Shown: positions 1-64,000 of the stretch, piece by piece
Numbering within the stretch: position 1 is the first letter of the stretch
Layout of the letters: every line of letters starts with the position of its first letter
Source: Akkermansia muciniphila
Lineage (GTDB): Bacteria; Verrucomicrobiota; Verrucomicrobiia; Limisphaerales; BJHT01
DNA: 64,000 nt
Direction of reading: 5' to 3'
NCBI GenBank assembly: GCA_945861535.1
Contig: CAMAUZ010000005.1
Span: 72,272 to 136,271 of the forward strand
Position numbers and translations under genes: made by a program
Notes under the pieces: model-generated
Database searches by the model: none
Told to the model about the DNA's origin: nothing
What the model saw: only the letters and a program-made list of their open reading frames with translations

Positions 1-2
1 CG

Positions 3-611
3 GCGATCACGCTGATGGCGCTGTATCCGCTGCACCAGGCCTTCACGGTGAAACGTATCTTCGCCTCGAGCTATCAGGCCGTGTCGGGCACGGGCGCCAA
101 GGCCATCGAAGAATTGGAGCGCCAGGTCGGGCAGGTCGTCCGCGGTGAGAAGGTGACGAAGGAGGTTTACCCGCACCAGATCGCGTTCAACGTGCTGCCG
201 CATGTCGATTCCTTCCTGCCCTCCGGCTACACCAAGGAGGAGATGAAGATGGAGAATGAAGGGCGCAAGATCATGCATCACCCCGGCTTTCGCGCGAGCG
301 TGACGTGCGTGCGCGTGCCGGTGTATCGCGCGCATTCGGTCGCGGTCAGCGCGGAGTTTGAGAAGCCGATCACGGTCGAGGCGGCGCGCGCCGTCTTGAG
401 CCGCGCACCGGGCCTCGATGTCGTGGACAAACCCGAGCTGAAGGAATATCCGCTGCCGCTTTACGTGGCGGAGAAGTACCACTGCCAGGTCGGCCGCATT
501 CGCCAGGACTGCGCGTTGGACAACGGGTTGTGCTTCTGGGTGGTGGGTGATCAGTTGCTCAAGGGCGCGGCGTTGAACGCGGTGCAGATTGCGGAAGAGT
601 TGATCAAGTGA
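3..611 (+). CDS. asd: Aspartate-semialdehyde dehydrogenase, C-terminal part (5' end outside window)
   Basis: Makes aspartate-4-semialdehyde from aspartyl phosphate with NADPH, in the lysine/threonine/methionine and diaminopimelate pathway (cytoplasm). The frame is open to the left edge, so the N-terminal NADP-binding part and the catalytic Cys are not visible. What is present matches the C-terminal catalytic and dimerisation domain: YQAVSGTGAKAIEELERQ near the start, NVLPHVDSF, the substrate-site segment CVRVPVYRAHS with the probable acid/base His, and the closing stretch ALDNGLCFWVVGDQLLKGAA. The frame continues upstream of the first visible ATG, so that ATG is not the start. No gene follows closely except a small antitoxin. 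Confidence 0.93.
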   Translation, partial: AITLMALYPLHQAFTVKRIFASSYQAVSGTGAKAIEELERQVGQVVRGEKVTKEVYPHQIAFNVLPHVDSFLPSGYTKEEMKMENEGRKIMHHPGFRASVTCVRVPVYRAHSVAVSAEFEKPITVEAARAVLSRAPGLDVVDKPELKEYPLPLYVAEKYHCQVGRIRQDCALDNGLCFWVVGDQLLKGAALNAVQIAEELIK

Positions 612-636
612 CGAGGGCGCATCCGCGCACTGCCCC

Positions 637-760
637 GGAGCGCGGCTGTGTCGCAGACCAGCCGCAGCAACCACCATCGACTGCGGTGCTGGAATGGACC
701 CGACGCCGTCCGGTTTTCCCGCGTGCTGCGGCTGGTGCTCCGCACCCAGCGCTGCTCCAG
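637..760. repeat. Family D repeat, left arm with degenerate right arm
   Basis: GAGCGCGGCTGTGTCGC followed by AGACCAGCCGCAGCA at 637-669. A weaker inverted match (GCTGCGGCTGGTGCTCC) lies at about 722-745. The same arms recur near 44741, 44833, 47156, 47622, 59730 and 59827. This fills the asd-antitoxin gap. Confidence 0.6.
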
Positions 761-808
761 GCCGCGTGCGTTCCGTTAGCAACGACCCGCCAACTTCCAT
801 CACACCTT

Positions 809-1042
809 ATGCCCATGACCGTGGAGCAACTGCTGCAGGAAGCGATGGCCTTGCCGGGTGCGGCGCGGGCGCAATTGGCGGAAAATCTGACGACCAGTCT
901 GGAGGAGGCTCCTGCCGCGCGGCGGCAGCCGTTGTGGCTGACCAAGGCCGGGCGGCGACGCGATGAGATTCGTAACGGAACAGTGGTGGCGATTCCTGGG
1001 GAGACGGTGCTCGCAGAAATTCGCCGGCTGGTGGCGGAGTGA
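809..1042 (+). CDS. Putative addiction-module component (PF09720-type antitoxin), orphan
   Basis: A 77-residue protein starting MPMTVEQLLQEAM. It has the layout of the PF09720 'putative addiction module component' family: an N-terminal helix of the type ALPGAARAQLAENLTTSLEE, then the C-terminal motif R..EI.NG.V..IPGE.V..EIR. I chose this start because the upstream in-frame extension lies in family D repeat and reads as low-complexity sequence. ATG at 815 is equally possible. The usual partner is a RelE/ParE-type toxin, but none follows: the next gene is lpxD on the other strand. It may be a remnant or act in trans. Confidence 0.7.
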   Translation: MPMTVEQLLQEAMALPGAARAQLAENLTTSLEEAPAARRQPLWLTKAGRRRDEIRNGTVVAIPGETVLAEIRRLVAE

Positions 1043-1190
1043 GTTCCTGCAGGTTCCCACGAGCACCCGACCGCAGCCCGGTGTTTTCGCGTGGGGCACT
1101 GGATTGCCTTTTCAACGACCTGTGGCCTTCGCGCCGGATGTGACCGTATGACCCGAAAACCGCTGAAGCGGTTGCCTTGCTCCACTCACC

Positions 1191-1214
1191 AAAACACCCG
1201 ACTGAAGTCGGGTG
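1191..1214 (-). terminator. Possible intrinsic terminator after lpxD
   Basis: Read on the minus strand, CACCCGAC-TTCA-GTCGGGTG forms an 8-bp hairpin followed by TTTTGG, about 40 bases past the lpxD stop. A similar small palindrome (AACCGCTGAAGCGGTT) lies at about 1158-1173, so this may instead be a repeat-type hairpin. Confidence 0.5.
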
Positions 1215-1251
1215 CTAATGAGATCGGGCCGGAGACGGAGTTGTACCCGCA

Positions 1252-2316
1252 CTACGACTCGCTCGTCGGGACGTTCGGTGTTCCGGCCAAACCCGCCTTC
1301 AGCTCCTGCACCTCGCGCTCCAAGTCGCGCAAACGGCGGATCATCTCGGGCAGTTGCTGCACGCCGATCCACTGGCGCTTGGTTTGTTTGTCGGGCTGGG
1401 CCGGGATGCCGAGGACGGTGCCGCCGTCGGGGATGTCGCGCATGACGCCGGATTTGGCGCCGACGGTGGCCTGGCGCCCGAGCGTGAGATGACCGGCGAT
1501 GCCGGATTGCGAGGCGATGACGCAGTAATCCCCGAGGCGCGTGCTGCCGGCGAAACCGACCTGGCCCATGATGAGGCAGTGTTTGCCCATCACCACGTTG
1601 TGGGCGACGTGGACGAGGTTATCAATCTTGGAGCCCGCGCCGATGATCGTCGCGCCGAGCGCGCCGCGGTCGATGGCGGCATTCGCGCCGATCTCGACGT
1701 CGTCGCCGAGGATGACGTGGCCGACTTGCAGGACCTTTTGATGCCGGCCTTCGGCGAAGACGTAGCCGTAGCCGTCGGAGCCAATCACCGTGCCGGCGTG
1801 GATCGCGACGCGTTTGCCGACCTGCGTGCGCGGGTAAAGAACGACGTTCGGGAAAAGCGTGGTGTCGTCGCCGAGCTGGCAGTCGCGACCGATCTGGTTG
1901 CCGCCTAGAAGTACGCAGCGCACCCCTACACGCACACGCGCGCCGAGCACGCAGTGCGGCCCGACGTGCGCCGTCGGGTCGAGCTGCGCGGTGGGATCGA
2001 TCACGGCGGTGGGATGAATGCCGGCGGGAAATTCATCCGGCGGAAAAAAGAGCGGCAGCAGGCGGGCCACGGCCGCGCGGGCGTTGGGCACGCGGAGGAG
2101 CGGCTTCTGCGCGGCGGAGGCGGTGAACGAGCCGGACACGAGGATTGCGGCGGCGGGGCTTTGTTCGGCGGCGGTGAAGTACGTTTCCTTCTCGGCGAAG
2201 GTGAGATCACCCGCGCGGGCGTTGTCGGCGGCGGCGATTCCGGTGATGACGGTGGCGGGGTCGCCGATGACTTCACCGGCCACGCGGGCGGCGATTTCAA
2301 CAAGGGTCAGTGGCAT
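1252..2316 (-). CDS. lpxD: UDP-3-O-(3-hydroxyacyl)glucosamine N-acyltransferase
   Basis: Transfers the second 3-hydroxyacyl chain, from acyl-ACP, onto UDP-3-O-acyl-glucosamine in lipid A synthesis (cytoplasm). The product is 354 residues, usual for LpxD. The N-terminal uridine-binding domain is visible (DNARAGDLTFAEKETYF), followed by many left-handed beta-helix hexapeptide repeats. The catalytic His motif is VHVAHNVVMG. The C-terminal helix (residues about 320-350) is charged. I start at MPLTLVEIA: the frame remains open far upstream, but that extension overlaps the desaturase and shows no LpxD homology. The desaturase ends 65 bases upstream on the same strand, so the two may be co-transcribed as lipid genes. 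Confidence 0.95.
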   Translation of the reverse strand: MPLTLVEIAARVAGEVIGDPATVITGIAAADNARAGDLTFAEKETYFTAAEQSPAAAILVSGSFTASAAQKPLLRVPNARAAVARLLPLFFPPDEFPAGIHPTAVIDPTAQLDPTAHVGPHCVLGARVRVGVRCVLLGGNQIGRDCQLGDDTTLFPNVVLYPRTQVGKRVAIHAGTVIGSDGYGYVFAEGRHQKVLQVGHVILGDDVEIGANAAIDRGALGATIIGAGSKIDNLVHVAHNVVMGKHCLIMGQVGFAGSTRLGDYCVIASQSGIAGHLTLGRQATVGAKSGVMRDIPDGGTVLGIPAQPDKQTKRQWIGVQQLPEMIRRLRDLEREVQELKAGLAGTPNVPTSES

Positions 2317-2381
2317 GGTTTTTGGGGGGTGAGCGGTGAATTCTGGCCGGCGGCTTCCCCTCTCGGCGTGCGGGAGCGCCG

Positions 2382-3380
2382 CTAGGTGCCCGCCAGTTTC
2401 ATCGGGGAAATCTCGCGGAGGCTGATCATCCGCTGCTGCTCGACATCCCACACTTTGAGCCGCAGGCAGGCGAAGATGTCGCGGGGCCGGAGGGTGGTGA
2501 CCTTGGGCTTTTGCAGTTCGGGCACTTCGCGGACCACCTGCGGCAGGCGATAGAAGGGGATGCGGGCGTTGAGGTGATGGACGTGGTGGTAGCCGATGTT
2601 CGCCGAGAACCACGCCATGAGCGGGCCGGTTTTCAAAAAGCTGGAGGATTCGAGCGCGGCCTTTTCGTAGGTCCAGCCGGATTTGTCGGTGAACGAGACG
2701 CCGGGGAAATTGTGCTGCGCGTAGAACAGATACGAGCCGATGGCGTAGGCGATGAAATGCGGCACCGTCTGGGCGAAAATGACGGCCTGCCAGCCGCCGT
2801 AGAACGCCAACCCGACGCCGATCACGATGTGCAGGAGCAGCGCGAGCAGGCAATCCCAGTGCTGCCGCGGATTGTTGCGGAACGGATTAAGGCACATCCC
2901 GAAGAGGAACATAAAGAGGTAGCCGAAGAGGATCGTGAGCGGGTGGCGCACGAAGAGGTACCCGAAGCGCGTGGCTTTCGACGAGCGCAGAAATTGCGCC
3001 TTGGTCATGATGGGAAAGGAGCCGATGTGCGAGCCGCGGAGCTTGGAGTTGTGGTGATGATGGTAGTTGTGCGAACTGCGCCAGACGCTGCTGGCGCTGA
3101 GGGCGTAGATGCCGAAGAGACGCATCAGCCATTCGGCCGCGTGCGATTTCGGGAGGATCGCGTGGTGCTGCTGATCGTGATAAATGACAAAAGCCCGCAG
3201 CAGCAGCAGGCCGGCGAGCACGCTGGCGATGGCTTTGGCGAGGAGGGGGATGGGGAGCAGGGTCGCCACGAGCGCCACCCCGAGGAGCGCGATGGTCGAG
3301 AGGATGCACCACCAGCTTTGGCCGGTGGAATCGTGGGCGTACGGCTTGGTCGCCGTGATTAGTTCAGGTCCGGTTCTCAT
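2382..3380 (-). CDS. Membrane fatty acid desaturase
   Basis: A 332-residue integral membrane di-iron desaturase or hydroxylase (FA_desaturase family). Three histidine clusters are visible: HDQQHH (about residue 68), HNYHHHH (about 104) and HHVHH (about 267). They are separated by pairs of hydrophobic segments (IALLGVALVATLLPIPLLAK, FGYLFMFLFGM, LLALLLHIVIGVGLAFYGG). It most likely introduces a double bond into membrane acyl chains. The substrate and regiospecificity cannot be read from sequence. It lies directly upstream of lpxD on the same strand. Confidence 0.88.
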   Translation of the reverse strand: MRTGPELITATKPYAHDSTGQSWWCILSTIALLGVALVATLLPIPLLAKAIASVLAGLLLLRAFVIYHDQQHHAILPKSHAAEWLMRLFGIYALSASSVWRSSHNYHHHHNSKLRGSHIGSFPIMTKAQFLRSSKATRFGYLFVRHPLTILFGYLFMFLFGMCLNPFRNNPRQHWDCLLALLLHIVIGVGLAFYGGWQAVIFAQTVPHFIAYAIGSYLFYAQHNFPGVSFTDKSGWTYEKAALESSSFLKTGPLMAWFSANIGYHHVHHLNARIPFYRLPQVVREVPELQKPKVTTLRPRDIFACLRLKVWDVEQQRMISLREISPMKLAGT

Positions 3381-3614
3381 GCGCCATTACGGCTGCGAGA
3401 TGCTTAGCACAGGGCGACTCGTTGTCCAAGAACCTTTGGGTGAAACGGACGAAATGGGAGCTTCTACGCACGTCTTCCGTGCCTGCCCGCGATGCCAGTG
3501 CCGCGACGGTCGTGACGGGGCGAAAAGGTCGGGCCTGCCGCGACGGGATAAAATCAGAACTCGACCGCAGCAAGGGCGCATCGCAAGGTTTCCCGGCAGC
3601 CAGCAGCACCAGCG

Positions 3615-3905
3615 ATGATCACACGACAGACATTGGCCGAGAAGCGGGCGGAGATTCTCCGTCTGGCGGCGGCGCGTTGCGTGGGGGAGGTGCGGGTGTT
3701 CGGCTCGGTGGCGCGCGGCGAAAGCACGGCGGCGAGCGATGTGGATTTTCTGGTCCGGCCGCTGGCGAGGTGCTCCCTCCTGGATCTCGGCGGGTTGCTG
3801 ATGGATCTGCAAGATTTGCTCGGCTGCAAAGTGGACGTCGTGACCGAGGACGGTCTCAAACCGCGCCTCCGCCAGCAGGTGCTCGCCGAGGCGGTTCGGG
3901 TGTGA
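3615..3905 (+). CDS. MNT-type nucleotidyltransferase (MntA-like), apparently without HepT partner
   Basis: A 96-residue minimal nucleotidyltransferase. The catalytic motif is RVFGSVARGESTAASDVDFLV, that is GSx9DxD. In HepT/MntA toxin-antitoxin systems this family adds AMP to the HepT RNase toxin. HepT normally overlaps or directly follows. Here the 100 bases after the stop hold no reading frame and the next gene is a prenyl synthase, so it looks like an orphan. The N-terminal helix (QTLAEKRAEILRLAA) and C-terminal helix are of normal family length. Confidence 0.8.
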   Translation: MITRQTLAEKRAEILRLAAARCVGEVRVFGSVARGESTAASDVDFLVRPLARCSLLDLGGLLMDLQDLLGCKVDVVTEDGLKPRLRQQVLAEAVRV

Positions 3906-4004
3906 ACCATCGCGGGCACGAAACCCGGGAAAACCAAAGCTCCGCAGTTGAACGCAGAAGTTGAAGCAATTTTGGCCCGGTGGCCGTCTGAGACCTAAAT
4001 TTTT

Positions 4005-5786
4005 ATGCAGCCCATCGCCCTAAAGCCCCCCGGCAGCTACACCGCCGCGTCCATTCCCAAGCACGTCGTGCAGCAGCGCGTGCGGACGCCCAAGAAGAAC
4101 ATCCCGCAGACGGGCGTGGAGCGGAACCACATCCTCCAGGTCGTGCGGAATTACGTGGCCGAGTTCAATCCCGTGCCGCCGATGCCCGCCGAGGAAATCA
4201 AGGTTCACGCCGACCGCGTGCTCGGGATGCTTCGCTGCGATGCGATCTACCGCGATTACATCGGCGTGCTCATCAACAACGAGATGTGGCGCGAACAGAT
4301 CGCCACCGTGCCTTTCGAGCGCCGGCTGCTGCTGCTGCCGAAATGTCTGCGCGTCGAGAGTAAGTGCCCCGCGCCATTCGATGAATTCGGTCTGCTGTGC
4401 AAGCAGTGCGGGCTGTGCTCGATCCAGGATTTGCAGGCCGAGGCGGAGAAGCTCGGCTACGCGACGCTCGTCGCGGAAGGCTCGGCGATTGTCATGTCGC
4501 TCATCCAGACCGGCAAGGTCGAGGCCATCGTCGGTGTGAGCTGTCTGAGCGTGCTGGAGCGCGCCTTTCCCTACATGGAAGCGGCGGCGATTCCCGGCGT
4601 GGCCATCCCGCTGCTGCAGGACGATTGCATCGACACGACGGTCGATCTCGACTGGGTGTGGGATTACATCCATCTCACCAGCGATGACCAGACGCGGCGG
4701 CTGGACCTGGGCGCGTTGCGCGACGAGGTGGATTTCTGGTTCAGCCCGGCGTCGCTCGACTGCATCATGGGCAATGGCGAGGGGGAGACGGAAACCATCG
4801 CGCGCGCGTGGCTCGGGCGTGCGGGCAAGCGCTGGCGGCCCTTCCTGGCCGTGTCGGCGTTCCAGGCGTTGCGCAAGGACACGAACGCGCCGCTGCCCGA
4901 GGACTTGAAGAAAATCGCGGTGGCCGTCGAGTGCTTCCACAAGGCGTCGCTCATCCACGACGACATCGAAGACAACGACGCGCTCCGTTACGGCGAGAAG
5001 ACGTTGCACGAGGAATACGGCACGGCCGTCGCGCTCAACGTGGGCGACCTGCTCATCGGCGAGGGCTACCGGCTCATCGCCGCGACCAAACTTTCCGCCG
5101 AACAAAAGGCCGCGATGCTCGCCGTCGCCGCCGACGGGCAGCGCCAGCTTTGCCGCGGACAGGGTGCCGAGCTGTGTTGGGCGCGCACGCCGCAACCGCT
5201 CACGCAGCACCAGGTGCTCGACATTTTCCGCAAGAAGACCGCGCCGGCCTTCGAGGTCGCGCTGCGGCTGGGCGCGATTTACGCGGGCGTTGAGGCGCAC
5301 GAGGAAGTCGAGGCGGTGCTCAAGGTGTACAGCGAGGCGCTCGGCATTGCGTATCAGATTCGCGACGATCTCAGCGACCTCGGCGCGAGCGGCGAGACGA
5401 ACGACATCGCCGGGCTGCGCCCGAGCCTGCTGCTCGCCGTCGCGCACGAAAAAGCGAAGGACGCGCAGAAGGAAATCCTCGGCTCGGTGTGGCGGCGACA
5501 GTTGCCCGCCGGGGTGACGTTCGCGCAGGTCGAGACGCTCTTCCACGATCTGCACGCCGACGATCGCGCGCGGACGCTGCTCGAGACTTACAAGGAAGAA
5601 GCCATCCGCTGCCTGCGCGACCTGGAGAATCCGAATCTCAAGGGCCTGTTGCGCCGCGTGCTCGGCAAGATTTTCAACGACGTGGAAATCAAAGGCTGGT
5701 GCAAAGAGCAGGAGTTGAAGAACGGCGTCCTCAACGGCGTGCGGATCGAGGCGGCGGCGGAGACTGAGCTGGCGATAGCGAGGTGA
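4005..5786 (+). CDS. DUF116-polyprenyl diphosphate synthase fusion
   Basis: A 593-residue two-domain protein. Residues about 60-225 match DUF116, with LLPKCLR (C114), C121 and the cluster CKQCGLC (C132, C135, C138), a likely metal or Fe-S site. Residues about 255-540 are a trans-isoprenyl diphosphate synthase: GKRWRP (274-279), first Asp-rich motif DDIED (319-323) and second DDLSD (454-458). The prenyl domain should chain-elongate isopentenyl diphosphate on an allylic primer. Chain length is unknown, and the residues before DDIED (FHKASLIH) do not settle it. The role of DUF116 here is unknown. It stands alone on the plus strand, with hicBA following. Confidence 0.9.
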   Translation: MQPIALKPPGSYTAASIPKHVVQQRVRTPKKNIPQTGVERNHILQVVRNYVAEFNPVPPMPAEEIKVHADRVLGMLRCDAIYRDYIGVLINNEMWREQIATVPFERRLLLLPKCLRVESKCPAPFDEFGLLCKQCGLCSIQDLQAEAEKLGYATLVAEGSAIVMSLIQTGKVEAIVGVSCLSVLERAFPYMEAAAIPGVAIPLLQDDCIDTTVDLDWVWDYIHLTSDDQTRRLDLGALRDEVDFWFSPASLDCIMGNGEGETETIARAWLGRAGKRWRPFLAVSAFQALRKDTNAPLPEDLKKIAVAVECFHKASLIHDDIEDNDALRYGEKTLHEEYGTAVALNVGDLLIGEGYRLIAATKLSAEQKAAMLAVAADGQRQLCRGQGAELCWARTPQPLTQHQVLDIFRKKTAPAFEVALRLGAIYAGVEAHEEVEAVLKVYSEALGIAYQIRDDLSDLGASGETNDIAGLRPSLLLAVAHEKAKDAQKEILGSVWRRQLPAGVTFAQVETLFHDLHADDRARTLLETYKEEAIRCLRDLENPNLKGLLRRVLGKIFNDVEIKGWCKEQELKNGVLNGVRIEAAAETELAIAR

Positions 5787-5840
5787 GGGGAGCGCGGGCG
5801 GCCGACTTGGGCGAACGAATTCCTACCATTTAGTGCCGAC

Positions 5841-6053
5841 ATGAAACGAAACTTCAAAGCGGTCATTAAGCAGGACGAAGGCTGGTGGATTGGCTGGGTT
5901 GAGGAGATTCCCGGCGTGAATTCGCAGGGGAAGACGAGGGCCGAGCTGATGAAGAACCTGCGGTCCGCGCTCAGAGAGGCCTTGGAATTCAACTCCCAGG
6001 AGGCGCGCGCCGCCGCGCATGACGATTTCGAGGAGGCCATGATTCTGGTGTGA
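5841..6053 (+). CDS. hicB: HicB-family antitoxin
   Basis: A 70-residue HicB-like antitoxin with the degenerate RNase H-like fold: KAVIKQDEGWWIGWVEEIPGVNSQGKTRAELMKNLRSAL as the typical core. It would bind and neutralise HicA. There is no C-terminal DNA-binding domain, so any autoregulation would be weak or need another factor. Its TGA stop overlaps the GTG start of the toxin (GTGA), implying translational coupling. The order antitoxin then toxin is the less common hicBA arrangement. Confidence 0.88.
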   Translation: MKRNFKAVIKQDEGWWIGWVEEIPGVNSQGKTRAELMKNLRSALREALEFNSQEARAAAHDDFEEAMILV

Positions 6054-6235
6054 AACGGAGGGAACTCGTCCGACATCTCGCCGCTCACGGTTGCGTCCTG
6101 ATTCGCGAAGGCAGCGATCATTCGTGGTGGGGAAACCCTGCTGCCAACCGGCGTTCGGCGGTGCCCCGGCACACCGAAATCAACCGCTTTCTTGCGCGGA
6201 AAATCTGCCGCGACTTGGCCATCGCCGAGCCGTGA
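6050..6235 (+). CDS. hicA: HicA-family mRNA interferase toxin
   Basis: A 61-residue HicA/YcfA toxin with a dsRBD-like fold that cleaves mRNA independently of ribosomes. The pattern ELVRHLAAHGCVLIREGSDHSWW is diagnostic; the His in SDHSWW is the catalytic residue, and PRHTEINRFLARKICRDL is the C-terminal helix. It starts with GTG at 6050, overlapping the antitoxin stop by four bases. Length and key residues are intact, so it is probably functional. Confidence 0.88.
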   Translation: MKRRELVRHLAAHGCVLIREGSDHSWWGNPAANRRSAVPRHTEINRFLARKICRDLAIAEP

Positions 6236-6972
6236 GCTTTCGTCTCCCACTGCTTCAAGGTCCCTTGGCTCGCGCCGCGTTCGCGCTCGAAAGTTTGGGC
6301 GGAGCGCCGATCTCCGAATCCGGGATGGTGCGCTGGAGTCGCGCTTGGAGCTTCCTCCCCTTCCCCGCGGTTTTCCCACCTTCCCGATCCGGCAGCCGGT
6401 TTCGCCCCGTCGGACTGTCCCAAAAGCAGACACCACCTGCCATAACCCGAGACAAGTTCTCCCCTGTGAACCCGACGCGGCGCTCCCGCTGACCGGAATT
6501 TCCATCGGCGCGACCAGGGCGAAAGGGAATGCCTCACGCCCGCTCGCCGCGTGCACGACGGGCAATCCGGGCCTTATCCCAACCACCTCCCGGGTCGTCA
6601 ATCCACCCGGTTTCCAACGGACTGGCCGCCACCAGAAGGCGACAAAAACCCTGCAACCATTGGCGATTAGAGAGTTCTCCCCACCGCACCCCAAACGTCC
6701 GCTGAGATTCCGGCGGCGCGGGTTGTTCCAATGAATCACGAGCCGGGGGCGAACTCTTCTGCGCCACATTTGCGGCCGAGTGCCAGTCCAGTCGGAGTCC
6801 CCCAACTTCAACCCGTCTTGACGCTGACGGCGGGTTGGCACCGTGGCTGCTACAAGGAGAAATGTCGGTTGGCAGAAGTGAAACAAGGTGAGTTCGCAAC
6901 GTAATACTAAACTAAACGTTAAAACCACTGCTGCTGCGGATTCACACCGACATCGAAAGGCAGAGTAACATT
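6236..6972. other. Gene-free stretch before the pseudopilin
   Basis: No reading frame here has protein-like composition. The only signal I see is a sigma54-type promoter match at 6836-6851. The rest is unassigned and may contain a 5' regulatory region for the pilin gene. Confidence 0.4.
6836..6851 (+). promoter_or_regulatory. Candidate sigma54 (-24/-12) promoter for the pseudopilin
   Basis: TGGCACCGTGGCTGCT compares well with the sigma54 consensus TGGCACR-N4-TTGCW, with GG and GC ten bases apart and one mismatch (C for T in the -12 element). It lies about 120 bases upstream of a type IV-type pilin gene, a class often under sigma54 control. Confidence 0.45.
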
Positions 6973-7320
6973 ATGAAGATCAGCACCAACAAACAGTCGG
7001 GCTTCACCCTCGTGGAAATCATGATCGTCGTCGCCATCATCGGCCTGCTGGCCGCCATCGCGATTCCGAACTTCGTCAAGGCGCGCACGACCGCCCAAGT
7101 CAACGCCTGCATCGCCAACCTCAAGCAACTCGACGGCGCCGCCCAGCAATGGGCGCTTGAGAACAAGAAGTCCGGCACCGACACGGTCAGTTCCGCGCTG
7201 GTGACGGATTACCTCAAGGGCAACCGCGTGCCCACCTGCCCCGCAGGCGGCAACTACAACACGGCGTTCACCGTCAGCGGCGCTCCCACCTGCACGACCG
7301 GTGGCGCGCACACGCTGTAA
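6973..7320 (+). CDS. Prepilin-type N-terminal methylation protein (pseudopilin)
   Basis: A 115-residue type IV pilin or type II secretion pseudopilin. A short leader MKISTNKQSG precedes the prepilin peptidase site; mature Phe is followed by TLVEIMIVVAIIGLLAAIAI, with Glu at +5. The C-terminal globular part is small, with two Cys (TCPAG, TCTTG). It resembles the short Verrucomicrobia/Planctomycetes pseudopilins rather than true PilA. An RBS-like GAAAGG lies 12 bases before the ATG. No assembly genes are adjacent. A strong terminator follows, so it is monocistronic. Confidence 0.9.
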   Translation: MKISTNKQSGFTLVEIMIVVAIIGLLAAIAIPNFVKARTTAQVNACIANLKQLDGAAQQWALENKKSGTDTVSSALVTDYLKGNRVPTCPAGGNYNTAFTVSGAPTCTTGGAHTL

Positions 7321-7343
7321 TTCGCAGCCCATTTCACTCGCGA

Positions 7344-7379
7344 CGGCCCGGAGGGATCCCCTCCGGGCCGTTTTGTTTT
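7344..7379 (+). terminator. Intrinsic terminator after the pseudopilin
   Basis: Perfect 12-bp stem CGGCCCGGAGGG (7344-7355) with its complement at 7359-7370, a three-base loop, then TTTTGTTTT. Confidence 0.9.
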
Positions 7380-7417
7380 GGGCGCGTCACGCCCCGCCTG
7401 CGTCGCGACCCGGCTTT

Positions 7418-7572
7418 GTAGCGCAGACTTCCAAGTCTGCTGTATCGCAGGTTTCCAAACCTGCGGGCGGTACGATCACCAGAAGCGCCCCGGCGAGCAC
7501 ACACGCCCATAACTCCGCGGCCCCGCCGATTTGGAAATCGGCGATACAGCAGGTTGGGAAACCTGCGCTACA
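7418..7572. repeat. Family B paired palindromes, inverted arms
   Basis: Left arm 7418-7466 carries GCAGACTTCCAAGTCTGC and GCAGGTTTCCAAACCTGC. Right arm about 7525-7572 carries GCCGATTTGGAAATCGGC and GCAGGTTGGGAAACCTGC in the opposite orientation, ending GCTACA. Each arm is two small palindromes joined by TGTATC or GATACA. A second copy lies at 59562-59718. Confidence 0.8.
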
Positions 7573-7662
7573 GCAGCGCATCTGGCTGCGCCCGATCCCC
7601 CCCGTTTTGCTTTCCTGTTGGCAAGGGGACCGTCGCCCTCAATATTCGCGCCTCTTAAAATT

Positions 7663-9492
7663 ATGGCCGACAACAAGAAGCACGTTTACGACGAGAGCAA
7701 AATCAAAACGCTCTCCTCCCTCGAGCACATCCGCCTGCGCACCGGCATGTACATCGGGCGCATCGGCGACGGCTCCAATCACGACGACGGCTGCTACATC
7801 CTGCTCAAGGAGGTCATCGACAACACGATCGACGAATTCATCATGGGCAACGGCAAGGAGGTGCAGATCAAGATCGAGGGCGACACCGTCACCGTGCGCG
7901 ATTTCGGCCGCGGCATCCCGCTCGGCAAAGTCGTGGACTGCGTCTCCCGCATCAACACCGGCGCCAAGTACAACGACGACGTCTTTCAGTTCAGCGTCGG
8001 CCTCAACGGCGTCGGCACCAAGGCCGTCAACGCCCTCTCCCGCGAGTTCTACGTCCGCAGCCATCGCGGCGGGGAATTCGCCGAGGCCACCTTCAAGGCG
8101 GGCGTGCTTAAGTCCGAGAAGAAAGGCACCACCACCGACCCCGACGGCACGCTCATCCGCTTCGTGCCCGACCCGGAGATTTTCAAGAAGAGCGAGTTCC
8201 GCACGGAGTTCGTCGAGAAGCGTCTCCGCCATTATTCCTACCTGAACAGCGGCCTGCGCCTGCTCTTCAACGGCCAGACCTTCCAGTCGCGCAACGGCCT
8301 CCTCGACCTCGTGATGGAAGACCTCGCCACCGACAACAGCGAACCCATCTACCCGCCGCTGCATTACACGAGCAAGATGCTCGAGTTCTGCTTCACCCAC
8401 ACCAACAGCCGCTACGGCGAGACCTTCTACGCCTTCGTCAACGGCCAGTACACCAGCGACGGCGGCACCCACCTCAGCGCCTTCCGCGAGGGCCTGCTCA
8501 AGGCGGTGAACGAACACGCCAAAGCCAGCTACGAAGGCGACGACGTCCGCGAGTGCATGATCGGCGCCGTCGCCATCCGCCTCAAAGACCCGATCTTCGA
8601 ATCGCAAACCAAGAACAAGCTCGGCAACACCGAAATCCGCTCGGAACTCGTCAACAAAGTCCGCGAGGAACTCCTCCACTTCTTCCAGCGCAACAAGGAG
8701 GTCGCCGACAAAATCCTCGCGAAGGTCGAGGACACCAAGCAGCTCCGGAAGGAATTGCAGGACGTGAAGAAGCTCGCCCGCGAGCGCGCCAAGGCCATCA
8801 CGTTGCGTATTCCGCAGCTCAAGGACTGCAAGATCCACTTCGACAAGGCCAAGGACAAAGGCCGCGGCTCGATGGTCTTCATCTGCGAGGGGCAATCCGC
8901 CACCGGCACCATCGTGAGCTGCCGCGACGTCGCCAACCAGGCCCTCTTCACCCTGAAGGGCAAGCCGCTCAACGTCTGGGACCTCAAGCGCGACGTGGTG
9001 TACAAAAACGACGAGATGTACAACCTCATGCGCAGCCTCGACATCGAGGACAACACCGATGGCCTGCGCTACGAAAAGGTCATTCTCGCCACCGACGCCG
9101 ACGTGGACGGCCTGCACATCCGCAACCTGCTCATCACCTACTTCTTCAAATTCTTCGAGGGCGTCATCCAGGAAGGCCATCTCTACGTCCTCGAGACCCC
9201 GCTCTTCCGCGTCCGCAACAAAGACCGCACCATCTATTGCTACAGCGAGGCCGAGCGCGACACCGCCGCGAAAACCCTTGGCGGCAAAGCCGAGATCACG
9301 CGCTTCAAGGGCTTGGGCGAAATCAATCCCAAGGAGTTCAAGCAATTCATCGGCAAAGACATGCGCCTGAGCAAAGTCGAGTTCGCCCCGCGCCACGACT
9401 CCGCGAACATCTTCACCTTCTACATGGGCAAGAACACCCCCGAGCGCAAAGACTACATCATGGAACACCTCGTGGTGCCGGTGGAGGACTGA
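7663..9492 (+). CDS. parE: Type IIA DNA topoisomerase subunit B (topoisomerase IV ParE/GyrB type)
   Basis: A 609-residue ATPase subunit of topoisomerase IV or gyrase. GHKL ATPase motifs: GMYIGRIGDG, EVIDNTIDEF, DFGRGIPLGK and GLNGVGTKAV. TOPRIM: FICEGQSATGTIVSCRD with the catalytic Glu, and DADVDGLHIRNLL for metal binding. RFKGLGEINP follows. The EGQSA-type TOPRIM sequence is typical of the Bacteroidetes/Chlamydiae topoisomerase IV B lineage, not classical GyrB. I start at MADNKKHVYDE; the longer frame upstream is family B repeat. No A subunit follows, so it must be elsewhere. Confidence 0.92.
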   Translation: MADNKKHVYDESKIKTLSSLEHIRLRTGMYIGRIGDGSNHDDGCYILLKEVIDNTIDEFIMGNGKEVQIKIEGDTVTVRDFGRGIPLGKVVDCVSRINTGAKYNDDVFQFSVGLNGVGTKAVNALSREFYVRSHRGGEFAEATFKAGVLKSEKKGTTTDPDGTLIRFVPDPEIFKKSEFRTEFVEKRLRHYSYLNSGLRLLFNGQTFQSRNGLLDLVMEDLATDNSEPIYPPLHYTSKMLEFCFTHTNSRYGETFYAFVNGQYTSDGGTHLSAFREGLLKAVNEHAKASYEGDDVRECMIGAVAIRLKDPIFESQTKNKLGNTEIRSELVNKVREELLHFFQRNKEVADKILAKVEDTKQLRKELQDVKKLARERAKAITLRIPQLKDCKIHFDKAKDKGRGSMVFICEGQSATGTIVSCRDVANQALFTLKGKPLNVWDLKRDVVYKNDEMYNLMRSLDIEDNTDGLRYEKVILATDADVDGLHIRNLLITYFFKFFEGVIQEGHLYVLETPLFRVRNKDRTIYCYSEAERDTAAKTLGGKAEITRFKGLGEINPKEFKQFIGKDMRLSKVEFAPRHDSANIFTFYMGKNTPERKDYIMEHLVVPVED

Positions 9493-9531
9493 GCCTCGAA
9501 AAAACGGGAATCGCTGAACCACGAAGGCGAG

Positions 9532-9640
9532 AAACCACTGACCTGCACTAACTGGCACTAATAGGAAAGAAGCCCGACATCATTCCCCGTTCGGCTTGGC
9601 CTGCTTCCCATTAGTGCCGGTTAGTGCCGGTTAGTGGTTC
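9532..9640. repeat. Imperfect inverted repeat after parE
   Basis: About 33-base arms at 9532-9565 and 9608-9640 (right arm CATTAGTGCCGGTTAGTGCC and onward) are near-complementary. The right arm also contains a direct repeat of GGTTAGTGCC. It could act as a terminator-like hairpin, but no T-tract follows. Confidence 0.55.
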
Positions 9641-9755
9641 CAAATCCCGCGTCCGAGGCAATTACCGTTTCCAGCAGAACGATTGCCGTGTGACTCGTCG
9701 GCAAACTAGCGGAAGAAATCTTCCTCATCCTTTTCTCCCATGCTAATATTCTTCC

Positions 9756-9971
9756 ATGAAAACGCTGCAAATTGACGTGCCCGACCAACTGGCCCTCGAG
9801 GTCGAGGCCGCCGTCAGCCAAGGTGCCTTCGGCGACGTCGGCGAAGTCGTGCGCACGGCCTTGCGCGAATTCATCAGCGGACGCCGGTTCGAATTGCAGG
9901 AGCAACAGCAGCTTGAAGACATCGCCTGGGCGCTTCGGGAAAAGCCGATGAAGCTCGTCCCCGGCGTGTGA
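9756..9971 (+). CDS. ParD/CopG-like ribbon-helix-helix antitoxin, orphan
   Basis: A 71-residue RHH antitoxin: a beta strand MKTLQIDVPDQLALEVEAAV, then the helices GEVVRTALREFISGRRF. It would bind its own operator as a dimer and neutralise a ParE/RelE toxin. No toxin reading frame follows; the next 600 bases are repeats. TAATAT lies six bases before the ATG, a possible -10 element that would make the mRNA leaderless. Confidence 0.75.
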   Translation: MKTLQIDVPDQLALEVEAAVSQGAFGDVGEVVRTALREFISGRRFELQEQQQLEDIAWALREKPMKLVPGV

Positions 9972-10605
9972 CAGAAGCCGATTGATTGCTTCTCAGCCAA
10001 AGCCATTCAGAGCATGGAAGATTCCGAGAAACCACAGCGACGCGATGTACACAGCGCGGCACCGCAACCAAAGCGGAGCGCGACCGTCCCGGTCGCCAGG
10101 GTTGGGGCGGCAAGGGAGCGGTGAAATACTCTACCGAACTCTGCACAGCGTACGCGCTGCGGGCAGAGACGCCCAGTTCCCGTCCCGGAGGGACGCCGGA
10201 GGAGATTAGCCGGGGGCAAGTCCGCCCCCAGCGGACGCCGCCCCCGGAAACGGTGCCGGGTGGCTCCGTGCCCCAACGGGGCATCGAAGAAAACGGCCCG
10301 AGGCGACGAGTGGTGGCGGAAGAACTGTGGGGAGTGCGCCGCAAAAAAACTTCTTCGATGCCCCGCTGGGGCACGGCCCGTTCGGCGGCCCAACCGGGGG
10401 CCGTGCCCGCTGCGCGGGCTTGCCCCCGGCTAATTTCCTGCGGTGTCCCTCCGGGACGAAGAGCAAAGCATTGGTTGGCTGGTAGCTTCTTGGTCACTGA
10501 ATGGTGACCGCGTGGAGCGGATGCAGACCTTTGTTTTTCTCTGTGTTCATCGTGTCTCTGTGGTCATCTCGCAGTTTCCAACCGCATCGTTACGGCTCAG
10601 CCGCT
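9972..10605. other. Gene-free stretch filled by a nested family A composite
   Basis: The outer arms are 10021-10100 (containing ACCACAGCGACGCGATGTAC and a CGGAGCGCGACCG block) and 10536-10570 (TGTTCATCGTGTCTCTGTGG). They enclose the two family A arms listed separately. I see no gene. Confidence 0.6.
10181..10457. repeat. Family A inverted pair, copy 1
   Basis: Left arm 10181-10293: CGTCCCGGAGGGACGCC, then GATTAGCCGGGGGCAAG, then CCCCAACGGGGCATCGAAG. Right arm 10351-10457 is its inverse, starting CTTCGATGCCCCGCTGGGGC and ending GTCCCTCCGGGACG. About 60 unrelated bases separate the arms. Copies 2 and 3 are at 38212 and 44297. Confidence 0.85.
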
Positions 10606-12069
10606 TCACCCCAGAATCCCCTTCACCACTTCCCCATGCACGTCGGTCAGCCGGTGGTGGCGGCCTTGGAATTTGAAGGTGAGCCGCGTGTGGTCGATGC
10701 CCAGGCAATGCAGCAGCGTCGCGTGCAGGTCATGCACATGCACCGGGTCGCTCGCGATGTTGTAGGAGTAATCATCCGTCTCGCCAAACGTCACGCCCGG
10801 CCGAATGCCCCCGCCTGCGAGCCAGAGCGTAAAGCACCGCGGATGATGATCCCGCCCGTAGTCCTCCTTCGTGAGCCGCCCCTGGCAATAAACCGTGCGC
10901 CCGAATTCGCCGCCCCACACGACGAGCGTGTCGTCGAGCAGGCCACGCTGTTTCAAATCCTTAATGAGTCCCGCGCTCGGCTGATCGGTGTCGCGGCACT
11001 GGCCGGCGATCTGCGCGGGCAGCTTCGTGTGCTGATCCCAGCCGCGATGGAAAAGCTGAATGAACCGCACGCCGCGCTCCGCCAGCCGCCGCGCGAGCAG
11101 GCAGTTCGCCGCGAACGTCCCCGGCTTGCGCGACTCGGGGCCATACAGCTCGAACGCGCTTGCCGGTTCGCGCGAGACATCCGTCAACGCCGGCACGCTC
11201 GTTTGCATCCGATACGCCAGCTCGTATTGCGCGATGCGCGTGGCGATCTCCGGATCGCCATATTCGGCGAGCTGCATCCCGTTTAATTTCGCCAGATCGT
11301 CCAGCATCCGCCGCCGCGCCGTCGCATCGAGACCTTCGGGATTCGAGAGGAAAAGGACCGGATCACCGGCGGAGCGGAACTTGATGCCCTGATGCGTCGT
11401 CGGCAAAAAACCGCTGCTCCACAACCGGTCGTAGAGCGGCTGATCCGCTGGATTGCCCGTACCGTTCGACAGCAGCGCGACGAACGCCGGCAGATCGCGG
11501 TTCGCGCTCCCGAGGCCGTAACTGAGCCACGAACCGATGCTCGGCCGCCCCGCGAGCTGCGCGCCCGTCTGGAAAAACGTGATTGCCGGGTCGTGGTTGA
11601 TCGCCTCGGTGTGCATCGTCTTGATGATGCACAAGTCGTCCGCCACGCGCGCCGTGTGCGGCAGCAACTCGCTCAACCACGCCCCGCCGCGCCCATGTTG
11701 CGCAAACCGAAAGCGCGTCGGCGCAATGGGAAAATGCTCCTGGGTCGCCGTCATCCCCGTCAGCCGCTGCCCCCGGCGAATCGAATCCGGCAAATCCGTC
11801 CCGTGCCGCGCCCCGAGCTGCGGCTTGTAGTCGAACAAATCCAACTGCGACGGCGCGCCCGACTGGAACAAATAAATGACCCGCTTCGCCTTCGCCTTGA
11901 AATGCGGCACGCCCGGCAGCCCGCCCGTGGCCGCGGCCGCCGTCGCGGGCGCAGGTGCGGCGACCAACTCCTCATTCATCAACGCCGCGAGCGCCGTGGC
12001 CCCCAGCCCGACGCGGCCGAAGAAATGGCGGCGGTTGATGATGAGGCGAGAGTCAAGGAGCGGATTCAT
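10606..12069 (-). CDS. DUF1501 family protein with Tat-like signal
   Basis: A 487-residue DUF1501 protein, a family of secreted sulfatase/phosphatase-like fold proteins common in PVC bacteria. The N-terminus has [19 protein letters not shown], a twin-arginine-type signal. Family-typical segments are [80 protein letters not shown] and [15 protein letters not shown]. The gene is normally translated just after a DUF1549/DUF1553 gene. Here 0.9 kb with vapBC separates the two. The substrate is unknown. Confidence 0.92.
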
Positions 12070-12075
12070 GGGCGC

Positions 12076-12160
12076 CTATGGTTTGGTGATGGCTTCGTCG
12101 AGGTTCAGGATCAACCCAACCTTCGCTGTGTAAGCCGCCAGCCCACGCAAACCAAGGCGA
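12076..12160 (-). pseudogene. Remnant of a DUF1553-protein 3' end
   Basis: On the minus strand, just before the DUF1501 start, the frame reads LAAYTAKVGLILNLDEAITK followed by one Pro and a stop. The intact gene at 12976 ends LASYTALAGLLLNLDEAITK. The two DNA segments align but differ at many third positions, so this is not a fresh copy. No DUF1553 sequence precedes the fragment beyond about 12160. It is either the original 3' end displaced when vapBC inserted, or the tail of a deleted paralogue. Confidence 0.75.
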
Positions 12161-12244
12161 AAAACCGCATGGAGGCCAAGTTCATTTCGATACCGGCGAG
12201 AAGTTCGGAGCGCACGACCGACGAAGCCCCAGTTGGGCCTGAGC

Positions 12245-12273
12245 TTGATCGTGCGACCCGCACCTCTTAGCCT
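12245..12273 (+). promoter_or_regulatory. Candidate promoter for vapBC (leaderless)
   Basis: TTGATC (12245-12250), 17 bases, TAGCCT (12268-12273). The ATG begins six bases after the -10 hexamer, so transcription would start at or next to the start codon. Confidence 0.45.
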
Positions 12274-12279
12274 CCGGCC

Positions 12280-12549
12280 ATGAGCACCATCACCGCGATT
12301 CTCGAAGCGGACATCGACGGAAGTTTGCACCTGCCGCTCCCGGAGGAGTTGCGCCGCGGCAAAGTCAGGATCACCGCCACGCTCGAATCAGCGGAGGACC
12401 AGCCCAGCGAGGCGGAAATCCAGCGGCAGCGCCGCCTGGGGGAAATCATGGATCGAATCCGGAAACGCAATCCATTCAACGGCATCGCTGACCCGGTGGC
12501 CCGGCAGCGCGAGTTGCGCGAGGATCGTCCACTGCCGCGGAGGACCTGA
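12280..12549 (+). CDS. VapB-like antitoxin
   Basis: An 89-residue small protein directly upstream of a PIN toxin, with a six-base gap. The N-terminus (ITAILEADIDGSLHLPLPEELRRGKVRITATLE) fits a swapped-hairpin/AbrB-like or DUF2281-like antitoxin DNA-binding domain. The C-terminal part (EIQRQRRLGEIMDRIRKRNPF) would wrap the toxin. The family call is mostly from position and size. Confidence 0.7.
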   Translation: MSTITAILEADIDGSLHLPLPEELRRGKVRITATLESAEDQPSEAEIQRQRRLGEIMDRIRKRNPFNGIADPVARQRELREDRPLPRRT

Positions 12550-12555
12550 GCTGGC

Positions 12556-12957
12556 ATGAGATTGCTCGACAGCAACATCCTCATCTACGCGAGCCAGCCG
12601 GAGCACAGCTTCCTGCGCGCCTTGGTGCTCGCCCCGGACACCCGGGTCTCGGCCCTCAGCATTCCCGAGGTACTCGGTTTTGCGGACCTTGATCCGGTGG
12701 CGGAAGCGGAGTTCGAAGAGTGGTTCGAAGCACTGTTCCTGTTCGATGTAACCCGGGCGGTGTTGCGCCGTGCCGCTGCGCTGCGCCGTAAGCGCCGACT
12801 GAAACTTGGGGATGCCATCATCGCCGCGACCGCACTGGAACATGGCTGCGAATTGGTGACGCGGAATGTGGGGGATTTCACGGGCATTCCCGGCTTGACC
12901 GTCATCAATCCATTCACTCCGACCGTCGTAGTGCGGAAGGAGTCCCCCTCGGAATGA
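12556..12957 (+). CDS. PIN-domain ribonuclease toxin (VapC-like)
   Basis: A 133-residue PIN-domain RNase. Acidic active-site residues: D5 in RLLDSNILIYA, E38-type Glu in LSIPEVLGF, Asp in LKLGDAIIAATAL, and Asp in LVTRNVGDF. Together with the small upstream gene it forms a type II toxin-antitoxin pair. The pair sits between DUF1501 and the DUF1549/DUF1553 gene, on the opposite strand to both, which suggests it inserted into an older operon. Confidence 0.88.
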   Translation: MRLLDSNILIYASQPEHSFLRALVLAPDTRVSALSIPEVLGFADLDPVAEAEFEEWFEALFLFDVTRAVLRRAAALRRKRRLKLGDAIIAATALEHGCELVTRNVGDFTGIPGLTVINPFTPTVVVRKESPSE

Positions 12958-12975
12958 CGCAGGTGCCGCACCGAC

Positions 12976-15900
12976 CTATTGTTTCGTGATCGCTTCGTCG
13001 AGGTTCAGGAGCAGGCCGGCCAGCGCGGTGTAGGACGCCAGTTCGACGGGGTCGAGCTGCGGGTCGCGTGGTGATTCGCCGGCGCTGAGGAGGGAGCGCG
13101 CGGCCTTTGGGTCGGCGCGGAAACGGGCGAGGTGGGAGTGAAGATTTTCCAGCAGCACCGGGAGTTCCGCCGGCTTGGGTGCGCGGGTGAGGACGAGACG
13201 GAAGGCCAGCTTCACGCGCTCGTCTGGGGTCGTGCCGCCGGCGCGCAGCACGCGCTGGGCGAGGGCGCGCGCGGCTTCGACGAAGGTTACGTCGTTCATC
13301 AGGGCGAGCGCCTGCAAGGGCGTGCTGGTGCGGCTCGGGCGCACGGAGCAGGCCTCGCGGCCAGCGGCGTCGAAGGTCGTCATCGTGGGTTGCGGGCTGG
13401 TGCGTTTCCAAAAGGTGTAGAGGCTGCGCCGCCAGAGCTTGTCGCCGTGGTCCGGCTCGTAATCGGTGCCGCTTAATTCTTTCCACAGCCCCTTCGGCTG
13501 ATAGGGCTTCACCGACGGCCCGCCGATTTCGCCCACGAGCAGGCCGCTCACGGCGAGCGCTTGGTCGCGGATCATTTCGGCGGACAGGCGCACGCGCGGG
13601 CCGCGGGCGAGGAGGCGGTTTTCGGGGTCGCGTTCGTAGCTCGACATTCCAATGTCGAGATGTCGTCGGACCCGCGCGTCTCGACTTTGGAAAGTCGAGC
13701 TACGTTGCCGATAGGTCGCGCTCATCACCATCGTCTTGAGCATTTGTTTCATATCCCAGCCTGTGCGCATGAACTCGGTGGCGAGCCAGTCGAGCAATTC
13801 GGGATGGCTCGGCGCTTCGCCCTGCGAGCCGAAGTCCTCGGTGGTCTTCACCAGCCCGGTGCCGAAGAGCATCTGCCACTGGTGATTCACCGCCACGCGC
13901 GCCGTGAGCGGGTTCGCTGGATCGACGAGCCAGCGTGCCAAGCCGAGCCGGTTGCGGGCCGCGTCCGCGGGCAATGGCGGCAGGCTCGCGGGCACGCCGG
14001 GCGTCACCCGGTCGGCCGGCTTGTCGTACTCGCCGCGCTTCAGCACGAAGGTCGCGCGCGGCGTCGGCATCTCCTCCATCACCATCACGGTCGGCAGGCT
14101 CTCGATGAACTTCGCGTGCTGCTCGCGCAACGCGGCCGCGGCCGCCCGTGCCTCCCGCTGCGGCGCGGGCGCGTGCTCGAAAAGAAAGGCCGCGCGCAGC
14201 TTCGCGGCCTGCGACGAGGTGCGTTGCGCGACGGGAACCGCAGCGAGTTCGCCCAATGTTTCCGGGGTCGCCACGATGCCCGCTTCCTCGTCCGTCAGCG
14301 CGCGGCCATAGACCCGCACGTCGCTGACCAACCCGTGGAAGCGGTCGCCCGGCGCACCGCCCGAGCCGATGCGCAGCGGCCGTTTCGTCTGGAAGGTCTG
14401 GTTCAGTTGATCGAGCAGCACGCGAGTTTTTTGCGGCTGGCCGTTGAGGAAAATCTTCACGCCCGACGCAAGCCGCGAACCGTCGTACACCACCGTCACC
14501 TGCTGCCAGCGCTCCGGCGCGAGCTTCGCCTCGGTCTCGACGCGCAACGCGTCATCAAGCCAGCGCTTCGTGAGATGCACCTGAATTCGCCCCGCCTTGA
14601 GATGCACGCTGTAGCCCTCCGAATCCGACGCGAAGCCCGAGTCCTCGGTCTGCTCGGCCATGCGCGAGAGGATCGCCCCGCCGTTCGTCCCGCGTGGCTG
14701 AATCCACGCAGCCAGCGTGAATTTGTCGAAGAAGCCGAAGTTCCCCACCTCGCCACAACTGATGAAGCGCTTCCCGTCGAAAACCGCCGCCGCGCCGCGG
14801 GGTCCGGGCGCAAAGGCGGGTTCGCCGCTCTCGAATTTCGCCGGCGCGTTGGTTCCGAATTCGTCCGCGAGTTTGCCGGCCAGCTCGAAACGCGCCTGCA
14901 AACCATTCGTCACCGTCCACGGCCGCACCGGCGCGGCGGCGAGCGTTTTCTCCCACGCTGATTGCGCAGCGACGATCTGCGGTTCCAGCTCGCGCAGACG
15001 CGTTTCGGCGGCGGCGAGCTGGTGTTCGAGTTTCGCCAGTTCTTGGTCCTGCGCGTCGGTCGGCGCGGTGAGCATCGGCGGTGAGTTGCCGATTTTCACG
15101 GCGCGGCCGCGTTCCGGGACGTTGTTGAAGAAGGCGAACAGCTCGTAGAACTCGCGCTGCGTGACCGGGTCGTACTTGTGATCGTGACAGCGCGCGCAGC
15201 CCAGCGTCAGGCCGAGCCACACGGTGGCCGTCGTGTCCACGCGGTCCACGACATACTCGACCGCATACTCCTCCGGCACGATGCCGCCCTCGGCGTTGCC
15301 GCGGTGATTGCGATTGAAACCGGTGGCGAGGCGTTGCGCGCGCGTCGCGTTGGGCAGCAGATCGCCGGCGATTTGCTCGAGCGTGAATTGATCGAACGGC
15401 AGGTTGCGGTTGAAGGCCTCGATCACCCAGTCGCGCCAGCGCCACATGAACCGCTCACCGTCGCTCTGGTACCCGCTCGTGTCGGCGTAGCGCGCGGCGT
15501 CGAGCCAGCGGCTGGCCATGCGCTCGCCATACCGCGGCGACGCGAGCAGGCGGTCCACGACGCGCTCATAAGCCCGCGGCGACGCGTCGGCGAGAAAAGC
15601 GTCCGCCTCCGCCAGCGTCGGCGGCAGGCCGGTGAGATCGAACGACACGCGGCGGATCAGCGTGGCCCGGTCGGCCTCGGGCGAGGGCTGGAGGCCTTCG
15701 CGCGCCAGGCGTGCGTGGATGAAATGGTCGATCGGATTTTGAGCTTTGAGCTTTGTGCTTTGAGCTTCCGGCACCGCCGGGCGCCGTGGCGCGATGAACG
15801 CCCAGTGCGCCTGCCATTTCGCTCCCTGCTCGATCCAGCGACGCAGCACTTCGATTTGCGGCGCGGTCAGTTGGCGTCCTGATTTCGGGGGCGGCATGCG

Positions 15901-16254
15901 GTCGTCGGGATCGTTCGTCGTGATGCGACGGATGAGTTCGCTCTTCGCCGGCTGGCCGGGGACGATGGCGAAGTGATCGCCCAGCTTCGCCTTTGCGCTG
16001 GCTTCGAGATCGAGACGCAGGTCGGCCTTCCGTTTGGCCTGGTCCGGGCCGTGACATTGAAAACAGGTATCGGAGAGCAGCGGGCGGACGTCGCGGTTGA
16101 ACTCGATGGGCACCGACGCCGCGCGCTCGGCGGCACGGACGGGAGCCACGGAATTCAGGAGCGTCAATGCGAGGGCGAAGAACACGCCCGGCGAATGACT
16201 GGGCGAGCTTCGTCCTTCGAGGACGAAGGCGCGGGCGGCGAGGTTGAGCTTCAT
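12976..16254 (-). CDS. Secreted cytochrome c (PSC1)/DUF1549/LamG/DUF1553 protein
   Basis: A 1092-residue exported protein. After a signal peptide, the planctomycete cytochrome c domain has CFQCH (C64, C67, H68). Then DUF1549 (about 150-360; DFFVDRLLASPRYGERMASRWLD-like segment), a LamG/concanavalin-type domain (about 470-640; DGKRFISCGEVGNFGFFDKF) and DUF1553 (about 750-1010; NHQWQMLFGTGLVKTTEDFG, RDPENRLLARGPRVRLSAEM). The role is unknown; such genes cluster with polysaccharide and glycoside genes. I start at MKLNLAARAF; an in-frame ATG lies 60 bases upstream. Oddities: an in-frame palindromic repeat gives residues about 851-873, and a KLKAQ-type repeat lies near residue 165. Confidence 0.9.
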   Translation of the reverse strand: MKLNLAARAFVLEGRSSPSHSPGVFFALALTLLNSVAPVRAAERAASVPIEFNRDVRPLLSDTCFQCHGPDQAKRKADLRLDLEASAKAKLGDHFAIVPGQPAKSELIRRITTNDPDDRMPPPKSGRQLTAPQIEVLRRWIEQGAKWQAHWAFIAPRRPAVPEAQSTKLKAQNPIDHFIHARLAREGLQPSPEADRATLIRRVSFDLTGLPPTLAEADAFLADASPRAYERVVDRLLASPRYGERMASRWLDAARYADTSGYQSDGERFMWRWRDWVIEAFNRNLPFDQFTLEQIAGDLLPNATRAQRLATGFNRNHRGNAEGGIVPEEYAVEYVVDRVDTTATVWLGLTLGCARCHDHKYDPVTQREFYELFAFFNNVPERGRAVKIGNSPPMLTAPTDAQDQELAKLEHQLAAAETRLRELEPQIVAAQSAWEKTLAAAPVRPWTVTNGLQARFELAGKLADEFGTNAPAKFESGEPAFAPGPRGAAAVFDGKRFISCGEVGNFGFFDKFTLAAWIQPRGTNGGAILSRMAEQTEDSGFASDSEGYSVHLKAGRIQVHLTKRWLDDALRVETEAKLAPERWQQVTVVYDGSRLASGVKIFLNGQPQKTRVLLDQLNQTFQTKRPLRIGSGGAPGDRFHGLVSDVRVYGRALTDEEAGIVATPETLGELAAVPVAQRTSSQAAKLRAAFLFEHAPAPQREARAAAAALREQHAKFIESLPTVMVMEEMPTPRATFVLKRGEYDKPADRVTPGVPASLPPLPADAARNRLGLARWLVDPANPLTARVAVNHQWQMLFGTGLVKTTEDFGSQGEAPSHPELLDWLATEFMRTGWDMKQMLKTMVMSATYRQRSSTFQSRDARVRRHLDIGMSSYERDPENRLLARGPRVRLSAEMIRDQALAVSGLLVGEIGGPSVKPYQPKGLWKELSGTDYEPDHGDKLWRRSLYTFWKRTSPQPTMTTFDAAGREACSVRPSRTSTPLQALALMNDVTFVEAARALAQRVLRAGGTTPDERVKLAFRLVLTRAPKPAELPVLLENLHSHLARFRADPKAARSLLSAGESPRDPQLDPVELASYTALAGLLLNLDEAITKQ
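13636..13703. repeat. Family B-like palindromic element inside coding sequence
   Basis: Two palindromes, CTCGACATTCCAATGTCGAG and CTCGACTTTGGAAAGTCGAG, are bounded by GTAGCTCGACATTCC and the inverse of GTAGCTCGACTTTCC. The 68-base element is read through in frame by the DUF1549/DUF1553 gene, splitting the family motif SATYRQ...ERDPENRLLARG. Confidence 0.8.
15737..15767. repeat. TTTGAGC-type short tandem inside coding sequence
   Basis: TTTTGAGCTTTGAGCTTTGT followed by GCTTTGAGCTT encodes QSTKLKAQ in the linker after the cytochrome c domain. The same string recurs in non-coding DNA at 23499-23551 and 23672-23702. Confidence 0.7.
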
Positions 16255-16603
16255 GCAAGGCGTTCGTGTAGAGGAGCAACGGTCGCATCGTGTCGCGTCC
16301 GCCGGGCAAATCAAGCCGTGTCGGGGTTCGCGTGAAATCGGCCGGGCATCGTGAGGCCGTCGGCGACCGGCGCTCGCGACACGGCGAGAGCGAGGTGCCG
16401 CGAGATCTGAAAAAAATCAGCGCCTCCGGGTGAGCAGGCGGGCCAGCCGCCCGCGCTCCCGCCGCCAGCGTCCGCCCGTCAACCACTTCGGGACGCCCCG
16501 GAAAATCGAAATCACCGGGCGCGGGGGAAAGTTTTTGACAGCTTCCGGGCAGGGGCTAGCCTCCGCGCACATTTTCGGCAACAACACCAAACACTCACTG
16601 TCT
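16255..16603. other. Divergent intergenic region
   Basis: Separates the minus-strand DUF1553 gene from the plus-strand epimerase, so it should hold promoters for both. One candidate, for the epimerase, is listed. No repeat family is recognised here. Confidence 0.5.
16535..16562 (+). promoter_or_regulatory. Candidate promoter for the epimerase
   Basis: TTGACA (16535-16540), 16 bases, TAGCCT (16557-16562), 41 bases before the ATG. Confidence 0.5.
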
Positions 16604-17458
16604 ATGCGTTTCGGCATCAATTCCTTCCTCTTCACCTCCCCGTTCACCAACGACAGCACCAAGCTGTTCAAGACCTTCAAAAAGTGGGGCTTCGACACGG
16701 TCGAGATTCCGATCGAGGACCCGTCCCACATCGATCCAACGCACGTCCGCAAGGAACTCGACAAGGCCGGGCTGGCGTGCGGTTCCGTCTGCGCGTGCAT
16801 GGGGCCGGGCCGCGATTTCCGCGGCAGTGACAAAGATCAGGCGACGGCGATGACCTACTGCAAGGCGCTCGTGGATCAGGCCGCCGTGCTCGGTTGTCCG
16901 AACATCATCGGGCCGATTTACTCGGTGGTCGGCTTGATCGGCGCGCACGAGGACGACGTGAAGAAGCAGCACTTCGCGCTCGTGGTGAAGAATCTGAAGG
17001 AGCTGGCCGACTACGCCGCGACCAAGGGCATCACGCTCTGCATCGAGCCGCTGAATCGCTTCGAGACGGATTTCTGCAACACCTGCGACCAGGGCCTCAA
17101 GCTCATCAAGGCCGTCGGCAAGAAGAACGTGAAGCTGCACCTCGACACGTTCCACATGAACATCGAGGAAAAGAATCAGGCCGCTTCGATCGTCAAGGCC
17201 GGCAAGCATCTCGCGCACTTCCACGCCTGCGGCAGCGACCGCGGCACCCCGGGCAACGATCACATCGACTGGAAGCCGATCGTCGGCGCGCTCAAGCAGA
17301 TCGGTTACAACGGCGACGTGGTCATTGAATCGTTCACGACCGATGTGAAGGTCATCGCCCGCGCCGCGGCCATCTGGCGCAAGATGGAGCCGACCCGCAA
17401 CGAGATCGCGGTCAAGGGGCTGGCGAACTTGAACAAGTTTTTCGGGAAGAAAAAGTAG
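16604..17458 (+). CDS. Sugar phosphate isomerase/epimerase (D-tagatose/D-psicose 3-epimerase-like)
   Basis: A 284-residue TIM-barrel AP-endonuclease-2-type enzyme. Metal-ligand segments match the ketose 3-epimerase group: Glu in LCIEPLNRFE, Asp in LHLDTFHMN, His in HFHACGSDRGTPG and Glu in VVIESFT. The segment SVCACMGPGRDFRGSD is also typical. It should epimerise a ketose at C3; the real substrate is unknown. The cytoplasmic start MRFGINSF is preferred; the frame extends upstream but into non-protein-like sequence beyond a good promoter. The DUF1080 and ThuA genes that follow suggest a sugar-handling cluster. Confidence 0.87.
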   Translation: MRFGINSFLFTSPFTNDSTKLFKTFKKWGFDTVEIPIEDPSHIDPTHVRKELDKAGLACGSVCACMGPGRDFRGSDKDQATAMTYCKALVDQAAVLGCPNIIGPIYSVVGLIGAHEDDVKKQHFALVVKNLKELADYAATKGITLCIEPLNRFETDFCNTCDQGLKLIKAVGKKNVKLHLDTFHMNIEEKNQAASIVKAGKHLAHFHACGSDRGTPGNDHIDWKPIVGALKQIGYNGDVVIESFTTDVKVIARAAAIWRKMEPTRNEIAVKGLANLNKFFGKKK

Positions 17459-17488
17459 CCCGCGGGCGCGGCGGCTCCGTACCCAGCC

Positions 17489-17713
17489 ATGCAAACCATC
17501 CCGGTGGAACTCGACCACGGCGTCCTGCGTCTGCCCGCGCAGTTTGTGCCGCCGCCGAACACCCGGCTGGCGGTGTTGCTGCTTGGGGCGGAGGATGCGG
17601 GCGAATTGGCGCAGCAGGGCGGGGCTTTCGATTTTCTGGCGGAGGAACCGGAGTTGTACTCCGACGCGGACCTCCTGCCGGGGCGCGTCAATCCAGCGTT
17701 CGGGAAACATTGA
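17489..17713 (+). CDS. Small protein, antitoxin-like (unassigned)
   Basis: A 74-residue protein, MQTIPVELDHGVLRLPAQFV and onward. The opening strand followed by an LAVLLLG strand resembles small swapped-hairpin antitoxins that begin with a GVLRLP-type element. No toxin is adjacent. I cannot name the family. Confidence 0.5.
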   Translation: MQTIPVELDHGVLRLPAQFVPPPNTRLAVLLLGAEDAGELAQQGGAFDFLAEEPELYSDADLLPGRVNPAFGKH

Positions 17714-17798
17714 GCGCGCTCGGCCGGTTGCCGGAAGATTTGTTGGTTGTCCTGAAAACTAAACTGATGTCCCTGTTCCAACTCACCTAAACCAAATC

Positions 17799-18512
17799 AT
17801 GAAACTCCATTCGTTTGTCTCCACCCTCATCACCGCGGTCGGTCTCGCGACCAGCGCCTACGCCGCCGAGGAAGGCTTCAAGCCCCTCTTCAACGGCAAA
17901 GACCTCACCGGCTGGGAAGGCCGCAAGGAACATTGGTCCATCGTGGACGGCGCGATCACCGGCACCACCACCAAGGAAAACCCGGCCAAGGGCAACAACT
18001 TCCTCATCGCCAAGGACGGCGACAAAAACCTCGTCGTCGGCGATTTCGAGCTGCGGTTCTCCTACAAGTTCGGCAGCGATTCGGGCAATTCCGGGGTCCA
18101 ATATCGCAGCAAGGACTTCGGCAATTTCGTCGTCGGCGGCTACCAGGCGGACTTCGAGGTGGGCAAGACCTACTCCGGCATTCTCTACGAGGAAAAGATG
18201 ACGCGCGGCATCATGGCCGGCCGCGGCGAGAAGGTCGTCTGGGGCAAGGACGGCAAGAAGCAGGTCGTCGGCAAAACCGAGAAGACCTCGGCCGAGATCC
18301 AAGCGGCGATCAAGGCCGGTGACTGGAACGAATACGTCGTTATCGCCAAGGGCAACCATCTCCAGCACTTCATCAACGGCAACCAGACCGTCGATGTGGT
18401 GGATGAAGACGAAAAGAAACAGGTCATGACGGGCATCCTCGCGCTCCAGCTCCACGCCGGCCCGCCGATGAAAGTCCAGTTCAAGGACATCCGCATCAAG
18501 GAACTGAAATAG
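17799..18512 (+). CDS. Secreted DUF1080 protein (3-keto-disaccharide hydrolase domain)
   Basis: A 237-residue exported protein. A signal peptide (MKLHSFVSTLITAVGLATSAYA) is followed by the DUF1080 jelly-roll: GFKPLFNGKDLTGWEG, WSIVDGAITGTT, FELRFSYKF, SGNSGVQYRS, YQADFEVG, GDWNEYVVIAKGNHLQHFIN and the closing strand VQFKDIRIKEL. Members of PF06439 are linked to periplasmic breakdown of 3-keto-glycosides. It is followed by an intrinsic terminator, then the ThuA genes, a domain also tied to keto-sugar chemistry. Confidence 0.93.
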   Translation: MKLHSFVSTLITAVGLATSAYAAEEGFKPLFNGKDLTGWEGRKEHWSIVDGAITGTTTKENPAKGNNFLIAKDGDKNLVVGDFELRFSYKFGSDSGNSGVQYRSKDFGNFVVGGYQADFEVGKTYSGILYEEKMTRGIMAGRGEKVVWGKDGKKQVVGKTEKTSAEIQAAIKAGDWNEYVVIAKGNHLQHFINGNQTVDVVDEDEKKQVMTGILALQLHAGPPMKVQFKDIRIKELK

Positions 18513-18535
18513 TCGGTTCGATTAACCGTTTCGCG

Positions 18536-18565
18536 AAGGGCGTGCTACAGAGCGCGCCCTTTTTA
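18536..18565 (+). terminator. Intrinsic terminator after the DUF1080 gene
   Basis: An 11-bp stem AAGGGCGTGCT (18536-18546) with AGCGCGCCCTT (18551-18561), one G-T pair, loop ACAG, then a T run. Confidence 0.85.
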
Positions 18566-18602
18566 TTTCCGGGAACCAACCGCAGATTGTCAGAAAACCC
18601 GT

Positions 18603-18630
18603 TTGAAGCCACCGCTTGTCTCGCTAGTCT
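18603..18630 (+). promoter_or_regulatory. Candidate promoter for the first ThuA gene
   Basis: TTGAAG (18603-18608), 16 bases, TAGTCT (18625-18630), 25 bases before the ATG and just after a terminator. Confidence 0.5.
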
Positions 18631-18655
18631 GAGGCCGCACTCTTGTAATCAAGCC

Positions 18656-19597
18656 ATGAAAAAACTCTGCCTCACCATCGTTCTCCTCGCCGCAGCCTGC
18701 GCTGCTGACGCGGCGGACAAGAAGATCATCTTCATCGCCGGCCGCATCAGCCACGGCCCGCTCTCGCATGAGCACCGCGCCGGTTGCCTGCTCCTCGCCA
18801 AGTCCCTCGCCGGAGTTCCCGGCGTCGTCACCGAGGTCCACACCAACGGCTGGGTTTCTGATGAGAAAGTTTTCGAGGGCGCTGCGGCGGTGGTCGTGTA
18901 CAGCGATGGCGGCGGCGGGCATCCGTTCCTGGTGGGCAACCATCTGCAAACCATCGGCGCGCTCGCGGCCAAGGGCGTCGGCATCGGCGCGATTCACTAC
19001 GCGGTCGAGCCGACCACGCAGAAGGGCAACAAGGAATTTCAAGATTGGATCGGCGGCTGTTTCGAGACCTTCTGGTCGGTGAATCCGCACTGGGACGGCG
19101 ATTTCACGAGCCTGCCCACCCACGAAGTCACCACCGGCGTGAAGCCCTTCAAGACCAATGACGAGTGGTACTATCACATGCGTTTCCGCGACGGCATGAA
19201 GGACGTCACGCCCATCCTCACGGCCTTGCCCCCGATCCAAACGGTTCGCTGGAAACCGGGCGACAAACCCTCCAGTCATGGCGGCAACGAAGGCGCGTAT
19301 CAGGATGCCATAGTGAAACGCAACCCGCAGCACGTCATGTGGGTCACCACGCGCCCGGATGGCGGCCGCGGCTTCGGCTTCACTGGCGGCCACAACCATC
19401 TGAACTGGGGCAACGAAAACCAGCGCAAGCTCGTCGGCAACGCCATCCTCTGGATTGCCAAGGCCGCCATCCCCGCCAGCGGCGTCGTCTCGCAGGTCAC
19501 GCAGGAAGACCTCATGGCCAACCTCGATCCGAAGCAGGGCGCCAAGCCCAAGCCCACGCCGGCGACCAACAAACCCGCCGACAAACCCAAGCCCTGA
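18656..19597 (+). CDS. ThuA-like domain protein, copy 1
   Basis: A 313-residue exported protein with a glutamine-amidotransferase-like ThuA fold. The signal peptide is MKKLCLTIVLLAAACAADA. Core: KKIIFIAGRISHGPLSHEH, VVVYSDGGGGHPF, GVGIGAIHYAVEP, WIGGCFETFWSVNPHW, HEVTTGVKPF, DEWYYHMRF, GRGFGFTGGHNHLNWG and ILWIAKAAIP. A Pro/Lys-rich tail closes it. ThuA proteins are implicated in trehalose and keto-disaccharide use. A paralogue follows 52 bases downstream, so the two are likely co-transcribed. Confidence 0.9.
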   Translation: MKKLCLTIVLLAAACAADAADKKIIFIAGRISHGPLSHEHRAGCLLLAKSLAGVPGVVTEVHTNGWVSDEKVFEGAAAVVVYSDGGGGHPFLVGNHLQTIGALAAKGVGIGAIHYAVEPTTQKGNKEFQDWIGGCFETFWSVNPHWDGDFTSLPTHEVTTGVKPFKTNDEWYYHMRFRDGMKDVTPILTALPPIQTVRWKPGDKPSSHGGNEGAYQDAIVKRNPQHVMWVTTRPDGGRGFGFTGGHNHLNWGNENQRKLVGNAILWIAKAAIPASGVVSQVTQEDLMANLDPKQGAKPKPTPATNKPADKPKP

Positions 19598-19649
19598 ACC
19601 GCTCCGCAGCGAATCACCGCTCCGTTTCCCACCGCCTCGTTTCCTTCCC

Positions 19650-20579
19650 ATGAAAATGTTTCGCACCACGATTCTCTCCACCCTGCTGCTCGTCGGCCTC
19701 GCCACGGCCGCCGATGCTGCGGACAAAAAAATCCTCCTCATCGCCGGACGCCCGAGCCACGGGCCGGGCGATCACGAATTCCACGCCGGCTGCCAGCTTT
19801 TGAAAAAGTGCCTCGACAAGGTGCCCGGCATCCGCGCCGAGGTTCACAACATGGGCTGGCCCAAGGACGACGCGGCATTCGCGGGCGCGGACGCGGTTCT
19901 CATTTACGCCGACGGCGGCGGCGGGCATCCGGCGATCAAGCCCGAGCGCATGGCGCTGCTCTACAGCCTTGCGAAAAAGGGCGTTGGCATCGGCTGCGCG
20001 CATTACGGCGTCGAGGTGCCCAAGGGCGATCCCGGCAAGGCGCTGCAGGACTGGATCGGGGGCTATTATGAAAATTCGTTCAGCGTGAACCCCATGTGGT
20101 CGCCCGAGTACAAGAGCTTCCCCGAACACGCCGTCACCCGCGGGGTGAAGCCTTTCTCCGTCGTGGACGAATGGTACTTCAACATGCGCTTCCGTGAGGA
20201 CACCAAGGGCCTCACCCACATCCTCGTGGCGACGCCTTCCGATCAGGTCCGCAATGGTCCGTATGTGTATCCCAAAGGCCCGTATCCGCACATCCAAGAG
20301 GCCAAGGGCCGCGCGGAGACGATGATGTGGACGCTCGAACGCGCCGATGGCGGACGTGGCTTCGGCTTCACCGGTGGGCACAAACATCTGAACTGGGGCA
20401 ATGACAACTTCCGCAAGGTCGTCCTCAACTCCCTCCTCTGGATCGCCAAGATAGAAGTCCCCGCGGGCGGCGTTGAGTCGTCCGTGTCCCCCGATGATCT
20501 CAAGGCGAATCTCGATCCCAAAGGCGGCCCGAAGCCCGCCCCGAAACCCGCCGCGCCCGCGCCGGCACCCAAACCTTGA
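19650..20579 (+). CDS. ThuA-like domain protein, copy 2
   Basis: A 309-residue paralogue of the preceding gene with the same architecture: signal peptide ending AADA, DKKILLIAGRPSHGPGDHEF, VLIYADGGGGHPAI, GVGIGCAHYGVEVP, WIGGYYENSFSVNPMW, DEWYFNMRF, GRGFGFTGGHKHLNWG and LLWIAKIEVPAGGVESSVSP. Here the tail is Pro/Ala-rich. Copy 2 has a longer loop (VYPKGPYPHIQEAKG) where copy 1 has GGNEGAYQ. A T-less 9-bp hairpin lies at 20596-20619 before the next gene. Confidence 0.9.
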   Translation: MKMFRTTILSTLLLVGLATAADAADKKILLIAGRPSHGPGDHEFHAGCQLLKKCLDKVPGIRAEVHNMGWPKDDAAFAGADAVLIYADGGGGHPAIKPERMALLYSLAKKGVGIGCAHYGVEVPKGDPGKALQDWIGGYYENSFSVNPMWSPEYKSFPEHAVTRGVKPFSVVDEWYFNMRFREDTKGLTHILVATPSDQVRNGPYVYPKGPYPHIQEAKGRAETMMWTLERADGGRGFGFTGGHKHLNWGNDNFRKVVLNSLLWIAKIEVPAGGVESSVSPDDLKANLDPKGGPKPAPKPAAPAPAPKP

Positions 20580-20686
20580 TTCCTTGATCCTGACCCGGCA
20601 GCGGTTCAACCCGCTGCCGTTCACTGTCTCCTTGTCGGTTGTCCCCAAAAACAGATCTCCGTCAGCAACGACCCACTCAACCCAAC

Positions 20687-22768
<2,082 letters not shown>

Positions 22769-22803
22769 TCTGATTCAATCAGATTCGATTCCTTCCTTCA
22801 CCA

Positions 22804-22837
22804 CTGGCCGGCGGCAAAACCGCCGGCCAGTTTTTTT
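22804..22837 (+). terminator. Intrinsic terminator closing the ThuA-dehydrogenase unit
   Basis: Perfect 11-bp stem CTGGCCGGCGG (22804-22814) with 22820-22830, loop CAAAA, then seven T. Confidence 0.92.
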
Positions 22838-23066
22838 GCGCCTCGGTCATCGTGCTCCCGGCACGTCCCTTCCCATTCCCCTGCCCCAAATTCCCCTGCC
22901 AAATCAGCGAGCGGCCGCCTCCCACTCCACCGCCCAAATACTCGGCAAAACCTGTCAGAGAAAAAGTTTTTCAACCACGGATGCACCCTGACGGACCCGG
23001 ATAGGGAGGATGGATTCGCGAACCCGCGCCAAAACGGATGCCCTCCATCTGCCTTGCTGCTCGAAC
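22838..23066. other. Intergenic, family K-like segment
   Basis: Contains CCATTCCCCTGCCCCAAATT and CCCCTGCC strings related to family K (see 26997-27146). No gene seen. Confidence 0.4.
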
Positions 23067-23408
23067 TCACCCCGGCGGCCACGTCATCGCGCGCCCACCC
23101 AAAATGTGAACGTGCAGGTGCGGCACCGATTCCCCGCCGTCACGCCCGTTATTGATGACCAGCCGATACCCGCCGCTCAGGCCGACCTTCTGCGCGACCT
23201 CGGCGGCCTTGAGCAGGAGGTGCCCGAGCAGTTGCTGATCGCCCACCTGCGCTTCGCCGACCCGCGGGATGGGCCGCTTCGGCACGATCAAAATGTGCGT
23301 CGGCGCCTGCGGCGAAACATCGCGAAACGCGGCGACGAGGTCATCCTCATAAACGATGGCCGAGGGGATTTCGCGCGCGATGATTTTCTCGAAGATGGTT
23401 TTGCTCAT
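23067..23408 (-). CDS. HIT family nucleotide-binding protein (HINT/PKCI type)
   Basis: A 113-residue histidine triad protein: IFEKIIAREIPSAIVYEDD at the N-terminus, SPQAPTHILIVPKRPI in the middle and the triad HLHVHILGGRAMTWPPG at the C-terminus. It hydrolyses purine nucleoside phosphoramidates or similar adenylates in the cytoplasm. The length is normal. It lies downstream of fabG on the same strand but 312 bases away. Confidence 0.95.
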   Translation of the reverse strand: MSKTIFEKIIAREIPSAIVYEDDLVAAFRDVSPQAPTHILIVPKRPIPRVGEAQVGDQQLLGHLLLKAAEVAQKVGLSGGYRLVINNGRDGGESVPHLHVHILGGRAMTWPPG

Positions 23409-23720
23409 GCCGGATGAAATACCGAATTAAACTGCGGGAAGCCAGCGGGCAGTGGGCGCACATCGCAAAGGTATCGGCGACCGGAGCCGTTGAGCCGAAG
23501 CACCAAGTTCAAAGTTCAAAGCTCAAGGGAAACTCCAAATTCCAAGCTCCGCTCAGAACGCGGTCTGCGGCGGGCATTGCCAACGGGATCGCACCGGATC
23601 CACGGGTGCGTCCGTGCTCCGGAGATGGCAATACCGTCGTCGTTGGTGCTTGGACCCGCTTGGCCCTTCCCTTGAGCTTTGAGCTTTAGCCTTGGAGCTT
23701 TCCCAAAACCGTCCCCCGGC
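23409..23720. other. Gap between fabG and the HIT gene with AGTTCAAAG-type inverted strings
   Basis: AAGTTCAAAGTTCAAAGCTC at about 23507 and CTTGAGCTTTGAGCTTTAG at about 23672 are inverted relatives of the string inside the DUF1553 gene (15737-15767). There is no acyl carrier protein gene here, although one commonly follows fabG. Confidence 0.55.
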
Positions 23721-24464
23721 TCACATCACCATCCCGCCATCGACCGCGAGCACCTGTCCGGTGATGTAGCGTGCGCCGGGACCAGCCAGAAAAAGCGCGG
23801 CCTCGGCGATATCCTCGGATTGGCCGAGCTGCGCGAGCGGGATTTGCTTGAGCAGCTCCGCCTTCATCTCGGGCTTCAATTCCGCGGTCATGTCGGTCTC
23901 GATGAAACCAGGAGCCAGCGCGTTGGCCGTGATACCGCGCGAGGCCAGCTCGCGGGCGACCGACTTGGTGAAGCCGATGAGGCCGGCCTTGCTCGCGGCG
24001 TAGTTGCACTGGCCGGCGTTGCCTATCAGGCCGATGACCGAGGCGACGTTGATGATGCGGCCCGCACGCTGCTTGAGGAAGGCGCGGGTGAACGCCTTGG
24101 TCATCGTAAACGCCCCCTTCAAATTCGTGTCCAACACCGCGTCCCAGTCCGCCTCGCTCATGCGCATGAGCAGCCCGTCGCGCGTGATGCCGGCGTTGTT
24201 GACGAGGATGTCCACGCGCCCCGCCTCGGCGAGAATCTTCTCCGCGGCCGCGGCCACGGCGACCGGGTCCGAAACATCGACCGCGTGCGCCCACGCCCGG
24301 CGGCCGAGGGCGCGAATTTCGACGGCTACTTTTTCCGCGTTCTCCAGCGTGCGCGAGATGCACGCCACGTCCGCCCCGGCGGCGGCGAATTTCAAGGCGA
24401 TGGCGCGGCCGATGCCGCGGCCGGCACCGGTGACAACGGCGATTTGGTTGATGAGTTGGCTCAT
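23721..24464 (-). CDS. fabG: 3-oxoacyl-[acyl-carrier-protein] reductase
   Basis: A 247-residue short-chain dehydrogenase that reduces 3-oxoacyl-ACP with NADPH in fatty acid elongation. Rossmann motif TGAGRGIG (12-19), NNAG, catalytic Ser in INVASVIG, then YAASK with Tyr and Lys. SRGITANALAPGFIETDM and the ending GGMVM are typical of FabG. It follows fabD by 67 bases on the same strand, forming a fab pair. Confidence 0.95.
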   Translation of the reverse strand: MSQLINQIAVVTGAGRGIGRAIALKFAAAGADVACISRTLENAEKVAVEIRALGRRAWAHAVDVSDPVAVAAAAEKILAEAGRVDILVNNAGITRDGLLMRMSEADWDAVLDTNLKGAFTMTKAFTRAFLKQRAGRIINVASVIGLIGNAGQCNYAASKAGLIGFTKSVARELASRGITANALAPGFIETDMTAELKPEMKAELLKQIPLAQLGQSEDIAEAALFLAGPGARYITGQVLAVDGGMVM

Positions 24465-24531
24465 GGAAATAAAGGGGAATTTCGATTTGAGAACGGCGGA
24501 TGACGAAGTGGAAATGTGAACTGCGGAAACC

Positions 24532-25473
24532 TTAAACGGCAGGGCTGTTGTTCAGTGCCGTGACCGTGGCGGCTAGGCTCGCCGCGTCGCCGACGTTGAA
24601 AACTGCGACGGTCTTGTCGATACGCTTCATGAAACCAGTCAGCGCCGTGCCCGGTCCCAGCTCGATGAAGCGCGTGAAACCGCGCGCGAGCAGATGGCGG
24701 ATCGACTCCTCCCAGCGCACGGAACTGGTCACCTGCTCGACCAGCCGGGCCTGGGTTTCGGCCGCGGTGCCGTGGGCCTGCGCGGTGACATTGGAAATCA
24801 CGGGAACCGTCGCGGCCTGAAACACCACACCCGCCAGCACCGCCTGCAACCGCGGCTGCGCCGCCGCCATCAGCCGCGAATGATACGCGCCCGCGACCGT
24901 GAGCGGCAGCGCGCGCTTGGCCCCGCGCGATTTGGCGAGCTCGCACGCGCGCGTGATGCGCTCGCTCTCGCCCGAGATCACGAGCTGCCCGGGGCAGTTC
25001 AGATTCGCCAGCTCCACGCCCGCTTCGGCGCACACCGCGCGCATGGGCGCCTCATCGAGACCGATGATCGCCGCCATGCCGCCGCGCGTCGCCGCGCAGG
25101 CCTCCTGCATGAACCGTCCGCGCTGCCGCACCACGCGCAGACCGTCCTCAAACGACATCACGCCGGCCGCCGTCAGCGCCGTGAATTCCCCGAGCGACAA
25201 ACCGGCCGTCGCCTCGAAGCGCAGCGTCGGCACCTGCTGTTTCAGCAGCTCAAACGCCACCCAGCTCACCAGAAAAATCCCCGGCTGCGCGTTCTCCGTA
25301 TTGGTCAGCTCCGCCTCCGGTCCGCCAAAGCAAACCCCCGCCAGATCACAGCCCAGCGCCGCATTGGCGCGCTCGAACCACGCGCGCGCCGCGGGATGCT
25401 GCTCCGCCCAATCCTTCCCCATGCCCACAAACTGGGCGCCCTGCCCGGCAAACAACAACGCGGTCTTGCTCAT
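24532..25473 (-). CDS. fabD: Malonyl-CoA:ACP transacylase
   Basis: A 313-residue FabD that loads malonyl groups onto ACP. FAGQGAQFVGMG at the start, nucleophile Ser in AGLSLGEF (usually GHSLGE, here Leu for His), Arg in RQRGRFMQ, catalytic His in AGAYHSRLM, and GPGTALTGFMKRI near the end. The start MSKTALLFAGQ fits the family; the frame continues upstream into repeat DNA. It is followed by fabG. Confidence 0.95.
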   Translation of the reverse strand: MSKTALLFAGQGAQFVGMGKDWAEQHPAARAWFERANAALGCDLAGVCFGGPEAELTNTENAQPGIFLVSWVAFELLKQQVPTLRFEATAGLSLGEFTALTAAGVMSFEDGLRVVRQRGRFMQEACAATRGGMAAIIGLDEAPMRAVCAEAGVELANLNCPGQLVISGESERITRACELAKSRGAKRALPLTVAGAYHSRLMAAAQPRLQAVLAGVVFQAATVPVISNVTAQAHGTAAETQARLVEQVTSSVRWEESIRHLLARGFTRFIELGPGTALTGFMKRIDKTVAVFNVGDAASLAATVTALNNSPAV

Positions 25474-25850
25474 AAAGTGCGCTGGACTAAACACGAATCG
25501 CGGCAGGCGGGGAAGGAGCGATTTGGCCGCGCGACGAGAACGGGGGAAGTGACGCGTGACGGGTGACGGGTAGTTCGTGAACCACACCTCCAGGCCTCAG
25601 CGGTACCGATGCAGTCAGCGCGGAAGGAGCGCGGCCTTCAGGCCGCAGAAACGTGCGCCCGCAGCGACCGTTTCAAACCACCTGAACGCGTACCTCCACT
25701 CACTATTTGGTGAGTCTTAGAAAGGTGGTTCGGTAATTCGCCCGCCCTATACAGGATGCACGTTTCTGCGGCCTGAAGGCCGCGCTCCTGTCGCCCTCAC
25801 TGCATCGTTCCGGCCAAACTCCCCCATCACCGCTCCCCGATGACTAATCA
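25474..25850. other. Gap holding a family F inverted pair
   Basis: F arms at 25626-25656 (GAGCGCGGCCTTCAGGCCGC then AGAAACGTGC) and, inverted, at 25757-25791. Between them AAACCACCT and AGGTGGTT form a smaller inverted pair. No gene seen. Confidence 0.6.
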
Positions 25851-26891
25851 CTAATTACTCTTCCCCGTCCCCTCCGGCCTCCCGCACTTGAACAACGTCG
25901 GGCGCATGTCCTGCGGATACCGTTTGCGCGAGAGCCCGTTGTTGTCCGTGGCCAGCCAGATCGCGTCCTTCGTCACCGCCAGCCCCTCCATGACGCCCGT
26001 TCCGGAGCGCGTGTGATAGGCAAACTCGCGGCTCTCCTCGATTTCGCTGAAGTCGTATTCGGCCAGGATCGCGTGGTTCTCGGGGTTGATTTTGAGGACG
26101 ACCTGCTTCTCGCGCAGCAGGGCGTAAAGCGCGCCGTCGTCCCAGCTCAGGTCGGAAAAATGCACGTCGGACGTCAGCCAGCGCTTGGTGCCAACGGTGA
26201 AATCGTCGATCACCCGCAAGGTCGCGACATCCACCACGATGATGCGGCCCTTGTCGCGTTCATTGGCGACGTAAAGCCGGTTGCCACCCACCGCCACGCC
26301 CTCGAAGGACGCGTTGGCATTGCGCGAGTTGAAATATTTCCGCACCGGCTTCCAGTCGATCTCGAGGCGCTCGACCTTTTGCGTGGCCGGATCGAAGCGC
26401 AAAATCCACCGGTTGTCCTCCTCGCAAATGTACAGCCGCCCCCGGTCATCGCGGCCGATGCCTTCGCAGTCGTAGCGCCCGTGCTTCTGCGGCGCGAAGC
26501 CGGCCAACTGCTCCACCGTGAAACAATTCGTCACGGGCACAAGATTCGCGGATTTCACACCCGGCAGAAACTCGATGCGGAACAGCGAAGCCCCGCGATC
26601 ATTGAGCGTGAGCAGGTCGCCGTTGGTGAGCACCAGCAAACCCGAGGCGTCGAAGCGCTGACCGTCGGGGGCGTTCAACTGCCAGGCCTGTTCAAGTACC
26701 AGTTGGAAATGCGGATACGCCCCCGAGTGCTTCTTGGGTTTTGTGGGGGGGGAGGACGGCGGCGCAACCTCCACCGACGTGACCGGTTCGGATTCGGGCG
26801 TGGACTGCTTGCCCGACGTGCAACCGGACCAGCCGAGTCCGAGCAACGCGAGCAAGACCAGCCAAGGCTTGAAGTGGGGTCGCATGGCCAC
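25851..26891 (-). CDS. Lipoprotein with SdiA-regulated/esterase-like phytase beta-propeller
   Basis: A 346-residue predicted lipoprotein. Signal with lipobox LGWSGC near residue 24, a Pro/Ser-rich tether, then a propeller: QRFDASGLLVLTNGDLLTLNDRG, YDCEGIGRDDRGRLYICEED, NASFEGVAVGGNRLYVANERD, DVHFSDLSWDDGALYALLRE and GTGVMEGLAVTKDAIWLATDN. These blocks match the SdiA-regulated/phytase-like esterase group. The substrate is unknown. A second ATG (MRPHFK, 26885) is an equal start candidate. Confidence 0.75.
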   Translation of the reverse strand: MAMRPHFKPWLVLLALLGLGWSGCTSGKQSTPESEPVTSVEVAPPSSPPTKPKKHSGAYPHFQLVLEQAWQLNAPDGQRFDASGLLVLTNGDLLTLNDRGASLFRIEFLPGVKSANLVPVTNCFTVEQLAGFAPQKHGRYDCEGIGRDDRGRLYICEEDNRWILRFDPATQKVERLEIDWKPVRKYFNSRNANASFEGVAVGGNRLYVANERDKGRIIVVDVATLRVIDDFTVGTKRWLTSDVHFSDLSWDDGALYALLREKQVVLKINPENHAILAEYDFSEIEESREFAYHTRSGTGVMEGLAVTKDAIWLATDNNGLSRKRYPQDMRPTLFKCGRPEGTGKSN

Positions 26892-27205
26892 AGGCTAACA
26901 GGGGGCGGATGCGTTTCAAGCCACACGGCGGCGCTGGCGGGAGCGCGGCGTTTACGCCGCAGAAGCGTGGACCGCGAATGGCGCTCCCGAACCCTCCCCG
27001 TCCCGCCGAACACGGATTTGGCAAAGGAATGGAGGCAAAGGAATGAAGACAAAAATTCCCCCTCCCCATTCCTTTGCCCCCATTCCTTTGCCCAAAATTC
27101 CCCTGCCAAAAACTCCTCTGCCAAAAACTCCTCTGCCCATCCCCCCACCCGCTGAGCACGTCAGCCCCATGCCGCTGCGTCTCCGTGCCCGCCCCCCTGC
27201 CCCGC
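26892..27205. other. Gap with a single family F arm and a family K tandem
   Basis: 26940-26970 is an F variant (GAGCGCGGCGTTTACGCCGC). 26997-27146 is a purine/pyrimidine-skewed set of short tandem units: GGCAAAGGAATGGAGGCAAA, then its inverse CATTCCTTTGCC twice and CCAAAAACTCCTCTG twice. No gene. Confidence 0.6.
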
Positions 27206-29533
27206 TCACGGCTCGATCATCCGCTTGAACCGTTCGATCACCTGTTTCTGCACGGTCGCATCGAAATGGTTGTACGTGTCCATCTCGGCGAAATCCAACC
27301 GCCCCTCCTGCCCCAGCAGCGAATACACCTTGCGCGCCTCGCCCACACACGCCCGCACGTCGTCGAGATTCGCCTGATAATCCACGCGCGGTGCCGCCAC
27401 CAGCACCGGCCGGGGCGCGAGCAACGCCAGCACCTCGTGATAGTCATACGGAATGCGCGACTCATTGCCCACGAACCCACCCAGCCGCGGCAGCAGCATC
27501 GTCCACTGCGCCCAGCGGGCCACGCCGCCGGTGCTGCGCTCGTTGTTGTCCAACCGCATCGGCGTGAACCCCGCCACCGACACCACGCCCGCGATCCGGT
27601 CATCCAACGCCGCCGCGTGCAACGCCGCCATCGCACCCGTGCCGTAGCCTACGAGGTAAATCCGCTTCGCATCCACCAGCGCCGTGCGCTCGAGCGCATC
27701 CACGGCGGCCTGAATGTCCTGCACCGTTTTCCCGAGCAGCGACCAGTTCGGATAACGCCCGTAGAAACCCGCCGCCTCCGGCACGCGATACCCCTGCCCG
27801 ATCTGATCGAACGCCAGCACGGCGAAGCCCGCCTTCGCCAGCGTGACGTGCGGCGGATCGCCGCGCCGGTAGCTCGGATAATAACCGCCCGCCGGATTCA
27901 TCGGATGCAGCCAGATGATCGCTCCGAGTTTCTTCCCGCCCTTGTCCGCGCCCGCCGGAAAATACAGGTCGCCGTTCACGTAATTGCCGAAGTTCAAACT
28001 CTGCCGCCCGAGGTCCGCCGGCGCCGTCGCGCGCCGCAGCAGCGTGGCCGTGGCAGGGACTTCCTTGCCGTATTCGCCGGGCTGGCTCACGACCCGCGGC
28101 GGCGCGTCACCGAGCACCCAGCGCACCTGCCGTTTCAACTCCTCGCGCCGCTTGTTCCACTCCGGCGCGGTCGTGATGAAATTCGGTTGCCCCGGCGGTT
28201 CGAGCGGATTATCCACGCCGCGCAACGGCAGTAGCTTCGGATCAAACTCCCGTCCCGGCTTGCTCATCACCCACTCGAGATGCCTCGGCAAAATCGGCTC
28301 TTCGCCTGGGTTCAGCGCCGACCGGCCGAACACGGTGTCGAGCCAATCGACGTAGCCCTCGATGTCCTCCGCGCGCGTCTCGTGCCCGCCCGCGCGATAC
28401 CGCAGCCGAAGGCCGTGATGCTCGCCGAGCAGCGAATACGCCTCGCGCGCCGAGTAAAAAGATTGCTCCACCGCCCACACGCTCTCGACCGGGTCGTTGT
28501 GCGCCGTCGAGATCAGGCACGCCCGCGGCGCAATGCACGCCAGCAGGCTGTTTTGGTCCACCGGCAGCTTGTTCTCGCGCCCGGCAAAAAACCGCAGCCG
28601 CGGATGGAACCAATCCGGAAACGCCCGCGTCATCAGCTCGATCCCCTCGCCGAACTGCGACTCGGAAAAATGCCGCCACGGACACGGCCCGCCCGCGCCG
28701 GCGCTGCTCGAAATGGTCGCCGTGATCCGCTCATCCAGCGCCGCCGCGATCAGCGCGAGCTTGCCGTTTCGGGAATGCCCCGTGAGCGCGATCTTCGCCG
28801 CGTCCACCAGCGGCAGCGTCACCAGATAATCAATGCACCGGCTCGCCGCCCACGCGCGCCGTGCCAGCTTGCCCCAGTCGTGCTGCGGATAGAGCGGGAT
28901 GAACGCATCCGTGTCGTCGCGCGAATCCGCGCCCGCATACACGCACCCGATGTAACCGCGGCTCGCCGCGATCAACGCCCAGCGCCGGTGATTGTCCTGT
29001 GTGATGAACACCGGGAAACGCCCCTCGCCCGGGGGAATCAGCAGCTCGACATGCAACCGTCCGCGCCCCTCCGGCCCGAACTCCAGCACGATTTCCTGCA
29101 CCGTCACGCCGTCCTCCGTGCGCGTTTTCATCGACCCAACCTTCACATTGCCCGGCGGCGGCGGCACCGAGCCGATGATGTAACGCTGGCAGAGTTGAAG
29201 AATTTCCGTGCGCCGCGCGGGCCATTGCTCGGGCGTGCGCACGAGGTGGCCGTCGGCGAATTTCATCGGCCCCGGCAGGAACGCCATGCCCGTCATCTTC
29301 TCAAAATCCGGCGGCAGCTCGCCGCTGGCTGCGAGCCATTTCTCCCACGGCTCGCTCTTCGGCAGCAGCCGGCGCAACTCCTCGAGCAACGCCTTGCGTC
29401 GCGCCGGATCGTCCTTGGTTTCCGGGCTGGTCTGCGCCCTCGCCGGTGACGCGCTGATGGCGAGCACGAAGGTCAGAAGCAGAGCGCCGCCCAAACGGAT
29501 GGCACGGAGAAAACGGGGGCAAATCAGTTTCAT
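27206..29533 (-). CDS. CE15-type (glucuronoyl esterase-like) hydrolase fused to a second alpha/beta hydrolase
   Basis: A 775-residue exported protein (signal ending ASPARA). Domain 1 (about 60-440) matches carbohydrate esterase family 15: nucleophile S254 in TGHSRNGKLALIAAALDERI, PCPWRHFSESQFGEG, and HNDPVESVWAVEQSFYSAREAY. These enzymes cleave lignin-carbohydrate esters or related uronate esters. Domain 2 (about 480-775) is another alpha/beta hydrolase, but its nucleophile elbow reads VGYGTGAMAALHAAALDDRI with Gly631 where Ser is expected, so it is probably not a Ser hydrolase. I start at MKLICPRF; the upstream extension is family C repeat. Confidence 0.85.
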   Translation of the reverse strand: MKLICPRFLRAIRLGGALLLTFVLAISASPARAQTSPETKDDPARRKALLEELRRLLPKSEPWEKWLAASGELPPDFEKMTGMAFLPGPMKFADGHLVRTPEQWPARRTEILQLCQRYIIGSVPPPPGNVKVGSMKTRTEDGVTVQEIVLEFGPEGRGRLHVELLIPPGEGRFPVFITQDNHRRWALIAASRGYIGCVYAGADSRDDTDAFIPLYPQHDWGKLARRAWAASRCIDYLVTLPLVDAAKIALTGHSRNGKLALIAAALDERITATISSSAGAGGPCPWRHFSESQFGEGIELMTRAFPDWFHPRLRFFAGRENKLPVDQNSLLACIAPRACLISTAHNDPVESVWAVEQSFYSAREAYSLLGEHHGLRLRYRAGGHETRAEDIEGYVDWLDTVFGRSALNPGEEPILPRHLEWVMSKPGREFDPKLLPLRGVDNPLEPPGQPNFITTAPEWNKRREELKRQVRWVLGDAPPRVVSQPGEYGKEVPATATLLRRATAPADLGRQSLNFGNYVNGDLYFPAGADKGGKKLGAIIWLHPMNPAGGYYPSYRRGDPPHVTLAKAGFAVLAFDQIGQGYRVPEAAGFYGRYPNWSLLGKTVQDIQAAVDALERTALVDAKRIYLVGYGTGAMAALHAAALDDRIAGVVSVAGFTPMRLDNNERSTGGVARWAQWTMLLPRLGGFVGNESRIPYDYHEVLALLAPRPVLVAAPRVDYQANLDDVRACVGEARKVYSLLGQEGRLDFAEMDTYNHFDATVQKQVIERFKRMIEP

Positions 29534-29600
29534 GCCCGCGAGCATAGCCTTGTCGGAAATTGTGTGGCGAAGGGATTCTCGCCCGTGCGTCCGCCGCTTC

Positions 29601-29730
29601 AGTAGGGAAGCGTTGCGCGCGTCCCTAACCTTTCCGTGCCCCGCCGCTCCCGCCTGAAACCCAATGCCTGCGAAAACCTTCACGCGCCCGACCGGGAAAA
29701 ATGCAGGGCCGCGCGCAACGCGGCCCTACC
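29601..29730. repeat. Family C unit 1
   Basis: GTAGGGAAGCGTTGCGCGCG at 29602, then a spacer shared with the other copies (CGCGCCCGACCGGGAA near its end), then GGGCCGCGCGCAACGCGGCC ending CTACC at 29730. It fills the 332-base gap between two divergently transcribed genes. Confidence 0.8.
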
Positions 29731-29865
29731 ACGAGGCCCACTCCCGCCTTGAATTCTCCCGCCCATGCAGACACATTTTCACTCCAAGAACCCTGAACTC
29801 TCCGCCGTGCGTTCGTCGCGGCGGGCCACCGCCGGAGGCCCCGATGCCCCCGGCAATTGCTGCTT

Positions 29866-31737
29866 ATGAAAACGCTTCTCACCCTTGTTCTTGGCGCGTG
29901 GACTTTCCTCCTCGCCACCTGCCCTCTCTCCCTCGTATCCGGCGCGACGATCGACGTGCTCCTGGCCACCGACCAGACCCCAGGCGATGCCGGGCTTGCC
30001 CGGGTCTTGTCGGTCGCCGGTGGGTTCTGGGACCGGGGCGGACGCGTGTGGATGCAGGGCCTCTATCGGCCCGACGCGCCCAGCATCGTGGAACGAAACG
30101 CGGTCTGGCTCTGGACCGCGCCGGCCGCCGGGACCAGGGAATTCTATCGCGACGGCAATTCCGTGCCTTATTACGTGAGCGGCGTCGCGGGGCCGCCGAT
30201 CCCGATGTCCGTTCCAAGATACGCAGCGGGGTTCGGGGGCTACGTGCCGCCCGCGAACTACGCGGTTTTCAGCAGCGGGGTCGCCGGCGTCCCGGCGGCG
30301 GAGGGGATGATCCGGGCGCTGTGGACCCGGCGGCTCGATCTGCCCGGTGACATTGCCGCCGCGTACTTCGTGGTGAACGATCTCGAAAGCCATCGGGACG
30401 GCGTGCGGGCGTTCGTCCGCCCGCAGATCGACGATGCCATCATCCGCCTGCGCGCCTCCACGGCGGGTCTCGACACCAATTACTTTTTCACCACCAGCGA
30501 CGGCGGCGGGGTCCAGAAATACTTCAACAGCGTCATCGACGAGCCGGTGAGCGGCAACAGCGGCAACCTCGTCTTTCAGGCGCGCGCCGATCTCACGGGG
30601 GTCATTTCCGGTCTCTCCAACGTCGTCCGGGTCGTCGCGGCCAGTTCGCAACTGGGGCTGCCGAGCCTTCCCGGCGGACTCTATTCCTCACTCCGGATTC
30701 TCGGAGTTGATCCCGGTGAAAACCTGCTCTGGGAAGCCGGCACCAACGGCGGAACCGTCGTGCTCCGCGGCGAGCCGGGCGCGTGGATGCCGCTGCTCGG
30801 GCCAGGCATGCCCGCGCCCCCGAGCCGCGCCAGCGCGCCTTCCCCCACGTCTCCGCTGGGCACCGTCGGGACGGTGGGGCTGGTGGCCCACGGCGCCGCG
30901 TTCTTCGCGGAAGCCACCTACGACGCGTCCGCCGGCGTGCTCGCAGGACGGGCCGCGCTGCTGCGGCACGACGGGAGCGCTCCCCAGATTTTTGCCCTCG
31001 AAGGCGAGGCGGTGGAGAGCACGGTTTCTGGTGGCGTGCTCCAACGCTTCACGCCCGGCGGCTACGACTGGCCCGACACCAATCTCGTCGCCTTCTACGG
31101 CCCGGTCCGCGGCGGCACCTTTTCGTTTGAAAGCCAGGCCCTGCTGCTCGCCAGCACCGGGCGGCTCCGGCAGCTCGCGCGCCAGCATGATCCCCTGCCC
31201 GTGCCCGCCAATGTCGATCGCATCTTCCAATTCCGCTTTCCCGTCCTCTCGGCGAAACCCGACGACACCGTGGCCTTCGCCGCGGAAGTCGAGTTCCTCG
31301 ACGGACGGCGGCAGGAAATTTTGTACACCGTCACGGTGGGACCGACCAATCGCTACGACGTGATCCTTTCCGCTGGCGACACGTTCAGCGTGTCCACGCC
31401 CGACGGCCCGCGCACGGTGACCATCGCGCGATTCAACGGCGCGGCGTGGCGGCCGGGCACCTTCGACAAGCTGCTGGTCAGCGTGGATCTCAGCGTCGCG
31501 GGCACTTCCGCCGTGCTGTTGGTGGATCCTTCGATCCCGGTGCGGATGGCGGCGAGTCTCGCGGCCGGGCGGTTGCTTCTTCGCTGGCCGACCGGTCCGG
31601 GCGGAATCATCGAATCCGCGGTTTCGCTCGCGCCGCCGATCTGGTCACCCGTGACGCTGCCGGTCACTGAACGCGACGGCTTTCGGGAACTGGAGGTGGA
31701 CACGGACGGCGTCCTACGCTTCTTCCGCATCCGGTAG
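29866..31737 (+). CDS. Large secreted protein of unknown function
   Basis: A 623-residue exported protein with a signal peptide (MKTLLTLVLGAWTFLLATCP...SGA). I recognise no catalytic motif. It looks beta-rich: PGDAGLARVLSVAGGFWDRGG, AEGMIRALWTRRLDLPGDIA and LDGRRQEILYTVTVGPTNRY suggest sequential beta modules. The end, LLLRWPTGPGGIIESAVSLA and onward to FFRIR, resembles the short C-terminal module that closes many Verrucomicrobia secreted proteins. Its stop codon TAG lies inside a family C repeat, so the C-terminus may have been set by repeat insertion. Confidence 0.7.
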   Translation: MKTLLTLVLGAWTFLLATCPLSLVSGATIDVLLATDQTPGDAGLARVLSVAGGFWDRGGRVWMQGLYRPDAPSIVERNAVWLWTAPAAGTREFYRDGNSVPYYVSGVAGPPIPMSVPRYAAGFGGYVPPANYAVFSSGVAGVPAAEGMIRALWTRRLDLPGDIAAAYFVVNDLESHRDGVRAFVRPQIDDAIIRLRASTAGLDTNYFFTTSDGGGVQKYFNSVIDEPVSGNSGNLVFQARADLTGVISGLSNVVRVVAASSQLGLPSLPGGLYSSLRILGVDPGENLLWEAGTNGGTVVLRGEPGAWMPLLGPGMPAPPSRASAPSPTSPLGTVGTVGLVAHGAAFFAEATYDASAGVLAGRAALLRHDGSAPQIFALEGEAVESTVSGGVLQRFTPGGYDWPDTNLVAFYGPVRGGTFSFESQALLLASTGRLRQLARQHDPLPVPANVDRIFQFRFPVLSAKPDDTVAFAAEVEFLDGRRQEILYTVTVGPTNRYDVILSAGDTFSVSTPDGPRTVTIARFNGAAWRPGTFDKLLVSVDLSVAGTSAVLLVDPSIPVRMAASLAAGRLLLRWPTGPGGIIESAVSLAPPIWSPVTLPVTERDGFRELEVDTDGVLRFFRIR

Positions 31738-32095
31738 GGACGCGTTGCGCGCGTCCCTGACTTTTTCCTGTCCGCCGCGCCCGCCTGCAAACCAACGCCC
31801 GCGCCAATCCCCACGCGCCCCTTCCTCGGTAGGGATGCGCTGCTGCGCGTCCCTAACTGTCCCCGTACCGCGACGTCCGCCTGCAACCACAGCCCACGCA
31901 AATCATCACGCGCCCGACCGGGAAGATTGCTCGGCCGCGCGCAACGCGGCCCTACCACGATGCCCTCGCCTCGGTAGGGACGCGTTGCGCGCGTCCCTGA
32001 CTTTTTCCTGTCCGCCGCGCCCGCCTGCAAACCAACGCCCGCGCCAATCCCAACGCACCCAAACGGAAGATTGCACGGCCGCGCGCAACGCGGCC

Positions 32096-32100
<5 letters not shown>
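31732..32100. repeat. Family C cluster, units 2-4
   Basis: Unit heads GTAGGGACGCG or GTAGGGATGCG at about 31733, 31829 and 31974; closing arms GGCCGCGCGCAACGCGGCCC at about 31932 and 32078. Unit 2 lacks its closing arm. The segment from 31732 repeats nearly identically at 31974. Both flanking genes end on TAG triplets belonging to the outer GGTAGGG ends (31735-31737 and, reversed, 32096-32098). Confidence 0.85.
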
Positions 32101-35392
<3,292 letters not shown>

Positions 35393-36148
35393 GGGTGAAG
35401 TGGGGGTGGTGCTTGGGCCCAGGAGCGCGGGCGGCCCGCCCGCAAGTTGCACCACGTAGGTAGGGCGCGCCTGTCCTCAGCACGCCGCGAACGGTGTGGA
35501 TGTCCCACCGGCGCGCTGAGGACAGACGCGCCCTACCAATCGTTCCGAAAGTTCCTGCCGGGACCGCTGTAACAAGTAGCGCTTCTGTCTCCCTCGCCCC
35601 GTGAGGCACGAACGGGGAGAGGGCCGGGTAGAGGGGTGCTTCACCCTTGCGAGTGGCCCAACCGTGCGGAGCGCCTCCTCTCCCCGGCCCTCTCCTCCGT
35701 TCCGAACGGAGGAGAGGGAGCCGGAGGCCCTGGGATGGACTGCACGAACTTTCGCAAAGCCTGATACCAGCGGCAGCGTCCCGCCCCCGAGTTGCACCGC
35801 GTGGGTAGGGCGCGCCTGTCCTCAGCGCGCCGCGAACGGTGTGGACGTCCCACCGGCGCGCTGGGGACAGACGCGCCCTACCAATCGTTTCGAAAGTTCC
35901 TGCCGGGACCGCTGTAACAAGTAGCGCTTCTGTCTCCCTCGCCCCGTGAGGCACGAACGGGGCGAGGGCCGGGTAGAGGGGTGCTTCACCCTTGCGAGTG
36001 GCCCAACCGTGCGGAGCGCCTCCTCTCCCCGGCCCTCTCCTCCGTTCCGAACGGAGGAGAGGGAGACCGAGACCCCGGTGCGGACTGCAGGAATTTTCGC
36101 AAAGCCTGATACCAGCGCCGACACCGATGCCAATCTTACGCATGGTTC
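35393..36148. repeat. Family H: 345-bp direct tandem repeat between cusB and cusA
   Basis: Copy 1 is about 35443-35787, copy 2 about 35788-36118. Landmarks recur exactly 345 bases apart, for example TAGGGCGCGCCTGTCCTCAG at 35461 and 35806. Within each copy are two inverted pairs: GCGCCTGTCCTCAG with CTGAGGACAGACGCGCCCTA, and CTCTCCTCCGTTCCGAACGG, a self-palindrome. No credible gene; the long minus-strand frame here is repeat translation. Confidence 0.85.
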
Positions 36149-37924
36149 TCACGGCACCTCCTCCCCGCACTCGAGCATCTCGGCGCCGTAGTACGGATTG
36201 CGCAGCGGCCCCTGCAGTTGCACCCAGAACGACGTCACGCCCGGCTTCGGCGCCATCGGGCATTTGTAAATCTTCACGTTCTTGAACTCCGCCCGCCCCC
36301 GCAGCGCCTGCGCGAACTCGACCGTCACCGTGCTGAACGGCAGGAACGTCCGCCGCGCCGCCTCCAAATCCTTCGCCGTCGCCAGCTCCCCGACCGCCGC
36401 GAGTTTCCGCACCAGCTTCGCCCCCGGGGACGCCTCGGGAAACCCCGCCAGCAGCGCCGGCAGAACCGGGCGCAACCGCGCCGCATGCTGGTTGAAGTCC
36501 GCCAACTTGTCCGCCGCCAGCGCACCCGTGAGCGCATCCGCGACTGCGAAAAAATCCCGCGCCGCCTTCGTTTGTGTCGCGGTAAGTTCGGGCAACGCCG
36601 CGGGTTTTTCTCGCTGCGCGACCTCGCCCGCCGCCCTCGGCACCGGAGCCGCCGCGCCCGCCGACTCCACCGCCTGATTCAACTGCGCCTGCGAATCGAT
36701 CAGCATGTTGCCCTGCGTCACCACGCGCTCGCCCTCGGCGATGCCGCCGAGCAATTCCCACGCATCATCGGCGAGCCGGCCCAGCTTGAGCTTGCGCTGC
36801 TCGAATGTGCCGCCGCCCTTGTCCACATACGCGAGCGCCTGCCCGGCCGACGACAACACCGCGCTGCGCGGAATCGCCAGCACGTCGGGCACCTCGACGC
36901 GCACGAGGCCCTCCGCATAAAGCCGGTGAAACAACTCGCGCCGCGGCCGGCCGTCGCGCTCGACGAGCGGGTTGTCGAGTTCCACGCGGATTTTCGCCGT
37001 GCGCGTTTTCTCCTCGAGGTTCGGATCGATGAACGTGATCGGCGCGGTGAAGACCTTGCCCGGCACCGATGGCGTCGTGATCTCGACGGTCTGCCCCGCC
37101 CGCAGCCAGACGAGGTCCTGTTCGTAGGCGTCGAACTTGAACCACATCTTCGCGAAGTCCGCGATTTCGAAGAGCTTCTCGCCCTCCTTCACATACTGGC
37201 CCTCGTAAACCGCGCGCTCGACGACCGTGCCGGACATGGGCGCGACGATCTCGGAGAGATAGTTGGTGCCGCGCTTTTGCCCCAGCGCCGCCACCTGCAC
37301 CGGCGTTAATCCCAGCCGCAGCAGCCGCTGTCCCGCCGCCTCGAGCAACTGGCCCTGCTCGCCGCGCAAACCCGCGCGCGCGAGCGGCGAATCAGGCCGC
37401 GCCAGTGTGGTGTATTCGCGTTCCGCCGCCAGCAGCGCGGGGCTGTAGAACGTCGCCAGCGGCTGCCCCGCGGTCACTTCCGCGCCGAGATAATTCACGA
37501 ACAGGCGCTCGATGCGGCCCTCCAAATACGCCGAGATGCGGCGGTGGCGCGTGTCGTTGTCATCAATCGTACCCGCCACCCGCAGCGTCCGCCGCAGCGT
37601 GCGCCGCCCGAGCGGCTCGGCCTGGACATTCATCACCTGCACGCTGTTGGTGCCGAGCGCGACCACGCCGGCGGTGACGACGAAGCCCGATTCGCCCGCA
37701 TACACCGGCACGAGGTCCATGCCGCATATCGTGCATTTGCCGGCCCGGTCGGACTTGATCCACGGGTGCATCGGGCTTTGATAAAAGCGCACCTCGCGTG
37801 CGCCGGGCCCGGACTTCGCCGCGCCCGCCGCCCCCGCCGCGGGCTGACGTTTGCCAAAGAACCAACCACCCGTCGCCGCAAGCGCGGCGACGAGCACCAG
37901 CAGGAGAAATGTTTTTGCGTTCAT
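36149..37924 (-). CDS. cusB: CusB-type efflux RND periplasmic adaptor with N-terminal metal-binding domain
   Basis: A 591-residue membrane-fusion protein linking CusA to CusC. The N-terminal TM anchor is LLLVLVAALAATGGWFFG. A heavy-metal-binding domain follows (about 45-75): YQSPMHPWIKS, GKCTICGMDLVPVY. Then the barrel-sandwich/helical/beta-barrel core: AYLEGRIERLFVNYLGAEVT, IVAPMSGTVVERAVYEGQYV, GEKLFEIADFAKMWF. The C-terminal region (about 455-591) is a DUF3347-like helical domain ending YKCPMAPKPGVTSFW, a second Cys/Met metal site. Downstream of cusC, upstream of cusA. Confidence 0.93.
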   Translation of the reverse strand: MNAKTFLLLVLVAALAATGGWFFGKRQPAAGAAGAAKSGPGAREVRFYQSPMHPWIKSDRAGKCTICGMDLVPVYAGESGFVVTAGVVALGTNSVQVMNVQAEPLGRRTLRRTLRVAGTIDDNDTRHRRISAYLEGRIERLFVNYLGAEVTAGQPLATFYSPALLAAEREYTTLARPDSPLARAGLRGEQGQLLEAAGQRLLRLGLTPVQVAALGQKRGTNYLSEIVAPMSGTVVERAVYEGQYVKEGEKLFEIADFAKMWFKFDAYEQDLVWLRAGQTVEITTPSVPGKVFTAPITFIDPNLEEKTRTAKIRVELDNPLVERDGRPRRELFHRLYAEGLVRVEVPDVLAIPRSAVLSSAGQALAYVDKGGGTFEQRKLKLGRLADDAWELLGGIAEGERVVTQGNMLIDSQAQLNQAVESAGAAAPVPRAAGEVAQREKPAALPELTATQTKAARDFFAVADALTGALAADKLADFNQHAARLRPVLPALLAGFPEASPGAKLVRKLAAVGELATAKDLEAARRTFLPFSTVTVEFAQALRGRAEFKNVKIYKCPMAPKPGVTSFWVQLQGPLRNPYYGAEMLECGEEVP

Positions 37925-38731
37925 GGGAAAAATTTCAGCCGTTGCGATGCGGTTGAGGCCACTTGTAAGACCGTAGAGGGACGAAGGACACAGCGCGGCG
38001 ACGCCGCAACCAGAGCGGAGCGCGACAGGTCCCCGGTCGCGGCGGCAACTTCGCAGCCGAGGCGCACGGAGCTTCTGGCGTCGTCGCAACTGCGCGACTG
38101 CTGCGGGCGGGGACCGCCTGCGCGCCGGAAGCGTCCCGGCCCAACGAGGATCTCGTCGATGCGCTACCAACAATCGGACTGCTGGAAAATTGTGGCCGCC
38201 GCTTTGCTCCCGGTCCCGGAGGGACACCGCAGGAAATTAGCCGGGGGCAAGCCCGCGACAGCGGGCGCGGCCCCCGGTTACCTCGCCGAATGGGCCATGC
38301 CCCAGCGGGGCATCGGAGAAGTTTTTTGCGTCGCCCGTCTCGCGGCGTCTCCATCACCACACACCACCTCGGGCAGATCAGGCCGCCGGCAATCGGTCGG
38401 CATCCCGGGCCATTTCTTCGATGCCCCGCTGGGGCACGGATCCCCTTGGTATGCTTTCCGGGGGCTGCGTCCGCTGGCGCGGACTTGCCCCCGGCTAATC
38501 TCCTCCGGTGTCCCTCCGGGACGGGAAACCGGTGACCACGCGGCGCGCGGGCGGTCCCCGCCCGCAGCGGCTGCGCACTCACGACGACGCCAGAAACTCC
38601 AGGCGCTCCGACTCCGATGCCGCCGCTGCGACCGGGGACCGGTCGCGCTCCGCTTGGGCTGCGGCTTCGGCGCTCAGGGTACATCGTATCTCTGTGGTTC
38701 ATCGAAATCGTTGGTGGTGAATGGTCGCGCC
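37925..38731. other. Gap between cusC and cusB with a nested family A composite
   Basis: The outer inverted arms are 37985-38090 (GCGGAGCGCGACAGGTCCCC block) and 38600-38710 (GACCGGTCGCGCTCCGC, ending CATCGTATCTCTGTGG). They enclose family A copy 2. No gene. Confidence 0.65.
38212..38524. repeat. Family A inverted pair, copy 2
   Basis: Left arm 38212-38330 (GAAATTAGCCGGGGGCAAGC, CCCCAGCGGGGCATCGGAG). Right arm 38413-38524 inverted (CTTCGATGCCCCGCTGGGGC, CTTGCCCCCGGCTAATCTCC). Confidence 0.85.
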
Positions 38732-40108
38732 TCAGTGATGCCGAGGAATCGGCGCGGTGTTTGGAACCGCCGTCGCCGCGCCGTGCGCAGAGGCAGCCGG
38801 CGCGCGCGCGACCGACACCGGCCGGAGTTCGACCCCGTAGTAGTAGATCAGTTCCGAGAGGAGTTGGTGCTGCTCCGTGACGGCGCGGGCGAAGAGCAAG
38901 CGGCCCTCGAGCACCTGGCGGCGCAATTCGAGCAGGTCGTTGATCATGCCGCGCTGGTTTTCCCACGCCGCGTAGGCCGCGGTGATCGCCTGCTCGGAGC
39001 GCGGGATGATCTGGTCGCGATAGAGCACTGCCTGTCGCCGCGCGGCGTCGATGCGCTGGAGGAGATGGTACAGCTCCTCGCGAACGGTCAGTTCGTAATC
39101 GGCGAGTTCGAGTTCCGCCGTCTGCACGCGGGATTGCTCGCGGCGATAATCGGCGCGGTATTTCTCCGCGTTGCCCCACGGCAGGTTCAGTTTCATCGTG
39201 AAGAAACCTTCTCGCAGGCCCGCGTCGCCGCTGTACTGCCGGCCCGCGATGCCAACCGAGACATCGGGATAGCGCTGGCGGCGGACCAGTTCCGCCTGCG
39301 CGCCGGCCTGCGCGATCTCGCTGCGCAACACGGCCACGCGGGCATCGCTCTGCAACGCCACCGCGACGAGTGCCGGCGTGTAGGCGACCGGCGGGGCGAT
39401 CTCGGGGAGGCGCAGCGACGGCCACGGCGAGCGGAGGTCGCGGCGCAGCAGGCGGTTCAGCGCGGCCCCGTTCTGATCCCGTTGGAGCAGTTCCGTGCGC
39501 AACTGCTCGGTGCGTTTGGCCCGCTCGTTCTGCATGCGCAGCCAGTCGGATTGCAGCACGGTGCCGAGGCGATACCGCTGAAGCGTGAGATCGACCATGG
39601 TCTCGGACCATTCCAAATCCTCGCGCAGAATGGCGGCGACGCGTTCCGAAAGTGCGAGGGGATAAACCGCGCGGGCGATCAGGCCGCGAATCTGGCGGCG
39701 CTTGAAATCCACATTCGCACCGGCGACCGCGGCTTCCGCCTCGGCCACCTGCCGCGCGGAACGGGGCTTCCCCCACAGCGGCAGCTTTTGTTCGAGGCTG
39801 TAGGCGAGGTTGCCTTCTTCAGACAATTTGGCCCCCCGGCTGCTCGTGACCGCGTAGCCGAGCATGAACATCGGGTCCGCCCACGACCGCACGCCAGCAA
39901 CCTGATGCCGCGCCGCCTGCACGCGCGCGGCGGCGGCGAGCAACGCCGGATGATTCGTGCCCGCCTCGCGCACCAGTTGCTCGATCAGCGCGGTGGTGAT
40001 CGGCACGGGCGCTGCGTGCGGTTGCGGCGCGGGAAGACGGACCTCCGCCGCCGGGCTGCCCGCCAACGGGAGCGCCAACAAAAAGAAAACCAAGGGAACC
40101 ATTCGCAT
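38732..40108 (-). CDS. cusC: CusC/TolC-type outer membrane efflux protein
   Basis: A 458-residue outer membrane channel of the OEP family (signal ending AGSPAAE). The repeated helical hairpins are visible: LLAAAARVQAARHQVAGVRSWADP, MLGYAVTSSRGAKLSEEGN, LSERVAAILREDLEWSETMVDLTLQRYRLGTVLQSDWLRMQNERAKR, then the second half from about 250 with LRSEIAQAGAQAELVRRQRYPDVSVGIAG. It would dock to CusB and CusA. The His-rich C-terminus may bind metal. ATG at 40102 is an alternative start. Confidence 0.9.
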   Translation of the reverse strand: MRMVPLVFFLLALPLAGSPAAEVRLPAPQPHAAPVPITTALIEQLVREAGTNHPALLAAAARVQAARHQVAGVRSWADPMFMLGYAVTSSRGAKLSEEGNLAYSLEQKLPLWGKPRSARQVAEAEAAVAGANVDFKRRQIRGLIARAVYPLALSERVAAILREDLEWSETMVDLTLQRYRLGTVLQSDWLRMQNERAKRTEQLRTELLQRDQNGAALNRLLRRDLRSPWPSLRLPEIAPPVAYTPALVAVALQSDARVAVLRSEIAQAGAQAELVRRQRYPDVSVGIAGRQYSGDAGLREGFFTMKLNLPWGNAEKYRADYRREQSRVQTAELELADYELTVREELYHLLQRIDAARRQAVLYRDQIIPRSEQAITAAYAAWENQRGMINDLLELRRQVLEGRLLFARAVTEQHQLLSELIYYYGVELRPVSVARAPAASAHGAATAVPNTAPIPRHH

Positions 40109-40190
40109 AACCAATCCGCTGCCACACCAAGACACACGACGCCCTGCCGCACGGCGTCAGGGCACACCACGGGTTTGGGGAGGCGGCTGA

Positions 40191-40523
40191 TCAGAGCAGC
40201 AGGGCGCAGTTCCGACGGAAAATCGGAACGGCCCCGCGCGCGAGGATAACAGGGGAATGGGACGGGGAGCGGTCACCGGCGGCCGGCGCGAACCCGGCGG
40301 CGATGGTCTGCGGAGGAACGGCGAGGACCGGGAGCGAGGTGCCCGAAACGGAGCGGGTCGTCGGCGGAACCACGGGGGAGTTTTCGGCGGAACCCGGGCT
40401 GACGCAGCAGCAATCGCTGGCCCGCACCGTGCAGCCGCACGCGTCCGCCGCCGTCGCGGCCTGCCCCTCGAACATAGCCGGCCAGCCGGCGACCACGAGG
40501 GTCAAGAGGAGGGCGACGAACAT
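40191..40523 (-). CDS. Small exported Cys-rich protein at the head of the cus operon
   Basis: A 110-residue protein with a signal (MFVALLLTLVVAGWPAM) and a Cys cluster, C29, C31 and C38-C40 (DACGCTVRASDCCC), then a Pro/Ser-rich region and a C-terminal hydrophobic end. The Cys cluster next to a Cu/Ag exporter suggests metal sensing or carriage, which is inference. I start at 40523 because a good promoter match lies just upstream. It is not recognised as a known family. Confidence 0.55.
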   Translation of the reverse strand: MFVALLLTLVVAGWPAMFEGQAATAADACGCTVRASDCCCVSPGSAENSPVVPPTTRSVSGTSLPVLAVPPQTIAAGFAPAAGDRSPSHSPVILARGAVPIFRRNCALLL

Positions 40524-40535
40524 TCTCACGATCCG

Positions 40536-40564
40536 AACGTAGCGGGCGCAGGGGAGGCGGTCAA
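40536..40564 (-). promoter_or_regulatory. Candidate promoter of the cus operon
   Basis: On the minus strand TTGACC (40564-40559), 17 bases, TACGTT (40541-40536), 12 bases before the ATG at 40523. Confidence 0.5.
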
Positions 40565-40686
40565 AGGCGCAGTTCGGATTGGGGCCGCAGCGCGGGCAGC
40601 TGGAAACAGGCAAAGGAATGGAGGCAAAGGAATGGGATAAGGGAGAGAGGGCTGACGAATGGGGGCAGGCGTCCGCGCGCCGCGTG

Positions 40687-40820
40687 TGGGGCAGGCATCC
40701 TTGCCTGCCAGTTCACGGGGCATCCCTGCCCCGTGTTCCAAGTTGCGTCAGGGGTTGTCCGCCGAGGAAACGGGCGGCAGGGATGCCGCCCGAACTGGCA
40801 GGCAAGGATGCCTGCCCCAC
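40687..40820. repeat. Family E inverted pair, copy 1
   Basis: Left arm GGGGCAGGCATCCTTGCCTG then CCAGTTCACGGGGCATCCC (40687-40735); right arm inverted, GGGATGCCGCCCGAACTGGC then AGGCAAGGATGCCTGCCCC (40780-40819). A family K tandem (GGCAAAGGAATGGAGGCAAA) sits just left at 40609-40634. These fill the cus-argJ gap. Confidence 0.8.
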
Positions 40821-41040
40821 AGCCCAGGCGCACGCGGGCGCGGCGCGCCGAGGACAGCCGCGCCCTACCACCTGGTTTTCCTCCGCCGCATTCGATCACA
40901 CCCGTCACACGCTTGATTAATCTTCCGCCACCCTGTCATCTCACCGGCGGCAAAAACGCCGTGACCGGTTGGGTTGAGATCATCCGCACCGACCTCCCAA
41001 CGCCGCCCGCGCGGTCAGGCGAATGCGCCGAATTTTTCCC

Positions 41041-42369
41041 ATGAAAAAACTGACCTCCATCCCCGGTTCGATTGTCGCCGCGCAGGGCTTCCTCGCGTGC
41101 GGCGTTTTCTGTGACATCAAACGCCTCGGCACCGGCAAAGGCTCGAACAAGGGCAAAAAGCGCGACCTCGCTCTGATCGTGTCGGAGGTGCCCGCGAGCG
41201 TCGCGGGGATGTTCACCACCAACCAGATTTGCGCCGCGCCCGTGAAGGTCTGCGCGCAGCAGGTGAAGGGCGGCGTCGCGCACGCCATAGTCGTGAACTC
41301 CGGCAACGCCAACGCCTGCACCGGCCGCCAAGGGATGAAGGACGCCCTCGAGATGACCGCGCTTGCCGGGGAGGCGCTCCACGTTCCCGCGACGCAAATC
41401 TTCGTCGCCTCCACCGGCCGCATCGGCGTGACGATGCCGATGGAAAATGTCCGCGCCGGCATCCGCGACGCCGCGCAACTGCTCGGCAACGCCACCGAAC
41501 ACGCCGACGAGGCGGCCGAGGCGATCATGACGAGCGACACGAAGCCGAAGCAGGTCGCGATCGAATTCCAACTCGGCGGCAAGACCGTCCGTATCGGTGG
41601 CATTTGCAAAGGCGCGGGCATGATCCAGCCCGGCATGAGCGCCACCGGGGCGCGCCCGCCCGCCGCGCCCGCCGGCCTGCACGCGACGATGCTCTGCTTC
41701 ATCACCACCGACGCGGCGATTGCCGCCAAGCCGCTCCACGCCGCGCTACAGGAGGCCGTGGCCAACAGCTTCAACCGCATCACCGTCGATGGCGACATGA
41801 GCACCAACGACACGGTGCTCGTGCTCGCCAACGGCCTCGCCGGCAATGCCACGCTCACGCCGGAGAGCCCGGACTTCGCAATTTTTCAAAACGCTCTCAG
41901 CCATGTCTGTCTCGAACTGGCCAAGAAAATCGTGCGCGACGGCGAGGGCGTCACCCGCTTCGTCACCGTGCGCGTCACCGGCGCGAAATCCTTCGCCGAC
42001 GCCGACGCCGCGGCGCGCGCCGTGGCGAACAGTTCGCTGGTGAAAACCAGTTGGTTCGGCGGTGATCCGAACTGGGGCCGCATCATCGACGCCCTTGGCT
42101 ACAGCGCCGCGACCGTGGTCGAGGACAAGGTGGACATCGGCTACAGCGCGCCCGGCAGCCGCAAGATTCTCTACTCGCTCAAGCGCGGACAGCCGACCAA
42201 GGCGACGTTCAAAGACCTGTGCGCCGCCGTCGCCGCGCGGGAGTTTGATCTGCATATCAACCTCCATCTCGGCACAGCCGGCGCGCTGATGTATGCGGCC
42301 GATCTCACCGAGGAGTACGTTGAATTCAACAAGGGCGATGTGAGCGATCCGACGACGCTGGGAGGATGA
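41041..42369 (+). CDS. argJ: Bifunctional glutamate N-acetyltransferase/ornithine acetyltransferase
   Basis: A 442-residue ArgJ, moving acetyl groups from N-acetylornithine to glutamate (and from acetyl-CoA) in arginine synthesis. It is an autocleaving Ntn-type enzyme. GICKGAGMIQPGM is followed by the cleavage site ATML with nucleophile T216. Other blocks: MFTTNQICAAPV, VVNSGNANACTG, NRITVDGDMSTNDTVLVLANG, GDPNWGRI and the end LTEEYVEFNKG. Oddity: about 15 extra residues (199-214, Pro/Ala-rich) lie between the QPGM and ATML blocks, which are normally adjacent. Start MKKLTSIPGS. Confidence 0.95.
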   Translation: MKKLTSIPGSIVAAQGFLACGVFCDIKRLGTGKGSNKGKKRDLALIVSEVPASVAGMFTTNQICAAPVKVCAQQVKGGVAHAIVVNSGNANACTGRQGMKDALEMTALAGEALHVPATQIFVASTGRIGVTMPMENVRAGIRDAAQLLGNATEHADEAAEAIMTSDTKPKQVAIEFQLGGKTVRIGGICKGAGMIQPGMSATGARPPAAPAGLHATMLCFITTDAAIAAKPLHAALQEAVANSFNRITVDGDMSTNDTVLVLANGLAGNATLTPESPDFAIFQNALSHVCLELAKKIVRDGEGVTRFVTVRVTGAKSFADADAAARAVANSSLVKTSWFGGDPNWGRIIDALGYSAATVVEDKVDIGYSAPGSRKILYSLKRGQPTKATFKDLCAAVAAREFDLHINLHLGTAGALMYAADLTEEYVEFNKGDVSDPTTLGG

Positions 42370-42494
42370 CCGCGGCGGATTCGCCAGCTATTTTGCAGGT
42401 TGAGAAGCCTTGTAGGTCCGCGACGACGGCAGGGAGAAATCAATCGACCGGAGTTGGAGCGACGACGCCGTCCCGCCCCCGGTCGTCCCATTCC

Positions 42495-43859
42495 TCACGC
42501 CGCCAGCGCCTCCGGGGTCAGGGGCACGACGGCGTGACGGCCAAAGTTGGGCGAGTGCCGCAGACGCGCCTTGAAGCCGCGGCGGCGCGTGGCGGTTTCG
42601 TCCGCCGAGTAGAGCTGTTTCACCAGCCCGAGGAAGCCCTGCTGGAGTTCCGCGACGGTCATGTTTTTCGGCCGGAAATTAATGTCGAAGAGCGTGCAGA
42701 GTTCCCATGCGCCGTCTTGGAGGATGCGGCCCTCGGCCTTGAGCCGGTGATAGAGCGGCGTGCCGGGGAAGGCCGTGAGGAAAGTGACCTGCACTTCATA
42801 CAGCCCCGACTCGCGCACGAAGGTCAGCACGTCGTCGAACACGTCGGGCGTGTCGTTGTCGAGGCCGAGGATGAAGCAGCCGTTCACCGTGATGCCGTAG
42901 GACTGAATCTTGGCGATGGCGTCGCGATAGAGATCCACCTGGCGCGCCTTCCAGTCCGAGTTCAGTTCCATGCCGCCGAGGCTGCCGCGGTGCGGGCTTT
43001 CGAGGCCGATCAAGACCTGCTGACAGCCGGAGTCGCGCATCAGGCCGAGGAGTTCGTCGTCTTTGGCCACGTTGAGGTCGGCCTCGGTGAACCAGCGCAG
43101 GTCTTCCTTCACCAGTTCGCGCAGGAGGGTTTTGTAGTGGTCACGCAGGACGAAGCTGTTGTCGTCGGCGAACTCGATGAACGGGCGCGGCCAGATTTTT
43201 TTGATCTCGTGAATCTCGGCGATGACCTTCGCGACCGGCTTCACCTTGTAGCGCGACGTGAGCAGGATCGAGCTGGCGCAGAACTCGCATTTGTGCGGAC
43301 ACCCGCGGCTGGTCTGCACGGTGAGGCGGTTGTACTTGTCGGGGTTTAACAGATCGAAACGCGGCATCGGCGCGTCGCGCAGATCGAAGTTTCCGCCGGG
43401 CGTCTGCCGGTAAATCGGCTGCAACGTGCCGCGCTCGAAGTCGGCGAGCACCTGCGGCCAAAGCGGTTCGCCTTCACCAATTACCACGCTGGTGCAATGC
43501 GCCTTCGCCTCGTCCGGCAGCGACGTGACGGTGAGGCCGCCCATGACGACGGGAATCTTGCGGCTGAGATAAAAATCCGCGACGCGATAGGCCTCCTTGA
43601 GCTGCGCGGTGAAGGTGCTGATCGCGACGAGATCGTAATCTTCGGGCAGTCCGCCCAGTTCGCGCAGGTCGGCGATCTCACGATACTCGACGGCGAAGCT
43701 CGGCGGCGTGAGGCCCGCGAGCGTGAGGAGGCCGAGGCTCGGCATCGAGGCGACGATGCGGTTGCGATCGACGAAGCCCGGCAGCGTGAGGCCGAGCTGG
43801 GTGAGTTCGGGGTTGTGAGCGCGCACGCCGCTCATGGCGATGAATCCGATTTTTTTCAT
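42495..43859 (-). CDS. B12-binding-type radical SAM protein
   Basis: A 454-residue radical SAM enzyme. The N-terminal Rossmann-like domain (1-150) resembles a cobalamin-binding domain but without an obvious DxHxxG. The radical SAM core has TSRGCPHKCEFC (C187, C191, C194), FADDNSFVLRDHYKTLL, WFTEADLNVAKDDELLGLMRDSGCQQVLIGLES, and GCFILGLDNDTPDVFDDVLTF. The substrate is unknown. Related proteins alter lipids or hopanoids or act as methyltransferases. Start MKKIGFIAMSGV chosen over a long repeat-derived extension. Confidence 0.9.
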   Translation of the reverse strand: MKKIGFIAMSGVRAHNPELTQLGLTLPGFVDRNRIVASMPSLGLLTLAGLTPPSFAVEYREIADLRELGGLPEDYDLVAISTFTAQLKEAYRVADFYLSRKIPVVMGGLTVTSLPDEAKAHCTSVVIGEGEPLWPQVLADFERGTLQPIYRQTPGGNFDLRDAPMPRFDLLNPDKYNRLTVQTSRGCPHKCEFCASSILLTSRYKVKPVAKVIAEIHEIKKIWPRPFIEFADDNSFVLRDHYKTLLRELVKEDLRWFTEADLNVAKDDELLGLMRDSGCQQVLIGLESPHRGSLGGMELNSDWKARQVDLYRDAIAKIQSYGITVNGCFILGLDNDTPDVFDDVLTFVRESGLYEVQVTFLTAFPGTPLYHRLKAEGRILQDGAWELCTLFDINFRPKNMTVAELQQGFLGLVKQLYSADETATRRRGFKARLRHSPNFGRHAVVPLTPEALAA

Positions 43860-44296
43860 AAGGGGCCTTGGCAGTTTGCCGGCAACACCGGGTGGCGTCG
43901 CCGATTTTTCAGGGGTTGGTTTTTGGGGGTGATCAGGTTTTGGGCCGTTGGAGTTTTGGGAATCGGTGCCGACTCGCGCAGTCGCCCTTCCCTCTCTGCG
44001 TTCATTCCGATCTCTGCGGTGTTCCACTCCGCGCCACCACCCTCGGGGCGTTTCCGCCAACCACCGCAGAGATCGGAAAGAACGCAGAGACGGAAGGAGC
44101 CGAGGGAAATGCCCCGCAATCGCACGGCAGCCGCCCAGCATGCACGGCGGGACGCATCGGTTCGTGAGTGCGGCCGGGTTGGGCAGGGGAATTTGGGGCA
44201 AGAAAATGGGCAGGAAGGAATTGGCGGCGGGGCGGGATGGCCGTCGCGTTGGCAACCATCAGACCATCGGAAACTGGTCGCCGACGCCTGGCGCTT

Positions 44297-44608
44297 CGTC
44301 CCGGAGGGACACCGCAGGAAATTAGCCGGGGGCAAGCCCGCGGCAGCGGGCGCGGCCCCCGGTTTCACCGCCGAACGGGCCATGCCCCAGCGGGGCCTCG
44401 GAGAAGTTTTTGGTGTCGGCCGCACTGGAACATTTACACCACCGCTCGTCGCGTCGGGCCGATTCGGCAGCCAGTGACCGGCCAGCATCCCGGACCATTT
44501 CTTCGATGCCCCGCTGGGGCACAGAGCCATTCGGCCCAGCTTCCGGGGGCGGCGTCCGCAGGAGCGGACTTGCCCCCGGCTAATCTCCTCCGGCGTCCCT
44601 CCGGGACG
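44297..44608. repeat. Family A inverted pair, copy 3
   Basis: Left arm 44297-44410 (CGTCCCGGAGGGACACC, GAAATTAGCCGGGGGCAAGC). Right arm 44500-44608 inverted (CTTCGATGCCCCGCTGGGGC, CTTGCCCCCGGCTAATCTCC, GTCCCTCCGGGACG). Confidence 0.85.
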
Positions 44609-44740
44609 GGAACCGCGCGGTCACGCTCTGAGCACGCGAAACCACCGGCGCAGGAATGGCGTTCCCACGTCGTTCGGTCGCGGCTCCAGCCCGCGGTACT
44701 ACAACTCTGCAAAATCCTCGCGTGGCACGAGGATTTTTCC

Positions 44741-44870
44741 CGGAGCGCGGCTGTGTGCGCGGAGCACCAGCCGCAGCACGTTGGCCGCACGGGACGCCTC
44801 GGGTTCCATCGGATGTCGGCGAGGATTCGGGGCCGCTGCGGCTCGTCCTCGGCGGACACAGCCGCGCTCC
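44741..44870. repeat. Family D inverted pair
   Basis: Left GGAGCGCGGCTGTGTGC...ACCAGCCGCAGC (44741-44778); right, inverted, GCCGCTGCGGCTCGTCC...GACACAGCCGCGCTCC (44833-44870). Confidence 0.75.
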
Positions 44871-44948
44871 TTCGGTTGCGGCTTCGCCGCCCTGTGTTCA
44901 TCGTGTCTCGGTGATTCATAACGCGTTTCCCCGCTGCACGGTTTCGGT

Positions 44949-45347
44949 TCAGAGCAGATGCCACAGCTCCCACAAGGTCAGCACTGCGCCGGTCAGCAGA
45001 CTGGCGACGGGAATGACGAAGGCGTTCCACCAGCGCGGGCTGGTGGCCATGAGCGCACACGCGACGGGCATGGTGATGGCACCGATGACGAAGGCCCACG
45101 ACGCGACCAGCAGCGTGCCCGTCATCGCTGCGAACAGGCCGGCGGCGGAGTAGAACATCACGTTGATCACCGCGAGGCCGAAGAAGGAGATGTGCCCGAG
45201 GCGCAGCATCCGACGCGGGTAGCTGGTGTAGCCGCCGAGCCAGTCGGCGTGGTGGAATTTCATTCCGAGCAGCGCGCCGGAGACGAAGCCGAGGAGCACG
45301 CCGATCCAGGCGGCGAAGAGGTTGAGCATGGGAGGTTGGAGTTTCAT
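44949..45347 (-). CDS. Small integral membrane protein, unknown
   Basis: A 132-residue protein with four predicted membrane segments: LNLFAAWIGVLLGFVSGALL, GHISFFGLAVINVMFYSAAG, TGTLLVASWAFVIGAITMPV and FVIPVASLLTGAVLTLWELW. No family recognised. It starts 12 bases after the upstream lipoprotein gene ends and is last in a tight three-gene unit. Confidence 0.75.
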   Translation of the reverse strand: MKLQPPMLNLFAAWIGVLLGFVSGALLGMKFHHADWLGGYTSYPRRMLRLGHISFFGLAVINVMFYSAAGLFAAMTGTLLVASWAFVIGAITMPVACALMATSPRWWNAFVIPVASLLTGAVLTLWELWHLL

Positions 45348-45359
45348 GGCGGGGAGGGG

Positions 45360-46370
45360 TCAACGGTTGAAGGCGAAGGAGCGGGCGTGGTTTGGTTGCG
45401 GGGCCGATTGCGGCGACGCGAGGGCGCTGCTGGCGCGGGCGGGACCGCTTTGGAAATCGGCGAGCTGGGCGACGATCTGGCGCGTGACAACTTCGAGGCC
45501 CCGATCCAATTCCGCACGCAGCAGGGCCGCGTCGTTGGCTCCCCAAGCGGGGAACTTCCGGCCCTCGCTGCGATAGGCGACCCGGAAGACATCCAGCTCG
45601 CGACGGTCGTCGGCGCGCAGCACGCGCACGCGGTAGCCGAGGTGCAGTTGCAGCGTGGGATTGATTTCATCGGTGCCGCGCAGCGACCGCTCGCCGTGGT
45701 ACAACTCGAGGATGGTGTCGCACTCGCGGCGTACGGAATTGGCCGCCGGCACGATGGAGTGGCACGTGGTCTGCCGGGTTCGCGCCAGGATGCGGCGGGT
45801 GGTTTCCGCGGTGATCGGCACGGACGCCGGAGTTTTGCTCAAGGCGCTGAGCGCGGGCGCGTGTTCGGCCTCGGGGATGCCTTGGGACGCCCCACGGCTT
45901 GCGCCCCAGGCTGCGCCTACGGGAGACCACACCGCGGCGACGAGGCTCTGCGCCAGCTCGAACGCGCTCCCGATCAGGACGACTGGTCCTTCCCCGGAGC
46001 TTGACGCGCGATGGCGATGGTTGTCTTCCCAAAAGTCGGACACTTGAGCGCCTTCGTAGGAAACCGGCGCCAGCGCCCGGGCGCCTGCGCTTGTGGCGCT
46101 TTTCACGGCCTCGGCGCGAGTCGGCGGGACCTGGATGCGGAGGGGTTCGTCTCGCAGAACGCTGCTGATTCCAATGGTTCCGAGCGGTCCGAGGCCTTGG
46201 CGGTACTCGCGCAGACCGCCGGGCGACACGGCGGGCAATGGTGCCATCGCATTGCGCGGCGGAAGCGCGGTGTGGGGTTGCGTGGCGCAGCCGGCGAGCC
46301 AGAGGCCCAGCAGGGCGGCCGCGCAACAGACGGTGGGTTTGACCAGTTGATGAATGGAGTGTGTTTTCAT
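45360..46370 (-). CDS. Predicted lipoprotein, unknown
   Basis: A 336-residue envelope protein. Signal and lipobox LWLAGC (residues 24-29). A conserved-looking body has GPLGTIGISSVLRDEPLRIQ, RAEAVKSATSAGARAL and LRAELDRGLEVVTRQIVAQL; it looks like a mixed alpha/beta periplasmic domain. The C-terminus is Ser/Pro-rich. No family recognised. It is eight bases from the upstream lipoprotein gene and 12 from the membrane protein gene, so the three probably act together. Confidence 0.75.
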   Translation of the reverse strand: MKTHSIHQLVKPTVCCAAALLGLWLAGCATQPHTALPPRNAMAPLPAVSPGGLREYRQGLGPLGTIGISSVLRDEPLRIQVPPTRAEAVKSATSAGARALAPVSYEGAQVSDFWEDNHRHRASSSGEGPVVLIGSAFELAQSLVAAVWSPVGAAWGASRGASQGIPEAEHAPALSALSKTPASVPITAETTRRILARTRQTTCHSIVPAANSVRRECDTILELYHGERSLRGTDEINPTLQLHLGYRVRVLRADDRRELDVFRVAYRSEGRKFPAWGANDAALLRAELDRGLEVVTRQIVAQLADFQSGPARASSALASPQSAPQPNHARSFAFNR

Positions 46371-46378
46371 GGCAGGGG

Positions 46379-46951
46379 TTAGTGGTTGGGTGAAGTGGCA
46401 TACGCAAACGCGAACGGCGGGAGCAGACAGGCCGCGACGGCGAGGGCGTCAGTGACCACCGCGAACGGAGTGAGTGCCACCTTGCGGAAGTCGGCGGTCG
46501 CGGTCTCGTACAACGGCAGCGGATAGTATTCCAATTCCCGGCCCTGCTCCGTCAGCGTGAATCCGTGATCGGAGGAACTCAGGCGCGCGCGCAGGCCGGA
46601 ACCGCGGGTGAGCGCGGACGCGGTGAAGTTGGGCGCGGGGGGATCAAGCGGGATCGGCTGGAGACCAGCGGCGGCGCTCCGCGGGGCAAACTCGGGCGTC
46701 AGGTTGTTCCGCAGCCGGGCCGCATTCACCCGCGCGTAATAGGCCCGCGGCACCCGCGTCCGCTTGCCCTCGCGGGTCTCGAAATACGTCACCAACACAT
46801 CCCGGCGATCCGGCGCGAGGAATAATTGAAGTTCCGGTTCGGCGCTGCCGCGAATCACGTCTCCGGTGCGTCTTTCGTTCCAAACTTGGGAGGTGGTGCA
46901 GCCGATGGCGAAGGACAGTCCGACGAGGAGCAGGGCAAATTTTGTTTTCAT
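46379..46951 (-). CDS. Predicted lipoprotein, unknown (first gene of the envelope operon)
   Basis: A 190-residue protein with lipobox FAIGC at 14-18. Segments LQLFLAPDRRDVLVTYFETREGKRTR and LEYYPLPLYETATADFRKVALTPFAVVTDALAVAACLLP: the last is a hydrophobic hairpin or TM stretch. A family is not recognised. It is the first gene of a minus-strand unit with two more envelope proteins. Confidence 0.75.
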   Translation of the reverse strand: MKTKFALLLVGLSFAIGCTTSQVWNERRTGDVIRGSAEPELQLFLAPDRRDVLVTYFETREGKRTRVPRAYYARVNAARLRNNLTPEFAPRSAAAGLQPIPLDPPAPNFTASALTRGSGLRARLSSSDHGFTLTEQGRELEYYPLPLYETATADFRKVALTPFAVVTDALAVAACLLPPFAFAYATSPNH

Positions 46952-47720
46952 GGTTTGCTTGTAAGCCCGCGGTGCGCCGCTCCGTTAATCGAAATTAAAA
47001 TTGCGACATTGCCGGAAGCGATGGGTGCGGGCGCAGCGGCGGACGCAGCGACGGAGAGCGGGCGGGATGGCGTGGGTGGGGGCGGAACTGCGAACCAGAA
47101 AATGGAGAACCGTGGCGGGGCACCGATGAACACGGGCTCGCGGAGGCGCAATCAGGCCGGAGCGCGGCCGTGTCGCAGACCAGCGGCAGCCGCCAATTCT
47201 GCGAGATGACCGGGAGGCATTTCGCGGTCGGTGGAAAGTGTCAGCGCGCTGCGGTTGGTGATTTGCACACCGCCGAATGGAGTTTGAACCTTTCCTGCCG
47301 TTCACGACGGACGGACCGCCCCGGCCGACGTCGCTGGCACCGCGAAGGATGCCGGAGGCATCCAAGAAATTAGCCGGTGGTGCAAGGAGCGCAGCGACTG
47401 GAACCACCGGTTCTGCCCCACCACAGGTGTCAACGCCCCGGCGGGGCGCGAGAAGGCGTGGAGGTTCCGCGACGGATGAAGCGCGGCGGTGACGGCGGCG
47501 TTTCGGGCGAGCGCGCGGCTCGCGCGCACCGCCGGGGCGCAGCGCCGGGTGAGACCTTGTTTCCGGTGGTTCCGCTACGTTTCACCACCGGCTAATATCT
47601 TGCGTGCCTCCGGCACGACGCAGTGGCGCGGCTGTGTCGCAGACCAGCCGCAGCGGCCAATTCTGCGAGCTGGCCGCGAAGCATTTCGCGGTCGCTGGAA
47701 AGTGTCAGCGCGCCGCGGCG
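46952..47720. repeat. Gene-free repeat region: family D direct pair flanking a divergent family A relative
   Basis: 47156-47258 and 47622-47720 are about 100-base direct repeats (D head, then CCAATTCTGCGAG, TTTCGCGGTCG, GGAAAGTGTCAGCGCG). Between them lies an inverted pair related to family A: GAAATTAGCCGGTGG near 47366 and CCACCGGCTAATATCTTGCG near 47585. No gene seen. Confidence 0.75.
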
Positions 47721-50420
47721 TCACGCCCCGTCGTCGTCGGGGTGATCTTCCCGGCATTTCCGGTCGAGCACCTCGATGACCAGCGCCAGCACCAGCAGCA
47801 TGAGGGGCAACGCTTCGGGCCGGGGGCGTTGCTTGGCCGGGCGTTCCTCGGACTGCTCCAACAACTGGCTGGCCAGCAGCGCCATCAGTTCCGGCTGGGG
47901 GCCGTTCTCGAGGAGAAATTTCGAGCTCTCGCCGTAGGAGGCCTGCCGGGTCACGACCTCTTTGAGACGGAGCAACTGCTGGCCCAAGGCCGCGTGCAGC
48001 TCCTGGAACAGAATCTCCGGCCCGAAGCAGCCGGCCGGCACGAAGGCAAACCACACCTCGATGAGCTGAGGCATCATGAACTCGAATTCAGATTCGCTCA
48101 GCCGTCCGTCCACGACCGCCAACAAGTCGTCGAACAAAAAACAGCCCGCTGCTTCGAGCATCGCATTTGCCTGCTGGGGTGACTCGAACAGGCCGAGGGC
48201 GACGTGCAGCCGCGCCGCCAATTCCTCCGCGGAGAACGGTCGTGGCGGCAGACGCGGCCACGGCTTGAGTTCGTTGTCGTGCTCGCGGGCGTCATCCGCG
48301 TCGTCGTCGAGAACTCCCTCCCGGCATTTCCGGTCGAGCACTTCGACGGTCGCCGCGACGAGCATCAGAATCAGGGGCATGACGGACGCTCGGGGACGGT
48401 CCTTGTCCGGCATGTCCTGATATTGCTGCAACAACTGGTTGGCCAACAGACTCGTCATGGTGGGCTGGGGACCTTGCGCGATGAGTTCAAGAATGCTTCC
48501 GGGCGGCAGCGGAGAGTCAGGATTCTGAGCTAGGGCGGCATCGAACCGGCCCAGCAGCTTGCCCAAGGCGGCTTGCAACTCCGCGAACTCGATGTCCGGT
48601 CCGAAGCAGCCCGGCGGCACAAATGCAAACCAAGTCTGAAGTATCGCCGGGACCATGAAACTGATCTCCGAGTCGGTCAGTCCGTCGCCGACCAGGTCGG
48701 GCAAATCGTCGAGCAGAAAACAGTCGGCCTTCTTCGCCTCCGTGCGTGCCTCGGCCGCGGAGTCGTAGCGCTCCACGCCGACGCGCAAACGCTCGCTGGC
48801 CTGCGGCGCTGAAAACGGGCCGGGCGGCAGTTCCGGCCAGGGTTCCAGATCGTCGATGAAATCCTCCTCGTCCGCAGCGTCGCCCGCGTCGTCAAGCGGC
48901 GGCGGGCCGGGAGGATTCCGTTTGAGACCCGGCCGCAGCGGCGGGGGATCGAAGATCAATTCGTGCGCGCCCAGTTCGCGCAGGAGCCAGTTGCAATCCG
49001 CCGCCATCCCGGTCTCGCGGGCGCGCTCGTCGGTCAGGCGCACCCGCTCCTTCAACAACCCAAGCAGGACCGGGCGCAACTGCGGATCCAGTGCGGCCGC
49101 GCGCGGCGTCAGATTTTTCAACGCCGGCACCGGCGCGTCGAGCCACTGGCGGTCCATTTCCTCGAATTGCTCCTCGAGCGCCCTGGCTTGAGCGACCTTG
49201 CCGGCCGGCACCGCGACCCGGCTCGCCCCCAGCGACACGTGCTGCGGTTCCTCCAGCAGGCGCGACGGCACCAGGCTCGGGTCGTAGGACGGAGCTTTGG
49301 CGCGAAGGTGAGCCGCCAGATTGTCCCGCCGCTCGCCGGTGAAGCGCACGCGGGAGCCGAGCAGCGCCTCCAGTTTGGTCCGCAGCCGGCCCGTCCGCTC
49401 CGCGCCGATGGCCTCGGCGCGCCAGTGCGCCTGGCCGAGCAACACGCGGCCCAGCGTTTGATGGGGCGTGGTGAGCAGTCCCCCGGCGCCGGGGGCCGCG
49501 AACCAGACCCGGCCTTCGGCGAAACCCTCGTCCATTTCGGCGTCGGTCAATTCATCGATCTCCACCTCCGGCACCGCGTCCAGCAGCGCCCGGCATTCGC
49601 TGAACGGCGCGCGCAATTCATACACGGCCTTGCCGAAATCCGCGTCCAGCGTCGCGAGCATCTGCTGGTTCCGGGCCAGCACCACGGCCTCGCGAGCCTT
49701 GTCGAAGCGCGGGAAATTCTCCGCAAACCACGCGGACCATTGGCTGCGCTCCGTCGGTCCGCCCAGATGCCGGATCAGTTCGGCCACCACCCCCAGCGGA
49801 TCAAGCCCCGCCAGCGGCGTCATCGGCACGGCGAAACCCGAGCAGCGCCAGTAATGCGGCAGTGGAAAAAACCAGCCCAACATCGCGCTGAAACGGCAGG
49901 CCTGTGCCGCCAGACTGCGGTCAACCACGATGAGCGGCTGCGGATTCGCCTCCATCAAATCCACCACTTCCACCCGCCGGTCATCCAGCACGCGATGCAC
50001 CTCGAACAGCCGCAGTTGCAGGTCCATCGCCGCCCGCTGCATCACGCGCTCGTCATTCTTCAACCCGGGAAAACCCGCCATCCCCCACCGCTCCGCGCAC
50101 GTCCGCCCGCTGGCATCGCGCCGAATGAACAGCTCGGTGATCTGCAACGCGCGCGCAGTGGTGGATCGCGGATCCATCATCCGGGCCAGCATCCGCTCCG
50201 TCTCCGCGCGGTCCTTGGACGACGAGACATACCAGTCGTAGCTCTTGCGAATTATGCGGCCCTCCAGCTCGAAATACTGGTCGTAATTCTGCGGCGCGAA
50301 CGGATTGAACCCGCAGTCGGCCGGGCACGCATACTTGCTCTGGCGGTTCTCGCCGCACTCGGCGGCCGAGATTTGCCGCTGCACCGCGGGGCAGAAACGC
50401 TGCTGGGAGGCTTTGCTCAT
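47721..50420 (-). CDS. 899-residue protein of unknown function with duplicated C-terminal unit
   Basis: A cytoplasmic-looking protein; no signal peptide. The N-terminus has four Cys (C10, C22, C32, C36: FCPAVQR, AECGENRQ, YACPADCGFNPF), a likely metal site. The middle (about 100-480) is helical, with no recognised motif. Residues 525-717 and 718-899 are homologous units: W/PWP.LPP.PFSA, CFL.DDL, LT(S)ES.FMVP, WFAFVP.GCFGP.I.F.EL.AALG, GPQP...LLA.QLL.Q, MPL.L.LV....VEVLDRKCRE. Acidic linkers (DDDADDAREHD) join them. Function cannot be assigned. It does not look like a secreted PVC protein. Confidence 0.75.
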   Translation of the reverse strand: MSKASQQRFCPAVQRQISAAECGENRQSKYACPADCGFNPFAPQNYDQYFELEGRIIRKSYDWYVSSSKDRAETERMLARMMDPRSTTARALQITELFIRRDASGRTCAERWGMAGFPGLKNDERVMQRAAMDLQLRLFEVHRVLDDRRVEVVDLMEANPQPLIVVDRSLAAQACRFSAMLGWFFPLPHYWRCSGFAVPMTPLAGLDPLGVVAELIRHLGGPTERSQWSAWFAENFPRFDKAREAVVLARNQQMLATLDADFGKAVYELRAPFSECRALLDAVPEVEIDELTDAEMDEGFAEGRVWFAAPGAGGLLTTPHQTLGRVLLGQAHWRAEAIGAERTGRLRTKLEALLGSRVRFTGERRDNLAAHLRAKAPSYDPSLVPSRLLEEPQHVSLGASRVAVPAGKVAQARALEEQFEEMDRQWLDAPVPALKNLTPRAAALDPQLRPVLLGLLKERVRLTDERARETGMAADCNWLLRELGAHELIFDPPPLRPGLKRNPPGPPPLDDAGDAADEEDFIDDLEPWPELPPGPFSAPQASERLRVGVERYDSAAEARTEAKKADCFLLDDLPDLVGDGLTDSEISFMVPAILQTWFAFVPPGCFGPDIEFAELQAALGKLLGRFDAALAQNPDSPLPPGSILELIAQGPQPTMTSLLANQLLQQYQDMPDKDRPRASVMPLILMLVAATVEVLDRKCREGVLDDDADDAREHDNELKPWPRLPPRPFSAEELAARLHVALGLFESPQQANAMLEAAGCFLFDDLLAVVDGRLSESEFEFMMPQLIEVWFAFVPAGCFGPEILFQELHAALGQQLLRLKEVVTRQASYGESSKFLLENGPQPELMALLASQLLEQSEERPAKQRPRPEALPLMLLVLALVIEVLDRKCREDHPDDDGA

Positions 50421-50832
50421 GCCCGCAGTCTGCGCCAGTCCGCCCGCCGATTGAAAAGCAAAACCGCGCGGGCAAGTCCGCCCGAAGCCCGCAGCTTACC
50501 AACCGAGGTGAAAACACGGGGCTTATCCGCAACGAGGCAGCGAGGGCGCGAAGAGCGCGGCCTTCAGGCCGCAGAAGCGTGCGTCCTGTCGACGGCGAGC
50601 GAGTTTTCGGGCGCTCGCTGCGGACTCGCCAACGGGTGGGCGGGCGGCGGCGTTCGGGTTGTTCGGGGCGTTCGCTGTGGGTGGACGTCTCTGCGGCCTG
50701 AAGGCCGCACTCCGGTCGCCCTGACTACAATTGCATCGTCACGGCATTCGTGTGGCTGGCGAAAACTTTGGCCGCCGGTTACTCCTTTCTGGCACAATTT
50801 TAAGACCCAGTTTTACACCGACCAAACAGAGC
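50421..50832. other. Gap with a family F inverted pair
   Basis: F arms at 50551-50582 and, inverted, 50682-50716. The promoter of the zinc-ribbon gene should lie in the last 100 bases. No gene seen. Confidence 0.55.
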
Positions 50833-51129
50833 ATGAACCGACATTGCTGGAAATGCGGCGCCGAGTGGACCATCAAGGGCAACCCCGGGCGCGGCGAGAG
50901 CTGCCACGAGTGCCGCGCCGATCTGCGCGTCTGCCTTAACTGCGTGAGCTACGACCGCACCGTCGCCGACCAGTGCCGCGAGCGGCAGGCGGAACCGGTG
51001 CTCGAAAAGGACAAGGGGAATTTCTGCGAATTCTTCGAGTTCATCCGCCGCGTGTACCGGCCGCCCAAGGATCTGAATCCCCGCGAATCCTCCGCGCGCG
51101 ATCAGATGAAAAAACTGTTCGGCGATTGA
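50833..51129 (+). CDS. Zinc-ribbon-like small protein
   Basis: A 98-residue protein with CxxC pairs at the N-terminus: HCWKCGAEW (C5, C8), SCHECRADLRVCLNC, then RTVADQCRERQAEPV and FCEFFEF. The Cys-rich part should bind one or two Zn ions. The C-terminal part is charged and ends MKKLFGD. Similar small proteins occur across Verrucomicrobia, but I know no function. Start at MNRHCWKC; upstream codons are not protein-like. Confidence 0.75.
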   Translation: MNRHCWKCGAEWTIKGNPGRGESCHECRADLRVCLNCVSYDRTVADQCRERQAEPVLEKDKGNFCEFFEFIRRVYRPPKDLNPRESSARDQMKKLFGD

Positions 51130-51506
51130 CGGCTGCTACCCGGTGACATCCTCGCGGGCGCGTCCGTGCGCCGCCCCGGAGCGCCGGCCGGGTGGGGCAG
51201 GCATCCGTGCCTGCCAGTTCGGGCGGCATCCCTGCCGCCCGTTTCCATGGCGGGCAAAACCTACGGCGGCACCGGGAACACGGGGTACGGATGGCCCGTG
51301 AACTGGCAGGCGAGGATGCCTGCCCCACCCGCCGCGCTGGCGGAGTTGACTTTGCCGCCGCACCTCGAAGACTGCGCGCGCTTTAGCACATGAACATTTC
51401 CGCCCTTGCCCGCCTGCCGATTGCTGCTGACGCCAGCGGACCTTCACGCGCCGGCGGCGGGTTTCTCCCGTCAGCACTGATCCCGGCGGGCCGCTGATTT
51501 CCCGGC
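51130..51506. repeat. Gap with a family E inverted pair, copy 2
   Basis: Left arm 51193-51240 (GGGGCAGGCATCCGTGCCTG, CCAGTTCGGGCGGCATCCC); right arm inverted, ending AGGCGAGGATGCCTGCCCC at 51328. The ABC transporter promoter should be in the remaining 170 bases. Confidence 0.7.
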
Positions 51507-53015
51507 ATGGCGGACTCCTCCCCAACCCCGCTGCTCGAGGTGCAAAACCTCACCCGCCGCTTTCCCGGCGTCGTGGCCCTCGGCGGCGTCAGCCTCAAGC
51601 TCGCGCGCGGCGAGGTGATCTCGGTCATCGGCGAGAACGGCGCGGGCAAGAGCACGCTGATGAAAATTCTCGCCGGCGTGCAGACCCCGAACAGCGGGCA
51701 AATCCTGCTCGACGGCCGACCCGTCACGATTGACTCCGTGCCCGCCGCCGAGGCGCTCGGCATCGCGCTGATCCATCAGGAACTCAACCTCTGCGACAAC
51801 CTCGACGTCGCCACGAACATCTTCCTCGGCCGCGAACCGCGCCGCTGCGGCCTGATCGACAAACGCAAGACGTACAACGCCTCCGTGCCCCTGTTGCAAA
51901 AAGTCGGCCTCGACTGCTCGCCGCGCGAACTCGTCCGCAACCTCCCGCTCGGCCGGCAGCAACTCGTCGAAATCGCCAAGGCCCTCTCCGTCGGCGCGCG
52001 TGTGCTCATCATGGACGAGCCGACCTCGAGCCTGAGCCAGCACGAGACCGACCAGCTTTACCGGGTCGTGAAGGAACTCCGCGCGACCGGCGTGAGCGTC
52101 ATCTACATCTCGCACCGGCTCGGCGAGGTGAAGGAGCTTTCCGACCGCGTCGTGGTGCTGCGCGACGGCCAGAACGCGGGCGAACTCCAGCGCGACGAGA
52201 TCAATCACGACGCGATGGTGCGCCTGATGATCGGGCGCGACATTTCGCGGCTCTACCAGCGGCCCTCGCATCCGGCGGGCGCGCCCGCGCTCGAGGTCCG
52301 CGGCCTGCGCACGCCCGTGCATCCGCGGCACGAGCTGAATTTCACCGTGCACGCCGGCGAGATCGTCGGCCTGGCCGGCCTCGTCGGCGCGGGCCGCACG
52401 GAGTTGCTGCGCGTGCTCTTCGGCATCGACCGCGCGCGCGGCGGCACCGTGCGCGTCGCCGGTCAGGAGGTGCGGCTCCACAGCCCCATCGACGCCATTC
52501 GCGCGGGCCTCGCGCTCGTGCCCGAGGATCGCAAGCAGCAGGGTCTCATCCTCGAAATGGCCGTGCGCCACAACCTCAGCCTCGCCAGCCTGCGCCGCGA
52601 CGCGCGCTCCGGTTTCCTCGACCGCGCCAAGGAAGGCGCGATCACCGGGGAAATGATCGCCGCGTTGCGCATCAAGACCCCGAACGACCGCCAGTTGGCG
52701 CTCTACCTCTCCGGCGGCAATCAGCAGAAAATCGTCCTCGGCAAATGGCTGGCGCTGAAGCCGCGCCTGCTGCTGCTCGACGAACCCACGCGCGGCATCG
52801 ACGTCGGCGCCAAGCAGGAGATCTACCGCCTCATGGAAGAGCTGGCCGGCCAGGGCGTGGCGATCCTGTTTGTCTCCAGTGAAATGGAGGAAATCCTCCG
52901 CATGTCCGACCGCGCGCTGGTCATGCACGAGGGCGGCCTCAGCGGCGAAGTGCCGCGCGGGCAACTGTCCGAGGAAGCCATCATGCAACTGGCCACCGGC
53001 GCGGGGAAACATTGA
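51507..53015 (+). CDS. Sugar ABC transporter ATP-binding protein (RbsA/MglA type)
   Basis: A 502-residue double-ATPase of the CUT2 monosaccharide importers. First cassette: Walker [37 protein letters not shown]. Second cassette (from about 260): degenerate Walker [42 protein letters not shown]. This asymmetry is normal for the family. The permease follows after 166 bases holding a family F pair. No periplasmic sugar-binding protein gene is visible, so specificity is open. Confidence 0.92.
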
Positions 53016-53043
53016 GCATGATGACGCTGCGACATTTCACCGT

Positions 53044-53151
53044 GGAGCGCGGCGTTCACGCCGCAGCAGCGCGGGGAACACGGCACCCGTTGAAATTGGC
53101 CGGCGCCCCCGTTGCAGCCGTGGCTCTCTGCGGCGTAAACGCCGCGCTCCA
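53044..53151. repeat. Family F inverted pair inside the ABC transporter operon
   Basis: GGAGCGCGGCGTTCACGCCG (53044-) and, inverted, CTGCGGCGTAAACGCCGCGC (53129-). It could form a large hairpin between the ATPase and permease messages. Confidence 0.75.
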
Positions 53152-53181
53152 GGCGCAACCCCCTTTCGCACCCGTCACGTT

Positions 53182-54174
53182 ATGAAAAGAATCCTGGGCA
53201 TCACCGGCCTGTTGATTGTCGTCTGCGTTTTCACCGCGATCAAAAAGCCGGAGTTCCTCTCCGCGTACAACCTCCAGAACACCATCCGCTGGTCGTCGCT
53301 CTTCGGCATCGTGAGCATCGGCGTGGCGTTCGTCATTATCACCGGCGGCATTGATCTCTCCATCGGCTCGACCATCGGCCTGACCGGCTGCCTGCTCGCA
53401 TGGGCGCTCACGCAAAAGCACTGGGGCATCGGCGCGTCGCTCGCGCTCGTGCTCGGCTGCTCCGTGCTGATCGGCCTCACGCACGGCCTGCTCATCACCA
53501 AAATGAAGCTGCAGCCCTTCGTCGTGACGCTGTGCGGACTGCTCATCTACCGCGGCGCGGCGCGGTTCATCACCAACGACCAGAGCGTGGGATTCGGCAG
53601 CGATTTCAAGGGCCTGAGCAAGCTCGCCGACGGCAAGATTCCGCTGCCCTTCACCGATGCGTTCACGCTCCCCGCGCCGTTTGTGACCATGCTGGTCGTG
53701 GCCATCGCCGCCGCGATTTTTCTGAATCAGACCATCTACGGCCGCTACCTGCTGGCGCTGGGCCGCAACGAAACCGCGGCCCGCTACAGCGGCATCAACA
53801 CCGACCGCATGGTGATCCTGGCCTATGTCATCTGCTCCGTGCTCGGCGGCGTGGGCGGCATCCTGTTTTCGCTCGACCTCAATTCCCTGCAGCCGTCCGG
53901 CCTCGGCGAGGGCTACGAGTTGTACGCCATCGCGGCGGCGGTGCTTGGCGGCTGCAGCCTGCGCGGCGGCGAGGGGACAATCCTCGGCGTCCTCATCGGC
54001 GCAGCCGTGTTGCGCGTGCTCAACAACGCCATCCAGCTCCTCGGCATCCCGAGCCAGCTCGAATACGTCATCATCGGTTTGGTGATTCTCGCCGGCGTGG
54101 TCGTGGATGAAATCGTGAAGCGCGTCGCCGCCCGCCGCCGCGCCGCGCGCGAGTCCGCCGGCGCGGGCGCATAA
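53182..54174 (+). CDS. Sugar ABC transporter permease (RbsC type)
   Basis: A 330-residue BPD_transp_2 permease with about 8-10 TM segments. Signatures: SIGVAFVIITGGIDLSIGS, LIGLTHGLLITKMKLQPFVVTL, GRYLLALGRNETAARYSGI and GYELYAIAAAVLGGCSLRGGEGT. It pairs with the ATPase upstream. Start MKRILGITG; the frame is open farther upstream but through repeat sequence. The tail is Arg/Ala-rich. Confidence 0.92.
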   Translation: MKRILGITGLLIVVCVFTAIKKPEFLSAYNLQNTIRWSSLFGIVSIGVAFVIITGGIDLSIGSTIGLTGCLLAWALTQKHWGIGASLALVLGCSVLIGLTHGLLITKMKLQPFVVTLCGLLIYRGAARFITNDQSVGFGSDFKGLSKLADGKIPLPFTDAFTLPAPFVTMLVVAIAAAIFLNQTIYGRYLLALGRNETAARYSGINTDRMVILAYVICSVLGGVGGILFSLDLNSLQPSGLGEGYELYAIAAAVLGGCSLRGGEGTILGVLIGAAVLRVLNNAIQLLGIPSQLEYVIIGLVILAGVVVDEIVKRVAARRRAARESAGAGA

Positions 54175-54652
54175 GCCCGGAGTCCGAAAACGGGGAGCGC
54201 ACCGGCCCCGGGTGTCGTATTCCGCGCCAAAGCGGAAAGCCCGCGCAGCACGAAGTCGCACACAGTTTTGAGCAACTCAGTGCGCACGCCGAGGCAGGTT
54301 GCGAGGGCGCATCCAACCACACCCCGGGGCGGACGTGCTCCCCACGATTTCGGCGGTCGGCTGACCGCTGAGTTTATGATTCAGCGGGGACGCCAAGCCC
54401 GGTGGGAGGGAATGAGATCAGCCTGCAAACCACAGTTGAGACGAACCACGAATCATCTGGACCACCCAAAACACAGGAAAACCAAGGCTGAAAGCGAGTT
54501 TCCCCGGCACCCAAAAACCTCACCTACCAGGTGAAATCGGCACGGCGGGCGGGATTTGCCGAAGGTCGCCAAGCTCCTACTTCAGCGTGCAGAAGCGCGC
54601 CCGCCGCTTTTGCGCTTCCAACGGCGCGGGGGGGCGGGTAATCCCATCGCGC
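54175..54652. other. Intergenic, nothing recognised
   Basis: I find no protein-like frame, clear hairpin terminator or listed repeat family in this 478-base stretch. Confidence 0.35.
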
Positions 54653-55033
54653 ATGAACAATCCCGACCAGCTTCGCGAACTTTTTCGGATGCAACAGGCG
54701 CTCAATGCGCGCATCGGCGTCCACACGGACACGCTGACCGAGGAGGAGAAGACGAAGTGGATTTTGAACTACTGCCGCGCGATGGGGCAGGAACTGGCGG
54801 AGCTGACGGACAGCGTGCCGTGGAAGTGGTGGGCGAAGTATCAGAAGTTCGACGAGCAGAACGCTCGGGTGGAGGTGGTGGATTTGTTTCACTTTCTCAT
54901 CAGCATGGCGCAGGTGCTGGGGATGAGCGCGGATGACGTGTTCGCGGCGTATGTGAAGAAGAACGAGGTGAATTTCAAGCGGCAGGAGACGGGCTACACG
55001 GCGAAGGATCATGAGGACTCCAAGCATATCTGA
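54653..55033 (+). CDS. Dimeric dUTPase-like (all-alpha NTP pyrophosphatase)
   Basis: A 126-residue all-alpha NTP-PPase related to the dimeric dUTP diphosphatase family. Motifs: MGQELAELTDSVPWKWW (acidic ELAEL), then ARVEVVDLFHFLISMAQ with the second acidic helix (E and D for Mg), and DVFAAYVKKNEVNFKRQETGY at the C-terminus. It would hydrolyse dUTP to dUMP. The start MNNPDQLRELF is chosen over an upstream one in low-complexity DNA. Next on the strand is hpt, so both serve nucleotide metabolism. Confidence 0.8.
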   Translation: MNNPDQLRELFRMQQALNARIGVHTDTLTEEEKTKWILNYCRAMGQELAELTDSVPWKWWAKYQKFDEQNARVEVVDLFHFLISMAQVLGMSADDVFAAYVKKNEVNFKRQETGYTAKDHEDSKHI

Positions 55034-55200
55034 CGGGGCGTTTTTTTTGAGCCACGCATGAGACCCGGAGCCAACATGGAGGGAGGACGGGCTGGCGACA
55101 CGGGGGCTGCGTCCCGCAGGCGTCTCGCCGCCCGTACCGACTCGGGGCGAGACGCCCCGAGAACTCGCAGGCGAGACGCCTGCGGTACGCAGGTGCGGCG

Positions 55201-55270
55201 TGGCCGCCGACGTGAGGGGGCGGATCGGTCGTGCGCCGAAGCCGTCCGCCTCCTCACGTCGGCGGCTACA
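55201..55270. repeat. Family G inverted pair, copy 1
   Basis: GGCCGCCGACGTGAGGGGGC and, inverted, CCTCCTCACGTCGGCGGCTA. Copy 2 is at 57023-57093. Confidence 0.7.
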
Positions 55271-55306
55271 GCTGCGGAGTGTTTTCTTGGTTCGACCTGA
55301 CGCGTG

Positions 55307-55900
55307 ATGATTCCCAAACCCGCCCTCCAGCCCTCGAGTCGCGTGCCCAAGCGTTTGCGCGGGGAGGTGCGCGGGGTGCTCATCACGCGGATCCAGATCG
55401 CGCGGCGGGTGCGCGAGCTGGCGCGGGAAATCGAACGGGATTTTCAGGGACGGGACTTCGTGGTGGTGTCGTTGTTGAACGGGACGGTGATGTTTCTCGC
55501 GGATCTGATCCGGCATCTGAACCTGCCGCTGCGCCTCGATTTCATGGGCGTCTCGAGCTACCGCGAGGGCACGTCGGCGCGGGAATTGTTTTACACCAAG
55601 GAGCTGCGGCTCGACGTGCGCGGGCGCGATGTGCTGCTGGTGGATGACATTCTCGACACGGGCAAAACGCTCGCGTCGGTGCTGGCGAAACTGCGCGAAC
55701 TCAAGCCGCGGCGGATCAAAACGTGCGTGCTGCTGGACAAGCCGTCGCGGCGCGTCGAGGACGTGCGGGCGGATTACGCGGGGTTCGAGATTCCCGACTT
55801 GTTCGTGATCGGCTACGGGCTGGACTATGCGGAGCGGTATCGGAACCTGCCTTTCGTCGGCGTGTTGCATGAGCGGATGTATCTGCCCGGTGCGGACTGA
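55307..55900 (+). CDS. hpt: Hypoxanthine phosphoribosyltransferase
   Basis: A 197-residue type I phosphoribosyltransferase that salvages hypoxanthine or guanine. PRPP motif DVLLVDDILDTGKTLASV (acidic pair DD), SLLNGTVMFLADLIRHL, MGVSSYREGT, and the C-terminal FVIGYGLDYAERYRNLPFVG with D-Y-A typical of HPRT. A GTG at 55304 is an alternative start. It precedes moaD by five bases. Confidence 0.92.
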   Translation: MIPKPALQPSSRVPKRLRGEVRGVLITRIQIARRVRELAREIERDFQGRDFVVVSLLNGTVMFLADLIRHLNLPLRLDFMGVSSYREGTSARELFYTKELRLDVRGRDVLLVDDILDTGKTLASVLAKLRELKPRRIKTCVLLDKPSRRVEDVRADYAGFEIPDLFVIGYGLDYAERYRNLPFVGVLHERMYLPGAD

Positions 55901-55905
55901 GAATC

Positions 55906-56151
55906 ATGAATGTGAACGTGCAGTTTTTTTCGTACTTCAAGCAGTTGACCGGCACGTCGGCGACGAGCGAGGCGCTGCCCGAGGGGGCGACGGTGGCGGA
56001 GTTGCTGACGGCGCTGGCGGCGCGGTTCCCGAAGCTGCGGGGCGGCGAAAAATCAACGCTGGTGGCGGTGGGCGTGGAGTATGCGGCGAAGGATCAGGTG
56101 CTGCGCGAGGGGGATGAGGTGTCGGTGTTCCCGCCGGTGCAGGGGGGATGA
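55906..56151 (+). CDS. moaD: Molybdopterin synthase sulfur carrier subunit
   Basis: An 81-residue ubiquitin-like MoaD. VQFFSYFKQLTGTSA at the start, GATVAELLTALAARFP in the middle, and the required C-terminal VFPPVQGG with di-Gly for thiocarboxylation. It donates sulfur to precursor Z together with MoaE. MoaE lies 383 bases downstream, after an intervening membrane protein. Confidence 0.93.
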   Translation: MNVNVQFFSYFKQLTGTSATSEALPEGATVAELLTALAARFPKLRGGEKSTLVAVGVEYAAKDQVLREGDEVSVFPPVQGG

Positions 56152-56163
56152 AGTTGTGTCCGC

Positions 56164-56538
56164 ATGGCGAATGGAATCTTCATTGCCCACAGCAGCGCAC
56201 TGGCTTTCGTGATGATCGAAGGTTTTCTCTGTGCGTTTCGATCGGGCAAATATCCCGCTGCCGTCTCGCTTGTGTGGGTGTCGTCTGTGCTGCTCACCGT
56301 TGCTCTCGGGATTGCCAATTTGGAACTGGTCCGTTGTCACGGAATCATTGCCATGTACTCGCGAAAACCCGATCCGGAAATTCACGAGTTGATCAACGCC
56401 CTGCCCGAAGGTTCCCACATCCTCGCCGCATTGATGTTTGCGTGGATTCCGGGTTTTGCCGCCGCCGGCATCGGCGTGCGCGCCAAGAAGTTTCTTGATG
56501 CTCGCCGCGGAGGAATCCAGACCATGCCACCACAATGA
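56164..56538 (+). CDS. Small membrane protein between moaD and moaE, unknown
   Basis: A 124-residue protein with hydrophobic segments SALAFVMIEGFLCAF, AVSLVWVSSVLLTVALGIAN and ILAALMFAWIPGFAAAGIGV. The middle loop LELVRCHGIIAMYSRKPDPE may be outside. Its stop overlaps the moaE start (ATGA), so it is translated with moaE. It is less G/C-rich at third positions than moaD or moaE, which may indicate later acquisition. No family recognised. Confidence 0.7.
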   Translation: MANGIFIAHSSALAFVMIEGFLCAFRSGKYPAAVSLVWVSSVLLTVALGIANLELVRCHGIIAMYSRKPDPEIHELINALPEGSHILAALMFAWIPGFAAAGIGVRAKKFLDARRGGIQTMPPQ

Positions 56539-56936
56539 TCCGCACGCTCACCATTTCCCCCGACCCGATCGACGAAGCTGCTCTTGTTGCAAAACGCCGC
56601 ATGAGCCAAGGCATGGGCGCGGCCGTTTATTTCGCCGGCGTCGTGCGGGAGATGGAGGGCGAGCGCGCGCTGAAAGGGATCGACTACGAGGCGTTTCGCG
56701 CGATGGCCGAGCATCAGTTTCATTTGATCTTCGCGGCGATGAAGCAGCGGTGGCCGGTCGAGTCGGTGCGGGTGGTGCATCGCATCGGATTCGTGCAGGT
56801 GAACGAGGCGTCGCTGTGGGTGGAGGTGATCGCGCCGCATCGGGGCGAGGCGTTCGCGGCGTGCCAGTTTTTGATCGAGGAGATGAAGGCGAAGGTGACG
56901 ATTTGGAAGCGGGGGATTGAGGAGACTGCGGCTTAA
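56535..56936 (+). CDS. moaE: Molybdopterin synthase catalytic subunit
   Basis: A 133-residue MoaE. GAAVYFAGVVREMEGERALKGIDYEAF holds the early Lys region; RVVHRIGFVQVNEASLWVEVIAPHRGEAFAACQFLIEEMKAKVTIWKRG holds the family core with the closing Lys/Trp motif. With MoaD it makes molybdopterin. The start overlaps the upstream membrane-protein gene by four bases. Confidence 0.93.
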   Translation: MIRTLTISPDPIDEAALVAKRRMSQGMGAAVYFAGVVREMEGERALKGIDYEAFRAMAEHQFHLIFAAMKQRWPVESVRVVHRIGFVQVNEASLWVEVIAPHRGEAFAACQFLIEEMKAKVTIWKRGIEETAA

Positions 56937-57022
56937 GGGGGGGAAGGGTTGAAGGGCTGGCTGGTCTCAGGAACGGATTCGCTTTCCGCCGGGGCCGCAC
57001 GCGCCCCGGCGACGTGAACTCC

Positions 57023-57093
57023 GTAGCCGCCGACGTGAGGAGGCGGACGGCCCCGACTACCCAACGCTCCGCCTCGTCACCTCGGCGGCTACG
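57023..57093. repeat. Family G inverted pair, copy 2
   Basis: GTAGCCGCCGACGTGAGGAG and, inverted, CCTCGTCACCTCGGCGGCTA, in the moaE-DUF6797 gap. Confidence 0.7.
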
Positions 57094-57110
57094 CACTGGA
57101 GGGAGCCAGT

Positions 57111-57144
57111 AAACAAAAGCCCCGCCAGCACGGGCCGGCGGGGC
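57111..57144 (-). terminator. Intrinsic terminator after the DUF6797 gene
   Basis: On the minus strand GCCCCGCC pairs with GGCGGGGC (57144-57137 with 57126-57119), followed by TTTTGTTT. Confidence 0.8.
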
Positions 57145-57169
57145 GGAAGAACTGACGCGAGGCTTGGGG

Positions 57170-59467
57170 TTATTTCCCCGGCACCTTGTTGATGGTGTTG
57201 TGAATCTCCGTGTTGATGGGCGTGCCATCGGCGGCTTTGAGGGTGAAGCGCACGCGCATCTGGTTGACGGGTTGGATCGCGGGGATTTCGAGGAACACGG
57301 TTTTCTTGTCGGCGAGGACGCGGACGGATTTCACCGCAACGGGGTCGTGGCCGATTTTGTCGGGGTTGGCCACGGAGTATTCCTTGGAGCCGTAGCTGGA
57401 GGTCCAGCGGTAGTTCCATTGCTCGACGCTGTAGTTTTGCAGGTCGCTGGCGGCGGAGGTTTCGAGTTCACCGGTGAAAGTTATTTCGAGGCCGTTGGGT
57501 TTCACATGGAGGTCGCGCGGCAGGTGGACGGGCTGGCCGGTGTAGCGGACGCGATGGAAGGCGCCGGTGCGCGGGCCTCGGGACTGCCACACGACGAGGC
57601 CGCACAGGTAGAGCTGGCCGTCGCGGTCGTTGAAGCGGCCGCGCATGATGCCGGACTCGAACTTGAGCGGGAGCTTGACCGCGCCGCCCTGGACCTGGCC
57701 GTTGACTTCTTCCATGCCGATCTTGAACAGCGCGCACGCGCCGTAGGAGGTGTGGAGCATGTCGCCCTTGAACGGCCCCCATTTGTCGCTGGTGACCCAG
57801 ACCTGGCCGCCGCTGGAGTTGTCGAGGTCGTAGGTGTGCGGGAGCCAGAAGATGGGCGCGTCGTGGTTGGTCGGCGGCGTGACGGTGTGCGCGGTGTGGA
57901 CGTGGCCGTAGAAGCCGCCGGGCTTCACGAGGCTGACGCGCGAACTGGGCACCCAGTTGCCCTCGTTGTCGCTGACGGTGAACTGGTCGTTCGGTCCGAC
58001 GGATGCGCCGTTGGGCGCACGGAGACCGTAGGCGACGACGTCGAGCTTGCTGCCGTCCTTGGAAACGCGGAGGAACGCGCCGTGGTGCTGGTGTTTCCAG
58101 CCGCCGAGATTGCCACCCTTGGCGAAGTAAAAGTTGCCCTGCGAATCGGTGTGGAGATCGAGACAGAACTCGTGGTAGTGCGAAGAGATGGCGACGTCGT
58201 TGTTGAAATTTTCGTAGAAGTCGGCCTCGCCGTCGTTGTTGAGGTCGTGCAGGCGGGTGATCTGGTCGCGGCCGAGGACGTACACTTTTTCATCGACGAT
58301 CTTCAGGCCGAGGGGCTGGAAGAGGCCGGTGGCAAAGCGTTTCCATTTGAGGCGCTCCAGCTTGTCGTCGATGCCGGAGACGATCCACACGTCGCCGCTG
58401 ACGGAGCAGAGCGCGGCGGTGGTGCCGGCCTTGAAGAAGTCGAAGCCGCTCGAACGCATCCAAGATTTCCACGGATTTCCGTCGAGGTCGGGCTGCGTGA
58501 TCGTGTCCACGACATAAGGGCCGGCGTTGGTGCCGAGGACGCCTTTGGTTTCGAGGACGGGCGTCCAGCGGGCGGATCCGCCCTTGGTGAGCGCGGCGAG
58601 GTCGGGCGCGGGGGCGAGGGTGGCTTTGGCGGCCTGATCGGCGGCGGTTTTGTCGCCGGCCCAGATGGCGACCTGAAATTTCGCGGTCGCGGGAAGCTCG
58701 GAGAAGTGGAGGAGCGTGCGGCCTTCGGCGGTGGTTTCGGTGCGGTGCTTCACGGTGCCGAGCACGCGGACGACGAGGGATTTTTCGGCGGGCAGTTTGT
58801 GGTCGGCGACGAGCAGCGTGAGCGGGCCGGACGCGCCGGTAATATCGAAGGAGCGGGTGAAGGTGCCGCTGGCGGAATCGAAGCCGGGCAGTTCCAGCAC
58901 GTTCGCGGTGCCGACGGTGTAGGAGAGAACGGTGCGCTTGCCATTGACATAGAGGCCGCGCCACTTGGCCCAAGCGCGGGGCAGCGGGCCGAAGGAGACG
59001 AGGTCGTTGCCTTCCTTCGAGGGCGGCTTCGGCTCGACGAATTTGCCGTCCTTGTCCGCCCACCCGGGGAGCACGCTGGCGGAGAAAGCGACGTCGCCGA
59101 CGGGTTGGGCAACCCCTTCGAGACCTTCGCGGCCGGTGGCGAGTTTGATAAAGCCGCCGGTCCACGCCAGCGCGAGACGCAGGCGCTCGGTGTCGAAGCA
59201 GACCGTGGCCTCGTCCTTGTCACCGACGCGGATGGAGAGGCCCTTGAGCGCGGGGCGCCACGAGGGATTACCGTTGCCGGCAGGGACGTTCAGACCGCCG
59301 GAATAGAAGGCGCCGAGGTCCATGTTGTCCCATTTGGTGCTGGAGGCGCGGGGCTTGGGCGCGGGTTTTTTGTCGGCGGGCTTTTTGTCCGCGGCGAGCG
59401 TGATCGCGGCCGCGCCGCAGAGGAGTGCGGCAACGAGCAGGGAGGATTTGAGGAGGTGTTTTTGCAT
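57170..59467 (-). CDS. Large secreted DUF6797-type PVC protein
   Basis: A 765-residue exported protein (signal MQKHLLKSSLLVAALLCGAAAITLA). A Lys/Pro tether is followed by the DUF6797-type head: KWDNMDLGAFYSGGL, NVPAGNGNPSWRPALKGLSIRVG, ATVCFDTERLRLALAWTGGF. A long beta-propeller follows (about 330-650): GDVWIVSGIDD, GLKIVDEKVYVLGRDQITRLHDLNNDGEADFYE, HTDSQGNFYFAKGG, YGLRAPNGASVGPNDQF, DNEGNWVPSSRV. The C-terminal beta domain ends near KVPGK. No CxxCH haem site. The function is unknown, probably a sugar or organic-acid-linked surface enzyme. Start at MQKHLLK. Confidence 0.85.
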   Translation of the reverse strand: MQKHLLKSSLLVAALLCGAAAITLAADKKPADKKPAPKPRASSTKWDNMDLGAFYSGGLNVPAGNGNPSWRPALKGLSIRVGDKDEATVCFDTERLRLALAWTGGFIKLATGREGLEGVAQPVGDVAFSASVLPGWADKDGKFVEPKPPSKEGNDLVSFGPLPRAWAKWRGLYVNGKRTVLSYTVGTANVLELPGFDSASGTFTRSFDITGASGPLTLLVADHKLPAEKSLVVRVLGTVKHRTETTAEGRTLLHFSELPATAKFQVAIWAGDKTAADQAAKATLAPAPDLAALTKGGSARWTPVLETKGVLGTNAGPYVVDTITQPDLDGNPWKSWMRSSGFDFFKAGTTAALCSVSGDVWIVSGIDDKLERLKWKRFATGLFQPLGLKIVDEKVYVLGRDQITRLHDLNNDGEADFYENFNNDVAISSHYHEFCLDLHTDSQGNFYFAKGGNLGGWKHQHHGAFLRVSKDGSKLDVVAYGLRAPNGASVGPNDQFTVSDNEGNWVPSSRVSLVKPGGFYGHVHTAHTVTPPTNHDAPIFWLPHTYDLDNSSGGQVWVTSDKWGPFKGDMLHTSYGACALFKIGMEEVNGQVQGGAVKLPLKFESGIMRGRFNDRDGQLYLCGLVVWQSRGPRTGAFHRVRYTGQPVHLPRDLHVKPNGLEITFTGELETSAASDLQNYSVEQWNYRWTSSYGSKEYSVANPDKIGHDPVAVKSVRVLADKKTVFLEIPAIQPVNQMRVRFTLKAADGTPINTEIHNTINKVPGK

Positions 59468-59561
59468 AATTAAAGTGCCGCAGCGTTGGCGGGTTGGGCG
59501 GGCAAAGACAATGCTGAATTCGGGGCGCGACGGTGCCGGGGCGCAGCCGCACACTGCCCCG

Positions 59562-59718
59562 GTAGCGCAGGTTTCCAAACCTGCTGTATCGCCGATTTCC
59601 AAATCGGCAGGGGTACCGCAGTTGGTGGCGCGTGGGTCGTCGCGAGGCGTTTCCGGTGACCGGACGGCCCGCGGGTTTGGAAACCCGCGATACAGCAGAC
59701 TTGGAAGTCTGCGGTACG
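59562..59718. repeat. Family B paired palindromes, copy 2
   Basis: Left arm 59562-59617 (GTAGCGCAGGTTTCCAAACC, TGTATCGCCGATTTCCAAAT). Right arm 59669-59718 inverted (GCGGGTTTGGAAACCCGCGA, CAGACTTGGAAGTCTGCGG). A family D inverted pair follows at 59730-59862. Confidence 0.8.
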
Positions 59719-59960
59719 GCGCACGGGCGGAGCGCGGCTGTGTCCCGCGCGGCGCGGGATCAGCCGCAGCGGCGACGTGGGGAGTGACGGCTATGGTCAT
59801 CGCAATGCCCTCGCGCGGTAGGTTCGTGCTGCGGCTGGTCGCTGCGACACAGCCGCGCTCCGGGCGCGCGGGCGGGCGGCGAGACGCCGCCCGAACTCGC
59901 AGGCGAGGACGCCTGCGCTACCAGTGCCGCGCGCGGACGCCGCTCCGCGCGCGAATGAAT

Positions 59961-59989
59961 TTGACCCAACTGGCCCGAACGACTAACTA
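59961..59989 (+). promoter_or_regulatory. Candidate promoter of the leu leader
   Basis: TTGACC (59961-59966), 17 bases, TAACTA (59984-59989; weak -10). The leader ATG begins ten bases after the -10, so the leader message would have almost no 5' UTR. Confidence 0.4.
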
Positions 59990-59998
59990 CACGCCGCA

Positions 59999-60067
59999 AT
60001 GAATCGGAACCTGCGACTGCTTGACCGGAACGTGCTGCTTACGGGCGGCGCGGCAGTTGGGTTCTGA
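59999..60067 (+). CDS. leuL: Leucine leader peptide
   Basis: A 22-codon frame, too short for most gene callers. It contains the stretch LRLLDRNVLL; five of 22 codons are Leu (60011, 60017, 60020, 60035, 60038), with Val at 12 and 20. The stop is TGA at 60065-60067. It is followed at the right distance by alternative hairpins and stands 173 bases before leuA. The role is to let a ribosome stall when Leu-tRNA is short, so that downstream folding favours read-through. The call rests on Leu content, position and the hairpins. Confidence 0.75.
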   Translation: MNRNLRLLDRNVLLTGGAAVGF

Positions 60068-60121
60068 TCGAAAGGCAGCTTTCCGAACCCCACCGCCAGC
60101 AACGGCAGTGGGGTTTTTATT
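60059..60121 (+). promoter_or_regulatory. Transcription attenuator upstream of leuA
   Basis: Antiterminator: GGGTTC (60059-60064) pairs with GAACCC (60085-60090), enclosing a GAAAG-GCAG-CTTTC hairpin (60070-60083). Terminator: CCCCAC (60088-60093) pairs with GTGGGG (60108-60113), extended by GCC/GGC, then TTTTTATTTT. The two structures share 60088-60090 and cannot coexist. A ribosome at the leader stop (60065-60067) would cover the antiterminator's left arm and allow termination. A ribosome stalled on the Leu codons would leave it free. Confidence 0.75.
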
Positions 60122-60240
60122 TTGAACCACCAGTGAACGCGAAGAGACATCCAGCCAGCCGGAGTGCGCCGCGCCTCGGGCGTGAACCGGTCCGTGCCCG
60201 GCTGCCGCTTTTCGTGGTCGCCCCTTAACCCGCGCCCCCC

Positions 60241-63200
60241 ATGTTAAAGCATCCCGCGACCAAATACCGGCCGCACCCGCCCGTGCATCTCCCCGGCCGC
60301 CAGTGGCCCGGCCGGGTGCTCACCGCCGCGCCCATCTGGTGCAGCGTGGACCTGCGCGACGGCAACCAGGCGCTCGCCGTCCCCATGAACATCGCGCAGA
60401 AGCTCGAACTGTTTCAGGCGCTCGTGAAGTGCGGTTTCAAGCAGATCGAAGTCGGGTTTCCGTCCGCGTCGAACACCGAGTTCGCCTTCAACCGCCGGCT
60501 CATCGAGGAGCACCGCATCCCGGATGACGTGACCATTCAAGTGCTCGTGCAGGCGCGCGAGGACTTGATTGAAAAAACCTTCCAGTCCCTCGTCGGCGCC
60601 AAGCGCGTCATCATCCACATGTATAACTCGACCTCGCCCGCGCAGCGCCGCGTCGTGTTCGGGAAGTCAAAGGACGAAATCAAGGCCATCGCCGTCCACG
60701 GGGCGAAACTGATTCAGGCCCGGCTGCACCGGCTCGCCGGCACGGACGTGACGCTCCAGTATTCGCCGGAGAGCTTCTCGGCGACCGAGGTGGAATTTGC
60801 CAAGGAAGTCTCCGAGGCCGTGATGGATGTGTGGCAGCCCACGCCGCAGCGGAAGATGATCCTGAACCTGCCCGACACGGTCCAGGTCGCGATGCCCAAT
60901 GTGTATGCGGACCAAATCGAGTGGATGTGTACCCACCTCAAAAACCGCGACTCACTCATCATCAGTCTGCACACCCACAACGACCGCAACACCGGCACCG
61001 CCGCCACCGAGCTGGGTTTGCTGGCCGGCGCGGACCGCGTCGAGGGCACGCTCTTTGGCAATGGTGAGCGCACCGGCAACCTCGACCTCGTCACCGTCGC
61101 GCTGAACCTCTACATGCACGGCATTGACCCGCAGCTCGACTTCAGCGACCTCAACGGCATCCGCGAGATCTATGAGCGCTGCACCCGCATGACAGTTCCC
61201 CCGCGCCATCCTTACGCGGGCGAACTGGTCTTCACCGCCTTCAGCGGCTCCCATCAGGACGCCATCAAAAAAGGTCTGGCCGAGCGGGACAAGGGTGGGC
61301 GCGAATTCTGGGACGTGCCGTATCTCACGATTGATCCGTGTGACATCGGCCGCGAATACCGCGAGGTCATTCGCGTGAACAGCCAGTCCGGCAAGGGCGG
61401 CGTGGCCTATCTGTTGGAGCAGGAACTCGGCGTGCCCCTGCCCAAGGACTTTCAACGGGAGTTCGGCACCATTGCCTCGTCGGTCATCGACCGTCTGGGC
61501 CGCGAAGTGTCTCCGGGAGAGATCAAGGAAGTATTTAATGGCGAATATTTGCAGGCCAACTGGCCCTGGCAGTTCGTCAAGATGACCGCGCTCAAAGAAG
61601 GGGCGGGCTTCCGGGTTAATTTTGATGTCTTGGAGCTGGGCTATCCGATCCCGGTTTCCGGGACGGGCCAGACCTGGATCCAGGCGGCCACGGCGGCGCT
61701 CAATCATCTGGTCACTCCGGTAGGATTGTGGTGGCAGCTTCACAGTCATGCCGACGAAGTATCCAGCACTGCCAGTGGGATTGGTAATATCGCGTTCGTA
61801 GAACTTAGTTTCGGCCGCGAGCAGCGGGTCTGGGGTGTCGGAACCGATCCCAACCACGAACAGGCTTTTGGGCGCGCGCTGATCAATGCCATGAACCGTG
61901 GCTATCCATGGTGTGCCGTCGAACACAAGAGCGGGCTGGTGCTGCCGGCCGATCTGCGCTTCGAATTTTCGCGCCGGGTTCGCCACCTCCAGCCCAATCA
62001 AGACCGCCCCATCACGTTGACTGCCTTGGAACGCACCTTCCTGGCAGAATACACGCTGATTGATCGCCCGCTTCCGTACGAGGCAAAGAAATGGAACGCC
62101 GAGCAATGCGCCGACTACATACTCAAGCATCGGATGCTGCGGGTCCGACAAAATGAAACCGAGATCAAACCCAACGCCGCCGGATCGTTCTCATGCTCGA
62201 TCGAGACCTTGGATGGCAAAAGCGTGCGGGGAGAAGGCACGGATACAATCCAAGCGTTTAGCGATGCGCTGTCCCAAGTCGTTGGAGTTACGGCTGAAAT
62301 CGTCGAGCTAACCACCGGGACGTCGGCTCCGGTAACCTCTGAAATCGTGGAATTCACCAAGGCCGAGTCGGCCTCAGTCTCGCGGTCTGTTTACATGGCC
62401 AAGCAGGAGAAATCGGCGTGTGTTCGCATCCGGCTCCAGAATGGCGAACTCATTTGGGGAGTAGGAATATCTAAGGCGGAAAAATATAGAACCAACGATG
62501 CCATCTTCCGGGCTTTGCAAGCGGCTTATCAATCCAGCAACCGACCTACCATGACACCACCCTCATCCGCTCCGCCGGAACCCACCAGCGCCCCCCGATC
62601 CAAGCAGTTCCCGTTCGATGAAATTGAACCCCGCTGGCAGAAGTCGTGGGATGAGCGGAAGGCGTTTCGCACCCCAAATCCCGGGGAGCCCGACTTCGAT
62701 GCCACCAAACCCAAGTTCTTCGTGCTGGATATGTTCCCCTACCCCAGCGGCAGCGGCCTGCATGTCGGACATCCCGAGGGTTACACGGCCACGGACATCA
62801 TTGCCCGCTACAAGCGCATGCAGGGCTTCAACGTCCTGCATCCCATGGGCTGGGATGCCTTCGGCCTGCCGGCGGAACAATACGCCATCACCACCGGCCA
62901 GCATCCGCGCGTGACCACCGAGAAGAACGTGAACAGCTTCCGCGGTCAGTTGAAGCGCCTCGGTTTCGCCTACGACTGGGACCGTGAGGTCAACACCACC
63001 GACCCGCATTACTTCAAGTGGACCCAATGGATTTTCCTGCAGTTGTATCAATCCTACTGCGATGAAAAAACCGGCAAAGCCCGCCCGGTAACCGAGCTCG
63101 AAGCCCAGGGTCTGAGTCGTGCTGAGATTGATGCGCGTCGTCTCGCCTATGTTTCCGAAGCCCCCGTGAACTGGTGCCCGCAACTCGGTACCGTTCTCGC

Positions 63201-64000
63201 CAATGAAGAAGTGGTGGATGGCAAAAGCGAGGTCGGCGGCTTTCCGGTGGAGCGTCGTCGCCTGCCCCAGTGGATGCTACGGATCACCAGCTATGCCCAG
63301 CGTCTCATCGATGAACTCGACGGCCTCGACTGGCCGGAAAGCATCAAGCTGCTCCAGCGCAACTGGATTGGTCGCAGCGACGGTGCCGAAGTTACCTTCC
63401 GTATCTCTGGCTTTGCCGAAACCCTGACCGTGTTCACCACCCGGCCCGACACTCTGTTCGGTGCGACCTACATGGTATTGGCCCCGGAACATCCCTTGGT
63501 GGACCGGCTCACCGCCGCCGACCAGCGCGACGCCGTAGAGACCTATCGCAAGTCCGTGGCCAGCAAGTCAGATCTGGAACGCACCGAACTGGCCAAGGAT
63601 AAGTCCGGTGTCTTCACCGGTGCCTACGCCATCAATCCCGTCAACGACGAGCGCATTCCCATCTGGATCGCTGATTACGTCCTCGTGACTTACGGCACGG
63701 GCGCCATCATGGCGGTGCCGGCCCACGATGCTCGTGATTACGAGTTCGCCCAGAAGTTTGGCCTGACTGTCACCCAGGTGGTGCAACCCCCGGAAGGGAA
63801 GGACTGGCAAGGCTTCACGGGTGATGGCATTGCGGTGAACTCAGCCTTTCTCAATGGTCAGTTCACGCCTGCGGCCAAGCAGAGCATCACTGCCTGGCTC
63901 GTGGAGAAGGGACTCGGCAAGGGTAAGATCAACTACAAGATGCGCGACTGGCTCTTCAGCCGCCAACGCTACTGGGGGGAACCTTTCCCTATCGTATGGG
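60241..64000 (+). CDS. 2-isopropylmalate synthase-leucyl-tRNA synthetase fusion (3' end outside window)
   Basis: One uninterrupted frame. Residues 1-420 are a type-2 LeuA catalytic domain: [12 protein letters not shown] (32-43), metal motif LHTHND (243-248), GNGERTGN. Residues about 421-560 and 591-765 are two related LeuA C-terminal regulatory units, each with an L/VWGVG...A...A...N-type ending. From about 766 a Pro/Ser/Thr-rich linker leads into class I Leu[15 protein letters not shown] (HIGH motif H841-H844), zinc/editing regions, TTRPDTLFG, and [13 protein letters not shown] at the edge. An internal ATG at codon 771 (62551) could serve as a separate leuS start, but no Shine-Dalgarno precedes it. 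LeuA makes 2-isopropylmalate; LeuRS charges tRNA-Leu. Confidence 0.88.

Follow-up and report, generated by a model that had tools for sequence, protein, structure and literature searches.

In the window, by which we mean the whole 64,000-nt stretch of DNA that was analysed, two convergent genes end within an array of repeats of a single family, family C (Table 1). The plus-strand protein is predicted to be secreted; its translation has a hydrophobic N-terminus, its C-terminal ~95 aa form a domain common to other proteins of the order, and a Pfam search gave no match for it. The same search identified the product of the minus-strand gene, cusA, as an AcrB/CusA-type RND pump. The last codons read CGC ATC CGG TAG in the plus-strand ORF and GAA CAG AGG TAG in the minus-strand one, and at both gene ends the TAG stands in the middle of a GGTAGGG, with a hairpin starting at the very next base. 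Arms 1 and 5 of the array, which hold these two stops, face outward, so that both genes reach GTAG first. The original prediction had placed both TAGs within the GGTAGGG of outward-facing arms and had proposed that the repeats supply the stop codons of the two genes; the window sequence and its ORFs confirm the positions exactly, and the repeats do supply both stops.

Table 1. Genes, stop codons and repeat arms around the convergent gene ends (positions in the window; G001 is a sister species).
Feature	Position	Strand	Remarks
Head-outward family C pair	29601..29730	.	heads 29602 + / 29729 -; upstream of secreted-protein gene
Putative secreted protein, 623 aa	start 29857 or 29866, end 31737	+	stop in REP head
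REP arm 1	31733..31762	+	head 31734; GGTAGGG, hairpin AGGGACGCG-TTGCG-CGCGTCCCT, then T-rich tail; -20 kcal/mol, z -3.9
TAG stop of secreted-protein gene	31735..31737	+	inside GGTAGGG; from GTAG head of REP arm 1
REP arm 2	31828..31858	+	head 31829; GGTAGGGATGCGCTGCTGCGCGTCCC
REP arm 3	31928..31956	-	head 31955; GGTAGGGCCGCGTTGCGCGCGGCC
REP arm 4	31973..32002	+	head 31974; within arm 1 copy
Head-outward REP pair (BIME unit), 128 bp	31973..32100	.	orthologous to G001:C10:8987-9114
REP arm 5	32071..32100	-	head 32099; GGTAGGGCCGCGTTGCGCGCGGCCGTGC; holds cusA stop
TAG stop of cusA	32096..32098	-	inside GGTAGGG; from GTAG head of REP arm 5
cusA-like RND efflux pump gene	32096..35392, ORF open to 35455	-	PF00873; REP TAG stop; start 35392 by our own gene caller, ORF itself 32096..35455

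Five REP arms lie between the genes, and the 89 nt at 31972-32060 match the stretch 31732-31820, which holds arm 1, at 98% identity. The secreted-protein gene has REP pairs on both sides. The folding energies of four of the arms are -20, -21.1, -23.4 and -18.6 kcal/mol (z -2.4 to -5.3). The motif GTAGGGMCGCG occurs five times in the window compared with 0.12 expected from shuffling, and this expectation, with the genome copy number set against a reversed control (see below), ruled out a chance recurrence of GGTAGGG. Together with its T-rich tail, arm 1 resembles a terminator for the plus-strand gene, and four terminator-like sites were found in 651 nt compared with 0.5 in shuffles. Rfam gave nothing for the array; its 10 weak matches in 29000-37000, all below the gathering score, lay outside it. 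Upstream of cusA we also observed two pairs of GTAGGGCGCG-type heads (35460/35536 and 35805/35881), with a repeat spacing of 345 bp.

Family C is a GTAG-type REP/BIME family, built of a GTAG and a GC-rich hairpin and often arranged in head-outward pairs of ~128 bp. The GTAG stands at the 5' foot, outside the stem and directly before the hairpin, and copy number falls in the range of tens to hundreds: the 16-base core GGTAGGGMCGCGYTGC has 119 strict copies (62 + 57) in the 7.94-Mb genome, compared with 1 for the reversed control. Directly before perfect hairpins GTAG was 17.7-fold over-represented in 1.87 Mb of the genome, second among all tetramers after GTAC (18.9-fold). Pairs of opposite orientation were frequent, 15 of the 25 head-outward pairs closer than 400 nt being spaced 120-129 nt, and successive pairs in arrays were separated by 10-29 nt. 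The location was the intergenic, gene-3'-end one expected of such REPs, with 92 of the 106 GTAGGG hairpin heads intergenic, 10 in genes and 4 at stops. The sister species G001 carries 83 GGTAGGGMCGCG, and some other genera of the order 18-34 GGTAGGGMCGCG.

These properties match the GTAG-type REPs as they are described in the text of Di Nocera, De Gregorio and Rocco 2013 (PMC3733652): an unpaired GTAG at one foot, a 6-13 bp stem and a short loop, dimers or clusters mostly just past gene 3' ends, presence in Verrucomicrobia (Opitutus terrae is given there as rich in GTAG repeats) and TAG stops, the REP termini often providing the TAG stop to flanking ORFs. Going by the paper's text, the family C sequence itself is apparently different from theirs. 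Alternating orientation, uniform spacing and tandem arrays are likewise shared with BIMEs/REPINs, as characterised in Nunvar 2010 (PMC2817692), whereas the 60-70 bp spacing given for REP pairs of Pseudomonas in PMC3390384 differs from the ~120-128 nt of head-outward pairs in family C. The genome (96.6% complete) has nine Y1_Tnp matches, and a RAYT flanked by the same repeat was not found, no family C head lying within 1.5 kb of any of the nine Y1 transposase genes; two of the nine have other GTAG hairpins nearby. Linkage of REPs to a RAYT is an association and not a strict requirement, and several REP families are described as RAYT-poor or RAYT-unlinked in PMC3733652 and PMC3390384.

Some further observations concern the distribution of these repeats. 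GTAG palindromes of the kinds GTAGGGCGCGGTGTCCTCACCGCGCC and GTAGCTCGACATTCCAATGTCGAG occur inside long predicted genes in both orientations (L031, L039; contigs C3, C4, C5, C13, C72 and C80 of G000, the genome to which the window belongs), and the GTAGCTCGACATTCCAATGTCGAG kind is also found around a Y1 transposase gene (L039). Four REP pairs stand in tandem at G000:C44:1663-2112 with a 140-bp period. The strict family C core is not listed for the long G000 contigs C1, C6, C7 and C8, and many copies are on other contigs.

The frequency with which REP heads supply stops was assessed in the 1.87-Mb sample, where our own simple codon-usage caller gave 1220 genes (stops: 791 TGA, 217 TAA and 179 TAG) and which contains 88 of the 119 core heads. 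The nearest upstream gene presents its stop to the head in 57 cases and its start in 26, and 5 heads have no such gene. Among the 57 head-facing genes, 18 stop 5-30 nt before the TAG (positions -30..-5, 26 positions), 6 stop exactly at it and 1 more than 60 nt beyond, while none stops 1-60 nt inside the head. Exact overlap, which thus concerns 6 of the 88 heads (~7%), exceeds the local density of stops: with 6 at a single position and 18 spread over 26, the Poisson P is 8.5e-5, and the excess persisted for genes of at least 450 bp with a score of 30 (5 exact against 17, P 5.8e-4) and for genes of 900 bp with a score of 50 (4 against 16, P 3.7e-3), although the numbers are small, at 4-6 exact cases. 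Every in-frame insertion point in the last codons contributes to the peak at zero distance, which for this reason does not in itself require selection. Genes that enter heads do so in the TAG frame in 6 of 7 cases (P 0.007 against one third), and in 5 of 6 (P 0.018) and 4 of 5 (P 0.045) under stricter and strictest gene filters.

Besides the two genes in the window, the exact overlaps involve a D-aminoacylase-like amidohydrolase (contig C22), a kelch/NANM protein (C60; PF24996), a 217-aa protein (C43; its weak M50B match fell short of the Pfam cut-off) and a doubtful 312-bp ORF (C55). Counts were made both with the 16-base core and with a hairpin-strict family definition; under the latter only the 4 of 106 GTAGGG heads mentioned above overlap a stop, one of them the doubtful 312-bp ORF, and this definition missed degenerate copies and the overlaps on C60 and C43. 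A strong genome-wide stop enrichment of REP GTAGs over other GTAGs was sought and not found: over all GTAGs, 6 of 199 in REPs and 90 of 5774 others are stops (odds ratio 1.96, P 0.14). Family C GTAGs are not raised as stops among non-genic GTAGs either, since the counts there are 6 of 173 and 90 of 1155 (odds ratio 0.43, P 0.04), in a control weakened by a background class that includes degenerate REPs. In G001 the overlap is seen for 2 of 29 head-facing genes, of which one is a partial 285-bp ORF, and the peak is weak (P 0.06); in four other genera of the order (G040, G052, G011, G003; 85 heads) none of 26 nearby stops overlaps a head. Overlap no higher than chance, the outcome that was to count against the original prediction, is therefore not what we see relative to local stop density, and is what we see relative to other non-genic GTAGs.

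Comparison with relatives indicates how little the protein ends have changed. Here cusA ends ...KREQR*, and its ortholog in G001 (97% identical) ends ...RREAQASR*, three residues longer, both at a REP TAG. The readable ends of 14 other relatives are TGA in 10, TAA in 3 and TAG in 1, none of them at a REP; one relative truncated by its contig end and two distant relatives were left out. After a conserved LRE the tail of cusA measures 8 residues here, 11 in G001 and 9-27 in those 14 relatives. The secreted protein has no ortholog in G001, where the only match was a weak one to its last domain (E 8.8e-5), but all 11 readable homologs of this domain stop 1-4 residues after our last Arg, ending FFRLRRP*, FYRLRQL* and similar where the protein here ends FFRIR*. 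The amidohydrolase ends ...RAPLSR* at a REP TAG in both species, with 4 residues after RA compared with 3-7 in seven closer relatives. A REP-supplied TAG is thus kept in the sister species at two of three comparable genes, cusA and the amidohydrolase. The repeat also determines the last residue, which is Arg or Trp owing to the YGG in front of TAG. Because the REP stops fall within a few residues of the relatives' stops and in variable tails, the stop has been replaced and the protein not shaped, so that the proposal that repeat insertion fixed both C-termini holds for the supply of the stops and not for the shaping of the ends.

The REP-stop of cusA, as part of its REP unit, predates the split from the sister species. 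Window positions 31973-35395 are collinear with G001:C10:9114-5683 without interruption (93.9%), and the outer edge of the REP pair marks the end of the alignment. On the far side of that pair G001 has a large convergent gene (9133-12538), whose ortholog lies on G000 contig C42 (3862-7377, 90.9%) in an alignment that likewise runs through a REP pair at the gene end. In the two species of the genus, synteny was thus seen to break exactly at the REP array, with REP pairs on both halves (31973; G001:C10:9114; G000:C42:7377). Because of this break, the pairing of cusA with the secreted-protein gene at one array is probably secondary, and the secreted-protein gene probably joined separately, gene to array or array to gene, by a rearrangement that broke at the REP array; the break itself reflects either such a rearrangement or a misassembly at the repeat. 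A clean empty/filled REP site between the two sister species was not found; the comparison gave shared sites, diverged flanks and one shortened array, and several candidates from the empty-site alignments (cases h, i and m) were rejected as chance GGTAGGG heads inside genes. The shortened array, at G000:C47:13448, is ~149 bp shorter than its counterpart at G001:C12:12195-12320, as if deleted between direct GTAGGGCCGCG repeats.

We hypothesise that a REP lands in the last codons of a gene and survives mainly when its TAG is in frame, which we consider the probable course of events. REPs accumulate just beyond gene ends, and some would have inserted into the last codons, ahead of the native stop. 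A gene entering the unpaired 5' foot YGGTAG in one of the three frames stops there with Arg (CGG/AGG) or Trp (TGG) as its last residue, and such insertions would mainly survive because the protein then ends only a few residues from its usual end; either of the other frames would lead the gene into the hairpin. Both the order of events, with insertion first and the native stop displaced, and the survival filter are what we infer. The native stop could instead have come first, a transposase having inserted REPs next to a GTAG-like target of which the TAG was part. For IS200/IS605 enzymes the insertion point is 3' of a short, fixed tetranucleotide. In the 59 heads that have no REP on their left, TCNYG is still conserved ahead of GTAG, a non-random context that could reflect target preference. 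This order nevertheless appears unlikely, given that a native G-TAG is not the rule among the cusA relatives and that the majority of heads near genes follow a stop by 5-30 nt whatever its type, including TGA. It is quite unlikely, too, that the REPs landed just past native stops that were later lost, with translation continuing to the REP TAG. The 18 genes that stop 5-30 nt before a head are one mutation away from this when in frame, but the secreted protein ends before its homologs, not after them, and neither cusA nor the amidohydrolase is longer than in its relatives.

We also considered that the overlap might be kept for regulation, a stop and a strong hairpin within 2 nt slowing ribosome release or ending transcription. 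According to a statement in PMC12306157 that cites another study, REPs located within 15 nt of a stop cause ribosomes to stall in E. coli and reduce translation; family C resembles these in the distance of its hairpin from the stop and differs in that the stop lies inside the repeat. The terminator-like form of arm 1, the excess of such sites over shuffles and the conservation of two REP-stops between species would fit a regulatory role, which we regard as doubtful: the conservation concerns a single species pair at 90-97% identity, and the REP-stops may simply not have had time to be lost. A last concern is that metagenome assembly joined unrelated sequences at the repeat: synteny with the sister breaks exactly at the array, and both genomes resemble metagenome bins, with 169 and 730 contigs. 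We hold this to be very improbable, since the gene-to-arm junctions lie within one read length and those of cusA and the amidohydrolase recur in an independent assembly; an artefact could falsify only that the two genes are paired at the same array.

Insertion into the last codons with survival in the TAG frame is to be distinguished from the further suggestion that the element's ends have themselves been selected as harmless stops at gene ends. That suggestion was not borne out, with 6 of 88 heads in exact overlap, no rise over non-genic GTAGs and 0 of 26 in the four other genera; what stands of it is that overlap exceeds the local stop density and that the TAG frame is in excess, and selection for harmless ends is unproven. 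GTAG is the general signature of this repeat superfamily across many phyla, and a role as stop in the present genome does not account for that. One could imagine the 5' edge as an evolved soft-landing cassette, and the persistence of GTAG as partly owed to its being a stop codon. TCNYGGTAG would read Ser-(Arg or Trp)-stop in one frame, a second frame would meet TGA or TAA at the far side of y-type arms, and with the hairpin coming next, insertions at gene ends would cost the host little; we consider this scenario very doubtful.

The finding is a new example of an observation published in 2013, where it stands as a remark in the text of PMC3733652, and to this remark it adds one lineage, a count of the overlap against controls, and a comparison of conservation and C-termini. 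It offers a clear and countable case in which a mobile repeat takes over a basic gene signal and leaves the protein almost unaffected, and the matched sister-species pairs offer material for dating stop replacements. If the excess of the TAG frame holds true for curated genomes, it would reveal how REP insertions at gene ends are filtered by selection.

What the first reader, a model, noticed from the sequence alone, without database searches (positions are those of the whole stretch)
59961..60123. Leucine leader-peptide attenuator in front of leuA-leuS
A 22-codon ORF with five Leu codons is followed by an antiterminator (60059-60090) and a terminator (60088-60121) that share bases and exclude each other. 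The leader stop falls next to the left antiterminator arm, exactly where a translating ribosome would block it. This is the classic arrangement from enterobacterial leu operons, here with an almost leaderless leader ORF in a Verrucomicrobia-like genome and driving an aminoacyl-tRNA synthetase as well. Charging of tRNA-Leu would feed back on LeuRS supply.
Basis: partly seen in the sequence, partly recalled or inferred. Interest (0 to 1): 0.8.

Follow-up and report, generated by a model that had tools for sequence, protein, structure and literature searches.

The report
Leaderless leucine attenuator before leuA
A stretch of RNA in front of a leucine-making gene measures leucine supply by how far a ribosome gets through a tiny leucine-rich message; the same switch sits in front of leuA in most genomes of one Verrucomicrobia order, a phylum where I found no earlier report of it.

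Summary
Window 59999-60067 encodes MNRNLRLLDRNVLLTGGAAVGF*, followed by an antiterminator and a strong intrinsic terminator that share bases. A covariance model of this leader finds it in 169 of 196 genomes of the order. Where the next gene could be read, it was always a leuA (55 of 55). The model finds nothing credible in 288 other genomes of the phylum. In 93 distinct leaders 30% of residues are Leu, against 5-6% in the other two frames. Leu codons vary synonymously, and both hairpins show compensatory changes. A TTGAC -35 box lies 33-40 nt before the leader start codon in 86 of 93, with almost no Shine-Dalgarno sites, so the leader is probably leaderless. I conclude that it is a ribosome-mediated leucine attenuator, without an Rfam match. 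The mechanism is known, and leaderless leu leaders are known in Actinobacteria. Two extras: it stands before two non-orthologous leuA types, and in the window's lineage the leuA behind it was apparently swapped in place while the switch was kept. The 'leuA-leuS' part is one 1638-codon open frame, unique among 320 genomes of the order, in a genome with a second leuS, so feedback on total LeuRS supply is doubtful.

The parts
59961..59966 (+). -35 element TTGACC
   Evidence: TTGAC at -40..-33 from the leader start in 86 of 93 relatives; shuffled expectation 0.6
59984..59989 (+). -10 element TAACTA after a 17-nt spacer (weak in the window; TAnnnT in many relatives)
59999..60067 (+). leader ORF MNRNLRLLDRNVLLTGGAAVGF*, probably translated leaderless; regulatory Leu codons 5, 7, 8, 13, 14
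60003..60020 (+). region 1: 5' arm of the protector (anti-antiterminator) hairpin, inside the Leu codons
   Evidence: minimum free energy fold; in relatives a shorter version (alignment columns 44-52 with 67-76)
60052..60064 (+). region 2: 5' arm of the antiterminator, within the codons for ..AAVGF
60085..60097 (+). region 3: 3' arm of the antiterminator and 5' arm of the terminator
60104..60123 (+). region 4: 3' arm of the terminator and its U-tract
60241..61908 (+). leuA domain (2-isopropylmalate synthase, NF002991/TIGR00970 type), controlled gene; start of a 1638-aa open frame
61909..62565 (+). in-frame linker of about 220 aa, weakly similar to LeuA C-terminal domains, unique to this genome
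62566..64000 (+). leuS domain (leucine--tRNA ligase, TIGR00396), same open frame; runs on beyond the window end to C5:137428

Best explanation
This is a ribosome-mediated transcription attenuator that senses charged tRNA-Leu and controls leuA. Transcription starts at or within a few bases of the leader start codon (inferred from a fixed promoter-start spacing), and a ribosome begins on the nearly leaderless RNA. With enough Leu-tRNA it runs to the stop codon at 60065-60067 and covers region 2 (60052-60064). Region 3 (60085-60097) then pairs with region 4 and transcription ends in the U-tract at about 60118-60123. When Leu-tRNA is short, the ribosome stalls at Leu codons 5-8 or 13-14, region 2 stays free and pairs with region 3, the terminator cannot form, and leuA is transcribed. 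With no translation, region 1 (60003-60020) pairs with region 2 and termination is the default. Shown by sequence and comparison: the leader ORF, Leu-codon conservation, antiterminator and terminator pairing with compensatory changes, promoter position, and association with leuA. Inferred: transcription start, ribosome positions, response to leucine, and the default state from 1:2 pairing.
For: A covariance model finds the leader in 169 of 196 genomes of the order, before a leuA in 55 of 55 cases with a readable ORF. The four weak hits among 288 other phylum genomes show no leuA nearby. Leu is 30.5% of 2027 leader residues, against 5.4% and 6.3% in the other frames and 9.3% after shuffling. 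Codons at conserved Leu positions vary (CTG, TTG, CTA, TTA, CTT), so the amino acid is what is kept. Terminator: 96.9% of cells paired, 9 double changes against 2.5 in shuffles (0 of 500 reach it). Antiterminator: 896 of 960 pairs against 875 +- 3.6 shuffled (0 of 5000), and 10 double changes against 4.3 (3 of 500). Ala codon 23 is GCA or GCG in 87 of 88 and Gly is GGG in 83 of 86, as pairing demands. The antiterminator folds when the RNA is freed from the Leu codons onward and only as far as region 3; the terminator folds when the ribosome sits on the stop.
Against: No RNA or expression data. Covariation counts treat related sequences as independent, and in the 49 sequences outside the model's training set the antiterminator signal is weaker (18 of 5000 shuffles reach it). 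The 1:2 hairpin has few compensatory changes. Folded to completion, the stalled states also favour the terminator, so antitermination must be kinetic. The window's -10 box is a poor match to TATAAT, and the consensus promoter scan did not report it.
Confidence: 0.93

Rival explanations
1. The leader peptide itself arrests the ribosome (nascent-chain sensing, as in erm or tnaC leaders), with the conserved C-terminal AAVGF as the arrest motif and not the Leu codons.
For: The C-terminal AAVGF is strongly conserved as amino acids.
Against: The C-terminal residues vary (VEV, VVV, AALV, AGGC and others), and in several cases changes in region 3 restore pairing (for example TGT with CCA, GCT with AGA). 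Codon third bases are restricted as pairing demands. The Leu enrichment would go unexplained.
Confidence: 0.03
2. A plain intrinsic terminator that ends a small RNA (or trims leuA transcription) without sensing leucine.
For: The terminator is the strongest single element, and terminated attenuator transcripts can act as small RNAs (rnTrpL of Sinorhizobium meliloti, PMC10117765).
Against: It does not explain conserved Leu codons in one frame, the fixed promoter-start spacing, a second 5' arm competing for region 3, or the constant association with leuA. A terminated sRNA could exist as a by-product.
Confidence: 0.03
3. The leader is translated by coupling to a preceding 15-codon ORF (59955-60002, MNLTQLARTTNYTPQ*) whose stop overlaps the leader ATG, not from a leaderless start. 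This would change how the leader is initiated, not that it is an attenuator.
For: The overlap exists in the window and in the congener G001.
Against: The conserved -35 box lies inside that ORF, so its start would not be on the transcript. The upstream context in other relatives differs while the promoter is kept.
Confidence: 0.05
4. Chance: a Leu-rich short ORF next to an unrelated hairpin.
For: Short ORFs are common in GC-rich intergenic DNA.
Against: The same layout recurs in 93 distinct relatives with frame-specific Leu enrichment.
Confidence: 0.005

Closest known systems
Enterobacterial leu operon attenuator (Leu_leader, Rfam RF00512)
   Same: Leu-codon leader peptide, protector, antiterminator and terminator hairpins, upstream of leuA (from general knowledge)
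   Different: No covariance-model match; leader lacks a Shine-Dalgarno site and starts at the promoter; single gene rather than leuABCD
Leaderless leu leader peptides of Actinobacteria (Streptomyces lividans leuL1 before leuA and leuL2 before leuS; Corynebacterium glutamicum leuA leader)
   Same: Leu-rich leader before leuA or leuS, leaderless in S. lividans (PMC8079986; PMC4046766)
   Different: Unrelated leader peptides (MRFGLLLLSCRGEGL, MRAVRLLLSEPR); S. lividans leuL1 lacks a typical terminator, while here a strong intrinsic terminator is conserved; different phylum
Sinorhizobium meliloti trpL / rnTrpL
   Same: Leaderless attenuator leader starting at the start codon, released as a small RNA (PMC10117765)
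   Different: Senses Trp, different sequence and gene
T-box riboswitches
   Same: Sense uncharged tRNA to control amino-acid genes (general knowledge)
   Different: No T-box match in Rfam searches; sensing here is through a translated leader

Membership tests
Ribosome-mediated amino-acid attenuator | Short translated leader rich in codons for the regulated amino acid | tested here: met
   30.5% Leu in frame against 5-6% in other frames; 4-9 Leu per leader in 93 leaders; translation itself not observed
Ribosome-mediated amino-acid attenuator | Mutually exclusive antiterminator and intrinsic terminator sharing an arm | tested here: met
Ribosome-mediated amino-acid attenuator | Protector hairpin (1:2) formed when the leader is not translated | tested here: inconclusive
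   Predicted in the window and in the consensus, with few compensatory changes
Ribosome-mediated amino-acid attenuator | Leader stop placed so that a terminating ribosome masks the antiterminator arm | tested here: met
   Region 2 lies in the last codons before the stop in the 80 leaders analysed
Ribosome-mediated amino-acid attenuator | Upstream of a gene for the same amino acid | tested here: met
   leuA in 55 of 55, 2-isopropylmalate synthase by NCBIfam
Ribosome-mediated amino-acid attenuator | Read-through rises when the amino acid or its charged tRNA is limiting | not testable with these tools
   needs RNA-seq or a reporter
Rfam Leu_leader (RF00512) | Match to the covariance model | tested here: not met
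   no match at gathering score nor at E up to 10 in 59900-60300
T-box riboswitch | Match to the T-box covariance model | tested here: not met
Leaderless leader peptide | Transcription starts at the leader start codon | tested here: inconclusive
   -10 ends 6-7 nt before the start codon in 77 of 93 (9 nt in the window) and SD-like sites occur in 3 of 93; the start choice favoured promoter fit, and 5' ends are not mapped

The most novel reading that the evidence does not exclude
In this lineage a leucine attenuator was kept while the gene behind it was replaced in place by a single-polypeptide LeuA-LeuRS fusion. One leucine-sensing switch would then set the supply of both the first leucine-pathway enzyme and an extra leucyl-tRNA synthetase in fixed ratio within one bifunctional protein.
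Probability: 0.35. Interest if true: 0.7.

Novelty: new member of a known kind. Interest (0 to 1): 0.58.

Why it matters
A 2010 survey knew leader-peptide attenuation of amino-acid genes from Proteobacteria and Actinobacteria and added Firmicutes (PMC2965389). My literature searches, limited to open papers, found no report from Verrucomicrobiota. Here it is nearly universal in one order, with a fixed promoter-to-start distance that makes the promoter and leader one unit. It also shows a regulatory cassette staying in place while the gene it controls is exchanged, in a pair of genomes where the event can be read directly. The leaders give a ready comparative set for how ribosome position and RNA pairing constrain each codon.

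Tried and rejected
Rfam search of the window, of the leader at a loose threshold and of nine relatives gave no family. Four weak model hits outside the order were inspected and rejected: terminators with no leuA nearby. A nascent-peptide arrest motif (AAVGF) was considered and rejected because the residues vary while pairing is often kept. Dual sensing of Asn was considered because Asn is 13% of leader residues; I attribute this to AAY-C pairing with the GGTT of region 2, which remains inference. An operon of leuA and leuS shared by relatives was looked for and not found. The script that located regions 2 and 3 failed on 13 of 93 leaders; these were left out of the pair counts, and some of them (for example the VEV group) pair less well.

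Full report
Observation. The leader ORF at 59999-60067 reads MNRNLRLLDRNVLLTGGAAVGF*. The terminator at 60085-60116 plus U-tract folds at -21.0 kcal/mol, with 0 of 200 shuffles as stable. The antiterminator (60052-60064 with 60085-60097) shares its 3' arm with the terminator. The gene upstream is on the other strand, so the terminator belongs to a leader and not to a preceding gene.

Conservation. leuA relatives were fetched from genomes of the same order and from public contigs. In 24 leaders, the window's included, the region upstream of leuA carries the same layout: a Leu-rich ORF ending in ..AAVGF-like codons, 16-24 nt, then a terminator. A covariance model built from these finds the leader in 169 of 196 genomes of the order. 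Among 288 other genomes of the phylum it gives four weak hits, none with a leuA nearby. Of 57 hits in the order that I examined, all 55 with a readable downstream ORF precede leuA.

Leu codons. In 93 distinct leaders Leu makes up 30.5% of residues, against 5.4% and 6.3% in the other frames and 9.3% in shuffled ORFs. Individual Leu positions use CTG, TTG, CTA, TTA and CTT, so selection acts on the amino acid. The codons near the end behave differently: Ala is GCA or GCG in 87 of 88, Gly is GGG in 83 of 86, and Phe is TTC or TTT matched to G or A in region 3 in many leaders, all as pairing with region 3 demands.

Pairing. Terminator: 4 of 12 pairs have changes on both sides, 9 such cells against 2.5 in shuffles, and sliding the partner destroys pairing. 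Antiterminator: 89% of cells paired on the alignment with 10 double-change cells against 4.3; with a bulge-aware hand alignment of 80 leaders, 896 of 960 against 875 +- 3.6. In the 49 not used to build the model the excess remains but is weaker (18 of 5000 shuffles reach it). Relatedness inflates such counts. Between the window and its congener G001 an outer terminator pair changes from A-U to G-C, on both sides (sequences).

Promoter and start. TTGAC lies 33-40 nt before the leader start codon in 86 of 93 leaders (shuffled expectation 0.6), the spacer to the -10 is 17 nt in 77, and the -10 ends 6 or 7 nt before the start in 77. Start codons are mostly GTG. SD-like sites occur in 3 of 93. This points to leaderless translation. 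My choice of start codon used promoter fit as one criterion, so the spacing figures are somewhat favoured, but TTGAC occurs at this one place and hardly elsewhere in the 100 nt upstream. Leaderless leu leaders are known in Streptomyces (PMC8079986), and leaderless trpL in Sinorhizobium (PMC10117765).

Mechanism. Folding the RNA that each ribosome position would leave free gives the expected states for the window: terminator with the ribosome on the stop; antiterminator (-19.5 to -25.3 kcal/mol) when stalled at Leu codons and transcription has reached region 3; and 1:2 plus terminator without a ribosome. Folded to completion, the stalled states also favour the terminator, so antitermination must be kinetic, as in known attenuators.

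What it controls. The attenuator stands before two non-orthologous kinds of 2-isopropylmalate synthase: type A (NF002991/TIGR00970-like, as in the window) and type B (TIGR00973, as in G001), 28% identical. Two genomes, G123 and G063, carry it before both kinds. Neighbouring genes of leuA differ between relatives, so leuA alone is the usual target. G000 and G001 share 87% identity over the 185-bp promoter-attenuator block (window 59940-60118), then have different leuA genes, and then share a 64-bp stretch that in G001 is the end of leuA-B and in G000 lies about 350 bp after leuS. The simplest reading is that leuA-B was replaced in place by leuA-A::leuS, with the attenuator kept and a scar of the old gene left.

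leuA-leuS. From 60241 one open frame of 1638 codons covers LeuA, a 220-residue linker and LeuRS. LeuRS keeps its HIGH-like (HVGH) and KMSKS motifs. In 320 genomes of the order no other LeuA-LeuRS frame was seen, and the linker was found in no other of 196. A second leuS at G000:C78 resembles the congener's.

Verdict. A well-supported leucine attenuator without an Rfam family, ordinary in mechanism, new in phylum as far as my searches reach, with an instructive gene swap behind it.

Noticed in passing
window 60241-64000, continuing to G000:C5:137428 (L112:613-5529): LeuA, a 220-aa linker and leucyl-tRNA synthetase form one 1638-codon open frame, unique among 320 genomes of the order; a possible bifunctional fusion enzyme.
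   Followed up: partly
L112:5879-5940 (beyond the window end): Scar of a different leuA (type B, end of the gene) downstream of leuS: evidence that the gene behind the attenuator was replaced in place.
   Followed up: yes
G000:C78:29435-32662 (L151): Second leuS, about 63% identical to the fused copy over its larger part and like the congener's.
   Followed up: partly
window 60058 opposite 60091 (alignment A1 columns 72 and 113): Region 2 keeps a pyrimidine opposite C of region 3 in nearly all leaders, a conserved mismatch or bulge in the antiterminator that may tune its stability.
   Followed up: no
leader codons of relatives, for example VNRNLNLLLTNALLL: Asn is 13% of leader residues; perhaps due to AAY-C pairing with GGTT of region 2, or to leaderless initiation.
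   Followed up: partly
16-24 nt between leader stop and region 3 in relatives: A CGATTT-like motif recurs between leader stop and terminator in many relatives but not in the window, which has a small hairpin there.
   Followed up: no
window 57170-59473, minus strand: Divergent gene with a DUF6797 domain next to leuA; the congener's locus has a sigma-factor-like gene there instead.
   Followed up: no
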